DNA of 64,000 bases from Comamonadaceae bacterium (GTDB lineage: Bacteria > Pseudomonadota > Gammaproteobacteria > Burkholderiales > Burkholderiaceae_C). Below, one piece after another: positions 1 to 64,000 of this stretch. Location: positions 62,001 through 126,000 of the forward strand of contig JAACZV010000006.1 of assembly GCA_009996515.1 (NCBI GenBank), given 5' to 3'. Made by a program: the position numbers and the translations under genes. Numbering within the stretch: the stretch's first letter is position 1; each line of letters opens with the position of its first letter. Below the pieces are notes generated by a model. The model saw nothing but the letters and a program-made list of their open reading frames with translations. It had not been told where the DNA came from and made no database searches.

Positions 1-766
1 CGATGGCGCCCGGCACGCTGGTCAGCCCGCCAAGGATGACCACCGGCAATGCCTTCAACGCCACGAGAGACAGCGAGAACTGCACGCCCAGCTTGCTGCC
101 CCAGATCATGCCGGCCACCAGGGCGACAAAGCCCGCCACGCTCCAGACGATGACCCAGATGCGCGACAGCGGGATGCCTATGCTCTGCGCGGCCTGGTGG
201 TCGTCGGCGACGGCGCGCAGCGCGCGGCCGGTGGCGGTCTTCTGGAAGAACAGCGACAGGCCCGCCACGAGCGCCGCCGCGATCAGCGCGGCATAAAGGT
301 CTTCCTTGCTGACCAGCACACCGCCCTCGAAGGTCTGCTCGAACAGGAACATCGGATCCTTGGGCAGGCCGATGTCGATCTTGTAGATGTCGTTGCCGAA
401 CAGCATCTGGCCCGCGCCCTCCAGCAGGTAGGCGATGCCCAGCGTCGCCATCAGCAGCGTGATGCCTTCCTGATTGACGAGCTTGGCGAGCGCCAGCCGC
501 TCCACGGCCCAGGCCACCACCACCATCACCGCCAGCGCGCCGGCAAAGGCCAGCACATTGACCAGCAGCTTGCCCTCCAGGCCCGTGAGCGCCGGCAGCC
601 ATTCGGCAAAGCGCGCCATCGCCAGCGCGGCGAACAGCACCATCGCGCCCTGCGCGAAATTGAAGACGCCGCTGGCCTTGAAGATCAGCACAAAGCCCAG
701 CGCGATGAGCGAATACAGCATGCCCGCCATCAGGCCGCCGATCAGGGTTTCGAGAAACGGGCCCAT
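1..766 (-). CDS. livH: Branched-chain amino acid type ABC transporter permease (LivH family), partial at window start
   Basis: Reverse-strand translation MGPFLETLIGGLMAGMLYSLIALGFVLIFKASGVFNFAQGAMVLFAALA...LKALPVVILGGLTSVPGAI; runs off the window edge. Confidence 0.88.
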   Translation of the reverse strand, partial: MGPFLETLIGGLMAGMLYSLIALGFVLIFKASGVFNFAQGAMVLFAALAMARFAEWLPALTGLEGKLLVNVLAFAGALAVMVVVAWAVERLALAKLVNQEGITLLMATLGIAYLLEGAGQMLFGNDIYKIDIGLPKDPMFLFEQTFEGGVLVSKEDLYAALIAAALVAGLSLFFQKTATGRALRAVADDHQAAQSIGIPLSRIWVIVWSVAGFVALVAGMIWGSKLGVQFSLSLVALKALPVVILGGLTSVPGAI

Positions 767-790
767 GGTCAGCTGCGTCCGGCAGGGAAA

Positions 791-866
791 TGCAACCACA
801 AAGACACAGAGGCACTGAGAACCGTCCTCTGAATTTCCTCTGTGCCTCTGTGTCTCTGTGGTTGCA
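791..866. repeat. Intercistronic imperfect inverted repeat (TGCAACCACA(A/G)AGACACAGAGGCAC...)
   Basis: Left arm 791-820 and right arm 837-866 are reverse complements at 27/30 positions. Confidence 0.85.
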
Positions 867-881
867 TATGAATTTCCATGC

Positions 882-1667
882 TCAATGCCCCGCCCCGAGA
901 TACGCCCGGATGACGTCTTCGTTCTTGCGCACCTCGTCGGGCGCGCCGTCGCCGATCTTCTTGCCGTAGTCCAGCACGACGACGCGGTCGGAGATGTCCA
1001 TGACGACGCCCATGTCGTGCTCGATCAGCACGATGGTGGTGCCGAACTCGTCGTTCACGTCGAGGATGAAGCGGCACATGTCCTGCTTCTCCTCCACGTT
1101 CATGCCGGCCATGGGCTCGTCCAGCAGCAAGAGGCTGGGCTCCATGGCCAGCGCGCGGCCCAGGTCCACGCGCTTTTGCAGGCCGTAGGGCAGGCGGCCC
1201 ACGGGCGTCTTGCGGTAGGCCTGGATCTCGAGGAAGTCGATGATGCGCTCCGCATGAGCGCGCTGCGCGGTCTCCTCGCGCCGCGCCGGGCCTAGGTGCA
1301 GGGCCTGCCAGAACAGGCCGCGCTTCATGCGCAGGTTGCGGCCGGTCATGATGTTGTCCAGCACGCTCATGCCCTTGAACAGCGCCAGGTTCTGGAAGGT
1401 GCGGGCCACGCCCATCTCGGCGACCTGGCGCGGGCTCATGCCCTTGAAGGTCTTGCCGCGCAGCGTGATGGCGCCCTGCTGCGGCTGGTAGACGCCGTTG
1501 ATGCAGTTCAGCATCGAGCTCTTGCCCGCGCCGTTGGGGCCGATGATGGCCCTGACCTCGTGCTCGCGGACGTCGAAGCTGATGTCGGTCAACGCCTTCA
1601 CGCCGCCAAAGGCCAGCGAGATGTTCTGCACCTCGAGGATGACCTCGCCGATGTGCTTTTTGCTCAT
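882..1667 (-). CDS. livG: ABC transporter ATP-binding protein (LivG family)
   Basis: MSKKHIGEVILEVQNISLAFGGVKALTDISFDV..GPNGAGKSS..LLLLDEPMAGMN; Walker A/B motifs. Confidence 0.9.
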   Translation of the reverse strand: MSKKHIGEVILEVQNISLAFGGVKALTDISFDVREHEVRAIIGPNGAGKSSMLNCINGVYQPQQGAITLRGKTFKGMSPRQVAEMGVARTFQNLALFKGMSVLDNIMTGRNLRMKRGLFWQALHLGPARREETAQRAHAERIIDFLEIQAYRKTPVGRLPYGLQKRVDLGRALAMEPSLLLLDEPMAGMNVEEKQDMCRFILDVNDEFGTTIVLIEHDMGVVMDISDRVVVLDYGKKIGDGAPDEVRKNEDVIRAYLGAGH

Positions 1668-3613
1668 GCGGCCTGCCTCTTCACCGTGGGATAGGTCCTG
1701 GCCTCGACGATGCGCAGGTCGGCCGCCACCAGGGCCGTGCGGCCGTCCTCGAACTTGACCTGGGTCTCGATGTGCTGCGAGACCTTGCCGTCGTACAGCG
1801 CGTCGATGAGCACGCCGTATTTCTCGGCGATGGCGCTGCGACGCACCTTGCGGGTACGCGTCAGCTCGCCGTCGTCGGCGTCCAGCTCCTTGTGCAGGAT
1901 CAGGAAGCGGCTGACCTGGCTGCCGGCCAGCAGCTCGTCCTGGGCCAGGTCGGCATTGACCTTCTCCACGCACTCGAGGATGAGCTGGTAGACCTCGGCG
2001 CGCCCCGCCAGGTCGGTGTAGCCGGCATAGGGCAGGTTGCGGCGCTCGGCCCAGTTGCCCACGGCCTCGAAGTCGATGTTGATGAAGGCGCAGACCTTCT
2101 CGCGCCGGTCGCCGAAGCAGACCGCCTCCTTGATGTGCGGGAAGAACTTCAGCTTGTTCTCCACGTACTTGGGCGCAAACATCGCGCCGTCGAAGGCGCC
2201 GCCCATCAGGCGCCCGACATCCTTGGCGCGGTCGATGATCTTCAGGTGCCCCCCGGGCGTCAGGAAGCCGGCGTCGCCGGTGTGGAACCAGCCGTCGGCC
2301 GTCAGCGCCTCGGCCGTCGCCGCGTCGTTTTTGTAATAGCCCTTGAGCAGGCCGGGCGAGCGCACCAGCAGCTCGCCGCTGTCCGACAGCCGGATCTCCA
2401 CGCCCTCGATGGGCACGCCCACCGTGTCGGCGCGGGCCTCGTGGTCGGGCTGCAGGCAGACGAACACGGCCGTCTCGGTGGAGCCGTAGAGCTGCTTGAG
2501 GTTGATGCCGATGGCGCGGTAGAAGCTGAACAGGTCGGGGCCTATGGCCTCGCCCGCCGTGTAGGCCACGCGCACGCGCGAGAAGCCCAGCGTGTTGCGC
2601 AGCGGGCCGTAGATCAGCAGATCGCCCAGCGCATAGGCCAGGCGGTCCAGCGGGCCTACGGCCTGCCCGTCCATCAGCCGCGGGCCGACGCGCCGGGCCA
2701 GGCTCATGCAGCGCTCGAACAGCCAGCGCTTGATCGCGGACGCATCCTCCATGCGGATCATCACCGTCGTCAGCAGGCCCTCGAAGACCCGCGGCGGCGC
2801 GAAGTAATAGGTGGGGCCCACCTCCTTCAGGTCGATGCTGACCGTGGACGCCGACTCGGGGCAGTTGACGACATAGCCCACGGCCAGCCACTGCGCGAAG
2901 CTGAAGATGTTCTGGCCTATCCAAGCCGGCGGCAGATAGGCCAGCACCTCCTCCCGCGGCGTCAGCCTGTCGAAGCGCTGGCCGGCCCGGGCCCGGTCGA
3001 TCAGCGTCGCGTGGGTGTGGATGACGCCCTTGGGGTTGCCCGTGGTGCCGGAGGTGAAGAACAGCGCGGCGACGTCGCCCGGCTGGCCCGCGGCCACCTC
3101 GGCGGCGAAGAAGTCCGGCCGCTGCGCGCGGGCCGCGCGGCCCTGGGCCAGCAACTCATCCAGCGAGGCCAGGCCCGGCTCGTCGTAGTGGCGCAGGCCG
3201 CGCGGGTCGTCGAACCAGATGCGCTTCAACTGCGGGCACTGCTCGCGCAGCTCCAGCAGCTTGTCGACCTGCTCCTGGTCCTCGACGACGGCGAAGGCGA
3301 TCTCGGCGTTGTTCAGCGGGAAGACGAACTCGGCGGCGACGGCGTCCTGGTACAGCGGCACCGGCACGGCGCCCAGGGCTTGCGCGGCCAGCATGCTGGC
3401 GTAGAGCCGCGGGCGGTTCTCGCCGACAACGACGAGATGCTCGCCGCGGCGCAGCCCGGCGGCCGCCAGCCCCAGGGCCAGCTCCTGCACCAGCGCCGCA
3501 AGCTGGGCCCAGGACAGCGTCTGCCAGACGCCAAAGGCCTTCTCGCGCAGCGCCGGCGCGTCGGGCCTTTGGGCCGCATGAGCGAGCAATAGCCGAGGGA
3601 AGGTGTCCACCAA
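1664..3613 (-). CDS. AMP-dependent synthetase / long-chain acyl-CoA ligase
   Basis: 649 aa; FFTSGTTGNPKGVIHTHATL, YGSTETAVFVCLQ, GWFHTGDAG motifs; 4-nt overlap with livG-like gene. Confidence 0.92.
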   Translation of the reverse strand: MVDTFPRLLLAHAAQRPDAPALREKAFGVWQTLSWAQLAALVQELALGLAAAGLRRGEHLVVVGENRPRLYASMLAAQALGAVPVPLYQDAVAAEFVFPLNNAEIAFAVVEDQEQVDKLLELREQCPQLKRIWFDDPRGLRHYDEPGLASLDELLAQGRAARAQRPDFFAAEVAAGQPGDVAALFFTSGTTGNPKGVIHTHATLIDRARAGQRFDRLTPREEVLAYLPPAWIGQNIFSFAQWLAVGYVVNCPESASTVSIDLKEVGPTYYFAPPRVFEGLLTTVMIRMEDASAIKRWLFERCMSLARRVGPRLMDGQAVGPLDRLAYALGDLLIYGPLRNTLGFSRVRVAYTAGEAIGPDLFSFYRAIGINLKQLYGSTETAVFVCLQPDHEARADTVGVPIEGVEIRLSDSGELLVRSPGLLKGYYKNDAATAEALTADGWFHTGDAGFLTPGGHLKIIDRAKDVGRLMGGAFDGAMFAPKYVENKLKFFPHIKEAVCFGDRREKVCAFINIDFEAVGNWAERRNLPYAGYTDLAGRAEVYQLILECVEKVNADLAQDELLAGSQVSRFLILHKELDADDGELTRTRKVRRSAIAEKYGVLIDALYDGKVSQHIETQVKFEDGRTALVAADLRIVEARTYPTVKRQAA

Positions 3614-3754
3614 GCTGTCTCCGTTGCAGGGGCTGGAGCCCCCGTCTGTCAGCCCATTCTGATCAGGACTTTGACGCCAATCTGTCGGTACGACGACAAT
3701 TTACGGGTCTTCACGGCCCAGACTTTCCCACCCCTGGGCACCGCGCCCACCGCC

Positions 3755-4486
3755 ATGGCCCCGCATGCCTTCGCCCCCCTCAACCCCAGCCTGCGCCAGC
3801 GCGCGCGCCGCCCCACGCCGGGCGAGCTGGACGCCATCCCCTGGCTGAAGCTGCTGGACGGCCCGCTGCGCGAGCGCGCGGTGGCGACGCTGGAGGTCGG
3901 CGATGCCGAGCCGGGCGAGCGCCTGTGCCGCATCGGCCGGCCCGCCAGCTTCTGGTTCGGCGTCGTCGACGGGCTGCTGAAGATGAACAACGACGACTCC
4001 ACCGGCCAGGCCGTCACCTTCACCGGCATCCCGCCGGGCGGCTGGTTCGGCGAGGGCACGCTGCTCAAGCGCGAGAGCTACCGCTACAACATCCAGGCGC
4101 TGCGGCCCAGCGTCGTCGCCGGCCTGCCGCTGGAGAGCTTCCATGCGCTGCTGGACGGCAGCATCGCCTTCAACCGCTTCGTGCTGGACCAGCTCAACGA
4201 GCGGCTGGGCCAGTTCATCGCGGCGCGCGAGACCGACCGCATCCACGATCCCGACGTGCGCGTCGCGCGCAACCTGGCCGCCCTCTTCCACCCGACGCTG
4301 TACCCGGGCGTGGGCAAGGGGCTGCGCATCACGCAGCAGGAGCTGGGCTATCTGGTGGGCTTGTCGCGCCAGCGCGTGAACCAGGCGCTGACGCGCCTGG
4401 CCGAGGCCGGGCTGATCCGCATCGAGTACGGCGGGCTGCGGGTGCTGGACCTCGAGGGCCTGCGCGGCTTTGCGCCGGGCGGCTGA
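3755..4486 (+). CDS. Crp/Fnr-family transcriptional regulator
   Basis: cNMP-binding-like N-terminus and HTH QQELGYLVGLSRQRVNQALTRLAEAGLI; start may be 3671. Confidence 0.85.
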   Translation: MAPHAFAPLNPSLRQRARRPTPGELDAIPWLKLLDGPLRERAVATLEVGDAEPGERLCRIGRPASFWFGVVDGLLKMNNDDSTGQAVTFTGIPPGGWFGEGTLLKRESYRYNIQALRPSVVAGLPLESFHALLDGSIAFNRFVLDQLNERLGQFIAARETDRIHDPDVRVARNLAALFHPTLYPGVGKGLRITQQELGYLVGLSRQRVNQALTRLAEAGLIRIEYGGLRVLDLEGLRGFAPGG

Positions 4487-4498
4487 GGACGGGGCCGC

Positions 4499-5104
4499 TC
4501 AGGCCGCGAAGGCCACCGCCTCGGGCTCGCCGCGCGGCAGCGTCGCCCAGCGGTCGGCGCGCAGCTCGTAGAGCAGTGCCGCACTGCCGGGGCCAACGGC
4601 CAGCGAGCCCTTGAGGCGCAGGCCCAGGCCTTCCAGCGTCTTGCGCGTGGGCGCGTTGTTGGGCAGGACCGCCGCGACGACCGCGCCCTCGCGGCGCTGC
4701 TCGAAGGCCTGCTCGAAGGCGTACTGAGCCATCTCGGACGCCAGCCCCCGCCCCCAGGCCTGGGGCGTGATGCGGTAGTACAGGTAGAGGCCGGCATGGC
4801 CGGCCACGCTGCGGTGCATCAGCCCGCCGAAGCCGATCAGGCCATCGGGCTGGTCGCGCTCGGCAATGGCCCAGTGGCCGAAACCATGGCTCTGCCAATG
4901 CGCCATCCAGGCCTGCAACTGGGCCCAGGTGGCGTCGCGCCCCTGGGGCGTGGCCGCGGCACAGAAGCGGTTCACGGCCGGGTCGGCGTTCAGCGCCGTC
5001 AACACATCCAGATCGCCGTCCCTGGGCGGGCGCAGCAGCAGACGGCGGGTGACCATGGCTGCCGGGACGGCTGCAACGGGTTCGCTGAACTCAATCTGGA
5101 CCAT
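4499..5104 (-). CDS. GNAT-family N-acetyltransferase (RimJ/RimL-like)
   Basis: TRRLLLRPPRDGDLD...GLIGFGGLMHRSVAGHAGLYLYYRITPQAWGRGLASEM. Confidence 0.85.
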   Translation of the reverse strand: MVQIEFSEPVAAVPAAMVTRRLLLRPPRDGDLDVLTALNADPAVNRFCAAATPQGRDATWAQLQAWMAHWQSHGFGHWAIAERDQPDGLIGFGGLMHRSVAGHAGLYLYYRITPQAWGRGLASEMAQYAFEQAFEQRREGAVVAAVLPNNAPTRKTLEGLGLRLKGSLAVGPGSAALLYELRADRWATLPRGEPEAVAFAA

Positions 5105-5301
5105 GACGGGTACGGCTCAGTAATAACCCTAGGAGCCTAGCCTCGAGCCGCCCCCAGCGGAAGCCCAATCGCGCGGGAGATGTAGCAAATTCGTAACAAA
5201 ACCACGTAAAGAAGCGCTGCCCTACCCGCGCCGGGCGGGCCAGGGGCGGCGCCCGGGCCCGGCGCCCCCTCGGCACGCCGGGCCCGCTGGGCCGGGCAGG
5301 G

Positions 5302-7182
5302 TCAGCCGACCAGCAGCGCGTTGACGCGCTTCACGTAAGCGGCCGGGTCTTCCAGGTGGCCGCCTTCGGCCAGCACGGCCTGGTCGAACAGCACCTGGGC
5401 CAGGTCGTCGAAGCGCTCGCTGCCGTCCAGCCGCTTGACCAGCGCATGCTCGGGGTTGATCTCCAGCGTCGGCTTGCTCTCGGGCGCGGCCTGGCCGGCC
5501 TGCTTCAACAGGCGCGCCAGGTGGCCGCTGACGTCGCCCTCCTCGACGACGATGCAGGCCGGCGAGTCGACTAGGCGGGTCGTCACGCGCACGTCCTTGG
5601 CGCGGTCCTTGAGCGCGTCCTTGAGCTTGTCGACCAGCGGCTTCAGGCTCTCGGCGACCTCCTCGGCCTTCTTCTTTTCTTCCTCGTCCTGCAGCTTGCC
5701 CAGGTCGATCGCGCCCTTGGCGACCGACTGCAGCGGCTTGCCGTCGAACTCGTAGAGGTGGCTCAGCATCCACTCGTCGACGCGGTCCACCAGCAGCAGC
5801 ACCTCGATGCCCTTCTTGCGGAAGATCTCCAGCTGCGGGCTGTGCTTGGCCGCGGCCAGCGAGTCGGCCGTGATGTAGTAGATGGCTTCCTGGCCGTCCT
5901 TCATGCGGCTGACATAGTCGGCCAGCGACACGCCTTCATCGGCCTGCGTGGACGCGAAGCGGAACAGCTTGGCCAGGCGCTCCTGGTTGGCATGGTCCTC
6001 GCCGATGCCTTCCTTCAGCACCTGGCCGAAGTCCTTCCAGAAGTCGGCGTACTTCTGCTTCTCGGCCGCGTCCTCGCTGTTGGCCAGGCTCTCCAGCATG
6101 CCCAGCACGCGCTTGGTCGAGCCCTCGCGGATGGCCTTCACGTCGCGGCTTTCCTGCAGCAGCTCGCGGCTCACGTTCAGCGGCAGGTCGGCCGAGTCGA
6201 TGACGCCCTTCACGAAGCGCAGATAGACCGGCATCAGCGCCTCGGCGTCGTCCATGATGAAGACGCGCTTCACGTACAGCTTCACGCCGCCGCGCTTGTC
6301 GCGGTTCCACAGGTCGAACGGCGCCTTCTTCGGGATGTAGAGCAGCTGGGTGTACTCGCTGCGGCCCTCCACGCGGTTGTGCGTGTAGGCCAGCGGCGCC
6401 TCGGTGTCGTAGGAGATCTGCTTGTAGAACTCCTCGTACTGCTCCTGCGTGATGTCGCTCTTGCTGCGCGTCCACAGCGCCGAGGCCTTGTTGACCGGCT
6501 CCCACTCGTCGGTGACGACCTGCTGCGCCTTCTCGGCGTCCCAGGTCTCCTTCTTCATCAGCACCGGCAGCGAGATGTGGTCGCTGTACTTGGCAACGGT
6601 GGACTTCACGCGCCAGGTCTTCAGGAACTCCTCCTCGCCCTCGCGCAGGTGCAGGATGACGTCGGTGCCGCGGCCGGGCTTGGTGATGGTCTCGATCTCG
6701 TACTCGCCGGTGCCCTCGCTGCTCCAGCGCACGCCTTGCTCGGCGGGCAGGCCGGCGCGGCGGGTCTCGACGGTGATGCGGTCGGCGACGATGAAGCCCG
6801 AGTAGAAGCCCACGCCGAACTGGCCGATCAGCTGGGCGTCCTTCTTCTGGTCACCTTCGAGCTTGGCCATGAACTCGCGCGTGCCGCTCTTGGCGATGGT
6901 GCCCAGATGCGCGGCCGCCTCCTCGGCGCTCATGCCGATGCCGTTGTCGCTGATGGTCAGCGTCTTGGCGGCCTCGTCGAAGCGGATGCGCACCTCGAGG
7001 TTGGGCTGGTCTTCCCACAGCGCCGCGTTGTCCAGCGCCTCGAAGCGCAGCTTGTCGCAGGCGTCGCTGGCGTTGCTGACCAGCTCGCGCAGGAAGATCT
7101 CCTTGTTGGAGTACAGCGAGTGCGTGACGAGGTGCAGGATCTGCTTGACTTCGGCCTGGAAGGCGTGGGTTTGCTTGGTCAT
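5302..7182 (-). CDS. htpG: Molecular chaperone HtpG (Hsp90)
   Basis: [47 protein letters not shown]... Confidence 0.97.
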
Positions 7183-7246
7183 GGTGGGATTGCCGTGAAC
7201 GAAAACGCGGCCCATTTGGGGCCGCGCGCGTCGGGTTCAAGAGGGG

Positions 7247-7558
7247 TCAGTAGGAAACGGCCCGCCGGGGCACGTCGATCTTGATCAGCGCCTTGGACAG
7301 CGCGCCGGCCGCCGCGCGGGCGTAGTCCAGCGCCCAGGCCGGGTCGGCGAAACCGGCCGGGCCGGCCGCGGCGGCGACCTGGATCAGCTTGTCGGCCAGC
7401 AACACCTTGCCCGAGCCGCGCAGCGGCTCGCACTCCAGGCGCACGAAGGCCTCGTCCAGCCAGCGGCGCGCGGCCTCGAAGCTCAACACCTCGGCGCCGT
7501 CGACGTCGATGTCGACGGGTTCGCCGCTCTCGGGGATGACGGTGATCCGGGCTTGCAT
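7247..7558 (-). CDS. Conserved hypothetical protein (103 aa)
   Basis: Intact ORF downstream of aroG with consistent codon bias. Confidence 0.6.
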   Translation of the reverse strand: MQARITVIPESGEPVDIDVDGAEVLSFEAARRWLDEAFVRLECEPLRGSGKVLLADKLIQVAAAAGPAGFADPAWALDYARAAAGALSKALIKIDVPRRAVSY

Positions 7559-7571
7559 GGCCCGGATTGTG

Positions 7572-8696
7572 TCAGCGCCTGGCCTTCACCGCCTGCGACA
7601 GCACCTCCAGCACGGCCAGCGAGTCGTCCCAGCCCAGGCAGGCGTCGGTGATGCTCTTGCCGTATTCCAGCGCGGCGGGGTCGTCCTTGCCGGGCGTGAA
7701 CTTCTGCGCGCCGTCGTTCAGATGGCTCTCCACCATGACGCCGAAGATGCTGTGGCTGCCCTCGCGCAGCTGGCCGGCGATGTCGCGCGCCACGTCCAGC
7801 TGACGCTGGTGCTGCTTGCTGGAATTGGCGTGCGAGCAGTCCACCATCAGGCGCTGTGGCAGCTTGGACTTCTCCAGGTCGGCGCAGGCCGCCGCCACAT
7901 GCTGGGCGTCGTAGTTGGGCGTCTTGCCGCCGCGCAGGATGACGTGGCAGTCGGCGTTGCCGCGCGTCTCGACGATGGCGACCTGGCCGTTCTTGTGCAC
8001 CGACAGGAAATGGTGGCCGCGCGCCGCGGCCTGGATGGCGTCGGTGGCGATCTTGATGTTGCCGTCGGTGCCGTTCTTGAAGCCTATGGGCGCGGACAGG
8101 CCCGAGGCCAGCTCGCGGTGCACCTGGCTCTCCGTCGTGCGTGCGCCGATGGCGCCCCAGGCGATCAGGTCGCCGATGTACTGCGGCGAGATCACGTCCA
8201 GGAACTCGCTGCCGGCCGGCACGCCCAGGCGGTTGATCTCCAGCAGCAGCTGGCGGGCGATGCGCAGGCCCTCGTCGATGCGGTAGCTCTCGTCCAGGTA
8301 GGGATCGTTGATCAGGCCCTTCCAGCCCACCGTCGTGCGCGGCTTCTCGAAGTAGACGCGCATGACGATCTCCAGCGTGTCGGCGTACTGCTCGCGCTGG
8401 GCCTTCAGCCGGCGCGCGTACTCGATGGCGGCATTGGGATCATGGATGGAACAAGGGCCCATGACGACCAGCAGCCTGTCGTCCTCGCCGCTCATGATGC
8501 GGCGGATGCGCTGGCGGGTCTGGCTGACCAGGCCCTCCATCGGCGTGCCACGGATGGGGAAGAAGCGGATCAGGTGCTCCGGCGGCGGCAGCGGCGTGAT
8601 GTCGAGGATGCGCTCGTCATCGGTGGCGCTGGTCTTGTCGTCCTGGGAGTACCAGCGCTGGGCTTCGGGTTCGACGGAGGAGACTTTGGCGTTCAT
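7572..8696 (-). CDS. aroG: 3-deoxy-7-phosphoheptulonate synthase (class I DAHP synthase)
   Basis: GEDDRLLVVMGPCSIHDPNAAIEYARRLK..., FEKPRTTVGWKGLINDP, DCSHANSSK. Confidence 0.95.
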   Translation of the reverse strand: MNAKVSSVEPEAQRWYSQDDKTSATDDERILDITPLPPPEHLIRFFPIRGTPMEGLVSQTRQRIRRIMSGEDDRLLVVMGPCSIHDPNAAIEYARRLKAQREQYADTLEIVMRVYFEKPRTTVGWKGLINDPYLDESYRIDEGLRIARQLLLEINRLGVPAGSEFLDVISPQYIGDLIAWGAIGARTTESQVHRELASGLSAPIGFKNGTDGNIKIATDAIQAAARGHHFLSVHKNGQVAIVETRGNADCHVILRGGKTPNYDAQHVAAACADLEKSKLPQRLMVDCSHANSSKQHQRQLDVARDIAGQLREGSHSIFGVMVESHLNDGAQKFTPGKDDPAALEYGKSITDACLGWDDSLAVLEVLSQAVKARR

Positions 8697-8706
8697 CTGG
8701 GCACCT

Positions 8707-8740
8707 AAAAAAAAACCGCCGGGCTTTGCAGGCCCGGCGG
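8707..8740 (-). terminator. Intrinsic terminator 11 nt upstream of the aroG start (attenuator terminator)
   Basis: Minus strand CCGCCGGGC-CTGCAAA-GCCCGGCGG followed by AA/U tract (9 A on + strand at 8707-8715). Confidence 0.9.
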
Positions 8741-8759
8741 TTTGTAGGGAGTCTTCTGT

Positions 8760-8834
8760 TCAGCGCGCGCGCTCAGAACTCTCCACCGCCGGGCGGGGAA
8801 AGAACCAAAAGCGAAAAAAGACGGCGCGGAACAT
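8760..8834 (-). CDS. Putative Phe-rich attenuator leader peptide (24 aa)
   Basis: MFRAVFFRFWFFPRPAVESSERAR*; 6 Phe + 1 Trp in the first 12 residues, immediately upstream of the aroG terminator. Confidence 0.75.
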   Translation of the reverse strand: MFRAVFFRFWFFPRPAVESSERAR

Positions 8835-8894
8835 GGAACGGAATCTAGCACGCCGCCCCGATGGCGCGGCATTCGCGAGACGCCAAGCCTGGCT

Positions 8895-10358
8895 TCAGGC
8901 CGTGCCGCCCACCGTCAGCCCGTCGATGCGCAGCGTCGGCTGGCCCACGCCCACCGGCACGCTCTGGCCTTCCTTGCCGCACACGCCCACGCCGGTGTCC
9001 AGCTGCATGTCGTTGCCGATCATGCTGACGCGGGTCAGCGCGTCCGGGCCGTTGCCGATGATGGTGGCGCCCTTGACCGGGTACTGGATCTTGCCGTTCT
9101 CCACCCAGTAGGCCTCGCTGGCCGAGAACACGAACTTGCCGCTGGTGATGTCGACCTGGCCGCCGCCGAAGTTGGTCGCGTAGAGGCCCTTCTTGATGGA
9201 GGCGACGATCTCGTTCGGGTCGTCCTTGCCGCCCAGCATGTAGGTGTTGGTCATGCGCGGCATGGGCACATGGGCATAGCTCTCGCGGCGGCCGTTGCCG
9301 GTGGGGGCCACCTTCATCAGCCGCGCGTTCATCGCGTCCTGGATATAGCCCTTCAGGATGCCGTCCTCTATCAGCACATTGCGCTGGCTGGCCGCGCCCT
9401 CGTCGTCGACGTTCAGCGAACCGCGGCGGTCCGGCAGCGTGCCGTCGTCCAGCACCGTGACGCCCTTGGCCGCCACGCGCTGACCGATGCGGCCGGAGAA
9501 GGCGCTGGAGCCCTTGCGGTTGAAGTCGCCTTCCAGGCCATGGCCCACGGCCTCGTGCAGCAGCACGCCGGGCCAGCCCGGGCCCAGCACCACGGTCATC
9601 TCGCCGGCCGGCGCCGGGCGGCTGTCCAGGTTGGTCAGCGCCGCATGCACGGCCTGCTCGACGTAGCTGGCGATCATCTCGTCGGTGAAATAGGCCAGGC
9701 CGAAGCGCCCGCCGCCGCCGCCCGAGCCCACCTCGCGGCGGCCGTTGCTCTCGGCAATCACCGTCAGCGACAAGCGCACCAACGGCCGCACGTCCGCGGC
9801 CAGCGTGCCATCGGCGCGCGCGATCAGCACCACCTCATGTTCGGCGGCCAGGCCGGCCATGACCTGGACCACGCGCGGATCCTTGGCGCGGGCCATCTTC
9901 TCGGCGCGCTCCAGCAGCGCCACCTTGGCGGCGCTGTCCAGGCTGGCGATGGGGTCGGCCACGCCGTACAGCTCGCGGCTGCCGGCCACGCGGCCCTGGG
10001 ACGGCACCTTGACCTTGCGGCTCTGGCCGGCCGCGGCGATGGTGCGCACGGTGCGCGCGGCATCCAGCAGCGAGTCCAGCGAGATGTCGTCGGAATAGGC
10101 GAACGCCGTCTTCTCGCCGGCCACGGCGCGCACGCCCACGCCCTGGTCGATGCTGAACGACCCGCTCTTGACGATGCCCTCCTCCAGGCTCCAGCCCTCG
10201 GCGCGCGTGGTCTGGAAATAGAGGTCGGCGTCGTCGACCCGGTGCTCGGTGATGAGGCGCAGCGCCTGGCTCAGCGAGGCCTCGGTCAGGCCGAAAGGCT
10301 CCAGCAGTTGCGAGCGGGCGGTGGCCAGGCGGGCCAGGGTGGGTTCGACGGCGATCAT
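8895..10358 (-). CDS. tldD: Metalloprotease TldD
   Basis: 487 aa; [25 protein letters not shown] (HEAVGH motif). Confidence 0.95.
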
Positions 10359-10367
10359 GGGCCGATT

Positions 10368-11285
10368 CTAGGAAGCCGCAGCCGCCTTGAGCGCCAGTCC
10401 GGCCTCGTAAAGCCGGTTGCGCGGTGCGCCGCTGATCTGCGCAGCCAGCGCGACGGCCTGCTTCAACGGCAGCTCGGCCATCAGCAGCTCCAGCACGCGC
10501 AGCGCCGCCGCGGGCAGCGCCTCGTCCACCGCGGCGGGCGCGCGGGCATGCAGCACCAGCACGAATTCGCCGCGCTGGCGCTGCGCGTCGGCGGCCAGCC
10601 AGGCCGGCAGCGTCACGGCGTCGGCCGTGTGCACGGTCTCGAACTGCTTGGTCAGCTCGCGGCAAACCGTCACGCGGCGCTCGGGCGCCAGTTCGGCCAG
10701 CAGCGCGACCAGGTCCTCGATGCGATGCGGGGCCTCGAAAACGACCTGGCTCTGGCCCTCGACGGCCAGCAGCGCCTGCAGCGCCGTGCGGCGCTCGCCG
10801 GCCTTGGTGGGCAGGAAGCCGGCGAAGGCAAAGCCCTGGGCCGCGGCGTCGCCCGCGACGCTGAGGGCCGTCACCGCGCTGCTGGGCCCCGGCAGCGGCA
10901 GCACGCGGTGGCCGGCGGCCACCACCTCTTGCACCAGCACGGCGCCGGGGTCGGAAATGGCCGGCGTGCCGGCGTCGGACGCATAGGCCACGCGCTCGCC
11001 CGCCGCCAGCCGCGCCAGCACGGCGGCGCTGGCCTCGCGCTCGTTGTGCTGGTGCAGCGCGATCAGCGGCTTGTGCAGGCCCAGATGGCGCAGCAGCGCG
11101 CCGCCCTGGCGGGTGTCCTCGCAGGCCAGCGCGTCGACCAGGCCCAGCGCATGGATGGCGCGCAGACTGAGGTCGGCAAGATTGCCAATGGGCGTCGCGA
11201 CGAGATACAGCGTGGCGGCCGGATACTGCTGGCCGCCGGCCGCGGCCGCAGCGGCCTGGCGCAGCAGGGAGGCGTCAATGTTCAA
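10368..11285 (-). CDS. rsmI: 16S rRNA (cytidine(1402)-2'-O)-methyltransferase
   Basis: LYLVATPIGNLADLSLRAIHALGLVDALACEDTR; TTG start. Confidence 0.93.
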   Translation of the reverse strand: MNIDASLLRQAAAAAAGGQQYPAATLYLVATPIGNLADLSLRAIHALGLVDALACEDTRQGGALLRHLGLHKPLIALHQHNEREASAAVLARLAAGERVAYASDAGTPAISDPGAVLVQEVVAAGHRVLPLPGPSSAVTALSVAGDAAAQGFAFAGFLPTKAGERRTALQALLAVEGQSQVVFEAPHRIEDLVALLAELAPERRVTVCRELTKQFETVHTADAVTLPAWLAADAQRQRGEFVLVLHARAPAAVDEALPAAALRVLELLMAELPLKQAVALAAQISGAPRNRLYEAGLALKAAAAS

Positions 11286-11664
11286 CGGGGGCTCTCGATC
11301 AAAGCATGCCCAGACGGGCTTGGCGGGCGAGGATGCGGCGCTGGCCCATCTGCAACGCGCGGGCCTGCGCCTTCTGGAGCGGAATTATCGAGTCGCCGCC
11401 GGCCCCGGCCGCCCGGCCGGCGAGGTGGACCTGATCCTGCGGGACCGCGACGGCACCCTCGTGTTCGTGGAAGTGCGCGCCCGGGCCGACGCCTCCCATG
11501 GCGGCGCGGCGGCCAGCGTGACGCCCGCCAAGCAGCGCCGCCTCATCTACGCGGCCCGGCATTACCTGCTGCGCCATGCCAGCCCGCCGCCCTGCCGCTT
11601 CGACGTCGTCGCCATCGACGGTGACAAACTGACATGGTTGCAAGCGGCGTTCGATGCCGGATGA
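11278..11664 (+). CDS. YraN family (UPF0102) protein, nuclease-like fold
   Basis: GLAGEDAALAHLQRAGLRLLERNYRV..GEVDLILRDRDGTLVFVEVRARAD; divergent to rsmI. Confidence 0.88.
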   Translation: MFNGGSRSKHAQTGLAGEDAALAHLQRAGLRLLERNYRVAAGPGRPAGEVDLILRDRDGTLVFVEVRARADASHGGAAASVTPAKQRRLIYAARHYLLRHASPPPCRFDVVAIDGDKLTWLQAAFDAG

Positions 11665-11694
11665 GCTCGGGGTTGACCCTATCATTCGCGCCGC

Positions 11695-12273
11695 ATGATT
11701 GAACAACGCATACAGCAGCAGTTCTTCGAAAGCGCCGACCTGCTCTACCAGGCCGCCGAGCAACTGGCCCGGCCGCTGGCCATGGCCGCGCAGATGGTGG
11801 TGGACGCCATCACCGGCGGCAACCGCATCCTGTGCGCCGGCCAGGGCCTGGCCAGCATGGAGGCCGACTACCTGGCCGCGCGCCTGGCCGGCCGCTTCGA
11901 GCAGGAGCGCCCCGGCCTGGCCGCCTGGAGCCTCGCGGCCCAGGCGCGCGACGCCGCCGGGCTGGACCTGGCCCGCCTGCTGCAGGCCCACGGCCACCCC
12001 GGCGACGTGCTGGTCATGATCGAGCCGCTGCGCGAGCAGCGCGACGCCTGGCAGCCGGCCCTCGCGGTGGCCCATGCCCAGGAGATGAGCATCATCGCGC
12101 TGACGGCACAGCCGCCCGGCGCCGCGGACGAGTGGCGCGGCCTGCTGCAGGACACCGACCTCCAGATCCGCGTCAGCCACGGCCGCGAGCCGCGCGTTGT
12201 CGAGGCCCAGCGCGTGCTGCTGCATGCGCTGGCCGATGCCGTCGACCTGCAACTGCTGGGCAGCGACGAATAA
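11695..12273 (+). CDS. SIS-domain protein (phosphoheptose isomerase / DiaA-like)
   Basis: MIEQRIQQQFFESADLLYQAAEQLARPLAMAAQMVVDAITGGNRILCAGQG. Confidence 0.82.
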   Translation: MIEQRIQQQFFESADLLYQAAEQLARPLAMAAQMVVDAITGGNRILCAGQGLASMEADYLAARLAGRFEQERPGLAAWSLAAQARDAAGLDLARLLQAHGHPGDVLVMIEPLREQRDAWQPALAVAHAQEMSIIALTAQPPGAADEWRGLLQDTDLQIRVSHGREPRVVEAQRVLLHALADAVDLQLLGSDE

Positions 12274-12292
12274 CCTTCCTGATGGGAACCCG

Positions 12293-12904
12293 ATGAAGAA
12301 GCTCACCCTCACCCTGTCCGCCGCCGTCCTCGCCAGCCTGCTGGCCACGGGCTGCGCGCCGCTGCTGATCGGCGGCGCCATGGTCGGCACGGTGCAGGTC
12401 GCCACCGACCGCCGCACCTCGGCCACGCAGCTGGAAGACCAGACCATAGAGATCAAGGCCGGCGCGCGCATCCGCGAGCAGCTGGGCGAACGCGTGCACA
12501 TCAACGTCAACAGCTACAACCGCGTCGCGCTGATCACCGGCGAGGCCCGCAACGAGGCCGACCGCGCCGAGGCCGAGCGCATCGTGGCCGGCGTCGAGAA
12601 CGTCACCAAGGTCATGAACGAGGTGGCCGTCACGATGCACAGCTCGCTGAGCAGCCGCTCCAACGACGTGGTCATCCAGGGCAAGATCAAGGCCCAGCTC
12701 ATCGACGCGCGCGACCTGCTGAGCAATGCCTTCTACGTCGTCGTCGAACGCGGCGAGGCCTTCCTGATGGGCCGCGTGACCGAGCGCGAGGCCGACCGCG
12801 CGACCGAGATCGCGCGCCAGGTCGGCGGCGTGAAGAAGGTGGTGCGGGCGTTCGAGATCATCAGCGAGGAAGAGCTCGCGCGCATCACGCCTAAGAAACA
12901 GTAG
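12293..12904 (+). CDS. BON-domain lipoprotein (DolP/OsmY-like)
   Basis: Lipobox LLATGC; two BON-like repeats (INVNSYNRVALITGEARNEADRAEAERIVAGVENV; FYVVVERGEAFLMGRVTEREADRATEIARQVGGVKKV). Confidence 0.88.
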   Translation: MKKLTLTLSAAVLASLLATGCAPLLIGGAMVGTVQVATDRRTSATQLEDQTIEIKAGARIREQLGERVHINVNSYNRVALITGEARNEADRAEAERIVAGVENVTKVMNEVAVTMHSSLSSRSNDVVIQGKIKAQLIDARDLLSNAFYVVVERGEAFLMGRVTEREADRATEIARQVGGVKKVVRAFEIISEEELARITPKKQ

Positions 12905-12912
12905 CCCCTCGT

Positions 12913-12967
12913 CCAGCGCTGAAGCGCTGGCCGGTCTTGCAGACCGCGCTGCGGCCAAGGCCGCAGC
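12913..12967. repeat. Three consecutive near-perfect hairpins
   Basis: CCAGCGCT-GA-AGCGCTGG, GGTCT-TGC-AGACC, GCTGCGGCC-AA-GGCCGCAGC. Confidence 0.8.
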
Positions 12968-13037
12968 TCTTCGGCAGGCAGATGCCGCCCACCGGGCTCC
13001 ATCTGTCCGGCCTCAGCCCCCGAGGTGACGCGGATGC

Positions 13038-13928
13038 TCAGAGTCGCTTGATGAGGCTGGACGTGTCCCAGCGGTTGCCGCCCAAGGCCTGCACGTCGGC
13101 GTAGAACTGGTCCACCAGCGCCGTCAGCGGCAGGCGCGAGCCGTTGCGGCGCGCCTCGTCCAGCACCAGGCCCAGATCCTTGCGCATCCAGTCCACCGCG
13201 AAGCCGAAGTCGAACCTGTCCTCGACCATGGTCTTGCCGCGGTTGTCCATCTGCCAGCTCTGGGCCGCGCCCTTGCCGATGACGTCCAGCACCTGAAGCA
13301 TGTCCAGGCCCGCGTTCTGGCCGAAGCGCACCGCCTCGGCCAGCCCCTGCACGACACCGGCGATGCAGATCTGGTTGACCATCTTGGCCAGCTGGCCCGA
13401 GCCCGGGCCGCCCAGCAGCGTGACCGCCTTGGCATAGGCCAGGGCCAGCGGCTTCATCGCGTCGAAGGGCGCCGCCTCGCCGCCGCACATGACCGTCAGC
13501 GCGCCGTTGACCGCGCCGGCCTGGCCGCCCGACACCGGCGCATCGATGAAATGCAGGCCTTGCACGGTCGCCACCGAATGCAGGTCGCGCGCCACCTCGG
13601 CCGAGGCGGTCGTATGGTCCACGAACAACGCGCCCGGCGCCATGCCGCGAAAAGCGCCCGCCTCGCCCAGCACCACCGAGCGCAGGTCGTCGTCGTTGCC
13701 GACGCAGCAGAACACGAACTCGGCATCCCGAGCCGCCTCGGCCGGCGTCGCGGCGCAGGCGCCGCCGTACTCCTGCACCCAGGACTGGGCCTTGGCCGAC
13801 GTGCGGTTGTAGACCGTGACCTGGTGACCGGCCCGCGCCAGGTGGCCGGCCATGGGATGCCCCATGACGCCCAGACCCAGGAAGGCGACGCGGCGGGAGG
13901 GGATGGGGTCGTAGCTGCGGTTGCTCAT
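13038..13928 (-). CDS. NAD(P)-dependent oxidoreductase, 3-hydroxyisobutyrate dehydrogenase family
   Basis: VAFLGLGVMGHPMAGHLARAGHQVTVYNRT; FIDAPVSGGQAGA. Confidence 0.92.
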   Translation of the reverse strand: MSNRSYDPIPSRRVAFLGLGVMGHPMAGHLARAGHQVTVYNRTSAKAQSWVQEYGGACAATPAEAARDAEFVFCCVGNDDDLRSVVLGEAGAFRGMAPGALFVDHTTASAEVARDLHSVATVQGLHFIDAPVSGGQAGAVNGALTVMCGGEAAPFDAMKPLALAYAKAVTLLGGPGSGQLAKMVNQICIAGVVQGLAEAVRFGQNAGLDMLQVLDVIGKGAAQSWQMDNRGKTMVEDRFDFGFAVDWMRKDLGLVLDEARRNGSRLPLTALVDQFYADVQALGGNRWDTSSLIKRL

Positions 13929-13933
13929 GCTGC

Positions 13934-15070
13934 TCAGAGGATGGTCAGATGTTCGGTGCCGGACGACAGGTCGCCGCTGCGGGCCCGCTCGCTGTTGAGC
14001 TTGATCTGCAGGCGCAGGTCATTGACCGAGTCGGCGTTGCGCAGCGCGTCCTCGTAGGTGACCTTGCCGGCCTCGTAGAGGTCGAACAGCGCCTGGTCGA
14101 AGGTCTGCATGCCCTGCTCGCGCGAGCGCTTCATCAGCTCCTTGATCTCGCTGATCTCGCCCTTGAAGATCAGGTCGGACACGAGCGGCGAGTTCAGCAG
14201 GATCTCCACCGCCGCCACGCGGCCCTTGCCCTCGCGGCGCGGCAGCAGGCGCTGGCTGATGAGGGCGCGCAGGTTCAGCGACAGGTCCATCAGCAGCTGG
14301 GCGCGGCGGTCCTCGGGGAAGAAGTTGATGATGCGGTCCAGCGCCTGGTTGGCGCTGTTGGCGTGCAGCGTGGCCATGCACAGGTGGCCGGTCTCGGCGA
14401 AGGCCACCGCATGCTCCATGGTCTCGCGGTCGCGCAGCTCGCCCATCAGGATGACGTCGGGCGCCTGGCGCAGCGAGTTCTTCAGCGCCGCCTCCCAGCT
14501 GTCGGTGTCTATGCCCAGCTCACGCTGCGTGACGATGCAGTTCTTGTGCGGATGCACGAACTCGATCGGGTCCTCGATGGTCACGATGTGGCCGTAGGTC
14601 GTCTCGTTGCGCTCGTCGATCATCGCGGCCAGCGAGGTGCTCTTGCCGGAGCCGGTGGCGCCCACCACGATGACCAGGCCGCGCTTGTGCTGCACCACCT
14701 CGCGCAGCACCGGCGGCAGGTCCAGCGACGCGATGGTGGGCAGCGTGGACGGGATGGTGCGCAGCACCAGGCCCACCTGGCCCTGCTGGATGAAGGCGTT
14801 GACGCGGAAGCGCCCGATGCCGTGCGGCGAGATCGCGAAGTTGCACTCCTTGGTGCGCTCGAACTCGGCCGCCTGCTTGTCGTTCATGATGGCCCGCGCC
14901 AGCTGCAGCGTGTGCTGGCCGGTCAGCGGCTGCGGCGAGACCTTGGTGAGCTTGCCGTCCACCTTGATGGCCGGCGGGAACTCCGCGGTCAGGAACAGGT
15001 CGGAGCCCTTGCGCGACAGCATCAGCCGCAGCAGGTCGTTGATGAATTTCGAGGCCTGATCGCGTTCCAT
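13934..15070 (-). CDS. pilU: PilT/PilU family type IV pilus ATPase PilU
   Basis: GATGSGKSTSLAAMID; ETGHLCMATLHANSANQALDRIINFFP; PilU-like N-terminus. Confidence 0.93.
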   Translation of the reverse strand: MERDQASKFINDLLRLMLSRKGSDLFLTAEFPPAIKVDGKLTKVSPQPLTGQHTLQLARAIMNDKQAAEFERTKECNFAISPHGIGRFRVNAFIQQGQVGLVLRTIPSTLPTIASLDLPPVLREVVQHKRGLVIVVGATGSGKSTSLAAMIDERNETTYGHIVTIEDPIEFVHPHKNCIVTQRELGIDTDSWEAALKNSLRQAPDVILMGELRDRETMEHAVAFAETGHLCMATLHANSANQALDRIINFFPEDRRAQLLMDLSLNLRALISQRLLPRREGKGRVAAVEILLNSPLVSDLIFKGEISEIKELMKRSREQGMQTFDQALFDLYEAGKVTYEDALRNADSVNDLRLQIKLNSERARSGDLSSGTEHLTIL

Positions 15071-15122
15071 GATTCAAATCCTTTCGGGCCGAGCGCCGGG
15101 CCGCTCCCAAGCCGGCCCGCGA

Positions 15123-15196
15123 TGCAATCCGATGGGCGCCCTCGCGCCTATTGGATTGCACCCCCTCGGGGGGTGGCCCAGCGTAACCGCTGGGCC
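15123..15196. repeat. Tandem hairpin cluster between pilT and pilU
   Basis: TGCAATCC..GGGCGC/GCGCC..GGATTGCA; CCCCC-TC-GGGGG; GGCCCAGCG-TAAC-CGCTGGGCC. Confidence 0.8.
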
Positions 15197-15209
15197 GGGG
15201 GCACCACGG

Positions 15210-16253
15210 TCAGCCCGGGAAGTTTTCGGGGAACTTGGCCTTTGCGCGGGCTTCCGCGGGCGAAATGATGTTGCGGCGGACCAGGTCGGTGAGGTTCTGG
15301 TCCAGCGTCTGCATGCCCAGCGAGTTGCCGGTCTGGATGGACGAGTACATCTGCGCCACCTTGTTCTCGCGGATCAGGTTGCGGATGGCCGAGGTGCCCA
15401 GCATGATCTCGTGCGCTGCGACGCGGCCGGTGCCGTCCTTGAGCTTGCACAGGCTCTGCGAGATGACGGCGACCAGCGACTCCGACACCATGGCCCGCAC
15501 CATCTCCTTCTCGGCCGCGGGGAACACGTCGACGATGCGGTCCACGGTCTTGGCGGCCGACGAGGTGTGCAGCGTGCCGAACACCAGGTGGCCCGTCTCG
15601 GCCGCCGTCAGCGCCAGGCGTATGGTCTCCAGGTCGCGCATTTCGCCGACCAGCACGCAGTCCGGGTCCTCGCGCAGCGCCGAGCGCAGCGCGTTGCTGA
15701 AGCTGTGCGTGTGCGGGCCCACCTCGCGCTGGTTGATCAGGCTCTTCTTGCTCTCGTGCACGAACTCGATCGGGTCCTCGATGGTGAGGATGTGGCCGTA
15801 CTCGTTCTCGTTGAGGTGGTTGATCATGGCCGCCAGCGTCGTGCTCTTGCCGGAGCCGGTGGGGCCGGTCACGAGCACCATGCCACGGGGCTTGAGCGCC
15901 AGCTCGGCGAACACCTTGGGCGCGTTCAGCTGCTCCAGGCTGAGGATCTTGCTCGGAATGGTCCGGAACACGGCGCCCGCGCCGCGGTTCTGGTTGAAGG
16001 CGTTGACGCGGAAGCGCGCCAGGCCCTGGATCTCGAACGAGAAGTCGACCTCCAGCGTCTCCTCGTACACCTTGCGCTGGGAGTCGTTCATGATGTCGTA
16101 GACCATGTCGTGGACCGCGCGGTGGTCCAGGGCCTCGACATTGATGCGGCGCACATCGCCATGCACGCGGATCATGGGCGGCAGCCCGGCCGACAGGTGC
16201 AGGTCCGACGCCTTGTTCTTGACCGAGAATGCCAGCAGCTGAGTGATATCCAT
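15210..16253 (-). CDS. pilT: Type IV pilus twitching motility ATPase PilT
   Basis: MDITQLLAFSVKNKASDLHLSAGLPPMIRVHGDVRRIN...GPTGSGKSTTLAAMI. Confidence 0.96.
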   Translation of the reverse strand: MDITQLLAFSVKNKASDLHLSAGLPPMIRVHGDVRRINVEALDHRAVHDMVYDIMNDSQRKVYEETLEVDFSFEIQGLARFRVNAFNQNRGAGAVFRTIPSKILSLEQLNAPKVFAELALKPRGMVLVTGPTGSGKSTTLAAMINHLNENEYGHILTIEDPIEFVHESKKSLINQREVGPHTHSFSNALRSALREDPDCVLVGEMRDLETIRLALTAAETGHLVFGTLHTSSAAKTVDRIVDVFPAAEKEMVRAMVSESLVAVISQSLCKLKDGTGRVAAHEIMLGTSAIRNLIRENKVAQMYSSIQTGNSLGMQTLDQNLTDLVRRNIISPAEARAKAKFPENFPG

Positions 16254-16281
16254 GGTGTGCCTGTAAGAAGCTCGGCGGATT

Positions 16282-16956
16282 ATGGCGATCTCAGACTCCC
16301 TCCAAGCCACCAAAAACCGCATTGCTGCGGCATGTGTCGCAGCCGGCCGCGCGCCCGACGCCGTGCGGCTGCTGGTCGTCAGCAAGACCTTCCCTGCCGG
16401 CGCGGTGCGTGAAGCCTTCGCCGCCGGCGCCCGCGCCTTCGGCGAGAACTATGTGCAGGAAGGCCTGGCCAAGATCGGCGAGCTCATCGAGCTGCGCGGC
16501 CAGCTCGAATGGCATCTGATCGGCCCGCTGCAGTCCAACAAGACCCGGCCGGTGGCCGAAGCCTTCGACTGGGTGCACGGCGTGGACCGGCTCAAGATCG
16601 CGCAGCGGCTGTCCGAGCAGCGCCCGCCCGGGCTGCCGCCGCTGAACGTCTGCCTGCAGGTCAACATCAGCGGCGAGGCCAGCAAGAGCGGCCTGCCGGC
16701 GGCGGAAGTGCCCGCGCTGGCCCGCCAGGTGGCGGCCCTGCCCCGGCTCAAGCTGCGCGGGCTGATGGCCGTGCCCGAGCCCGGCCCCGAGGCCGCCGCC
16801 CAGCATCAGGCCATGGCGCGGCTGTTCGACGCGCTGAAGGCCGATGGCCTGGACGTGGACACGCTGTCGCTGGGCATGAGCGCAGACCTCGAAGCCGCCA
16901 TCGCCGCGGGCTCCACGATGGTGCGCGTCGGCACGGCGGTGTTCGGCGCGCGGTGA
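16282..16956 (+). CDS. YggS family PLP-binding protein (PLP homeostasis)
   Basis: RLLVVSKTFPAGAVREAFAAGARAFGENYVQEGLAK..WHLIGPLQSNK. Confidence 0.94.
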   Translation: MAISDSLQATKNRIAAACVAAGRAPDAVRLLVVSKTFPAGAVREAFAAGARAFGENYVQEGLAKIGELIELRGQLEWHLIGPLQSNKTRPVAEAFDWVHGVDRLKIAQRLSEQRPPGLPPLNVCLQVNISGEASKSGLPAAEVPALARQVAALPRLKLRGLMAVPEPGPEAAAQHQAMARLFDALKADGLDVDTLSLGMSADLEAAIAAGSTMVRVGTAVFGAR

Positions 16957-18416
16957 GCGAGGCCGCGCCCCGCTACCGCCAGCTGGCCGACGAGATCGCC
17001 GGCCTCATCGAGCGCGGCGCGCTGCGCCCCGGCGACCGCCTGCCCTCCGTGCGCCAGACCCAGGCCGTGCGCGGCTGCAGCGCGGCCACCGTGTTCCAGG
17101 CCTACCACCTGCTGGAGTCGCGCGGCCTGGTGCGCGCCGCCGAGCGCTCCGGCTATTTCGTCGCACCGGCGCCGCCGCCGCCACCGGCGCCGAGCCGGCG
17201 CGAGCCGCAGCCGGTGGCCGTCAGCGAGCTGGTGTTCCAGCTGCTGGGCACCGGCGGGCACGAGATCCACGCACCGCTGGGCTCGGCCTTCCCCAGCCCC
17301 GCGCTGTTCCCGCTGGACGGGCTGCGCCGCGCGCTGGCGGCCGGCAACCGCCGCACCGACCCGGCCGAGCTGATCCAGCAGCTGCCCGGCGGCCATGCGG
17401 GCCTGCGCCGGCAGATCGCGCTGCGCTATCTGCGCCAGGGCCTGAGCATCGCGCCCGACGAGATCGTGCTGACCGACGGCGCGCTGGAAGGGCTGAACCT
17501 GTCGCTGCAGCTGCTGACGCGCCCCGGCGACGCGGTGCTCATCGAATCGCCCGGCTTCTACGCGGCGCTGCAGGCGCTGGAGCGGCTGGGCCTGCGCGCC
17601 GTGGAGGTGCCCGCCGACCCGGCCGAGGGCGCGGACCTGGACGCCATGGCCGAGCTGATAGACCGCCACGCGCCCAGGGCCTGCTGGCTGATGACCAGCT
17701 TCTCCAACCCCACGGGCAGCCTGATGCCGCCCGACAAGAAGCGCGCGCTGGTCGCGCTGCTGGAGCGCCACGGCATCCCGCTGATCGAGGACGACGTCTA
17801 CGCCGAACTGCCGCACGAGGGCGGGCCGCCGCTGCCGGCCCGGGCCTACGCGACGCGCGGCGAGGTGCTGCATGCCGGCTCGTTCGCGAAGACGCTGGCG
17901 CCGGGCTACCGCGTCGGCTGGGTGGCCGCGGGCCGCTTCGCGCCGGCGCTGCTGCGCGCCAAGCTCAGCCAGAGCCTGTCGGGCTCCTGGCCGGCCCAGG
18001 CCGCCATCGCGCACTACCTGGAGGGTGGCGACTACGACCGCCATCTGCGCGCGCTGCGCCGGGCGCTGGCCGAGCAGCAGCGCGCGCTGCGCGCCGCCGT
18101 GCTGAGGCATTTCCCGGCCGGCACGCGGGTCACGCGGCCGCTGGGCGGCTATTTCCTCTGGGTGGAGCTGCCCGAGTCTGCAGGCGGCGGCCATGACAGC
18201 CTGGCCCTGCACCGCGCCGCGCTGGCCGAGGGCATCAGCCTGGCCCCCGGCCCGCTGTTCTCGGCCGCTGGCGACTTCCGCAACTGCCTGCGCCTGAACA
18301 GCGGCCAGCCCTGGACGCCCGCGCTGGCCCGTGCCGTCGCGCGGCTGGGCGAACTGATACGGTCGCAATGCGCCGGATCTGCTCCTTACGCGGCGGCACA
18401 GGCCCAGGCAAGATGA
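16953..18416 (+). CDS. MocR-type GntR regulator fused to aminotransferase class I domain
   Basis: GntR wHTH (YRQLADEIAGLIERGALRPGDRLPSVRQTQAVRGCSAATVFQAYHLLESRGLV) plus fold-type I domain (SFSNPTG, GSFAKTLAPGYRVGW); GTG start overlapping yggS stop. Confidence 0.9.
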   Translation: MSEAAPRYRQLADEIAGLIERGALRPGDRLPSVRQTQAVRGCSAATVFQAYHLLESRGLVRAAERSGYFVAPAPPPPPAPSRREPQPVAVSELVFQLLGTGGHEIHAPLGSAFPSPALFPLDGLRRALAAGNRRTDPAELIQQLPGGHAGLRRQIALRYLRQGLSIAPDEIVLTDGALEGLNLSLQLLTRPGDAVLIESPGFYAALQALERLGLRAVEVPADPAEGADLDAMAELIDRHAPRACWLMTSFSNPTGSLMPPDKKRALVALLERHGIPLIEDDVYAELPHEGGPPLPARAYATRGEVLHAGSFAKTLAPGYRVGWVAAGRFAPALLRAKLSQSLSGSWPAQAAIAHYLEGGDYDRHLRALRRALAEQQRALRAAVLRHFPAGTRVTRPLGGYFLWVELPESAGGGHDSLALHRAALAEGISLAPGPLFSAAGDFRNCLRLNSGQPWTPALARAVARLGELIRSQCAGSAPYAAAQAQAR

Positions 18417-19117
18417 CGGCCATGCACCGCATCGCCTGCCTGCTCGCCGCCCTGCTCTGCCTGCCTGCGCTGGCCCAGACGGCGCCCCGGACCGTGCCCG
18501 ACACGCTGGCGCAGCGCGCGCTGGCCTGCACCGGCTGCCACGGCAAGGAGGGCCGCGCCGCGCCCGACGGCTACTACCCACGCCTGGCCGGCAAGCCGGC
18601 CGGCTATCTCTACAACCAGCTGCTGAACTTCCGCGACGGCCGGCGCGACTACGGCCTGATGAGCGAGCTGATCGCGCCGCTGTCGGACGCCTACCTGAAG
18701 GAGCTGGCCGGCCATTTCGCGTCGCTGGACCTGCCCTACCCGCCGCCGCAGCGACCCACGCTGGCCGCGCCGGAACTCGCGCGCGCCGAAGCGCTGATAC
18801 GCCAGGGCGACGCCGCCCGCCGCCTGCCCGCCTGCACGGCCTGCCACGGCGAGCGCCTGACCGGCACCCAGCCGGGCGTGCCGGGGCTGCTGGGCCTGTC
18901 GCGCGACTACCTCAACGGCCAGCTGGGCGCCTGGCGCAGCGGCCAGCGGCATGCGCAGGCGCCCGACTGCATGGCCGACATCGCCAAGGCACTGACCGCG
19001 GCGGAGATCAACGCGATGACGCAGTTCCTCGCCGGCCAGCCCATGCCGGCCGATCCGCATCCGGCGCCGGCGCTGGCGGCCCCGGCACCGCTGCGCTGCG
19101 GAGGGCTGACGCCATGA
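18413..19117 (+). CDS. Diheme cytochrome c (c4-like), exported
   Basis: Signal peptide; CTGCH and CTACH heme motifs. Confidence 0.9.
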   Translation: MTAMHRIACLLAALLCLPALAQTAPRTVPDTLAQRALACTGCHGKEGRAAPDGYYPRLAGKPAGYLYNQLLNFRDGRRDYGLMSELIAPLSDAYLKELAGHFASLDLPYPPPQRPTLAAPELARAEALIRQGDAARRLPACTACHGERLTGTQPGVPGLLGLSRDYLNGQLGAWRSGQRHAQAPDCMADIAKALTAAEINAMTQFLAGQPMPADPHPAPALAAPAPLRCGGLTP

Positions 19118-20406
19118 AGCGGTTGCTGATCGTGCTGGTCGCCGTCGCCGGCCTGCTGGTGGGCGCCGCCTTCGCGCTGCTGGCCTGGCAGCGTGGCCTG
19201 GGCGACGCGACGCCGCCGTCCACCGCGCCGATCAGCCTGGAGCGTGGCGCCTACGTCGCCGCGGTGGGCAACTGCGCCGGCTGCCACACGGCCCGCGGCG
19301 GCGCACGGCTGGCCGGCGGCCGGCCCATCCCCACGCCGTTCGGCACGGCGTTCTCCACCAACCTGACGCCCGACGTCACCGGCCTGGCGGGCTGGAGCGC
19401 CGACGACTTCTGGCGTGCCCTGCACCTGGGCGTCGGCCGCGACGGCCGGCTGCTGCTGCCAGCGCATCCGATCACGAACCTGACGCGGGTCACGCGCGAG
19501 GATGCCGACGCCCTGCATGCCTGGCTGCAGACCCAGCCGCCGGCGGCCGCGCCGCGCCGCGCCCACGAGCTGCGCTGGCCGCTGAGCAGCGAGCTGGGCG
19601 CCCAGCTGGCCGTGGCGGCCTGGCGGACGCTGTACTTCAGCCCCGGCGTCTACCGGCCCGAGCCCGCCCGCGATGCCGCCTGGAACCGCGGCGCCTATCT
19701 GACGCAAGGCCTGGCCCATTGCAGCGCCTGCCATGCCGGCCGCGACGCGCTGGGCGGCGACCGCGGTGCCGCCGACTTCCGCGGCGGCCTGCTGGCCGGC
19801 CTGGGCTGGGTGGCGCCCTCGCTGCTGGACCCGGCCGAGGCCGGCGTGCAGCAATGGCCGGACGCGACGCTGCGGCACTGGCTGCGCGACGGCCATGCCG
19901 ACGGCTACACGGCGCAAGGCCCGATGGCCGAGGTCGTGCTGGGCAGCACGGCCGCGCTGGACGATGCCGACCTGGCCGCCATGAGCCTGTACCTGCGCAG
20001 CCTGCCCGAGCAGGCCGTCGCGCGGCCCGAGCCGGCCCGGCCCGACGCGCGCCGCCGCGAGCTCGGCGCCGGCCTGTACCGCGAGCATTGCGCGGCCTGC
20101 CATGGCGCCCAGGGCGAGGGCCGGCGCGACGACGGCGGCGCACTGGCCTATCCGGCGCTGGCCGGCAGCCGCCTCGTGACCCAGGCCAGCCCGGCCAACC
20201 TGATCCGCCTCATCGAGCGTGGCGGCTTCGCGCCGGCCACGCCCGGCCATCCCCGCCCCTACGGCATGCCGCCCTTCGCCGGCCTGCTGAACGCCGACGA
20301 GCTGGCCGCGCTGGCCAGCCATCTGCGCCAGTCCTTCGGACACCATGCGGGCGAGGTCGACGCGGTCGAGGTGCTGAGGCTGCGCGCCGCGGCGGCAAGG
20401 CACTGA
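19114..20406 (+). CDS. Triheme cytochrome c (alcohol/gluconate dehydrogenase cytochrome subunit-like)
   Basis: CAGCH, CSACH, CAACH motifs; N-terminal membrane/signal segment. Confidence 0.9.
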   Translation: MKRLLIVLVAVAGLLVGAAFALLAWQRGLGDATPPSTAPISLERGAYVAAVGNCAGCHTARGGARLAGGRPIPTPFGTAFSTNLTPDVTGLAGWSADDFWRALHLGVGRDGRLLLPAHPITNLTRVTREDADALHAWLQTQPPAAAPRRAHELRWPLSSELGAQLAVAAWRTLYFSPGVYRPEPARDAAWNRGAYLTQGLAHCSACHAGRDALGGDRGAADFRGGLLAGLGWVAPSLLDPAEAGVQQWPDATLRHWLRDGHADGYTAQGPMAEVVLGSTAALDDADLAAMSLYLRSLPEQAVARPEPARPDARRRELGAGLYREHCAACHGAQGEGRRDDGGALAYPALAGSRLVTQASPANLIRLIERGGFAPATPGHPRPYGMPPFAGLLNADELAALASHLRQSFGHHAGEVDAVEVLRLRAAAARH

Positions 20407-20712
20407 GCCCGCGCTGCAGCCCTGGGCGCAGCTAGGGGTTACCACTGAGATAAGGCGTCAGGGATGCGGGCCGCGCCGGCTCGAAAAACCCCATGGAATG
20501 CCGGCCGATCCCGGTGTGCGAAAGCCCATGTGAACGACTTCACGCAAGCCTCCCGCTGCCATGAAGCAAATGCTCACAGGTCGCGACACACTGCGCGCCG
20601 GCCCTCGGGTAGGGCCATAGAAACAGGGCCGCGAGCCCTACAGTCACCGTTGGATGCAAGAGCGGCAGCGCGCCGCTCCTACCCGAGATCACCGGACAAG
20701 GACCTGAACCGC

Positions 20713-22260
20713 ATGAACTTCCTGACCCAACTGCGCATCAGCCATCGCCTGGCTGTGAGCTTCGGCCTGCTGATTCTGCTGCTGGTGGGCATAGGCTTCT
20801 ATGGCGCATCCAACGCGAAGCGCCTGGCCAACGACCTGGACCGCACGGCCAATACCAGCCTGGTGAAGATCGGTGCCGCCAACGGCCTGGAGAACCAGGT
20901 CAACATCATCTCGCGCGCCGTGCGCGACCTGCTGCTGCTGGACACGGCCGGCGCCATCAAGAAGCAGAAGGCCGCCATCGCCGGCGCGGTGGAAGAGTCC
21001 GAGAAGCAGCTGACCGCGCTGGAAGGCAGCATCTCCGGTGACGCCGAGCAGGCCGTCGTCACCGACGTGCGGGCCCAGAAGGTCAAGTTCCTGGCCGCGC
21101 TGGAGAAGTTCCAGAAGATCCAGGCCGACGGCAGCCCCGACGAGGCCCGCGAAAGCCTGATCACCGACCTGCGCCCCGCCCAGACCGCGCTGCAGGACGG
21201 CATCAAGAAGCTGGTCGACATGCAGTTCGAGAGCGGCAAGCAGCTGGCCACCTCCGGCGTCGAGCTGGCCCATTGGTCCGTCATGCTGACCATGGGCCTG
21301 GTGGTCGTGGCCGTCGTCATCGGCATCGGTGGCGGTCTGGTCATCGCCCGCTCCATCGTCGGCCCGGCCCGCAGGGCCCAGGCCGCGGCCGAGGCCATCA
21401 GCGCCGGCGACCTGACGCAGCACATCCAGGTCGAGGGCCGCGACGAGCTGAGCCAGATGCTGCAGGCCATGAAGGACATGCAGGCCGCGCTGTCGGGCGT
21501 GGTGCGCGACGTCTCCACCGCCGCCAGCGAGGTGGCGTCCAACTCCGGCTCCATCGCCGACAGCAACGCCAACCTGGCCGACCGCACGACGCGTTCCGCC
21601 GCCAGCCTGCAGAACACCGCCGCCTCGGTGGAGCAGATCGCCTCCACGCTGAAGGGCGCCAGCGACCTGACGCGCCGCGCCGCCGGCATCGCCGTGACGG
21701 CCCGCCAGGCCGCCAGCAACGGCGGCTCGGTGGTCTCCAAGGTCGTCGAGACCATGGAGGAGATCAGCGCCAGCTCCAAGAAGATCGGCGACATCATCGG
21801 CGTCATCGACGGCATCGCCTTCCAGACCAACATCCTGGCGCTGAACGCGGCCGTGGAAGCCGCCCGCGCCGGCGAGCATGGCCGCGGCTTCGCCGTGGTG
21901 GCTTCCGAGGTGCGGGCGCTGGCCCAGCGCTCGGCCGGTGCTGCCAAGGAGATCAAGGTGCTGATCCAGGAATCGACGGTCAAGGTCGAGAACGGCACCA
22001 CGCTGGTCAACAACGCCGGCGTCACCATCCGCAGCGTCGTCGACGAGGTCAACAACATGGGCCAGCTGATCGAGGAGATCTCGCACTCGGCCCAGGAGCA
22101 GGCCACCGGCGTCACCGTCGTCAACGGCGCGATGAGCGAGCTGGACAAGGCCACGCAGCAGAACACCAGCCTGGTGGGCGAACTCAGCCGCTCGGCCGAC
22201 GCGCTGCGCAACAGCTCCACTCGACTGATCGAAGCGGTCGGCTTCTTCCGCGCCGCCTGA
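20713..22260 (+). CDS. Methyl-accepting chemotaxis protein
   Basis: 4HB-like periplasmic region, TM, HAMP, MCP signalling hairpin [44 protein letters not shown]. Confidence 0.96.
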
Positions 22261-22289
22261 CCCCAACCCCTCACCTGCCAAGGCTAGCC

Positions 22290-22607
22290 ATGTCCCTCCT
22301 GCGTTCCGCCTCCGTCATTGCTGCCGGCCTGATGCTGGCCCTGGCCGCCCAGGCCACGCCCAAGATCGTCAAGAAGGTGCCGCCCGACTTCCCGGCCGAG
22401 GCCTCGAAGAAGGGCATCTCCACCGGCGTCGTCAAGGCCAAGCTGGTCATCGAGTCCGATGGCAAGGTCAGCGACGTCGAGATCCTCGAAGCCGAACCCA
22501 AGCGGGTCTTCGATCGCGCCGTGAAGGCGGCGCTGATGGAGTGGAAGTTCGAGCCGGGCGAGAAGGCCACCCACGAAGTCAAACTCGTCTTCAAGAACGA
22601 GGACTGA
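22290..22607 (+). CDS. TonB-family C-terminal domain protein (energy transducer-like)
   Basis: PKIVKKVPPDFPAEASKKGISTGVVKAKLVIESDGKVSDVEILEAEPKRVFDRAVKAALMEWKFEPG. Confidence 0.85.
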   Translation: MSLLRSASVIAAGLMLALAAQATPKIVKKVPPDFPAEASKKGISTGVVKAKLVIESDGKVSDVEILEAEPKRVFDRAVKAALMEWKFEPGEKATHEVKLVFKNED

Positions 22608-22619
22608 GTAGCGACCGAG

Positions 22620-22678
22620 GACAGCGCCTGCGCGCTGTCTGACGCGCTACGAAGGCCCGCGGCATGCAGGCCGCGGGC
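22620..22678. repeat. Two adjacent hairpins (putative convergent terminator)
   Basis: GACAGCGC-CTGC-GCGCTGTC and GCCCGCGGC-ATGCAG-GCCGCGGGC between convergent genes; no T-tract. Confidence 0.6.
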
Positions 22679-22698
22679 ATGAGCAAGGACAGCCCGCC

Positions 22699-23100
22699 CT
22701 ACCGCCTCATCACCGGCGGCACGTCCTGGCCCGCCGCCGGATGCCACCAGCGCATCCCGCCCAGCACCAGCAACACCGTCACGACGGCGCCTCCGGCCAC
22801 CAGGCCCAGGCGCCGTTTTCTTTGCGCCTGGCGGGCGCGGAAGCGGGCCCCGCCGCTCGCCTCGCGCAGCGCCGCCGGGCTGACGTGGCCGCGCGACAGG
22901 CGGCGCAACTGCACGGCCTGCTTGCGGCCGTCACGCCCCGTCACAATTTCGAAACTGAGCCGCTCGTCCAGCCGCGGCCCTTCGCCGTCCGTGGGGAAGG
23001 CGGCCAGGCCGACAAAGACCTCCTCGCCGCCGCCGGACGGCCGGATGGCGCCATACCCGGCGTCGGCGTTCCAGGCGCTCAGCACTCCTTCGAATCTCAT
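22699..23100 (-). CDS. Cold-shock-domain protein with C-terminal TM segment
   Basis: MRFEGVLSAWNADAGYGAIRPSGGGEEVFVGLAAF..RLSFEIVTGRDGRKQAVQLRRL + hydrophobic LGLVAGGAVVTVLLVLGG. Confidence 0.8.
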   Translation of the reverse strand: MRFEGVLSAWNADAGYGAIRPSGGGEEVFVGLAAFPTDGEGPRLDERLSFEIVTGRDGRKQAVQLRRLSRGHVSPAALREASGGARFRARQAQRKRRLGLVAGGAVVTVLLVLGGMRWWHPAAGQDVPPVMRR

Positions 23101-23207
23101 GTTCACCTCAACGACACCCCGCCATGGTGGCGGAGAGGACGTGGACCGCAGCAACGGGATGTAAGCCCGACAATGGCTTCTCCGCAAGCCCCCAAACTCG
23201 TCAGCGC

Positions 23208-24161
23208 ATGCCCATCAACTGGTTCCCCGGCCACATGAACTCCACCGCCCATGCGATCAAGGATCGCGTGAAGGCGGGGCTGGACGTGGTCATCGAGCTG
23301 CTCGACGCGCGACTGCCGGGCTCCAGCAGCAACCCGCTGCTGGCCTCGCTGACCACCGGCCGGCCCTCGCTGAAGGTGCTGAACAAGCAGGACCTGGCCG
23401 ACCCGGCCGTCACGGCCGACTGGCTGGCCTTCTACAACGCCCAGCCGCACACCCGCGCCATCGCGCTGGACGCCAGCGACAAGTCGCCGGCTCGGGCGCT
23501 GGTCAAGGCCTGCCGCGAGCTGGCGCCGTTGCGCGGCGACCTGCACAAGCCGCTGCGCGTGCTGATCTGCGGCATTCCCAACGTGGGCAAGAGCACGCTG
23601 ATCAACACGCTGGTCGGCAAGCGCGCCACCAAGACCGGCGACGAGCCGGGCATCACCAAGGTGGAGCAGAAGATCGTGCTGGAGAACGGCTTCTACCTGT
23701 TCGACACGCCCGGCATGCTGTGGCCGCGCATCGCCATCGCGCAGAGCGGCTACCACCTGGCGGCCAGCGGCGCCGTGGGCCGCAATGCCTTCGACGAGGA
23801 GGAGGTGGCGCTGGAGCTGATCCAGGTGCTCAAGCGCCGCTACCCCGAGCGGCTGCGCGAGCGCTTCGGCCTGGCGGAGCTGGGCGACGACGAGGCCGTG
23901 CTGGAGGCGATAGGCGTCAAGCGCGGCGCCAAGGTGCGCGGCGGCGGCGTGCAGATGCACAAGGCCGCCGAGGCGCTGCTGATGGACTACCGCCAGGGGC
24001 TGCTGGGCCGCATCACGCTGGAAACGCCCGAGGAGATGGCGGCCTGGCGCCGCGCCGCGGCCGAGGAAGAGGCGCGCAAGGCGGCGCTGCGCGAGGCGCA
24101 GAAGGCCGCGGACAAGGAACGCCGCAGCGGCCGGCGCCAGGCCGCGAGCGGCGATGCATGA
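23208..24161 (+). CDS. Ribosome biogenesis GTPase (RbgA/YlqF family)
   Basis: [40 protein letters not shown]; circularly permuted G motifs [13 protein letters not shown]. Confidence 0.92.
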
Positions 24162-24172
24162 CGGGAGCCCCC

Positions 24173-25378
24173 ATGAGCTTTGACGCCTATCTCTACGACC
24201 ATTGCCGCACGCCGCGCGGCAAGGGCAAGCCCGAGGGCTCGCTGCATGCGGCCACGCCGATCTGGCTGCTGCGCACGCTGCTGCGGGCGCTGCGCGATCG
24301 CAACCGGCTCGACACCCGCCTGGTCGACGACGTCGTGCTGGGCTGCGTGACACCCATCGCCGAGCAGGGCGGCGACATCGCCCGCATCGCGGTGCTGGAC
24401 GCCGGCTGGGCCGAGTCGGTCGCCGGCGTCACGCAGTCGCGCTTCTGCGCCTCGGGGCTGGAGAGCGTCAACCTCGCGGCGGCCAAGGTGGCCAGCGGCT
24501 TCGAGCGGCTGGTGGTGGCCGGCGGCGTCGAGAGCATGAGCCGCGTGCCCATGGGCAGCGACGGCGGCGCCTGGCTGCAGGACGCGCGCGTCATCGAGGC
24601 CCTGAGCCTGGTGCCCCAGGGCATCAGCGCCGACCTGATCGCGACGCTGGAGGGCTTCTCCCGCGAGGCGCTGGACGCCTGGGCCGCGCGCTCGCACCAG
24701 CGCGCCGCCGCGGCGCGCGCCGAGGGCCGCTTCGCCGCGGCTCTGGTGCCCGTGCACGACGAGGCCGGCGCGCTGCTGCTGGCCGAGGACGAGACCATAC
24801 GCCCGCAGACCACGGCCGACGCGCTGGCCGCGCTGAACCCCAGCTTCGTCAAGCTGGGCGCCAAGTTCGATGCGCTGGCGCTGCGCAAGTATCCGCAGGT
24901 GGTGGCCATAGAGCACCGCCACCATGCTGGCAACTCCTCGGGCATCGTCGATGGCGCGGCGCTGGTGCTGGTGGGCTCCCGGGCCGGCGGCGCGGCGGCC
25001 GGGCTGAAGCCGCGCGCCCGCATCCGTGCCGCGGCCGTGACCGGCAGCGAGCCCACCCTCATGCTGACGGGCACGACACCGGCCTGCCTGAAGGCGCTGC
25101 AGCAGGCCGGCATGCAGCCGGGCGACGTTGACCTGTGGGAGATCAACGAGGCCTTTGCCGCCGTGCCGCTGAAGACCATGCGCGACCTCGGCCTGGACCC
25201 CGAGCGCGTCAACGTGAACGGCGGCGCCATCGCGCTGGGCCACCCGCTGGGGGCAACCGGCGCGATGCTGCTGGGCACGCTGCTCGATGAACTGGAGCGG
25301 CGCGGGCTTCAGACCGGCGCCGTGACGCTGTGCGTGGGCGGCGGCATGGGCATCGCCACCATCATCGAGCGGGTCTGA
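24173..25378 (+). CDS. Acetyl-CoA C-acyltransferase (thiolase)
   Basis: [54 protein letters not shown]; alternative start 24158. Confidence 0.94.
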
Positions 25379-25723
25379 TCAGAGACGTATCCAGCCGCCG
25401 ATGCGCAGATGCCAGCGCCCGCCGCGGTTCTCCCAGCGGTTGGGCTCGTAGCGGTAGCCGGGGTGGGGGCGCTCGTAATAGCCCGGCACCCATTGGTGGC
25501 GGCCGCCACGCCAGCCCCAGTAGCCACCGATCCACACCGCGCCCGGGTAGGGTGCGACGGGCACCACCTCGGCGTAGGGGGCCGGCGGCGGCGCGTCCAC
25601 GATGATCTCGGCGCCATCGCCATAGCCGCCACCGTAATAGCCGGCGCGCGGGACGGGTGCCACCACGCAGGCCGACAGCAGGGCTGCCGCAGCCAGAGTC
25701 AGCGCAAGGCCGGCGGCTTTCAT
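25379..25723 (-). CDS. YXWGXW-repeat-type lipoprotein
   Basis: Lipobox LLSAC; WIGGYWGWRGGRHQWVPGYYERPHPGYRYEPNRWENRGGRW. Confidence 0.82.
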   Translation of the reverse strand: MKAAGLALTLAAAALLSACVVAPVPRAGYYGGGYGDGAEIIVDAPPPAPYAEVVPVAPYPGAVWIGGYWGWRGGRHQWVPGYYERPHPGYRYEPNRWENRGGRWHLRIGGWIRL

Positions 25724-25899
25724 CGCCGCGGCCCCGGCTGGCCGTAGCCGTAGTCCGGCCCGCCCTGATAGCGGCCGTCCCCGTGGTAGGAACGGTAGCC
25801 GTCGCGGTAATAGCCGCCGTGGCGGGGCGGCACGATGATGCAGCCCGCCAGCAGGGCCGCGGAGGTGATCAGCGTGATGGCCAGGGCCAGTCGTTTCAT
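25720..25899 (-). CDS. Small Gly/Tyr-rich lipoprotein (59 aa)
   Basis: MKRLALAITLITSAALLAGCIIVPPRHGGYYRDGYR; ATGA overlap with the downstream lipoprotein. Confidence 0.65.
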   Translation of the reverse strand: MKRLALAITLITSAALLAGCIIVPPRHGGYYRDGYRSYHGDGRYQGGPDYGYGQPGPRR

Positions 25900-26084
25900 G
25901 AGGCAACTCCAGGCCGCGCAAGAAAGAGGCGGCCGCACGCCCTTAACCGCCCGCCTGCGCCAGCGGATGACAGGCTCACACAGAGTTACCTGGGCCCGCC
26001 GCCGTCCGGCCGCCCCCCATCCAAGCGACGCCGCGCCATCGCCGCGTGCGCATAATCGGCCACCTCTTACACGACTGGCCAGTT

Positions 26085-26354
26085 ATGAAACGACTGTTTT
26101 CTCTGACCCGGATGCTGCTGCTGTGCGCCACGGCCGCGCTGTCGGCCTGCGCGGCCCCGCCGCCGCCCGTGCAGCTGGCCGAAGCGCCGCAGGACAAGGA
26201 CGTCATCTGCCAGCGCGAGGAGAAGCTGGGCACGCTGTTCCCCAAGGTCAGGTGCCGCAGCGCCCAGCAGATCGAGGCGGAGCGCGCCGAGGCCAAGGCC
26301 TTCGGCGATGCGGTGGCCACCCATCCCAGCCTGCCGCAGGAGGGCGGGAAATGA
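26085..26354 (+). CDS. Small lipoprotein, tandem paralog A
   Basis: Lipobox LSAC; VICQREEKLGTLFPKVRCRSAQQ motif. Confidence 0.75.
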   Translation: MKRLFSLTRMLLLCATAALSACAAPPPPVQLAEAPQDKDVICQREEKLGTLFPKVRCRSAQQIEAERAEAKAFGDAVATHPSLPQEGGK

Positions 26355-26635
26355 AGACGAGGCTGCGCCCGTCCCTGCGGCCTGGAAGCCGATGGCTGCT
26401 GGGCCTGCTGCCCCTGGCACTGGCGGCTTGCGCCTCGGCGCCCAAGCCGGAGACGGCCGCTGCCCAGGGCGACGCGGTCTCCTGCAAGCGCGAGACCCAG
26501 GTCGGCTCCATGCTGCCGTCGACCCAATGCCGCACCGCGATGCAGCGCGCCGCGGACCGCGCCGCGGTGGACGAGATGAACCAGGCGCTGAAGAAGCAGG
26601 CCGTGCAGTCGCCCATGCCGGGCGGCGGCAAATAG
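26351..26635 (+). CDS. Small lipoprotein, tandem paralog B
   Basis: Lipobox LAAC; VSCKRETQVGSMLPSTQCRTAMQ motif matching paralog A; ATGA overlap. Confidence 0.75.
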   Translation: MKTRLRPSLRPGSRWLLGLLPLALAACASAPKPETAAAQGDAVSCKRETQVGSMLPSTQCRTAMQRAADRAAVDEMNQALKKQAVQSPMPGGGK

Positions 26636-26650
26636 GGCGCCCGCCCGACG

Positions 26651-27808
26651 CTACTCGCGCGGCGCGGCGGCCAGCGCCAGCATGCCCAGCCCCATGACGC
26701 CGGCCGTCAGCCACAGCGCGGCGTCGAAGCTGCCGCTGGCCTCCACCATGCGGCCGGTCAGCGCCGGCGCGCTGATCTGGGCCGCGCCGTAGCTCAGCGT
26801 CAGCCGCGCCATCGCCTTGCCGGGATTGGCCGGCGAGCGCCGGCCCACCAGCGCCAGCGTCAGGCTGACGATGCCGATGAAGCTGGCCCCGTACAGCAAC
26901 GCGCCCGCCAGCGCGGCAGGCAGGCCCTGCGCCAGTGCCGGCAGCAGCACGCCGGCGATCTGCGCGGCGAAGGCGATCTGCAGCGCGCCGACGTCGCCGG
27001 TGCGGCGCGCGATGCGGTCCCAGACGAAGACGGCCGGCGTCGCCGCCAGCCCCACCAGCAGCCAGGCCCAGGGCCCCTGGCCGGCCAGCAGCGGCTGCTT
27101 CTCGACGATGGCGACCGTGAAGGTCGCGTTGATGACGAAGCCCCAGCCGGCGCAGAAATAGGCCAGCAGCATCCACACCATCCAGCGCCGGCTGGGCCCG
27201 CGGCCCGGCATGACCTTGGCCGGCGGCGGCACCGGTGGACGCCAGCGCCACGCCGGCACCAGGAAGACCAGGCCCAGCAGCGCGAAGCCCTGCCATTGCG
27301 CGGCCCAGCCCAGGCCCCAGCCCGTCATGCCCAGCGCGCCCAGCGCCGACACGACGATGCCCAGGCCCAGGCCGATGAAGTAGATGCCCAGCTCCGGCCG
27401 GTGCCCGGCGCGCATCAGCCAGCCCTGCACCAGGCCGGAGCCCAGCAGCATGCCGGCGGCGCCGCACAGGCCGCCGACATAGCGCGACAGCGCCCAGGGG
27501 CCGAAGGATGAGCCCCAGCCCATCAGCGCCGTCACCAGCAACGCCAGCGGCAGGCCCCAGCTGTACAGGCGCTGGCGCCACCGCGGGCTCTCTATCCAGG
27601 CCGCCAGCAGCGCGCCGCTCATGTAGCCGGCGTAGTTGATGGCCGCCAGCAGCCCGCCGTCGGCCAGGCCCAGGCCCGCCTGGGCCTGCATCTGCGGCAG
27701 CAGCGGCGTGTAGGCGAAGCGCGCCAGGCCTATGGTCAGCACCAGCGCGCAGATGCCGCCCAGCAGCACCTGCCAGGGCTGCAGCTGGGAAGGGGGCGAC
27801 TCGGGCAT
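26651..27808 (-). CDS. MFS transporter (YbfB/YjiJ-like)
   Basis: LLGGICALVLTIGLARFAYTPLLPQMQAQAGLGLADGGLLAAINYAGYMSGAL; ~12 TM. Confidence 0.88.
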   Translation of the reverse strand: MPESPPSQLQPWQVLLGGICALVLTIGLARFAYTPLLPQMQAQAGLGLADGGLLAAINYAGYMSGALLAAWIESPRWRQRLYSWGLPLALLVTALMGWGSSFGPWALSRYVGGLCGAAGMLLGSGLVQGWLMRAGHRPELGIYFIGLGLGIVVSALGALGMTGWGLGWAAQWQGFALLGLVFLVPAWRWRPPVPPPAKVMPGRGPSRRWMVWMLLAYFCAGWGFVINATFTVAIVEKQPLLAGQGPWAWLLVGLAATPAVFVWDRIARRTGDVGALQIAFAAQIAGVLLPALAQGLPAALAGALLYGASFIGIVSLTLALVGRRSPANPGKAMARLTLSYGAAQISAPALTGRMVEASGSFDAALWLTAGVMGLGMLALAAAPRE

Positions 27809-27877
27809 GGCGCGGTTGTACCAGCTGCGGCTTGCACCACGGCTTGCAAACGGCGCGGCCGCACCCAGTTGGCAGCC

Positions 27878-28708
27878 ATGGCCTTGTTCGTCTGCTTCGT
27901 TCTCGTGTTGCTGGCCGCGGCCGGCATCGCGCTCTGGCCGCTGTGGGTCAGGCGGCGCCGCGCGCGCATCGCCGGCCGCCCCTTCCCGGCCGCCTGGCGC
28001 CGCCTGCTGCGCCGCCATGTGCCGCTGGTGGCGCGGCTGCCGGCGCGCCACCAGCTCAGGCTCAAGGGGCTGATGCAGGTCTTCCTGGCCGAGAAGCCCA
28101 TCATCGGCTGCCGCGGCCTGCGCGTGACCGACGAGATCCGCATCACCATCGCCGCGCTGGCCTGTCTGCCGCTGCTGGGTGCGGCGCGCGGCATCTACCC
28201 GGAGCTGCGCCAGGTGCTGGTCTATCCCGGCGCCTTCATCGTCGACCGGCCGGTGACCGAGGCCGGCGGCTTGCGGGCCGAGCAGCGCCGCGTGCTGGCC
28301 GGCGAGAGCTGGAGCCAGGGCCAGGTGCTGCTGGCCTGGGACGAGGTGAAGCGCGGCGCGGCCACACCCGGCGATGGGCACAACGTCGTCATCCACGAGT
28401 TCGCCCACCAGCTGGACCAGGCCGGCGGCCCGGCCAACGGCGCCCCCGCCCTGCCAACGGCCGAGGCCTACCGGCGCTGGTCGACCGTGATGCAGAACGA
28501 GTTCGATGCGCTCCGGTGGCGGCTGGCGCGCGTGGACGAGATGGGGCCGGGGCTGATCGACGCCTACGCGGCCACCGACCCGGCGGAGTTCTTCGCGGTG
28601 GTCAGCGAGCTGTTCTTCGAGCGTCCGGTCGAGCTGGCGGCCGGCCATCCGGCGCTGTACGCGGAACTGAGCGGTTACTACCGACTCGACCCGGCGTCCT
28701 GGGCCTAG
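27878..28708 (+). CDS. mtfA: Zinc-dependent peptidase, MtfA (M90) family
   Basis: NVVIHEFAHQLDQAGG (HExxH) ... DPAEFFAVVSELFFERP. Confidence 0.92.
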   Translation: MALFVCFVLVLLAAAGIALWPLWVRRRRARIAGRPFPAAWRRLLRRHVPLVARLPARHQLRLKGLMQVFLAEKPIIGCRGLRVTDEIRITIAALACLPLLGAARGIYPELRQVLVYPGAFIVDRPVTEAGGLRAEQRRVLAGESWSQGQVLLAWDEVKRGAATPGDGHNVVIHEFAHQLDQAGGPANGAPALPTAEAYRRWSTVMQNEFDALRWRLARVDEMGPGLIDAYAATDPAEFFAVVSELFFERPVELAAGHPALYAELSGYYRLDPASWA

Positions 28709-28720
28709 CCGCGCAGGCGG

Positions 28721-29305
28721 TCAGAAGCCCAGGCTGGCCAGCAGGTCGTCCACGTCGTCCTGCTTGAGGGCCTTGTCGGGCGTCTGCACGCCATGCAGCT
28801 CGAGGGACGCCGACTCGACGGCGGCCGGCGCGGGCAGCGACTCGATCAGGTCGCGCAGCGGCGGCTCCACGCGCTCCAGCATGCGACTGACCTTGTTGAT
28901 GACCTGGCCGGAGAGATCCTGGAAGTCCTGCGACATCATGATCTCGGTGTGCAGCGACTTCTCGCGCGACGCGAAACTGGCGGCGTCGGCCGCATAGGCG
29001 GCGCACAGCTTCATCAGCGCACGGGCGCGCTCCTGGCTGATGTTGGTGGACAGGGCCAGGCGGTTCAGCGCGTCGGACAGCTCACGGCCCTTCTTGCGCA
29101 CCGCCTCGGCGTCCACCTGGGCGGCCTCGACGAGGTTGAGCACCTTGGTGGCGGCCTGCTCCGTCATGCTGCGCACATAGGACAGGCGCTCGCGGGCATC
29201 GGGCAGTTCGTCGACGACGTTGTGCAGGATCTGGGCCGCGTCGGCCCGAATCATGGCTTGAATGGATACGTCGGACACCTGAACTCCCTGGCTGCGCGCC
29301 GCCAC
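28721..29305 (-). CDS. cheZ: Chemotaxis phosphatase CheZ
   Basis: MMSQDFQDLSGQVINKV catalytic helix and C-terminal QDDVDDLLASLGF CheY-binding tail. Confidence 0.92.
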   Translation of the reverse strand: MAARSQGVQVSDVSIQAMIRADAAQILHNVVDELPDARERLSYVRSMTEQAATKVLNLVEAAQVDAEAVRKKGRELSDALNRLALSTNISQERARALMKLCAAYAADAASFASREKSLHTEIMMSQDFQDLSGQVINKVSRMLERVEPPLRDLIESLPAPAAVESASLELHGVQTPDKALKQDDVDDLLASLGF

Positions 29306-29402
29306 CGGCGACGGGAGCGGAAAGTTTAGAAGTCCTGCCGCCGCGCACCGCCACCACGGAGCGGGCCGAGCGCGGCCTTTGTCACGCTGGCGGCCGGCGC
29401 CT

Positions 29403-30206
29403 TCAGCGCGCCGCCAGGCAGGCGCGCAGCGCCGCGATCTGCTGCGCGTCCAGGCGGCCGCCGGCCTCGGCCAGGGCCAGCTGGCGCCAGGCCAGCGCGC
29501 GCAGCAGGTCGGCGTCCAGGCCCGCCGCCGCCAATGCGTCCAGATGGCGCGTCAGCACGCCGACGTCGCCGCGCGCGATGGGGCCGGAGACGGCGCCGGC
29601 CAGGCCGCGCGCCAGCGCCGTGTCCAGCGCACCGCGGCTCAGCGGCGCCAGGGCCGGCAGCGCCTCGGCCGGCGCCAGTCCGGCGGACGCCCACAGCGCC
29701 TGGGCCTCGGCCAGCACGGCCAGCACGCCGCTGGCGGCCAGGTTGGCCGCCGCGTGATAGGCCGCCCGGGCCTGGGCCGGCATGGGCCAGGGCAGGTCCA
29801 GCGGCCGCAGGCCCAGCGCCTGGGCCAGGGCCTGCAGCGCGGGCCGGTGCGCGGCGTCGGCCTCGATGCCCACGTGCACGCCCGCCAGGCCCGCATCGCC
29901 GGCCAGCAGCTTCAGCGGATGGAAGCCGGCCGCGGCGGGCGCCGGCGCCAGCGTGGCCAGCGGCGTCGCGCCGCTGCAATGCAGGGCCAGCTGGCCGGCC
30001 CGCCAGGGCAGCGCCGCGGCGGTGGCGGCGATGTGGTCGTCGGGCACGGTCAGCCAGACCCAGTCGGCGGCCCGCGCCGCGTCCGCGGGCAGCAGTTCGC
30101 CCGCGCCCGGCGCGCGCCGCCCCACGACGACCGTCTCGCCGGCCGCGCGCAGCGCCGGCACCAGCGCCCGCGCCAGGCGGCCGTAACCGATGACGGCGTG
30201 GGTCAT
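29403..30206 (-). CDS. Rossmann-like / DUF2520 family oxidoreductase-like protein
   Basis: VIGYGRLARALVPALRAAGETVVVGRR; LHCSGATPLATLAPAPAAAGFHPLKLLAGD. Confidence 0.8.
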   Translation of the reverse strand: MTHAVIGYGRLARALVPALRAAGETVVVGRRAPGAGELLPADAARAADWVWLTVPDDHIAATAAALPWRAGQLALHCSGATPLATLAPAPAAAGFHPLKLLAGDAGLAGVHVGIEADAAHRPALQALAQALGLRPLDLPWPMPAQARAAYHAAANLAASGVLAVLAEAQALWASAGLAPAEALPALAPLSRGALDTALARGLAGAVSGPIARGDVGVLTRHLDALAAAGLDADLLRALAWRQLALAEAGGRLDAQQIAALRACLAAR

Positions 30207-30219
30207 GTCCGCGCCACCT

Positions 30220-30984
30220 TCAAGGCTTGACGAACTTCAGCGTCATGCGGTCGCTCTCGCCGATGGCCTGGTACTTCGCGCGGTCCTTGTCCTTGAGCGC
30301 GTAAGTCGGCGGCAGCGTCCAGACGCCTTCGGGATGGTCGGCCGTGTCCCTGGGGTTGGCGTTGACCTCGCTGCGGCCCGCCAGCTTGAAGCCGGCCTTC
30401 TCGGCGAACTGGATGACGGTAGCCTCCTGCACATAGCCCGTGCCGGCCTTGGGATCCTGCGTGCGCGAGGCCGGCAGGCGATGCTCCTCCACGCCCAGCA
30501 CGCCGCCCGGCTTGAGCGCCTTGAAGGCCGCGTCGAACACGGCTTGCGCCGTGCCGCCGTTCATCCAGTTGTGCACGTTGCGGAAGGTCAGCACCGCGTC
30601 GGCGCTGCCGGGCGGCGCGATGTCGAGCTGGCCCTTGGCGGGATCGAAGCTCGTGATCTGCACCTTGCCGTAGACGGGCAACGATTCCATCTTGGCCTTG
30701 AAGCGCGCGCCGCCACCGGCCGCATAGAGCTGGCCCCGCTCGCGCAGATAGGGCGCCAGGATCTCGGTGTACCAGCCGCCGCCCGGCGCCAGCTCGACGA
30801 CGGTGTCGCCGGGCTTGATGCCGAAGAAGCTCAGCGTCTCGTAGGGATGGCGCGCCGGGTCGCGCGCGACGTTCCCGACGCTGCGGTGCTCGGCCGCGAC
30901 GGCGGCCTTCAGCGGGTCGGCCGCCTGGGCCTGGGCGCCGACGGCAGCGGCGGCAACGAGGGTGGCGGTGAGCCAGGTCTTCAT
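30220..30984 (-). CDS. Exported class I SAM-dependent methyltransferase-like protein
   Basis: Signal peptide; FFGIKPGDTVVELAPGGGWYTEILAPYL; YVQEATVIQFAEKAGFKL. Confidence 0.83.
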   Translation of the reverse strand: MKTWLTATLVAAAAVGAQAQAADPLKAAVAAEHRSVGNVARDPARHPYETLSFFGIKPGDTVVELAPGGGWYTEILAPYLRERGQLYAAGGGARFKAKMESLPVYGKVQITSFDPAKGQLDIAPPGSADAVLTFRNVHNWMNGGTAQAVFDAAFKALKPGGVLGVEEHRLPASRTQDPKAGTGYVQEATVIQFAEKAGFKLAGRSEVNANPRDTADHPEGVWTLPPTYALKDKDRAKYQAIGESDRMTLKFVKP

Positions 30985-31059
30985 GGGTGCGGTCTCCTGT
31001 TCGAGGCGGGCCAGTATCCCGTCTCGGCCGTACCCATGACTAAGGTCAGCCGAACGCCC

Positions 31060-33099
31060 TCAGCGCTTGGGCTTGGACGGCTTCTTGGCGCCGCTGGCAT
31101 CGGCCGGCGCGACGACGCCCTTCACGGCCGCCTGCGCCAGCTTGAAGAACACGTCGGTGTTGTCGATGACGCCCGTGAAGGCCAGCGCACCGGGGCCGTA
31201 GGCCGACAGCGGCACGTCGGTGGCCGTGTGCACGGCCTGGTCGCCGGGCACCTGGCCGGTGACGAAGTAGTCGCCCTGCGCGTCGTCGCGCTCCTTGGCG
31301 TTGGCCGGGTACCACTTCAGCGGCATCTCGCTGGCAAAAGGCTGCTGGCCGTCGCGCTGCGGCGTCTTCTTGGTGCGCCAGTCCTCGTGGCGGTCGGCGT
31401 TGGCGCCGTAGCCCACCAGCAGGCGGTAGTCGATGTCGGTGGTCTCGGGATAGCCGTCGGCGGCCAGCCGGTAGCGCGGAAAACCGGCCTTCTCGTAGGC
31501 GCCCACGACGCTGTTGCGCAGGTGGGCCACGCCCTTCTTCGTCGCCAGCTCGGCCAGTTGCGCGTCCGTCACGACGGCGCCGCCGATCAGCGCGGCGCCC
31601 GAGCATTCATGGTCGGCCGTCACGATGACCAGCGTGTCGCCGCGCCGGGCCGCGAAGTCCTGCGCCACGGCCACCGCGCGGTCGAACTCCAGCGTGTCCA
31701 TCATCCAGCGCTCGGTGTCCATCGCATGGGCCTGCTTGTCGATGGACGCGCCCTCGATCATCAGCACGAAGCCCTGGGGCGAGCGCTGCAGCACGTCCAG
31801 CGCCTTGGCGGCCATCTCGTCCAGCATGGGCTGGTCGGGCAGGCCGAAGTCCTCGACGACGCTGGCGCCGGAGAGGCCGTTCCTGTCCGTGCCGCGGCGG
31901 CCGTTGATCTTGTCCAGCGCCACGTTCATGTTGGAGAACGCGAACAGGCCCAGCAGCGGCCGGGACGGGTCGGCCTTGTCGAGGTCGCTCTTGGTCGCGG
32001 CGTACTGGAAGCCGGCGGACTGGAAGTCCTTGATGAGGTCGCGGTCCTTGTCCAGCGCGCCGGCGCTCACGCCCCAGCGCCTGGCGATCTCGGCCGTATG
32101 CGGGTCGGTGGCGGAGAAGGCGTAGTCGTTGCTGTCGGTGCGCGCCGAGCCGGGCGTGCCGGCGGGCAGGAACCATTTGCGGCCGCCGCCCATCAGCACG
32201 GTGAGGCCGGTGTGGCCGCGGTCGTCGAAGAACTGGTCCACGATGCCGGTGCCGGCGCCGCGGTTGCTGCTGTGCACGGCGTTGCCGGCCGGCGTGGCGT
32301 CGAAGACGTCGGCCGTCGTCACGAGGCCCAGCCGCTTGCCCTGGGTGCGGTGCAGGTACTCGGACAGGTACTCGATGCGCGGGTTGTCGAAGGGATCGGT
32401 CGTGTCGTCGGGGAACACGCCCTCCTCGTTGTTGTTGTTCTTGTTGCCGCTGACATAGGCCGTCATGCCGGGCGACGAGTCCGTCACGATGGAATTCAGC
32501 GACGAGGTCTTCACGAGGGCCGTGGCCGGGAACATGTCCATCGCCAGCGGCGCCATCGCCTTGCCCTGCGCATAGCCGTGCACGATGCGCGCGGCGGTGC
32601 GCTGCGCCGCGCCCATGCCGTCGCCCAGCAGGATGATGATGTTCTTGACCTTGGGGCCCAGCTGGGGCCCGGCGGCCGTGAAGGGCACGACCTCGAAGTT
32701 GCCCTTGGCGACGACCTTCTGGCCGTCGGCCTGCGTGGCCTCGACGCTGAACTCGTGCCGCCCGGCGGCCGCGCTGCTGACGGCGCGCACGGTGGCGATG
32801 GCGGTCTCGGCGGCGACGTCTTTCACGCAGCCCGTCGCGCAGTCGCGCAGCGCGACGCGGGCGGCCACCGGCCTGCCGTCGATGAGGAAGCGCGCGGCCG
32901 TGATGCGCTGGCCCGGGTCGGGCCTGATGCTGGCCTGCAGGTCGAAGCGCTGGCCCGGCAGGAAGCGGGCGATGACGGGGTCGGCCCGGCCGCTAGAGAA
33001 CAGCTCGCTGGGCGGCGTCAGCCGCGTCACGCTGGGGGCGGCGACGGCAGCGCCGGCGGAAAGGATCGCGAGGGCCGCGAGAAGCAGGTTGGGTTTCAT
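31060..33099 (-). CDS. Alkaline phosphatase (PhoA superfamily)
   Basis: NIIILLGDGMGAAQRTAARI; VTDSSPGMTAYVSGNKNN; IVTADHECSG. Confidence 0.92.
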   Translation of the reverse strand: MKPNLLLAALAILSAGAAVAAPSVTRLTPPSELFSSGRADPVIARFLPGQRFDLQASIRPDPGQRITAARFLIDGRPVAARVALRDCATGCVKDVAAETAIATVRAVSSAAAGRHEFSVEATQADGQKVVAKGNFEVVPFTAAGPQLGPKVKNIIILLGDGMGAAQRTAARIVHGYAQGKAMAPLAMDMFPATALVKTSSLNSIVTDSSPGMTAYVSGNKNNNNEEGVFPDDTTDPFDNPRIEYLSEYLHRTQGKRLGLVTTADVFDATPAGNAVHSSNRGAGTGIVDQFFDDRGHTGLTVLMGGGRKWFLPAGTPGSARTDSNDYAFSATDPHTAEIARRWGVSAGALDKDRDLIKDFQSAGFQYAATKSDLDKADPSRPLLGLFAFSNMNVALDKINGRRGTDRNGLSGASVVEDFGLPDQPMLDEMAAKALDVLQRSPQGFVLMIEGASIDKQAHAMDTERWMMDTLEFDRAVAVAQDFAARRGDTLVIVTADHECSGAALIGGAVVTDAQLAELATKKGVAHLRNSVVGAYEKAGFPRYRLAADGYPETTDIDYRLLVGYGANADRHEDWRTKKTPQRDGQQPFASEMPLKWYPANAKERDDAQGDYFVTGQVPGDQAVHTATDVPLSAYGPGALAFTGVIDNTDVFFKLAQAAVKGVVAPADASGAKKPSKPKR

Positions 33100-33109
33100 C
33101 GGCAGGGAC

Positions 33110-33574
33110 TCAATGCGATTGGGAAGCGGCGGCCAGCGCGTCGGGCGCGAGGTGCAGGCGCAGCCAGGACACGCGGCCGGTCTCGTCCTCGGCGGGGCCG
33201 TACTCGAGCCGGCCGCTCAGCGCCAGCGGGCCGGCGCGGTGGGCGACGACGCGGTCGCGCTGCCCCTCGGGCAGCAGCACGGTGACGGTGGCGGCGGGCA
33301 GGTCGTCGGCCTCGCCGTCGGCATGCTCGGCCATGGAGACCGGCCGCGGCGTCAGCAGAAAGCGCCCCGGCTGGGCCTGCTCGCGCTGCACCATGAAGCC
33401 CACCAGCCTCACCTCGCGGCCGCTGGCGGCCAGCAGCCGCGGCGTGGGCTGCAGGCCGCGCGGGCCGGCGGGCTGCACGAAGAAGTCGCCGAAGCCCAGC
33501 GCCAGCGGCGCTTCGCCGGCATGGGCGGTGGCGGCGAGGCCGGTCAGGGCCAGCAGGACGGATGGCAGTCTCAT
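33110..33574 (-). CDS. Hypothetical exported protein upstream of alkaline phosphatase
   Basis: Signal peptide MRLPSVLLALTGLAATAHAG; 10-nt gap to the phosphatase gene. Confidence 0.7.
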   Translation of the reverse strand: MRLPSVLLALTGLAATAHAGEAPLALGFGDFFVQPAGPRGLQPTPRLLAASGREVRLVGFMVQREQAQPGRFLLTPRPVSMAEHADGEADDLPAATVTVLLPEGQRDRVVAHRAGPLALSGRLEYGPAEDETGRVSWLRLHLAPDALAAASQSH

Positions 33575-33671
33575 GCAGCGCGGGTGCTCAAAGGCGGCGA
33601 TGCTGGCCCCGCGGCATGACAGGGGCGTGACGACACGCGGCGGCGCGGCAGCCCTCCCGGCCCGGCGCAAG

Positions 33672-33706
33672 AAAAAACCCTTCGGCCGACGCGGCGGTCC
33701 GAAGGG
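33672..33706 (-). terminator. Intrinsic terminator ~100 nt upstream of the 33574 start
   Basis: Minus strand CCCTTCGG-ACCGCCGCGTCGG-CCGAAGGG-TTTTTT. Confidence 0.8.
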
Positions 33707-33818
33707 CTGAATCCACCCGTGACGGGAGGAGGAGACAAGTGCCGTACGTTAATGCGGGACAAACCCCTACGGCGCTCAAGTTCGCGACCGAAGGCCGTCG
33801 CGCGCCGCCGGACCGCGC

Positions 33819-35213
33819 TTGGACCCGCGGCCGGCCGGCCCTACATTGCCGACTGCCCCCGCCGCCGGAGACCGCACCATAGCCTCGCCCCCCCGCCCCG
33901 TCAGCTTCCGGGAAGCCCTGCGCTTCTGGCTCAAGCTCGGCTTCATCAGCTTCGGCGGCCCGGCCGGGCAGATCGCCATCATGCACACCGAGCTGGTGGA
34001 GCGCCGCCGCTGGATCAGCGAGCGGCGCTTCCTGCATGCGCTGAACTACTGCATGCTGCTGCCCGGCCCCGAGGCCCAGCAGCTGGCCACCTACATCGGC
34101 TGGCTGATGCACCGCACCCGCGGCGGGCTGGCGGCCGGCCTGCTGTTCGTGCTGCCCTCGCTGTTCATCCTCGTGCTGCTGTCCTGGATCTACCTGGCCT
34201 GGGGCCAGCTGCCGCTGGTGGCGGGGCTGTTCTACGGCCTCAAGCCCGCCGTGACGGCGCTGGTGCTGCACGCGGCCCACCGCATCGGCACGCGGGCCCT
34301 GAGGAATGCCTGGCTCTGGGCCATCGCCGCCGCGGCCTTCGTCGCCATCTTTGCGCTGCACGCGCCCTTCCCCCTCATCGTGCTGGCCGCCGCCCTCGTC
34401 GGCCATGTCGGCGGGCGGCACGCGCCGCAGGTCTTCGCGCCCGGCGGCGGCCCCGGCGCGGCCCGGCAGGGCTGGGGCCCGGCGCTGATCGACGACGACA
34501 CGCCCACGCCGCCCCATGCCCGCTTCGGCCGCGCCCGGCTGGCGCGCGTGCTGGCCGGCGGCCTGGGGCTGTGGGCTGCCGCACTGGCGGCGCTGGCGCT
34601 GACCAGCGGCTGGCAGGGGGCGCTGGCGCAGATGGGCTGGTTCTTCACCCAGGCCGCGCTGCTGACCTTCGGCGGCGCCTATGCCGTGCTGCCCTATGTC
34701 TACCAGGGGGCCGTCGAGCAGCAGCATTGGCTGACCGGCGCGCAGATGATGGACGGCCTGGCGCTGGGAGAGACGACGCCGGGGCCGCTGATCATGGTGG
34801 TGGCCTTCGTCGGCTTCGTGGGCGGCTGGACGCGGCAGCTGTTCGGCCCCGACGCCCTCTTCCTGGCCGGCGCGGCGGCGGCCGGCGTCGCCACCTTCTT
34901 CACCTTCCTGCCGTCCTTCGTCTTCATCCTGGCCGGCGGGCCGCTGATCGAGTCCACGCATGGCCAGCTGCGCTTCACCGCACCGCTGACGGCCATCACG
35001 GCCGCCGTCGTCGGCGTCATCCTGAACCTGGCGCTGTTCTTCGCCTGGCATGTGTTGTGGCCGCAGGGGCTGGCCGGAGGGTTCGACGGCGTCGCGGCCC
35101 TGATCGCCACGGGGGCCGCCATCGCGCTGTGGCGCTTCAGGCTGGGCGTCATGCCGCTGCTGGCCTTGTGCGCGCTGGCCGGCCTGGCGGCCCGCCTGCT
35201 GCAGGGCGGCTGA
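33819..35213 (+). CDS. chrA: Chromate transporter ChrA family
   Basis: [38 protein letters not shown]; second half [22 protein letters not shown]. Confidence 0.93.
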
Positions 35214-35247
35214 GCGGGTGGCGGCCGCACTGGCGTAGGCTTGCGCC

Positions 35248-35808
35248 ATGAGCCGCCGCATCGCCGCCCTCGCCACCGCCCTGCTCGCCGCCCTGGCGCT
35301 GGCGACCTGCGCCGTCGTGAGCCGCGTGGCCGGCGATCATCTGGACATCGAGCGGGCCGAGCTGCAGGCCCGCATCGAAGCACGCTTCCCGACGCAGCAC
35401 TGCAAGCTGCTCGTCGCCTGCCTGGACCTGTCCAGGCCCGAGGTCGTGCTGACCGAGGGCGAAGACCGCATCGGCCTCAACGCCGACGCCACGCTGAGGC
35501 TGGGAGGGCGCGAGCAGACCGGCCGCGTGGGCTTCTCGGGCCGGCCGCGCTATGTGCCCGAGCAGGGCCAGCTGTTCCTGGACGATCTGCAGATCACGAC
35601 GCTGGAGTTCCCGGGTGTCTCCGAGGCCTACATCGCCGCCGTGAAGCTGCGCGGACCGGTGCTGATCCATGCGCTGCTGGGCGCCCGCCCCGTCTACACG
35701 TTGGATGCCGGCACGACCAAGGGCGCGCTGGCCAAGCTGGCCGTGCGGGACGTGAAGGTGGTGAACGGGAAGCTCCGGATCAGCTTCGCGCTGGCGGGGC
35801 GCGAGTAG
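35248..35808 (+). CDS. DUF1439-like lipoprotein
   Basis: N-terminal signal/lipobox-like ALATC; IERAELQARIEARFP...VVLTEGEDRIGLNADATLRLGG. Confidence 0.75.
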   Translation: MSRRIAALATALLAALALATCAVVSRVAGDHLDIERAELQARIEARFPTQHCKLLVACLDLSRPEVVLTEGEDRIGLNADATLRLGGREQTGRVGFSGRPRYVPEQGQLFLDDLQITTLEFPGVSEAYIAAVKLRGPVLIHALLGARPVYTLDAGTTKGALAKLAVRDVKVVNGKLRISFALAGRE

Positions 35809-36268
35809 CCGGGCGCGCCTGGCGCGCGCTGCGAAGGTCGATGGCGACGAAACGCCGACCATCGCTTGGGACGGTCGGCCGCGCGCCACGGCGCCGTCGG
35901 CGTGATCCCGAACCCGACGCCGTTCTGCGCCCGGGTGATCGAGGCAAGCAGGATCGCGAACATGCCTCGCCAAGCGGCGGGAGCAGGCTCTCCGACTGAC
36001 AGCCCACTGCGCCCATGGCCGGGCTGCTGGAGGGCGTCTTGGCCCGAAGGCCCGGCTGGCCAGCGATGCGCCCGGTGGCCTGGGCGCCCACGCCCACCGT
36101 CGATCGGCCAGGCCGGGGCGGCCGATTGGCTGGCGCGGGATGGCCGGGTTGCTGCGCGAAGCCACGATGCACACGAGGCGCGCCTGCCGCACAGGGCCGA
36201 GGGCGCAATTCGTCGTTTCCAGCCGACTTTTCAGCTGCAGGCTTACCCTAGGTCAAGGACATGCCAGG

Positions 36269-36311
36269 TTGACAATGTTGTCCGTACAAATCAATCTTGT
36301 ACGGACAACAT
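36269..36311 (+). promoter_or_regulatory. TTGACA -35 abutting a 15-bp perfect inverted repeat (putative operator) upstream of the TonB receptor
   Basis: ATGTTGTCCGTACAA (36275-36289) - ATCAATC - TTGTACGGACAACAT (36297-36311). Confidence 0.85.
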
Positions 36312-36387
36312 GGGAAGCTCGGAAATGACGAGCGTGTTGCCGGGGACGCTGACGCCCCATCCGCCCGAACGCACAGGAGTAACCGTA

Positions 36388-38577
36388 GTGAATTGTTCCT
36401 TCCGAACACGTCCCGCAGTCCGCCTCAGCCCCTTGTATCTGGGCGCTCTGCTCTGCCTGGCCCTGCCGGCGGCACACGCCCAGACTGCCGATCCCGCGCC
36501 GACTCGGCAAGAAGCGGGACCGGACGCCCAGACCGAGCCTGCCAAGCTGGGCGTGGTCGTGGTCACCGCGCAGCGCCGCAACGAGGCGCTGCAATCGACG
36601 CCGGTGGCGATCACCGCATTGAGCGCGACCGACCTCGAACGCAAGCAGGTTCGCCGTCTCGACGACATGAAGTTCGAGGTGCCCAATGTCGTCATCGAGG
36701 CGGCCACCGGCACCTCCAGCGGCGCGAAGATCTTCATGCGCGGCATCGGCACCGACGACACGGTGTTCACGACCGACCCCTCGGTGGCGATCTATGTGGA
36801 CGACATGTATCTGGCGCGCGCCACCGGCGCGATGCTGGACATGTTCGAGCTGGAGCGGGTGGAAGTGCTGCGCGGCCCGCAGGGCACGCTGTATGGCCGC
36901 AACGCCACCGGTGGTGCGGTGCGTTACGTGACCAAGAAGCCCACCGGTGAGTCGCGCCTGGAGGCGGAAACCCGCGTCGGCAATCTGGGGCGCTTCGACC
37001 TGCAGCTCGGTGGCGGCACCAGGCTCGGCGATTCGGTGGCCGTGTCGTATGGCCTGATGTCGAAGACGCGCGGCGGCTCGATGCGCGACATCACCAACAA
37101 CCGCGACGTCAATGACGAGGACATGAAGGGCGGCCGAGTCGGCCTGGCTTTCGACCTGAGCCGCGACACCAGCGTGCGGCTGTCGGCCGACATCCTGCGC
37201 CAGCGCAGCGGGCCCAGCTATGCCTCGGGCATCCTCGACCCCGTCAAGGCCGCGAAGTACGGCCGCCCGGTCAACAACGCCGACGGCAATCTGCTGACGC
37301 TGGAGACCGATCTGCCTGACGGCAGCAATGATCTCGATCAGGCCGGCTTCGCGCTGACGACCTCGACGGATATGGGTGCCTTCGAGTGGCGCAACATCCT
37401 GACCTACCGGCAGATGGACAACCTGCTCTACATCGACGCCGACGGCACGGCGCAGAAGCGCTATCACCTGTACCAAGACCAGTCGCAATCGCAGGCCAGC
37501 TACGAGATGCAGTTCGTCTCGCTCGACAAGGGTCCGCTGAGCTGGACCGGCGGCCTGTTCGCCTTCCGGGAGAAGAACGACCAGCCGACGCGCCAGGACA
37601 TCTTCGGCACCGGCGGCCTGGCCACGATCGCGCAGAAGACCCTGGCCGTGGCCGCCTATGGCCAGGCGGACTGGCGCTTCGACAAGGTCTGGAAGGTCAC
37701 TGGCGGCCTGCGCTACAGCCACGAGAGCAAGGATTTCAGCTTCGATGCGCTGAAGGCCGACGGCAGCCGCAGCTTCGACGTGCGGATCAAGCGGGATTGG
37801 GGCCGCGCGGACTGGAAGCTCGGCATCGATGCCCAGTTCAGCCGCGATCTGTTCGGCTACGCCTCGGTGACGACCGGTTTCAAGAGCGGCGGCTTCAATG
37901 GCCGTGGCGCGACCAAGGCGGCCGCTTCCGTCGTGCTGCGGCCCGAGACCGTGCGCACCTACGAGACCGGTCTGAAGTCGACGCTGGCCGACGGTGCCGT
38001 GATCCTGAACGGCAACGTCTTCCGCAACGAGTACAACGACCTGCAGCTCAATGCCTATGACGCCAACGGCCAATCCAATCTGACCAACGCCACCAGTGCG
38101 GTCATCCAGGGCATAGAGATCGAGGCCTCGGCCCAGTTGAGCAGGCACTGGCAGGCGGGCATGAACATCGGCACGCTGGATGCCAAGTACAAGAAGTTCA
38201 GCGACGCCAATGCGGTGATCTTCGATGGCGTGCCGCTGAAGATGGCGCCCAAGCTGCAGTACGGCCTGAGCACCAGCTACCGCGCGCCGCTCGGCGCCGG
38301 CCAACTGCTGTTCAATGCCCAGCTCAAGCATGTCGGCGAGCATTACCTGAACCTGGCCGCGTCCGAGATCATCAAGACCGAGGCCTACACGCTGGTTGAC
38401 GCGCGCATCGCCTACGAGGCGCCGGGCAACAGGTGGAGCGTCGGCCTGTGGGGCAAGAACCTGACCAACAAGCTCTACTACGCCGGCGCCTTCGACATCT
38501 CGGGCCTGGGCATCGCCGATGCCTACATCAGCATGCCGCGCACCTTCGGCATCGATGCGCGTTATCGCTTCTGGTGA
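36388..38577 (+). CDS. TonB-dependent receptor
   Basis: GTG start with AGGAG at 36375; signal peptide, plug VVVTAQRRNEALQSTPVAITALSATDLE, RVEVLRGPQGTLYGRNATGGAVRYVTKKP, C-terminal aromatic. Confidence 0.94.
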   Translation: MNCSFRTRPAVRLSPLYLGALLCLALPAAHAQTADPAPTRQEAGPDAQTEPAKLGVVVVTAQRRNEALQSTPVAITALSATDLERKQVRRLDDMKFEVPNVVIEAATGTSSGAKIFMRGIGTDDTVFTTDPSVAIYVDDMYLARATGAMLDMFELERVEVLRGPQGTLYGRNATGGAVRYVTKKPTGESRLEAETRVGNLGRFDLQLGGGTRLGDSVAVSYGLMSKTRGGSMRDITNNRDVNDEDMKGGRVGLAFDLSRDTSVRLSADILRQRSGPSYASGILDPVKAAKYGRPVNNADGNLLTLETDLPDGSNDLDQAGFALTTSTDMGAFEWRNILTYRQMDNLLYIDADGTAQKRYHLYQDQSQSQASYEMQFVSLDKGPLSWTGGLFAFREKNDQPTRQDIFGTGGLATIAQKTLAVAAYGQADWRFDKVWKVTGGLRYSHESKDFSFDALKADGSRSFDVRIKRDWGRADWKLGIDAQFSRDLFGYASVTTGFKSGGFNGRGATKAAASVVLRPETVRTYETGLKSTLADGAVILNGNVFRNEYNDLQLNAYDANGQSNLTNATSAVIQGIEIEASAQLSRHWQAGMNIGTLDAKYKKFSDANAVIFDGVPLKMAPKLQYGLSTSYRAPLGAGQLLFNAQLKHVGEHYLNLAASEIIKTEAYTLVDARIAYEAPGNRWSVGLWGKNLTNKLYYAGAFDISGLGIADAYISMPRTFGIDARYRFW

Positions 38578-38994
38578 CCGCCCGATGTTGCCGCCCGCGA
38601 GGGCGGCTCGTTCGAGACGGGCTTGACGATCGCTCGGCCGATCAAGCTCTTGTCGACTGCATGCCCTGCCGCGCCTGCCGGATGCCGCAAGTCAGGCCAG
38701 CATGCGCCGATCGTCAGCAAGCGCCGCGAACTGGCCGGCCTGTGAGCATGGCCCAGGCCGGCATGCGCTCCTAGCGAGCGGCGCCGGCCGCATCGGCTGC
38801 GGCCGAGGAAGGCGGATGGGGCGTGCAGGCCCCGGGCCTGCGAGCGGCTTTGTCTATGGCTGCGACAGCGTGGCCGCGCCGCGGTGACAACTACTTCACG
38901 CAAATGCCCGCAGCCCTTTTCGGCTCGCCAGGGAGCGCCGCCGCAAAAGCTATCGTTTCGCGTGATTCATTTGGTTACCACCCCTCAGGATTTC

Positions 38995-40110
38995 ATGAAG
39001 AAGCTGCGCATCGCCCTGGCCTGCACCCTGCTGGCCACATTGACTCCGGTCGCCCACGCGCAGTTCGGCCTGGGCATCTTCAATGCCGCGACCAATGTCC
39101 TCAATCGCGCCGCGGGCAAGATGCTGAACAACGACAAGCCCACGGACATCGAGGCCGAGCGCACCAAGTATTTCGCCAAGATGGAGGAGGCGATCCGCGG
39201 CCTCTCGGCCGCCGATGCGGCCGGCATACGCAAGACCATGGAGGGCCAGTGGGACGGCCTGGAGAACGTCATGCTGATGCGAAACGCCCAGGTGGCGCGC
39301 GAGAAGTCGGCCCCGGTCTTCGACCTCAAGGCCGCTGCGATGGACATCTCCGGCGGCGCGGCATTGAGCGCCAACCTGAGCCGCGGTGCCTTCGGCGACA
39401 ACGGCTTCGGCAGCATGCTGCAGTCGGCGGCGCTGAACGGCGTTGTGTCCGGCATGGGCGGCGAGGCCGGCGCGCCGGCGGCCGCCATGCCTGGCGGCAT
39501 CCACCCGGCGATGGCCGGCGCCATGGCCACCGGCTCCATGCCGACCGGCGCGGCCATGAGCGCTGCCGCCCAGAACGCGGTGACGGCCCCCGTCAGCAAC
39601 GCGATCGCCTCCAGGGTGGGTGGCGTGGTGCAGGGCCTGTTCGGCGGCAGCAAGGCCGCCGGCCTCGGCGAGCCCGTCCACCCCACGCGCTTCTTCAACC
39701 GCCACCCGTCGGAGCTGAGCCGCGACGTCGTGCGCCGGGAGGCCGGCAACATCGGCTGGAAGCGGATACAGCACAACGAGGACGGATCCGTCGAGGTGTT
39801 TGCGCCGGTGATGGCCGAGGACAGCTTCAAGGCCGTCGTCTTCAGCTACGACCCGCAGGGCGCCGTGGTCGGCGCCTTCCGCATGCTCAAGGCCGGCCTG
39901 ACCGACTTCCGTCCGCTGGCCGACGAGGCCGGCAAGCTGGTCGGGGTCACGCCGACCTTCGCCTCGGGCCAGGGCGTGCTGCGCGCCGTCTGGTCGGACG
40001 GCGCCTTCCTGACCGCAGACGCCAGCAGCATGAGCTTCGGCTGGTCGGTGCTGACCAAGACCAACTTCGGCCAGCTGGTGGCCGCGACCGCCGGGGCGAC
40101 GTCGCAATGA
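38995..40110 (+). CDS. Exported protein of unknown function (371 aa)
   Basis: Signal peptide MKKLRIALACTLLATLTPVAHAQ; Ala/Gly/Met-rich centre; folded-looking C-terminus. Confidence 0.8.
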   Translation: MKKLRIALACTLLATLTPVAHAQFGLGIFNAATNVLNRAAGKMLNNDKPTDIEAERTKYFAKMEEAIRGLSAADAAGIRKTMEGQWDGLENVMLMRNAQVAREKSAPVFDLKAAAMDISGGAALSANLSRGAFGDNGFGSMLQSAALNGVVSGMGGEAGAPAAAMPGGIHPAMAGAMATGSMPTGAAMSAAAQNAVTAPVSNAIASRVGGVVQGLFGGSKAAGLGEPVHPTRFFNRHPSELSRDVVRREAGNIGWKRIQHNEDGSVEVFAPVMAEDSFKAVVFSYDPQGAVVGAFRMLKAGLTDFRPLADEAGKLVGVTPTFASGQGVLRAVWSDGAFLTADASSMSFGWSVLTKTNFGQLVAATAGATSQ

Positions 40111-40751
40111 GGGCGCGGCACTGGTTGGGCGCGCTGCTGCTCGCGATGGGCACGCACGCGCTCGCGCAGGTCTCGTGCGCCAGCCGGGATCCGTTCACGG
40201 GCGCATGCGCCTCGGGCGCGGGCCTGGCGGGGGCCGGCGCCGCCGCACCCGCCAGGCAGGGCGTTGCCGACAGCGGCCTGGCCACGGCAGGCGGCAACCC
40301 GTTCGTCCCGGGCCTGCCCAGTGGCGTCGTCAGGGACGGCCGCCGGGTCTGCACCCAGTTCGACACCCGATCGCCCCCCGGCGCACCGCCTCGCTGCCTG
40401 GTCTGGGCCACCTCGCAGTCCGACTACAACAGCGCGGTGCAGACCGGCATCGACGCCGCCATGAACGGCATGGCCATCATCCGCGACGTCCAGGCGCGAA
40501 CGGCAGGCATGGGTGCGCTCGGCATGGGCGGCATGCCCGCGCTGCCGGTGCCGGCGCCGTCCACGGCGGGTGTGCCGGCTCAGGGTTATGGCACGCCCCA
40601 GCAGATCCCGGGCGGCCTCGCGCAGAGCGCCCAAGGCCTGCAGTTCGCCGAATGCGTGAAGACGCGCTCGGCGGCGATCACACGCCAGCAAGGCCGTGAA
40701 CCCACGCCCGACGAGACCATGACCATCATCCAGCACTGCGACCGGCCCTGA
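40107..40751 (+). CDS. Exported protein of unknown function (214 aa)
   Basis: Signal peptide MRARHWLGALLLAMGTHALAQ; paired cysteines; ATGA overlap with preceding gene. Confidence 0.78.
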   Translation: MRARHWLGALLLAMGTHALAQVSCASRDPFTGACASGAGLAGAGAAAPARQGVADSGLATAGGNPFVPGLPSGVVRDGRRVCTQFDTRSPPGAPPRCLVWATSQSDYNSAVQTGIDAAMNGMAIIRDVQARTAGMGALGMGGMPALPVPAPSTAGVPAQGYGTPQQIPGGLAQSAQGLQFAECVKTRSAAITRQQGREPTPDETMTIIQHCDRP

Positions 40752-40752
40752 G

Positions 40753-41805
40753 ATGAGGCGTCTGATCCTCGCCGGCGCGATCGCGCTGCTGCCGCTGGCG
40801 CCCGCCTGGGCCGCTCAGGACGCCCAGCCCGCCAACTGCGCCCGCGAATACCTGGGCAACGACAGCTGGGGCGGCTGTATTGCGCAACGGCCGTCGAGCC
40901 AGCAGCAGCTCAGCGGCCAGTGGGTGGACTGGGATACGCCCTCCTGGATTCGCGCGCTGGCCTATTGCCGCGGCGGCAACGTCGATGCCGACGCGGCGGC
41001 CATCTGCGGAACCGTCACGAACATCGCCTCCTTGTGCGAGAAACGCGAAGCCGGCCAGCCCTCCAACATGGGTGCGCGCATGGTCGAGGTCTGCATGCGT
41101 GCCGGCTATCGCGATCCCAAGGAATCCGGCGATGTGCGGGCCCTGCTGCAGCTGGTGTGGGATGAATCCGCAGGCCTGAAGGCCTGCACCGTCTTTTCCG
41201 ACGCCGTCAAGGACTTGAACATCGTCAAGGGCTCGGCGAGCCCGCCCGGCCCGGCCGGCCGCCCGGGGCAGACGCCGCGCCCCCGGTCCACCCCGACTCA
41301 GCCTGCGCCCTCTTCCGGCTCTGCCCATCCGCAGCCGGCCCAGAGCGGCGCCGCCCCAAGCCTGTATGAACGATTCAAGCAGTTCAACGCCAAGCGCAAG
41401 TTCGACAACGTGGTCGCGCAAGTGCGTGACGCGCGCGACACGCTCGAGCGCACCGGAACGCTGGACCGCCTGAGGCGCTACAAGGAGTTGCGCGAGCGGG
41501 CCGAGGATGTGGCGGAGAAGGTGGAGACCGCGGAGAAATGGGCCTCCACGCTGTTCGGCGATGGCCTGCAACGGCCCGCGTTGTTTCTGGGCCTGGGCAT
41601 TGCCCAGCCCAAGCTGTGGAACTGCCTGTCCATCGACAACGACGACGCGATGCTGCAATGCATAGGCAGCTACGGCCCCGAGGACATCAAGCGCGACCTG
41701 GCGTACACCCAGGCCGTGACCGAACTCATCGAGGACACCGACACCATCAAGTGCCTGCGCTCGTCGCAGAAGGTGGTGGACTTCGCGAAGAAGAAGTTCC
41801 GCTGA
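40753..41805 (+). CDS. Exported Cys-rich protein of unknown function (350 aa)
   Basis: Signal peptide MRRLILAGAIALLPLAPAWAAQ; Cys-rich N-domain, Pro-rich linker, helical C-domain. Confidence 0.8.
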   Translation: MRRLILAGAIALLPLAPAWAAQDAQPANCAREYLGNDSWGGCIAQRPSSQQQLSGQWVDWDTPSWIRALAYCRGGNVDADAAAICGTVTNIASLCEKREAGQPSNMGARMVEVCMRAGYRDPKESGDVRALLQLVWDESAGLKACTVFSDAVKDLNIVKGSASPPGPAGRPGQTPRPRSTPTQPAPSSGSAHPQPAQSGAAPSLYERFKQFNAKRKFDNVVAQVRDARDTLERTGTLDRLRRYKELRERAEDVAEKVETAEKWASTLFGDGLQRPALFLGLGIAQPKLWNCLSIDNDDAMLQCIGSYGPEDIKRDLAYTQAVTELIEDTDTIKCLRSSQKVVDFAKKKFR

Positions 41806-42024
41806 GCGCCCGGCTCGACGGTGGCTCGAAGGGGCGACGGCACTGCGGCAACGACCCCGCCGAGGGCTTGGCGCCGTCGGGACCGCGGCGCCGGACAAAT
41901 CCGCCAACGCGATCGTCGACGACCCGACCGCCCGCTTGCGGCCCCAGACCTGGCCCGGCGCGTTCTGCGCCCAGAAACGCCAAGGGCCTGCACAAGCAAG
42001 CCCTCGATTCGCAAACATGATTCT

Positions 42025-42070
42025 TGGTAGGCCGTGCAGGACTTGAACCTGCGACCAAAGGATTATGAGT
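42025..42070 (-). repeat. Displaced tRNA(CAU) 3' half (putative att site)
   Basis: 40/46 identical to 45052-45097; includes CCA end, T-arm and anticodon stretch. Confidence 0.88.
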
Positions 42071-42384
42071 TTGCCCGTGACAGACAGTGCCTAGGGAAGG
42101 CGAGCGAATCTTAGCGTAGCGTCGCGAACAGGAAAGTACTTGAGCGACAGTAGGTTAGCGAAGGTTCGCGAAGCGCGTCGGTCATGAGCAATGTTCCGCT
42201 TTTGTACCGGGAGCGGCTCGCTCGATACGCCGCACTTGGCAGGCTCCACGCACGGGCAGTTTGGCACCGAGGATGCGGCAGTCGTCGCAACTGGCTTACT
42301 GCATAGTGAGCAAGCTCCAGCCCTAGAGCACGCGAAAAGATGAAATGACCTCGGAGCTACCGGTGCGTGCCATCCCTCTGGCCT

Positions 42385-43392
42385 CTACTTCTCGCCCCCG
42401 CCATTGGTCGCACTCTTGACGATCTCCAGCACCTTTGAGCCTGTGTCGGCGGAGCTGTCCCCACTCTCCAGATAGCCGCTTGGAGCGATCGCAAAGATTG
42501 ACCGCGTCGTTTCCAGCAAGACGGCGTTTCGAGTTGCCGTGTCATCCGTCGCCTTCACAAACGCCTGGAATGACTTGAGCGCGTTGGAGCGATGTCGGTT
42601 GGTTGCGGCCTGGTGCTTCAGCGCTCGGTAGGTGCGAGCGCACCACGCTGTCGCCCCGATCAGCATACCCAACAGTACCAGCTTGGAGGTCATGAACTGC
42701 AGCACGACAGCGGTGCTCGCGTCGGACTTCAATGGAATGAAGAAGGAGCCGATTGCAGTGGCACATGTCACTCCCGCAACCCAGCCTGTTGCTTTGAGCC
42801 AGCTCTTTGCGTCCGTCTCATTGGTATCGGCCTGCCCTGAGAAGTCGGCCGTGAAATGCGCCACGCCGACGGTGGCTGAAGCTTCTCGTGCGGCTTTGAT
42901 GATGCCGTCAAGATCAAGTGTCGCCTTCTTCGCGTCCCTGTCGGCGTTTTCTAAGATCTGCTTGGCAGTGCCGACCGTCGAATTAAGCGCCTTGATGTTT
43001 TCTTGAATGTCGCCCTTCTGATAGGCAAGGAACGGAATCCACCCCTGCACTGTTATGAGCAAATTGTCGGCATGCCCAAAAAGCTGATTAATGAGCGAGT
43101 CTCGCTGCGCAATCGGACTACCGACGCTCAAGTTGAACGATCTGATCGATTCGATGGTATTCGATACCGGCTCCAGGCTATTCGAAAACTGAGCTAGTGG
43201 TGTGTCTGGAACAAGGTCGATGGGCAGGGTCAGAAGATGGTTCGCAATATTGAAGATCAGCTCCAGTTGCGGTCGTGCCTCCTGAAAATTGATGCTTCCC
43301 CAGTCTGGGTTCTGAACTAGCTTTTCGATGGGATCATTGACGATGCCTCGAGCGAGTTCACTGACCCTGCCGACATTGGTCGCGTTGCCCAT
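42385..43392 (-). CDS. Hypothetical membrane protein (335 aa), island-borne
   Basis: Two hydrophobic segments (ATGWVAGVTCATAIGSFFIPL; KLVLLGMLIGATAWCA), C-terminal HRSNALKSFQAFVKATDDTATRNAVLLETTRSIFAIAPSGYL. Confidence 0.75.
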   Translation of the reverse strand: MGNATNVGRVSELARGIVNDPIEKLVQNPDWGSINFQEARPQLELIFNIANHLLTLPIDLVPDTPLAQFSNSLEPVSNTIESIRSFNLSVGSPIAQRDSLINQLFGHADNLLITVQGWIPFLAYQKGDIQENIKALNSTVGTAKQILENADRDAKKATLDLDGIIKAAREASATVGVAHFTADFSGQADTNETDAKSWLKATGWVAGVTCATAIGSFFIPLKSDASTAVVLQFMTSKLVLLGMLIGATAWCARTYRALKHQAATNRHRSNALKSFQAFVKATDDTATRNAVLLETTRSIFAIAPSGYLESGDSSADTGSKVLEIVKSATNGGGEK

Positions 43393-43778
43393 GCTATTGA
43401 CCCTCCTTTGTTTTCGGCCCGATGTTGGGCTCTACGCGCACAGTATTTGTCACATCGCGACCTGGCAATTCAGGCGAACCCGGACGCTTGGCAAGCTCGC
43501 AAAAGATGATAGCCATAGAGCCGCCAGTGCATGGCGTGGTCTTGCCGCCGCATAGGCCGTGTCAGGTTACGAGGGGGCAAGACCAGGCAGTTGCCCCACG
43601 GCTTGTCGGCATGGGGCGACGCCAACAAGATAAGCAGTCGCCTTCGAAAGACTGAACGGAAGTGCAGGGGGGGATGGCAGTCACCGGGGTAAGTTCTGGC
43701 GGGCTGCTCGGCCGGAGTGGCTCATCTGGTGAGCCACCGAGGGCGTTCAATCCTATTTTTTATCACTTGAGGAAAAAC

Positions 43779-44423
43779 ATGGAGTTGCTGAATGACGCTC
43801 GAATTTTGCACACGATCTTGTTTGTAGTGCCGGTTGGCATCTTGCTTGCCTGGGTTCGGCTGCGGGAGCGTCAATGGATGCTCTCGTCCAAGAGGAAGCG
43901 AGCCGCAAGGGAGATGTTCAAGAAATCGGCGTGGAAGAAAGCCGCACCGCTGGATTTTCACTTCGCAATGACCGACGCTTTTGGTCAAAGTGTCGAGCTC
44001 AACGAAATGGCATTCATCGAAGCGCGACAGGCGCCTGTCCAACTGCTGCTGAACAGAATCAAGGCGGGGCCGTTTGTCCAGTATGTGGAGGAAGAGGGCA
44101 CCTATGTGGACCCGCGTCGTCCATGGGCGCAGCGATGGCTGCCGTTCGGCGTAATTTCGTTCGGTTCAATTCTGGCTGCCTCGTTTCTGGTCACGGCGCT
44201 GCTCTTTCTTGTGCTCCACACTTGGGCGAATTACGGGACGCTTGCGGCTACTGTCGTTGGCGCTGCCGTAGGAGTTCTGGGCGTGCTGTGGCTTTGGCTA
44301 ATGCTGATCTTTTCGCAGATGGCGGACGCGGCAAAGCGGGTTCTTAGGCCTGAACGCCATCGGGCTGCAGGTCAATTGCGCCAGCCTCGCGGCACCGAAT
44401 CCGTCGGCCAGGCTAATGAATGA
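43779..44423 (+). CDS. Hypothetical membrane protein (214 aa), island-borne
   Basis: GAGG RBS before ATG at 43779; N-terminal TM plus two C-terminal TM segments. Confidence 0.7.
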   Translation: MELLNDARILHTILFVVPVGILLAWVRLRERQWMLSSKRKRAAREMFKKSAWKKAAPLDFHFAMTDAFGQSVELNEMAFIEARQAPVQLLLNRIKAGPFVQYVEEEGTYVDPRRPWAQRWLPFGVISFGSILAASFLVTALLFLVLHTWANYGTLAATVVGAAVGVLGVLWLWLMLIFSQMADAAKRVLRPERHRAAGQLRQPRGTESVGQANE

Positions 44424-44741
44424 GCAATGAGGGCGGCCGCGCGAGTCACGTTCAAGGTGACTTGGCCGGACGCATGCACATCCGCAACGCCGCAGATTTG
44501 AGGCGCGCCTTGGCCTCCGGGGACTGCCTCCGCAGCCTCTGCCTGTCGATGGCGTGAGTTCAGAGTGGCCTGCGGCGCTGCACCGGCATGTCTTCTGGAA
44601 CCTCAACCCCTTCGAGCACCATGTCCTCGGACAATGCGCTAGCGGAAGCGCCACGAGTAGCGATAGCCTGGCTCATCTCTTTGATGGACACCGATCTCGC
44701 GCGGTCGCCAAACATGCCCTTCAGAGCAGGATCAAACACAC

Positions 44742-44945
44742 CTACCGGCCGATGGCCGATTCAAAGGTCAGCCGCTCCGACGCTGCGCGCTGGACAAACA
44801 GGCCTCGCACCATCTCGTCTTCGGTGCGCCTGGCCCAGTCCTCGGCGTCTCGCTTGAGGCGGAAGGTCTTGATCGTGGTGGGAAAGCCCGTCTTGCGGAT
44901 GACGGCTTTCCAGGTGCCCGAGGGCGTCTTGACGAGGGTTGGCAT
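44742..44945 (-). pseudogene. Truncated phage-type tyrosine recombinase (N-terminal fragment)
   Basis: MPTLVKTPSGTWKAVIRKTGFPTTIKTFRLKRDAEDWARRTEDEMVRGLFVQRAASERLTFESAIGR*; catalytic domain absent. Confidence 0.8.
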
Positions 44946-45051
44946 CGGTACAGGTCGTGCTCGCAACTCGGCACTGTACTGAAGGAGCGTTTTCGGTACG
45001 CGTCACGGCGAGCAAAATGCCTGCAAACCCGCATCACTATTGGGATTGGGG

Positions 45052-45128
45052 TGGTAGGCCGTATTGGACTTGAACCAATGACCAAAGGATTATGAGTCCT
45101 CTGCTCTGACCAACTGAGCTAACGGCCC
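45052..45128 (-). tRNA. tRNA with CAU anticodon (tRNA-Met, or tRNA-Ile2)
   Basis: GGGCCGTTAGCTCAGTTGGTCAGAGCAGAGGACTCATAATCCTTTGGTCATTGGTTCAAGTCCAATACGGCCTACCA; cloverleaf with encoded CCA. Confidence 0.92.
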
Positions 45129-45162
45129 CTGGGAAAGAACTTCCGGGAAGCGCGGATTCTAG

Positions 45163-46170
45163 TCAACGTTGGCTCAGCGCCTGACCGACCATGCGCGACG
45201 TGATGTCGACGATCTGGATCATGCGGTCGTAGGCCATGCGCGTGGGGCCGATGACGCCCAGCGTGCCCACCACCTGGCCGTCCACCTCGTAGGGCGCGCT
45301 GACGATGGACAGCTCCTCGTAGGGCACGACCTGGCTCTCGCCGCCGATGTAGATGCGCACGCCCTCGGCGCGGCTGGAGTTGTCCAGCAGCCGCATCAGC
45401 TGGGTCTTCTGCTCGAACAGGTCGAACAGGCGGCGCAGGCTGCCCAGGTCATGGCTGAAGTCCTGAACGGCCAGCAGGTTGCGCTCGCCGGAGACGACCA
45501 CGCGCTCCTCCTCCTGGGCCATGGCCTCGCTGCCCACCTGCACGGCCGCGCTCATCAGGCCGGCGATCTCGCCGCGCAGCGCATCCACCTCGTGGCGCAG
45601 GCGCTCGCGCACGGCCTCGAGCGTGAGGCCCGCATAGCCGGCGTTGAGCCGGTTGCTGGCCTCGGCCAGCTCGGCCTGACTGTGGTCTTGGGCGGTGAAG
45701 ATGACGCGGTTCTGCACGTCGCCGTCTGGCGACACCAGGATGACCAGCACGCGCCGCTCGCCCAGGCGCAGGAACTCGATGTGGTGGAAGACGCTGGGCT
45801 TCCTGGGCGCCGTGACGACGCCGACGAAGCTCGACAGGTTGGACAGCATCTGCGCCGCGCTGGCGATGACGCGCTGCGGCTGGTCGGGCTGCAGCTGGGC
45901 CGTCTCCACGCCCACCAGGCTCGGCTGGGCCGTCAGCATGGTGTCGACGAACAGGCGGTAGCCGCGCGCGGTGGGCACGCGGCCGGCGCTGGTGTGGGGG
46001 CTGGCGATGAGGCCCAGCTCCTCCAGGTCGGCCATCACATTGCGTATGGTCGCGGGGCTGAGCTCCAGGCCCGAGGCCTTGGACAGCGTGCGCGAACCGA
46101 CCGGCTGACCGTCCGCGATATAGCGTTCGACCAGGGTTTTCAGCAGGGATTTGGAGCGCTCGTCGAGCAT
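45163..46170 (-). CDS. hrcA: Heat-inducible transcription repressor HrcA
   Basis: [55 protein letters not shown]. Confidence 0.96.
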
Positions 46171-46297
46171 GTCGCCATTTTAGGTTCTTGCGTCTCAGGC
46201 CGCCCGGGCGCGCAGCGCACCGCCCTGGCGCCGACCGACTCTATGACACCCCCGTTTCTCCCATGAAGGGCAAAACCCCTGTGGTGTAATTTGAAGC

Positions 46298-47164
46298 ATG
46301 GCCGAGCGCTTCAGACATGTCGCCATCGTGGGCAAGCATCAGGCGCCGGGCATCAAGCCGGTGCTGGAGGAGATTGCACAGTTTTTGTGCAGCCAGGGGT
46401 TGGATGTCTCGCTGGAGGCGGAGACGGCCCAGAACACCGGCTTGAGCGGTTATGACGCGCTGTCCCACGACGAGCTGGGCCGGGTCTGCGACCTCGCCGT
46501 CGTCGTCGGCGGCGACGGCACCATGCTGGGCTTCGCCCGCGAGATGGCCCGCCATGGGCTGCCGCTGGTGGGCATCAACCAGGGGCGCCTGGGCTTCATC
46601 ACCGACATCCCGTTCGAGCGCTGGCGCGAGTCGCTGGCGCCCATCCTGGCCGGCGACTACGAGGTGGAGCCGCGCACCATGCTGGAAGGCGCCGTCTGGC
46701 GCGATGGCGAATCCATCTTCTCGGGCCAGGCGCTCAACGACGTGGTGCTGAGCCGCGGCCAGACGGCCAGCATGATCGAGCTGCGCATCCACGCCGGCGC
46801 CGAGCTGGTCGCCAACATCCGCGCCGACGGCGTCATCGTCGCCACGCCCACGGGCTCCACCGCCTACTCGCTGTCGGCGGGCGGCCCCATCATGCATCCC
46901 AGCATCGCCGGCTGGCTGCTGGTGCCCATTGCCTCGCATACCTTGTCCAACCGGCCCATCGTGCTGCCGGACCTGGGCGACGTCAGCCTGGAGATCGTCG
47001 CCGGCCGCGACGCCTCGGTGAACTTCGACATGCAGAGCCTCGCCAGCCTGCTGCACGGCGACCGCATCACGGTGCGGCGCAGCCAGCATTGCGTGCGCTT
47101 CCTGCATCCCAAGGGCTGGAGCTACTACGCGACGCTGCGCCGCAAGCTGCGCTGGTACGAGTAA
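46298..47164 (+). CDS. nadK: NAD kinase
   Basis: [53 protein letters not shown]. Confidence 0.96.
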
Positions 47165-47169
47165 CAACC

Positions 47170-48876
47170 ATGCTGCGCCACCTCTCCCTCAAAGACTTCG
47201 TCATCGTCCCCAGCCTGGAGCTCGCCTTCGAGCCCGGCTTTGCCGTGCTGACCGGCGAGACCGGCGCGGGCAAGTCCATCCTCATCGACGCCTTGCAGCT
47301 GGCCCTGGGCGGCCGGGGCGACGCCGGCGTGGTGCGCGAGGGCGCCGCCAAGGCCGAGATCTGCGCCGAGTTCGACACGCCGGCCCACCTGCGCGCCTGG
47401 CTGGACGAGGCCGGCTTCGACACCTCGGGGACGGCCGACGACACGCTGCTGCTGCGCCGCGTCATCGACGCGGCAGGCAAGAGCCGCGCCTGGATCAACG
47501 GCGGCGCCGCCACGCTGACGCAGCTGCGCGAGCTGGCCGACCATCTGCTGGACATCCACGGCCAGCACGCCTGGCAAGGCCTGACCCGCCCGGCCGCCGT
47601 GCGCGAGCTGCTGGACGGCTTCGCCGGGCTGGACACCGCGCCGCTGGCGCGCGCCCACGCGGCCTGGAAGCAGGCGGCCGAGGCCTTGCAGAAGGCGCAA
47701 GGCCAGCAGGCCGACGCGCAGCGCGAGCGCGAGCGCCTGGCCTGGCAGATCGGCGAGCTGGACGGCCTCGCGCCGGCCGAGGGCGAGTGGGAGGAGCTGA
47801 ACGCCGAACATGAGCGCCTGTCCCACGGCCAGTCCCTCATCGACGCGGCCAAGTCGGCGCTGGACGCGCTGGACGAGGCCGAACCCAGCGCCCAGTCGCT
47901 CGCCGGCGGCGCGCTGGACCAGCTCGAACGCGTGCTGGACCACGACGCCCGCCTGCTGCCCGCCGTGCAGGCCTTGCGCGACGTGCAGGCCCAGCTGCAG
48001 GACGCCAGCCACACGCTGTCGGCCTATCTGCACAAGGCCGACCTCGATCCGGCCCGGCTGGCCGAGCTGGACGAGCGCGTGTCGGCCTGGATGACGCTGG
48101 CGCGCCGCTACCGCCGCCAGCCGCAGGAGCTGCCGGCCCTGCTGGCGCAATGGCGCGCCGAGCTGGCCGCGCTGGACGCCGCCAGCGATCCGGCCAAACT
48201 GGAAGAGGCGCTGGCCGCGGCCCGCAAGGCCTTCGATGCCGAAGCCAAGACCGCGACCAAGGCCAGGAAGGACGCGGCCCCCCGGCTCGCATCCGCCGTC
48301 ACCGCCGCGATGCAGCAGCTGGGCATGGCGGGCGGCCGCTTCGACATCGCGCTCAATGCCACCGACGGCCCGCAGAGCTACGGCCTGGAGTCCGCCGAGT
48401 TCCTGGTCGCCGGCCACGCCGGCAGCACGCCGCGGCCGCTGGCCAAGGTGGCCTCGGGCGGCGAGCTGTCGCGCATCGCGCTGGCCATCGCCGTGACGGC
48501 CAGCCAGGCCGCCAGCGACAGCGCGCCCGGCACGCTGATCTTCGACGAGATCGACGTGGGCATAGGCGGCGCGGTCGCCGAGACGGTGGGCCGGCTGATG
48601 AAGCAGCTGGGCCATGCCGCCGATGGCCGGCGCCAGGTGCTGGCCGTCACCCACCTGCCCCAGGTCGCCGCCTGTGCCGACCGCCACCTCGTCGTCGCCA
48701 AGGCCTTGCAGGGCGCAAGCACCGTCAGCTCGGTGAGCCCGGTGGCCGGCGAGGCCCGCGTCGCCGAGATCGCCCGCATGCTGGGCGGCGAGCGCCTGTC
48801 GTCCACCAGCCTCGCGCATGCGCAGGAGATGCTGGATGCGTCCACCACCGCCCAACCACGCAAGGCCAGGTCATGA
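47170..48876 (+). CDS. recN: DNA repair protein RecN
   Basis: [49 protein letters not shown]. Confidence 0.96.
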
Positions 48877-49787
48877 CCCCGGACACCGAACTGCAGGGTG
48901 ACGTCGTGCTGCTGACGGGCATGTCCGGCGGCGGCAAGTCGGTGGCCATGCATGCGCTGGAGGATGCCGGCTATTTCTGCGTCGACAACCTGCCGGCCGA
49001 GCTGCTGCTGGACTTCCTCAAGCTGGAGCAGCAGCGCGGCGAGCGCCGCGTCGCCATCGCGGTGGACGTGCGCTCCGCCAGCTCCCTGCCGCTGCTGCTG
49101 CCGCTGCTCAAGAGCCTGCGTGCCAGCGGCGTGGCCGTGCGCTCGGTCTTCCTGGACGCCAGCAACGAGGCGCTGATGCGGCGCTTCTCCGAGACGCGCC
49201 GCCCGCACCCGCTGCGCGAGGATCGCGACACCAGCTTCGGCACGCTGGACGGCGGCGCCGACGACGGCCACCGCCTGCTGCTGGACGCCATCAAGCTGGA
49301 GCGCGAGCTGCTGGGCGGGCTCAGGGCCGAGTCCACCGTCATCGACACCAGCCAGCTGCGCCCGGCCCAGCTGCGCGCCTGGCTGGCCGACCTCGTCGGC
49401 CCCAATGCCGGCGCCAAGCTGACGCTGGTCTTCGAGAGCTTCGCCTTCAAGCATGGCGTGCCCAGCGACGCCGACTTCGTCTTCGACGTGCGCGTGCTGC
49501 CCAACCCCTATTACGACCGCGAGCTGCGCCCGCTGACCGGCCGCGACGCACCGGTGGCGGCCTACCTGGCCGCCCAGCCCGAGGTGGGCCTGATGATGGG
49601 CCAGATCGCCGGCTTCCTGTCGCGCTGGCTGCCCAACTTCGCGGCCGACCAGCGCAGCTACCTGACCGTCGCCATCGGCTGCACGGGCGGCCAGCACCGG
49701 TCGGTCTACCTGGTCGAGATGCTGGCACGGCAGTTCGGCCACCACGGCCATGTGCTGAAGCGCCACCGCGAGCTGGACGCCAGGTGA
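48873..49787 (+). CDS. rapZ: RNase adapter protein RapZ
   Basis: [53 protein letters not shown]. Confidence 0.95.
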
Positions 49788-49885
49788 TGTGAGCCCCTCG
49801 CCCGGGCGCGCTCGCTGAACGCGAGGGCACATCGCCAGCGCGGGCCGGCTTGGAGCGGCACGGCGCTCGGCCCGCCATGAATTTC

Positions 49886-49918
49886 AGAACTTTTGTTCTA
49901 GACAACAAGTTCTAGAAC
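49886..49918. promoter_or_regulatory. Putative operator for the BlaI-type repressor
   Basis: AGAAC-TTTT-GTTCT (49886-49899) and perfect palindrome GTTCTAGAAC (49909-49918), 15 nt before the ATG. Confidence 0.65.
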
Positions 49919-49933
49919 AGTTATTCTGAAACC

Positions 49934-50326
49934 ATGAAATCCGCCCCCCCTCCCCCGGCCCGCCCCACGGCCGCCGAGCTGGACCTGCTGCAGGTCTTGT
50001 GGCGGCTGGGGCCCGCCGATGCCAAGACCGTGCACGAGGCCTTGCTGGCCGAGCGCCCCGACGCCAGCTATGCCACCGTGCTGCGCCAGCTGCAGGTCAT
50101 GCACGGCAAAGGCCTGCTCAGCCGCGACGAGAGCCAGCGCCCGCAGGTCTATGCGCCCGTGCAGGCGCAGGACAAGCTGCAGCAATCGCTGGTCAGGGAC
50201 TTCATCGCCAAGGCCTTCGCCGGCTCCGGCAAGGCGCTGGTACTGGCGGCGCTGAAGAGCCATGTCAGCGCCAAGGAGCGCGCGGAGATCCGCCAGTTGC
50301 TGGCCAGGGGCGGAGACGACGCATGA
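49934..50326 (+). CDS. BlaI/MecI/CopY-family transcriptional regulator
   Basis: PTAAELDLLQVLWRLGPADAKTVHEALLAERPDASYATVLRQLQVMHGKGLL. Confidence 0.92.
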   Translation: MKSAPPPPARPTAAELDLLQVLWRLGPADAKTVHEALLAERPDASYATVLRQLQVMHGKGLLSRDESQRPQVYAPVQAQDKLQQSLVRDFIAKAFAGSGKALVLAALKSHVSAKERAEIRQLLARGGDDA

Positions 50327-52044
50327 CCCTGGACGTCGCCATCCACGCCTGGGGCTGGGCCCTGCTGAACTTCGTCTGGCAGGGCGCCCTGGTCGGCGCC
50401 GTGGCCGCGCTGCTGCTGGCGCTGTTGCGTGGTGCGTCGGCGCGCCGGCGCTACGCCGTCTGCGCCACCAGCCTGGCGCTGTGCCTGGGCCTGCCGCTGG
50501 CGCAGTGCCTGGACCTGTCGCCCACCGAGACTGAATTCGTCGGCGAGCTGTCGGCGCTGGCCCGGCAACTGCCGGCGCTCGTCAGCGCCTGGGCGCTGGG
50601 CACGGCGCTGATGCTGGGCCGCCTGGCGCTGGGCCTGGTCTGGGTGGGCCGCGCGCGGCGCCGCAGCACGCCGGCGCCTGCCGAATGGCAGGCGCGGCTG
50701 GACACCCTGGCGCGCCGCCTGGGCCTGCGCCGCACCGTCAGCCTGCGCCTGCTGGACGGGCTGGCCGGCCCCATCACGCTGGGCTCGCTCAGGCCCTGCG
50801 TGCTGCTGCCCGCGGCGTTGCTGAGCCGCCTGCCCGTGGAGCTGCTGGAGGCCTTGCTGGCCCACGAGCTGGCCCATGTGCGGCGCTGGGACTATCTCGC
50901 CAACCTGCTGCAGAGCGCCGTCGAGGCCCTGCTGTTCTTCCATCCCGTCGTCTGGTGGCTGTCGGCGCGCATGCGTCACGAGCGCGAGCTGGTGGCCGAC
51001 GAAATCTCGGCCCAGCTCGTCGGCGACTCACGCCGCCTGGCACTGGCCCTGCACGCCCTGTCCGAACTGACTCACTCCTCCATGAACTCTTCCCCCGCCC
51101 TGGCCGCCCGTGGCGGCGACCTGCTCGCCCGCATCGAGCGCCTGCTCGCACCCCGCCCCCGCGCCACCGGCTGGAAGCTGGCGCTGCCGGCCCTGCTGAT
51201 CGCGGCGACCAGCTTCGTCGTCCAGGCCCGCACCAAGGACAGCCCCCGCACTCCCGACACGCCCGCCGCCGTGGCCAGCGCCGCCGCCGAGGCGCCGCCG
51301 CTGCGCCTGCCGGTGAATGCCAAGCATGTGGTCGTCGTCGATGACGCGACCGGCAAGGTGCTGATGGCGCGCGACGCCGACGCCGTCGTGCCCATCGCGT
51401 CGCTGACCAAGCTGCTGACGGCCATGGTGGTGCTGGACGCCAAGCTGGACCCGGCCGAGAAGCTGCGCATCACCAGCGACGACGTGGACACGCTCAAGCA
51501 CAGCCGCTCGCGCGTGCGCGTCGGCACGCAGATGAGCCGGCTGGCGGCGCTGGAGCTGGCGCTGATGGAATCGGAGAACCGCGCGGCGGCGGCGCTGGCG
51601 CGCACCTTCCCCGGCGGCGAGGCCGGCTTCGCCAAGGCCATGCAGGCCAAGATCCAGGCGCTGGGGCTGAAGCACACGGCCATCAGCGACCCCACGGGCC
51701 TGTCGCCGGCCAACACCTCCACGGCCACCGAGATGGCCGCCATCACGGCCGCCGCGGCGCGCTACCGCGAGATCGAGCGCATCACCAGTTCCAGCAAGGC
51801 CAAGGTGCCGGTGGACGGACGGGCGCGCGAGGTGCGCAACACCAACCGGCTGGTGGGCGCCAAGGGCTGGAACATCCGCGTCTCCAAGACCGGCTACACC
51901 GAGGAAGCCGGCCGCTGCCTGGCCATGCGCATCCTGAGCGGCAAGCGCCCCGTCACCGTCGTGCTGCTGGATGCCGACGGCTCGGCCCACCGGCTGCGGG
52001 ACGCGGCGCTGATCCGCAAGTCGCTGGCCAAGCAGGCCTTGTGA
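50323..52044 (+). CDS. M56 (BlaR1-type) metallopeptidase fused to a D-Ala-D-Ala endopeptidase (PBP7/S11) domain
   Basis: LLAHELAHVRRWDYLANLLQ (HExxH) and ASLTKLLTAMV (SxxK), SEN, SKTGYTEEAGRC (KTG). Confidence 0.9.
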   Translation: MTLDVAIHAWGWALLNFVWQGALVGAVAALLLALLRGASARRRYAVCATSLALCLGLPLAQCLDLSPTETEFVGELSALARQLPALVSAWALGTALMLGRLALGLVWVGRARRRSTPAPAEWQARLDTLARRLGLRRTVSLRLLDGLAGPITLGSLRPCVLLPAALLSRLPVELLEALLAHELAHVRRWDYLANLLQSAVEALLFFHPVVWWLSARMRHERELVADEISAQLVGDSRRLALALHALSELTHSSMNSSPALAARGGDLLARIERLLAPRPRATGWKLALPALLIAATSFVVQARTKDSPRTPDTPAAVASAAAEAPPLRLPVNAKHVVVVDDATGKVLMARDADAVVPIASLTKLLTAMVVLDAKLDPAEKLRITSDDVDTLKHSRSRVRVGTQMSRLAALELALMESENRAAAALARTFPGGEAGFAKAMQAKIQALGLKHTAISDPTGLSPANTSTATEMAAITAAAARYREIERITSSSKAKVPVDGRAREVRNTNRLVGAKGWNIRVSKTGYTEEAGRCLAMRILSGKRPVTVVLLDADGSAHRLRDAALIRKSLAKQAL

Positions 52045-52065
52045 AGGCGCTCGCGCGGCCCGGGC

Positions 52066-52368
52066 TCAGCTCTCCGCCGCGTCGGCCTCGCCCAGCAGCA
52101 GCGCCAGCAGCACCGCCGTGCCCAGGGGCATGAAGACGACGATGGCCACGAACCAGGGCCAGAAGGCCCGCCCCGTGCGCCGCACCAGCTGCATCATGAA
52201 CACGCAATGCATGGCGCCGGCCACGACCAGGCCCAGCGCCGAGAGCACGATCAGGCTGGCGGGCGGCTCGCCGTCCTGGGTGCTGCTGATGATCTGCCAC
52301 AGGCAAAAGCCGGCGATGACCAGCGTGATCAGCGCGTACTCGATGCCGCTCTTGACTTGGGCTTTCAT
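52066..52368 (-). CDS. Small hypothetical membrane protein (100 aa)
   Basis: Three predicted TM helices. Confidence 0.7.
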   Translation of the reverse strand: MKAQVKSGIEYALITLVIAGFCLWQIISSTQDGEPPASLIVLSALGLVVAGAMHCVFMMQLVRRTGRAFWPWFVAIVVFMPLGTAVLLALLLGEADAAES

Positions 52369-52371
52369 GGC

Positions 52372-53421
52372 TCAGCTCTCCTCGATCAGCTTCTTCAGCG
52401 GCGCGGGCAGCGCATAGCGCGCCAGCTCCTCGCGCGCGACCCAGCTGCCCCCCACCGGCTGCGCTGTCAGCCCCTCGGGCCCCTCGGGCAGTTGCGCCCG
52501 CAGCGTGTGCAGCACCCAGTCGAAATGGGTCAGCGCATGCTCGATGCGCGGCAGCGTCTCCAGCCGCGCGGCGGGCAGCAGCGCGCGGGCGCCGGCCTCG
52601 TCGTCGAACATGGGCAGCGTCCACAGGCCGGCCCAGACGCCCGTGGCCGGCCGCTGCCGCAGCAGCAGCTGGCCGCCGGGCCGCTCCAGCCACAGCCACC
52701 AGTTCTCGCGCCGGCCGCGCTTGAGCTTGCGGGTCTTGACGGGATAGCGCGTCGGGTCGCCCGCCTGCTGGCCACGGCACAGCGGCTGCACCGGGCACAG
52801 CAGGCAGTCGGGCGAGCGCGCGGTGCAGACGGTGGCGCCCAGGTCCATCAGGCCCTGGGTGTAGCGGTCGACGTCCTGCTCGGGCAGCAGCTCGGTGGCA
52901 TGGTTCCAGAGCTTCTTCTCGGCCGCGCTGCTGGCCAGGTCGCCGTCGAAGGCCAGCACGCGGGACAGCACGCGCTTGACGTTGCCGTCCAGGATGGCGA
53001 CGCGCTCGCCGAAGCAGAAGGCCGCGATGGCGGCGGCCGTCGAGCGGCCTATGCCCGGCAGCGTCTGCAGCCCCGCCGCCGTGGCCGGGAAGGCGCCGCC
53101 GTGCAGCTCAGCCACGGCCCGAGCACAGGCATGCAGATTGCGCGCACGGCTGTAGTAGCCCAGGCCCGCCCATTGCGCCAGCACCTCGTCCAGCGACGCG
53201 GCGGCGAGGTCGGTGACCCGCGGCCAGCGCGCCAGGAAGCGCTCGTAATAGCCCAGCACGGTCGCCACCTGGGTCTGCTGCAGCATGACCTCGGACAGCC
53301 AGACGCGATAAGGGTCGCGCGTGTTCTGCCAGGGCAGCGTGTGGCGGCCGTGGCGGCGCTGCCAGGCGACGACGGTGCGGCCGAAGTCGTCGATCGAGGC
53401 CGGATTCAGCGTTTCTGGCAT
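52372..53421 (-). CDS. mutY: A/G-specific adenine glycosylase
   Basis: [37 protein letters not shown]; Fe-S loop [17 protein letters not shown]. Confidence 0.96.
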
Positions 53422-54224
53422 GAGGGGCAGAAGAAGGTGGAACGCTGGCCCTGCACGATGCGTCTGATGGCCGTGCCGCAGCGGCGGCAGGCCTCGCCCT
53501 CGCGGCCGTAGACCTGGGCCTGCATCTGGAAACTGCCGGCCACGCCATGCGCGTCGCGGAAGTCGCGCAGCGTCGTGCCGCCGGCTTCCAGGGCCTGGCC
53601 CAGCACGCCGCGCACCGCCATGGCCAGCCTGTCGGCGCGCGGGCGGCTCAGCTTGCCGGCGGGCAGGCGCGGGTCGATGCCGGCCATGAACAAGGCTTCG
53701 CAGGCGTAGATGTTGCCGGCGCCGACGACGATGTCGCCCGCCAGCAGCGCCTGCTTGATGGCCACGCGCCGGCCGCTCAGGCGCGCATGCAGATGCAGGC
53801 CGTCGAAGCGCGCGTCGAAGGGCTCCAGGCCCAGGCCGCCCAGCAGCGTGGCCACGGGCTCGGCGTCCAGGCCCGCGGCCCAGACGACGGCGCCGAAGCG
53901 GCGCGGGTCGGTCAGCCGCAGCAGGCCGTGCTCGGTGTGCAGGTCGAAATGGTCGTGCGCCCCCGGCGCGGGCGTGGTGTCGAGGAAGGCCAGCGAGCCC
54001 GACATGCCCAGGTGCAGCAACAGCCCCCCGGCTCCCTCCAGCGGAAGCCACAAATATTTACCCCGTCTTTGCACGGTGCCGACGCGCGCGCCGAGCAGGG
54101 TTTCGGGGTCCACGCCCAGCGGCCAGCGCAGCGGTTTCCCCAGGCGCAGGCCGGTGACCCGGGCCCCCAGGATGGCATCCGCGAAGCTGCGGCGCGTGAC
54201 TTCGACTTCGGGCAACTCGGGCAT
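53406..54224 (-). CDS. mutM: Formamidopyrimidine-DNA glycosylase
   Basis: [24 protein letters not shown]-terminal zinc finger [25 protein letters not shown]. Confidence 0.97.
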
Positions 54225-54320
54225 GGGGGCGAAATCATAATCAGGGGCAATGCTGGGCAGGCTCTGAGCGAGTGCGCGCGCCGTGAAGAGCCTGCTCGGC
54301 ATTTCCAAACTGGAGTTCGA

Positions 54321-56063
54321 ATGCCCCTGCCCTTTCGCCGAGTGATGATTGCCGCCGCGCTGCTGGCCGGGCTGCAAGCCCATGCCCAGGACGCGGCCAG
54401 CCCCAGCGCGCCCGCCGCGGCGCCCACCAACTCGGCCATGGACGCGCCGCTGTTCTACCAGCTGCTGATCGGCGAGATCGAGTTGCAGAACGGCCAGGTC
54501 GGCGTGGCCTTCCAGGTGCTGCTGGACGCCGCGCGGCGCACCGGCGACGAGGAGTTGTTCAAGCGCGTCGTCAACATCGCCGTGCAGGCCCGCGCCGGCG
54601 ACCAGGCCTTGATGGCTGCGCGCGCCTGGGCCGATGCCGTGCCGACCTCGGTCGACGCGCTGCAGACCACCGTGCAGCTGCTGGCCCTGATGAACAAGCC
54701 CGCCGAGGTGGCCCAGCCGCTGACGACGCTGCTGCGCATCGCGCCGGCGGCTCAGCGCCCCGGCCTCATCGCGTCGCTGCCGCGGCTGTTCCAGCGCTCG
54801 CCCGAGCCCAAGGCCGTGCTGGCCGCCCTGGCCCCGGTGCTGCAGGCGCAGCGCGGCGCGCTCAAGCCACCCGCTCTCTACACCGAGGCCCGCCTGTCCC
54901 TCAACGCCGGCGAGAACGCGCGCGCGCTGGCGCTGACCCGCGAGCTCCACCAGGCCCTGCCGGACGGCGACGACGCGATGCAGCTCGCCATCGACCTCAT
55001 GCCCGCCGAACCGCAGGCCGAGAGCCTGATCACCGAACGGCTGCAGCAAAAGCCCGACCAGCATGCGCTGCGCCAGGCCTATGGCCGGGCGCTGATCCAG
55101 GCCCAGCGGCCGGCCGATGCGGCACGCGAGTTCCGCGTGCTGACCGTGGCCACGCCCGACAACCCCGCGCCCTGGCTGGCCCTGGGCGCGATCGAGCTGG
55201 AGCTCAAGCATCCGGCCGCCGCCGAGGAGGCGCTGCGCGAAGGCCTGAAGCGCCTGGACACGCCGGCCGCCGGCAGCGATGCCGAGATCAAGGCCCGCAC
55301 CGACGGTCGCCGGCAGGCCTGGCTGATGCTGTCCCAGGCGGCCGAGCAGCGCGGCGACCTCAAGGCCGCGGAGTCGGCGCTGCAGAAGGTCGACGGCGCC
55401 GGCCTGGACGTGCTCTACCGCCGCGCCAGCCTGCTGGCCCGCCAGGGCAAATTGGCCGACGCCCGCAAGCTGCTGCAGCCGGCCGCGGACGCCAGCGATG
55501 CCGACGCCCGCGCCGCGCTGCTGGCCGAGGCGCAGCTGATGCGCGAGCAGCGCGACTACGCGGCCGCGCTCAAGGTGCTCAAGACCGCCACGGCCCGCTT
55601 CGGCAACGACCCCGACCTCCTCTACGAGCAGGCCATGATGACCGAGAAGGTGGGCCAGTTCGACGAGATGGAGGCCTTGCTGCGCAAGGTCATGGAGATC
55701 AAGCCCGACTACCACCACGCCTTCAATGCGCTGGGCTACTCGCTGGCCGAACGCAACCTGCGCCTGCCCGAGGCCAAGCAGCTGATCGAGCAGGCGCTCA
55801 AGCTGGCGCCGGGCGATCCCTTCATCGTCGACAGCCTGGGCTGGGTCGAGTTCCGCCTGGGCAACCTGGCCGAAGCCGCCAGGCTGCTGCGCCAGGCCCA
55901 TGCGAGCCGGCCCGACGCCGAGATCGCCGCCCACCTGGGCGAGGTGCTGTGGGCCAGCGACGCACAGGACGAGGCCCGCCGCGTGTTCGCCGAGGCCGCC
56001 CGGCGCGACCCGGGCAACGAGGCGCTGCGCGAGACCCTGAACCGGCTGAAGGTCAAGCCTTGA
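54321..56063 (+). CDS. Tetratricopeptide-repeat exported protein
   Basis: Signal peptide and multiple TPR-like repeats; immediately upstream of lolB. Confidence 0.9.
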
Positions 56064-56587
56064 GGCTCGCCGCCCTGCTCCTCGCGCTGGCGCTGGCCGG
56101 CTGCGCACAGCTGCCCACGGCGCCGCCAGCGCCCGCCGACCTGGCCCGGCTCAGCGGCCGCCTCAGCGTGACCGTTGCCGGCGATCAGCACAACCGCGGC
56201 ACCGGCGGCGCGGCCAGCTTCGAGCTGTTCGGCGGCCCGGAGAAGGGTCGCCTGGAACTGACCTCGCCACTGGGCTCGCTGGTGGCCCGCGCCAGCTGGC
56301 GGCCGGGCCTGGTCACGCTGGAGACGCCCGGCGACGAACGCCGCTTCGACGATCTGGACGCGCTGACCCGCGAGCTGCTGGGCGAGGCCGTGCCGGTGGC
56401 CGCGCTGTTCGACTGGCTGCAGGCCCGCCCCTGGCCCGCCGCGCCGCACCAGAAGACCGCCGGCGGCTTCGAGCAACTGGGCTGGCGCATCGAGCCGCGC
56501 CCGCCCACCCTGGTCGCCACACGCCTGGCCGATCCCGTTGTCACGCTCAGGGCCCGATTGGACGGAGGCGATGAAGTCACTCCATGA
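56060..56587 (+). CDS. lolB: Outer membrane lipoprotein LolB
   Basis: Lipobox [18 protein letters not shown]...[32 protein letters not shown] start; lolB-ispE-tRNA-prs synteny. Confidence 0.88.
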
Positions 56588-57476
56588 CCTGGCCGCCCCG
56601 GCCAAGCTCAACCTCTTCCTGCATGTCGTCGGCAAGCGGCCGGATGGCTACCACCTGCTGCAGTCCGTCTTCGTGCTCATCGACTGGGCCGACACGCTGC
56701 ACCTGGAGCTGCGCCACGACGGCCGGCTGCAGCGCCACGACGTGCTGGGCGGCGCCCACCACCAGGCGCTGCCGGCCGACGATCTCTGCCTGCGCGCCGC
56801 GCGGCTGCTGCAGGCCGAGACCGGCTGCACGCTGGGCGCCGACATCCATCTGGAAAAACGCCTGCCCGCCGGCGCCGGCATGGGCGGCGGATCGTCGGAC
56901 GCCGCCACCACGCTGCTGGGCCTGAACCGGCTGTGGGGGCTGCGCCTGCCGCTGCAACGCCTGATGTCCCTGGGCCTGAAGCTGGGCGCCGACGTGCCCT
57001 TCTTCCTGGGCGGCGGGCCGGCCCTGGTCGAGGGCATAGGCGAGATCCTGCATCCGCTGACGCTGCCCGAGCAGCGCTTCGCGGTTCTCAAGGGACCGGC
57101 CGGGCTGGCGACGAAAGATATTTTTTCGAGCCACTTGTTGGCAAGGTCCGAAAACTTGGCTATAGTCGTGGGCTTTCCAGCACAGGCAGGAACTGCAGAA
57201 CAAATTTGCGAAGGCATGGGTCGAAACGACCTTCAGCCCGCAGCAGAGGCGATCAGCAGCGAAGTGCGCGAAGCGCTGGCCCTGTTGTCGAAGACCTTCG
57301 GCAACGCCCGCATGACGGGCTCGGGTGCCGCGGTGTTCGCCACGCTCGCCGGTGATGGAAAAGATGGCAAGGACGATCGGTTCCTGGCGACATTGCTTCA
57401 GGCTAAGCCTGAAGGGTGGACCGGTCGGATCTGCCGCAGTCTGGCTCAACACCCGCTCGCGGGCTGGGCCGACTGA
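56571..57476 (+). CDS. ispE: 4-diphosphocytidyl-2-C-methyl-D-erythritol kinase
   Basis: LAAPAKLNLFLHVVGKRPDGYHLLQSVFVLID; LPAGAGMGGGSSDAATTL. Confidence 0.96.
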   Translation: MKSLHDLAAPAKLNLFLHVVGKRPDGYHLLQSVFVLIDWADTLHLELRHDGRLQRHDVLGGAHHQALPADDLCLRAARLLQAETGCTLGADIHLEKRLPAGAGMGGGSSDAATTLLGLNRLWGLRLPLQRLMSLGLKLGADVPFFLGGGPALVEGIGEILHPLTLPEQRFAVLKGPAGLATKDIFSSHLLARSENLAIVVGFPAQAGTAEQICEGMGRNDLQPAAEAISSEVREALALLSKTFGNARMTGSGAAVFATLAGDGKDGKDDRFLATLLQAKPEGWTGRICRSLAQHPLAGWAD

Positions 57477-57516
57477 GGAAGTTTCAAGGGTCAGGCCGCT
57501 CGGCCTTGCCCTGTGT

Positions 57517-57593
57517 AGGGGAGTCGCCAAGTTGGTTAAGGCATCGGATTTTGATTCCGACATGCGAGGGTTCGAGTCCTTCCTCCCCTGCCA
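57517..57593 (+). tRNA. tRNA-Gln (TTG)
   Basis: AGGGGAGTCGCCAAGTTGGTTAAGGCATCGGATTTTGATTCCGACATGCGAGGGTTCGAGTCCTTCCTCCCCTGCCA; anticodon TTG. Confidence 0.95.
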
Positions 57594-57655
57594 GATTTCT
57601 GTATTTCGCTGAACCGGCTCGGCTATCAGCGGGCCACTGACACCAGAGGCTCCCA

Positions 57656-58618
57656 GTGCTGCTCAACACGGTTCTCTTCACCGGCAACGCGAACCCGGTT
57701 CTCTCCCAAGAAATTGCTGCCCATCTCGGTCTCGAGCTGGGCAAGGCCGTGGTCGGCCGCTTCTCCGACGGTGAGGTCACCGTCGAGATCCAGCAGAACG
57801 TCCGCGCCCGTGACGTCTTCGTCGTGCAGCCCACCTGCGCACCGACGAACGAGAACGTCATGGAACTGCTGATCATGGTGGACGCGCTCAAGCGCGCCAG
57901 CGCCCGCCGCATCACCGCCGTGATCCCCTACTTCGGCTATGCCCGCCAGGACCGCCGCCCGCGTTCGACGCGTGTGCCCATCTCGGCCAAGGTCGTCGCC
58001 AACCTGCTGGAGACCGTCGGCGTCGAGCGCGTGCTGACCATGGACCTGCACGCCGACCAGATCCAGGGCTTCTTCGACATCCCGGTCGACAACATCTACG
58101 CGTCGCCGGTGCTGCTGTCGGACCTGAAGAGCCGCAACTACAAGGACCTGGTGGTCGTGTCGCCGGACGTCGGCGGCGTCGTGCGCGCCCGCGCGCTGGC
58201 CAAGCAGCTGGGCTGCGACCTGGCCATCATCGACAAGCGCCGCCCGGCCGCCAACGTGTCCGAGGTGATGCACGTCATCGGCGAGATCGATGGCCGCAAC
58301 TGCGTCATCATGGACGACATGATCGACACCGCCGGCACGCTGGTGAAGGCGGCCGAGGTGCTGAAGGCGCGCGGCGCCAAGAGCGTGTTCGCCTACTGCA
58401 CCCACCCCATCCTGTCGGGCCCGGCCATAGAGCGCATCTCGGGCTCGGCGCTGGACGAGGTCGTCATCACCAACACCATCCCGCTGACCGACGCGGCCAA
58501 GGCCTGCTCGAAGATCCGCCAGCTGTCGGTGGCCTTCCTGTTCGCCGAGACCATACGCCGCATCTCCGACGGCGAGTCGGTCACCTCCCTCTTCTCGGAA
58601 CAGAACAACAACTTCTGA
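57656..58618 (+). CDS. prs: Ribose-phosphate pyrophosphokinase
   Basis: [48 protein letters not shown] start. Confidence 0.96.
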
Positions 58619-58631
58619 TCCGGATGTCGTC

Positions 58632-58653
58632 GCGGCCCGAACGGGCCGCTTTT
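58632..58653 (+). terminator. Intrinsic terminator after prs
   Basis: GCGGCCC-GAAC-GGGCCGC-TTTT. Confidence 0.8.
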
Positions 58654-58700
58654 CAATACGGCGCCTGGTCGCGGGCGCCGACTCTTTTTTGGAGTGAACC

Positions 58701-59324
58701 ATGAAGTTTGTCGCCTTTGAGCGCAAGTTGCAGGGGACCGGAGCGAGCCGCCGCCTGCGCGTGGCCGGCAAGGTGCCGGGTATCGTCTACGGCGCCGGTG
58801 AGCCCGCACTGATCGAACTCGATCACAACGCGCTGTACCACGCCCTGAAGAAGGAAGCCTTCCACAGCTCGCTGCTGGACATGGAGCTGAACGGCTCGGT
58901 CACGCAAGTGCTGCTGCGCGACTTCCAGATGCACCCCTACAAGCCGCAAGTCCAGCACATCGACTTCCAGCGCGTGGACGCCACCACCAAGATCACGAAG
59001 AAGGTGCCCCTGCACTTCATCGGTGAAGAGAACTCGGTGGCCGTGAAGACCGACAAGTGCACGGTCAACCACGTCATGACCGAGCTGGAAATCACCTGCC
59101 TGGCCCAGCAGCTGCCCGAGTTCATCGAGGTGGACCTGTCCGGCCTGACCAAGGGCCACTCGCTGCACGTCAACGACGTCAAGCTGCCCGCCGGCATCAA
59201 GGTCGTCACCCACGGCAAGCCCAACCCCGTCATCGCGACGCCGGTGGAGCCCAAGGCCGAGGAAATCGTCGTGGTTGCCGCTGCACCCGCCGACGACAAG
59301 AAGGGCAAGAAGGGCAAGAAGTAA
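58701..59324 (+). CDS. rplY: 50S ribosomal protein L25 / general stress protein Ctc
   Basis: [59 protein letters not shown]. Confidence 0.96.
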
Positions 59325-59347
59325 TTCCTGCCGGCTTCTGCCAATGC

Positions 59348-59373
59348 AAAGGGCTCCGCAAGGAGCCCTTTTT
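59348..59373 (+). terminator. Intrinsic terminator (probably bidirectional) after rplY
   Basis: AAA-GGGCTCC-GCAA-GGAGCCC-TTTTT. Confidence 0.9.
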
Positions 59374-60782
59374 CATTGGGGCGCCGCCGCCGGCAGGCGC
59401 CCGCCCAGGTTCTTCAGCAGCACACTGGCCGCCACCAGCTGACGGCTGCGCGAGGACAGCAGATTGCCCTCGGACGTCAGCACCGCGGTCTGCGCGGCGC
59501 TGACGTTCAGGAAGCTGACCGTGCCGGCGCGATACTGGTCCAGCACGATCTGCAGGTTGCGTTCGGCGGCCTCGAAGGCGTCGCGCTGCAGGGCCACGGC
59601 GGCGCCCGACTCGGCGAACTGCACGAGGTTGTCCTCCACCTCCTGGAAGGCCGTCAGCACCGCCTGGCGGTAGTTGGCCGTCGCGGCCTCGGCCGAGGCG
59701 CGGGCCTGGGTCGAGGCCAGGCGGCGCTGGCCACCGTCCAGGATGGGCTGGGCGATGGCCGCGCCCAGGCTCCACAGCAGATTGGGCGCCGACACCAGGT
59801 TGGACCAGGACGAGCCGCGGTAGCCGGCGCTGGCCGACAGGTTGACGGCAGGGAAGAAGGCCGCGTCCGCGATGCCGATCTGCGCATAGGCCGCCGCCTG
59901 GCGGGCCCGCGCGGCGGCGATGTCGGGGCGCTGGGCCAGCAGCGTCGACGGCAGCAGCTCCGGCACCGGCGGCAGCTCGGGCAGGCCGGCCGCCCCCGCA
60001 CCCGGCAGCAGCCGGAACTGCCCCGGCAGCTTGCCCAGCTGGGCGGCGATGGCGTGCTCCAGCTGCGCTCGCTGGGTGCGTGTGTCGCTGAGCTGGGACT
60101 GCACGCCGCGCAGCTGGGTGCGGGCCTGCAGCACGTCGCTCTGCGCGACGACACCGCCGGCATAGCGCGCCTCGGTCAGCTCCAGCGCGCGCTGGCTGGC
60201 CGCCTCGGTGCGCTCCAGCAGCGCCTGCTGGGCCTCGGCGGTGCGCAGTGCGAAATAGCTCTGCACCAGCGTGGCCTGGGCCGACAGGCGCAGCGCGGCC
60301 AGGTCGGCCTGGCTGGCCCGATAGCTGGCGCCCGCCGCCTTCACGCCCTCGGCCAGCCGCCCCCAGAGGTCGATCTCCCAGGCCGCGTTGGCGGTCAGCG
60401 AGTTGCTGGTGGACACGTTGCGCTGCACGGCGCCGCTCCCCGGGTTGGCCGAGCGCGTCGTGCCGGCGCCGACGGACAGCGTCGGGAAGATGGCCGACTG
60501 GCTGGCCCTCAGCACGGCGCGGGCCGACTCGACCTGGGCCAGCGCGACCGCGAGGTTCTGGTTGCCGACGACCAGCTCGGCCTGCAGGCCGTCCAGCACC
60601 GGGTCCTTGAACAGCGTCCACCAGGCCTCGGGCACGGCCAGCTCGGGCGCCACGCGCTGCCACTCATCGGAGCCCCTGAAGCTCTCGGGCGGCGCGGCCT
60701 CGGCGGGCGGATGCTGGACGGTGACGGCGCAGCCGGCCAGCAGCAGGGCCAGGGTCAGGGAAGCGAGAGCGGTCTTGGGCAT
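59373..60782 (-). CDS. Efflux outer-membrane factor (NodT/OprM family lipoprotein)
   Basis: Lipobox LLAGC; MPKTALASLTLALLLAGCAVTVQHPPAEAAPPESFRGSDEWQRV... Confidence 0.93.
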   Translation of the reverse strand: MPKTALASLTLALLLAGCAVTVQHPPAEAAPPESFRGSDEWQRVAPELAVPEAWWTLFKDPVLDGLQAELVVGNQNLAVALAQVESARAVLRASQSAIFPTLSVGAGTTRSANPGSGAVQRNVSTSNSLTANAAWEIDLWGRLAEGVKAAGASYRASQADLAALRLSAQATLVQSYFALRTAEAQQALLERTEAASQRALELTEARYAGGVVAQSDVLQARTQLRGVQSQLSDTRTQRAQLEHAIAAQLGKLPGQFRLLPGAGAAGLPELPPVPELLPSTLLAQRPDIAAARARQAAAYAQIGIADAAFFPAVNLSASAGYRGSSWSNLVSAPNLLWSLGAAIAQPILDGGQRRLASTQARASAEAATANYRQAVLTAFQEVEDNLVQFAESGAAVALQRDAFEAAERNLQIVLDQYRAGTVSFLNVSAAQTAVLTSEGNLLSSRSRQLVAASVLLKNLGGRLPAAAPQ

Positions 60783-60786
60783 GGCT

Positions 60787-63700
60787 TCAGGTCGCGGTCC
60801 GGAGCACGGCCGCAGGGGCCGGATTGCGCTGCCTGCGGCTGAGCCGGTCCATGCAGCAGAACACGACGGGCGTGGTGTAGAGGGTCAGCAGCTGACTCAG
60901 CAGCAGGCCGCCGACGATGGAGATGCCCAGCGGCACGCGCAGCTCCGCGCCTTCGCCATGGCCCAGGGCCAGCGGCACGGCGCCGAACACGGCGGCCACC
61001 GTCGTCATCAGGATGGGCCGCAGCCGCAGCAGCGCCGCGCGATAGATGGCCGCGCCGGCGCTCAGGCGGCGGCCGCGCTCGGCGGCCGCGCGCTGTGCCG
61101 AGATGGCGAAGTCCAGCATCATGATGGCGTTCTTCTTCACGATGCCGATCAGCAGGATGACGCCGATCAGCGCAATGATGCTGAAGTCGGTCTTGAAGGC
61201 CATCAGCGCCAGCAGCGCGCCGACGCCGGCCGAGGGCAGCGTCGACAGGATGGTGATGGGATGGATCAGGCTCTCATAGAGCATGCCCAGCACCAGGTAG
61301 ATGGTGACGATGGCCGCGGCGATGAGCAGCGGCTGCGACTTCAGCGAGGCCTGGAAGGCCTGGGCCGTGCCCTGGAAGCTGCCGCGCACCGACACCGGCG
61401 CGCCGCTGCCGGCGACGGCGTCGTTGACCGCGTCGACGGCCTCCGACAGCGACACGCCCGGCGCCAGATTGAAGCTGATGGTGCTGGCCGGCGTGCCGCC
61501 CTGGTGGCTGACGGACAGCGGCGTGGACGTGGTCTCGACGCGGGCGACCGCCGACAACGGCACCTGCTGGCCGCCGCTGCTGGTGAGCATCAGCCGGTCC
61601 AGCGTCTGCGGGCTCTGCAGCCACACCGGCGCCAGCTCCATGACGACGCGGTACTGGTTCAGCGGGTTGTAGATGACGCCCACCTGGCGCTGGCCGAAGG
61701 CGTTGTTCAGCGTGCTGTCGAAGGCGCTCATCGTCAGCCCCAGCCGCGCCAGCGCGTCGCGGTCGACGACCAGCGAGGTCTGCGTGCCCTTGTCCTGCTG
61801 GTCGGTGTTGACGTCGGTGATCTCGGGCACCTCGGTCAGCGCGCGGCGTATGCGCGGCTCCCAGGCGCGCAGGTCGGCCAGGTCGTCGGCCTGCAGCGTG
61901 TACTGCCAGGCCGCGTTGGACTGGCGGCCGCCGATGCGGATGTCCTGCACCGGCGCGAGGAAGAGGTTGGCGCCCGGCACCTTGGCCAGCTTGCCGCGCA
62001 GCCGGTTGATGACGTCGTCCACGCTCTCCTTGCGCTCGCTGCGGGGCTTGAGGCTGATGAACATGTTGGCGCTGTTGCGCTGACCGCCGCCGGTGAAGCC
62101 GGTCACGTTGGCCACGGCCGGGTCGGCGCGCACGATGTCGTGGAAGGTGCGCAGCTTGAGCTGCATGGACTGGAAGCTGCTGGCCTGGTCGGCCTGCACG
62201 CCGCCCACCATCAGCCCCGTGTCCTGTTGCGGGAAGAAGCCCTTGGGGATGGTCATGTACAGGTGCACGTTCAGCGCGACGACGCCGGCCAGCACCAGCA
62301 GCGCCAGCGGCTGGTGGCGCAGCGTCCAGCGCAGCGAGCGGCGGTAGCCGCGCATCAGCGCGCGCTGGGCGCGCGCCATGGCGCGGCCGAAACGCCCCGG
62401 CCGGCGCGCCACCGCATGGGGCTTGAGCAGCGTCGCGGCCATCATGGGCGTGGTCGTCAGCGACACCACCATGGAGACGAGGATGGCCACCGACAGCACC
62501 ACCGCGAACTCGCGGAACAGCCGGCCCACGATGCCCCCCATCGCCAGGATGGGGATGAAGACGGCGATCAGGCTCAGCGAGATCGAGACCACGGTGAAGC
62601 CGATCTCGCGCGCGCCGCGCAGCGCCGCCTCGCGCGGCGCCATGCCGCGCTCGATGTGGCGCGAGATGTTCTCCAGCACGACGATGGCGTCGTCGACGAC
62701 GAAGCCGGTGGCCACCGTCATCGCCATCAGCGACAGGTTGTCGATGCTGTAGCCCAGCAGGTACATGGCGCCGAAGGTGCCGGCCAGCGACACCGGCACG
62801 GCCACGGCCGGCAGCAGCGCCGCGCGGAAGCGCCGCAGGAACACGAAGACGACGACGATGACCAGGCCGAAGGCGATGGCCAGCGTGCGCTGCACCTCCA
62901 CGATGCTGCCGCGTATGGTGGCCGTGCGGTCCATGACGACGTTGACGTCGATGGCCGGCGAGATGGACGCGCGCAGCTGCGGCAGCAGGCCGCGCACGGT
63001 GTCCACGGTCTTGATGATGTTGGCGCCGGGCGCCTTGTTCAGGATCAGCAGCACGGCGCGGCGGCCGTTGGCCAGGCCGTCGTTGCGCAGGTCCTGCACG
63101 CTGTCCTGCACGTCGGCCACGTCGCGCAGGTGCACGGCGGCACCGTTCCTGTAGCTCAGCACCAGCGGCGCGTACTCGGCCGCGGTCTTGGCCTGGTCGT
63201 TGGCGGCGATCTGCCAGTAGCGCTGCGGCGACTCCAGCTGCCCCTTGGGCCGGTTGGCATTGGTCGCGACGACGGCCGCCCGCACCTGCTCCAGCGCGAT
63301 GCCCTGCGAGGCCAGCTTGTTCGGGTCCAGCTCGATGCGCACGGCCGGCAGCGCGCCGCCGCCCACGGTCACCTGGCCCACGCCGTCCACCTGCGACAGC
63401 CGCTGCGCCAGCACGGTGGAGGCGGCGTCGTACATCTGGCCGCGCGTCAGCGTGTCCGACGTCAGCGAGATGATCATGATGGGCGCATCGGCCGGGTTGA
63501 CCTTGCGGTAGGTCGGGTTGCTGGGCAGGCCGCTGGGCAGCAGCGAGCGCGAGGCGTTGATGCCGGCCTGCACCTCGCGCGCGGCGGCGTCGATGTCGCG
63601 GTTCAGGTCGAACTGCAGCGTGATGCGGGTGCTGCCCAGCGACGACGAGGACGTGATCTCGGTGACGCCGGCAATGCTGCCCAGCGTGCGCTCCAGCGGC

Positions 63701-63894
63701 GTCGCCACCGTGGCGGCCATGGTGTCGGGGCTGGCGCCGGGCAGCGAGGCGCTGACCGAGATGGTCGGGAACTCGACCTGCGGTAGCGGCGCGATGGGCA
63801 GCAGCAGGTAGGCTATTGAGCCGGCCAGCGCGATGCCACAGGTGATCAGCGCCGTGCCTACGGGGCGCGCGATGAAGATGCGCGACAGGTTCAC
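60787..63894 (-). CDS. RND multidrug efflux permease (MdtC-like)
   Basis: 1035 aa; [57 protein letters not shown] start. Confidence 0.94.
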
Positions 63895-64000
63895 GCCGCG
63901 GCCCCCTCTTGGCCCTGCGGCTTGCGAGCGCGCCCGAGCCGCGCGGCGAGCGCGCTGAAGCCCAGATAGATGACCGGCGTCGTGAACAGCGTCAGCAGCT
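63891..64000 (-). CDS. RND efflux permease C-terminus (MdtB-like), partial
   Basis: Reverse translation [35 protein letters not shown]; overlaps the next permease. Confidence 0.85.

Follow-up and report, generated by a model that had tools for sequence, protein, structure and literature searches.

A probable remnant of a tRNA-Ile2(CAU) genomic island, with an exchanged tRNA 3' half, in a Roseateles/Pelomonas-type bacterium

Genomic islands integrated into tRNA genes (tDNAs) include a sublocation class in which the crossover is in the anticodon loop (Williams, 2002, as cited in the Islander database paper, PMC4383910). In integrations of this kind the half of the gene upstream of the crossover stays that of the host, the downstream half comes from attP, and the original 3' half of the host gene is displaced (PMC4383910).

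The locus described here is in the genome of a Roseateles/Pelomonas-type bacterium, in a 64,000-nt stretch of contig JAACZV010000006.1 (the window). It is very probably what remains of a tRNA-targeted genomic island that replaced the 3' half of the host tRNA with its own, and whose integrase was later deleted. A first-pass annotation, made from the sequence alone, had proposed integration at a tRNA gene followed by loss of integrase function; this is supported, both by an empty site in a relative (G014) and by integrase relatives beside the same tRNA. Beyond that reading, the present analysis identifies the tRNA as Ile2, indicates which 3' half replaced the other, and describes a deletion scar, the empty site, and a hotspot of composite nature. 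Feature coordinates are collected in the table.

Features of the putative island remnant and its flank (window coordinates)
Feature	Position	Strand	Basis
Native flank of the original tRNA, with hairpin AGGGCTTGC..GCAGGCCCT	41975..42024	-	Matches G014 tRNA flank and G004 attR flank
Displaced 3' fragment, putatively of the host's original tRNA-Ile2 (attR); T-arm GCAGG/CCTGC	42025..42070	-	Repeat; genus comparison
Cargo gene, intact; 335-aa protein with C-terminal hydrophobic segment	42385..43392	-	Relatives in G267, G106 and a Vibrio plasmid
Cargo gene, intact; 214-aa membrane protein	43779..44423	+	64% relative near SIR2-HerA pair
C-terminal remnant of AbrB-type VapB antitoxin, right after the integrase break	44647..44727	-	Limnohabitans plasmid match
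Tyrosine integrase remnant, residues 1-67 of about 360	44745..44945	-	Intact integrases L122/L123/L216
Element end between tRNA 3' end and integrase, containing ATGCGGGTTTGC	44946..45051	-	Alignment with L216, L170, L060, L217
tRNA-Ile2(CAU) gene, putatively regenerated at attL	45052..45128	-	ARAGORN, Rfam, E. coli matches, T-arm comparison

The tRNA gene and its two 3' halves

The CAU tRNA was called by ARAGORN and by Rfam (RF00005, 71.5 bits). ARAGORN labels it "Met", but this label reflects the anticodon only and was dropped: elongator (L197) and initiator (L199) tRNA-Met genes are both present separately in the genome, and the best E. coli matches to the CAU tRNA are annotated as tRNA-Ile. 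For these last two reasons it is assigned to tRNA-Ile2(CAU) and predicted to read AUA, as such tRNAs do once C34 has been turned into lysidine by TilS, its normal fate. One tRNA-Ile2(CAU) gene was found in the genome; it is therefore presumably essential, and would have to remain functional. Its 5' half, through the anticodon loop, is contiguous with host hrcA.

The first-pass annotation had described an intact tRNA and a tRNA 3' half as 46-nt direct repeats, and the comparison of 42025-42070 with 45052-45097 bears this out: the copies are 87% identical, no direct repeat in the surrounding 7 kb is longer, and a genome-wide pattern search for the tRNA 3' half found these two places only. Intact gene and displaced fragment, in direct orientation, bracket the putative element. 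The repeat begins in the anticodon loop, as do displaced fragments across the genus, which start at CTCATAA or within two bases of it; in the window and in G011 the match extends into the stem by one or a few additional bases.

The two copies differ at six positions, GCA/TGC in the fragment against ATT/AAT in the intact tRNA, whose T-arm is ATTGG/CCAAT. All six changes are compensatory, in three T-stem pairs, and pairing is kept in both copies; for this reason the copies appear to be two functional alleles rather than products of decay. Mutation of either the fragment or the tRNA in place, after integration, could conceivably have produced the difference, since drift is open to displaced fragments and that of G011 has a change in its acceptor; but the restriction of the differences to three still-paired stem positions, and the occurrence of both T-arm alleles as functional tRNAs in congeners, make this very improbable.

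Two inherited alleles being the preferred reading, the principle of anticodon-loop integration (PMC4383910) indicates which is which: the GCAGG fragment would be the host's original 3' end, and the intact tRNA would carry the element's 3' half (ATTGG). The "intact" gene and "fragment" of the first-pass annotation thus both exist, but the fragment would be the original host end and half of the intact gene element-derived. Modest support for a host origin of the fragment comes from G017, G027, and G033, near hrcA relatives that carry GCAGG (on the hrcA tree these three form a group with support 96/88, and are joined by the window's genome at 84/79). An element T-arm that is different yet equally well paired makes the foreign half of a working tRNA recognizable.

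The segment between the repeats

The 2,981 bp between the repeats (42071-45051) have a GC content of 58.2%, compared to 70.1% for the window, which places them in the lowest 0.7% of same-size windows; the lower GC content noted in the first-pass annotation is thus borne out, as are its truncated tyrosine recombinase near the tRNA and its two genes for putative membrane proteins. The recombinase remnant is 87-88% identical over its 67 residues to intact integrases, including those of G089 and G397, and its family identity follows from PF00589, found in a full-length relative. Intact relatives adjoin the same tRNA-Ile2(CAU) in other genera, with ATGCGGGTTTGC at the same place in the spacer between tRNA and integrase. 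One relative of the integrase start (L124, on contig C9 of G006; 83%) instead adjoins two tRNA-Lys genes, and the family may use tRNA-Lys as well.

The integrase frame ends at a TAG codon (44742-44744). The only tyrosine integrase encoded within the element is this remnant; a complete one with a catalytic domain was not found there. Next to the break is the VapB remnant, 62% identical over 29 residues to an AbrB/MazE protein that precedes vapC on a Limnohabitans plasmid. Because the two remnants adjoin, the junction is likely to have arisen by internal deletion, which would be the simplest account. The element can probably no longer move or excise by itself, and, as no second integrase of the remnant's family was found elsewhere in the genome, its rescue in trans appears unlikely.

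The retention of both attachment copies and of two intact cargo genes would also fit a small, satellite-like cargo island lacking a full integrase from the outset and mobilized in trans by a related one. This is very improbable, however, given that the start of the integrase gene and the segment before it are in their usual place, that the integrase frame stops at a scar with the VapB remnant, and that a search for the family found no member elsewhere in the genome.

Both cargo genes are rare, each being found in 3 of 301 family genomes (its own included) and in none of the congeners searched; both products have hydrophobic segments. Relatives of the 335-aa gene that span nearly its whole length were found in G267 (38%), G106, and a Vibrio plasmid. 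That of G106 (L211) adjoins an IntI-like integrase, and that of the Vibrio plasmid, pFP31 (L208), is in a same-strand array of small genes resembling integron cassettes. A 64% identical relative of the 214-aa gene lies near a SIR2-HerA defence pair in G224; the same 14-kb stretch (L212) also carries a tRNA-Arg(TCT) gene. From these genomic contexts, a defence role for the cargo is possible. Family searches with both genes (Pfam, NCBIfam, PADLOC, PHROGs) gave no convincing match, the one weak hit, to phosphoglycerate kinase (E 3e-4), being below the cutoff of that profile; no relative of either was found in the viral contigs searched; and structures predicted from the single sequences were of low quality (pLDDT 45 and 62). 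A conserved two-gene cargo system was considered and rejected, as the pair was not seen together in any other genome. The lack of a relative with the same pair, and so of a candidate for the intact parent element, counts somewhat against the island reading. By the same family searches the 3 kb hold no phage structural or conjugation gene, and the segment is accordingly not classed as a prophage or ICE.

The integration site within the genus

An empty site, which the first-pass annotation had proposed looking for in relatives, is present in G014: a single tRNA has hrcA on one side (88-91% identity over 7 kb) and on the other the 50-nt flank that in the window adjoins the displaced fragment, including the hairpin. 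Homology is lost after about 50 nt, and the shortness of this shared outer flank counts somewhat against the integration reading. The same flank is found beyond the displaced fragment of G004. In the window the element now separates it from the tRNA. No relative was seen that lacks the segment yet carries the fragment, and the segment is not part of a syntenic core.

The presence of a tRNA and a partial copy could in principle reflect partial tandem duplication of the tRNA gene, with no integration at all. This is extremely improbable: it is contradicted by the G014 empty site and by the integrase remnant, whose family uses tRNA-Ile2; the intervening 3 kb are atypical in GC content and missing at this locus in congeners; and the displaced fragments of five congeners begin at the same place.

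In the integration scenario, the crossover between the element's attP and the host gene, a single-copy tRNA-Ile2(CAU) gene lying downstream of hrcA, would have been made in the anticodon loop (CTCATAA) by a tyrosine integrase belonging to a Burkholderiales family. The host 5' half would have been joined to the element's 3' half (T-arm ATTGG/CCAAT, acceptor strand, and CCA), rebuilding a putatively functional tRNA, while the original host 3' half (GCAGG/CCTGC) would have ended up, together with its flank, at the opposite end of the element. Subsequently, DNA including the catalytic domain may have been lost by an internal deletion that fused the integrase gene, at codon 67, with the 3' end of vapB. 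What remained would be two intact orphan cargo genes in a remnant presumably no longer self-excising.

In most other congeners the DNA after the tRNA is different, and the site appears to be a hotspot within the genus. Synteny resumes at 33.5-33.7 kb of the window in G019, G001, G005, G013, and G006, in the last of these 11 bp past its displaced fragment. Since window positions 33.6-42.0 kb, the 8.4 kb beyond the fragment, are thus also not in place in congeners, the variable zone seems to be composite, and events may be nested. This stretch (33600-42000) encodes a chromate transporter, a DUF1439 protein, a TonB receptor, and three unnamed genes (38884-41805).

In L160, L016 (G016), and L065 the tRNA-Ile2(CAU) gene is interrupted by a group I intron (RF00028), which sits in the anticodon loop, where the islands have their crossover; similar interruptions were seen in G027 (L169) and in G002 (L154, scanned but below the Rfam cutoff). 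Such an intron might block island integration.

Three T-arm alleles, ATTGG, GTTGG, and GCAGG, are present at the tRNA-Ile2 locus within the genus, and the hrcA tree requires at least five changes among four labels, with G016, entered as undetermined, counted as one of them. One element is common to G018 and G004: its two copies are 100% identical, both in the 508 bp aligned next to the tRNA and in 6,000 bp at the opposite end. Their outer flanks are unrelated. The intact tRNA has ATTGG in both genomes, while the displaced fragment has GCAGG in G018 and ATTGG in G004. On the simplest reading, the same element brought ATTGG to both, which would support rewriting of the T-arm; each island is split over contigs, however, and a binning error in one is possible. 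Identity over more than 6 kb in two species (L213/L162 in G018, L214/L014 in G004) indicates either a very recent transfer or a binning artefact.

Tentatively, and with somewhat less than even confidence, it may be proposed that islands repeatedly rewrite the T-arm of this single-copy essential tRNA across the genus, with the displaced fragments as a readable record of the alleles replaced. If so, T-arm diversity at the locus would be driven by mobile elements rather than point mutation. Together with the G018/G004 pair, the island described here suggests that an essential tRNA can have its sequence altered by integrative elements, which may explain large T-stem differences at this locus between related species.

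Comparison with known systems

The feature appears to be a decayed island of the known anticodon-loop tDNA class: ordinary as an island, with the small twist that the host tRNA is left with a different 3' half, and useful as an example in which the two halves of the tRNA are clearly distinguishable. Like other islands of this class (Islander, PMC4383910), it has a regenerated tRNA at one end and a displaced 3' fragment at the other, an anticodon-loop crossover, and a tyrosine integrase gene adjoining the intact tRNA; unlike them, it has an integrase cut to 67 residues, a length of only 3 kb, and tRNA 3' halves that are different alleles.

The closest integrases, at tRNA-Ile2(CAU) in other Burkholderiales genera (L122 of G089; L123 of G397, 371 aa; L060), are 82-88% identical over the remnant and share its position and orientation relative to the tRNA, as well as the segment before the integrase gene. 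In contrast to the remnant, those of G089 and G397 are intact; that of L060 is interrupted by about 3.5 kb. No cargo in common with these elements was found. As with the tRNA gene fragments attributed to mobile-element integration (PMC9897764), a partial tRNA gene has been left behind, but in the present case the T-arm of the fragment is an allele of its own, with pairing preserved.
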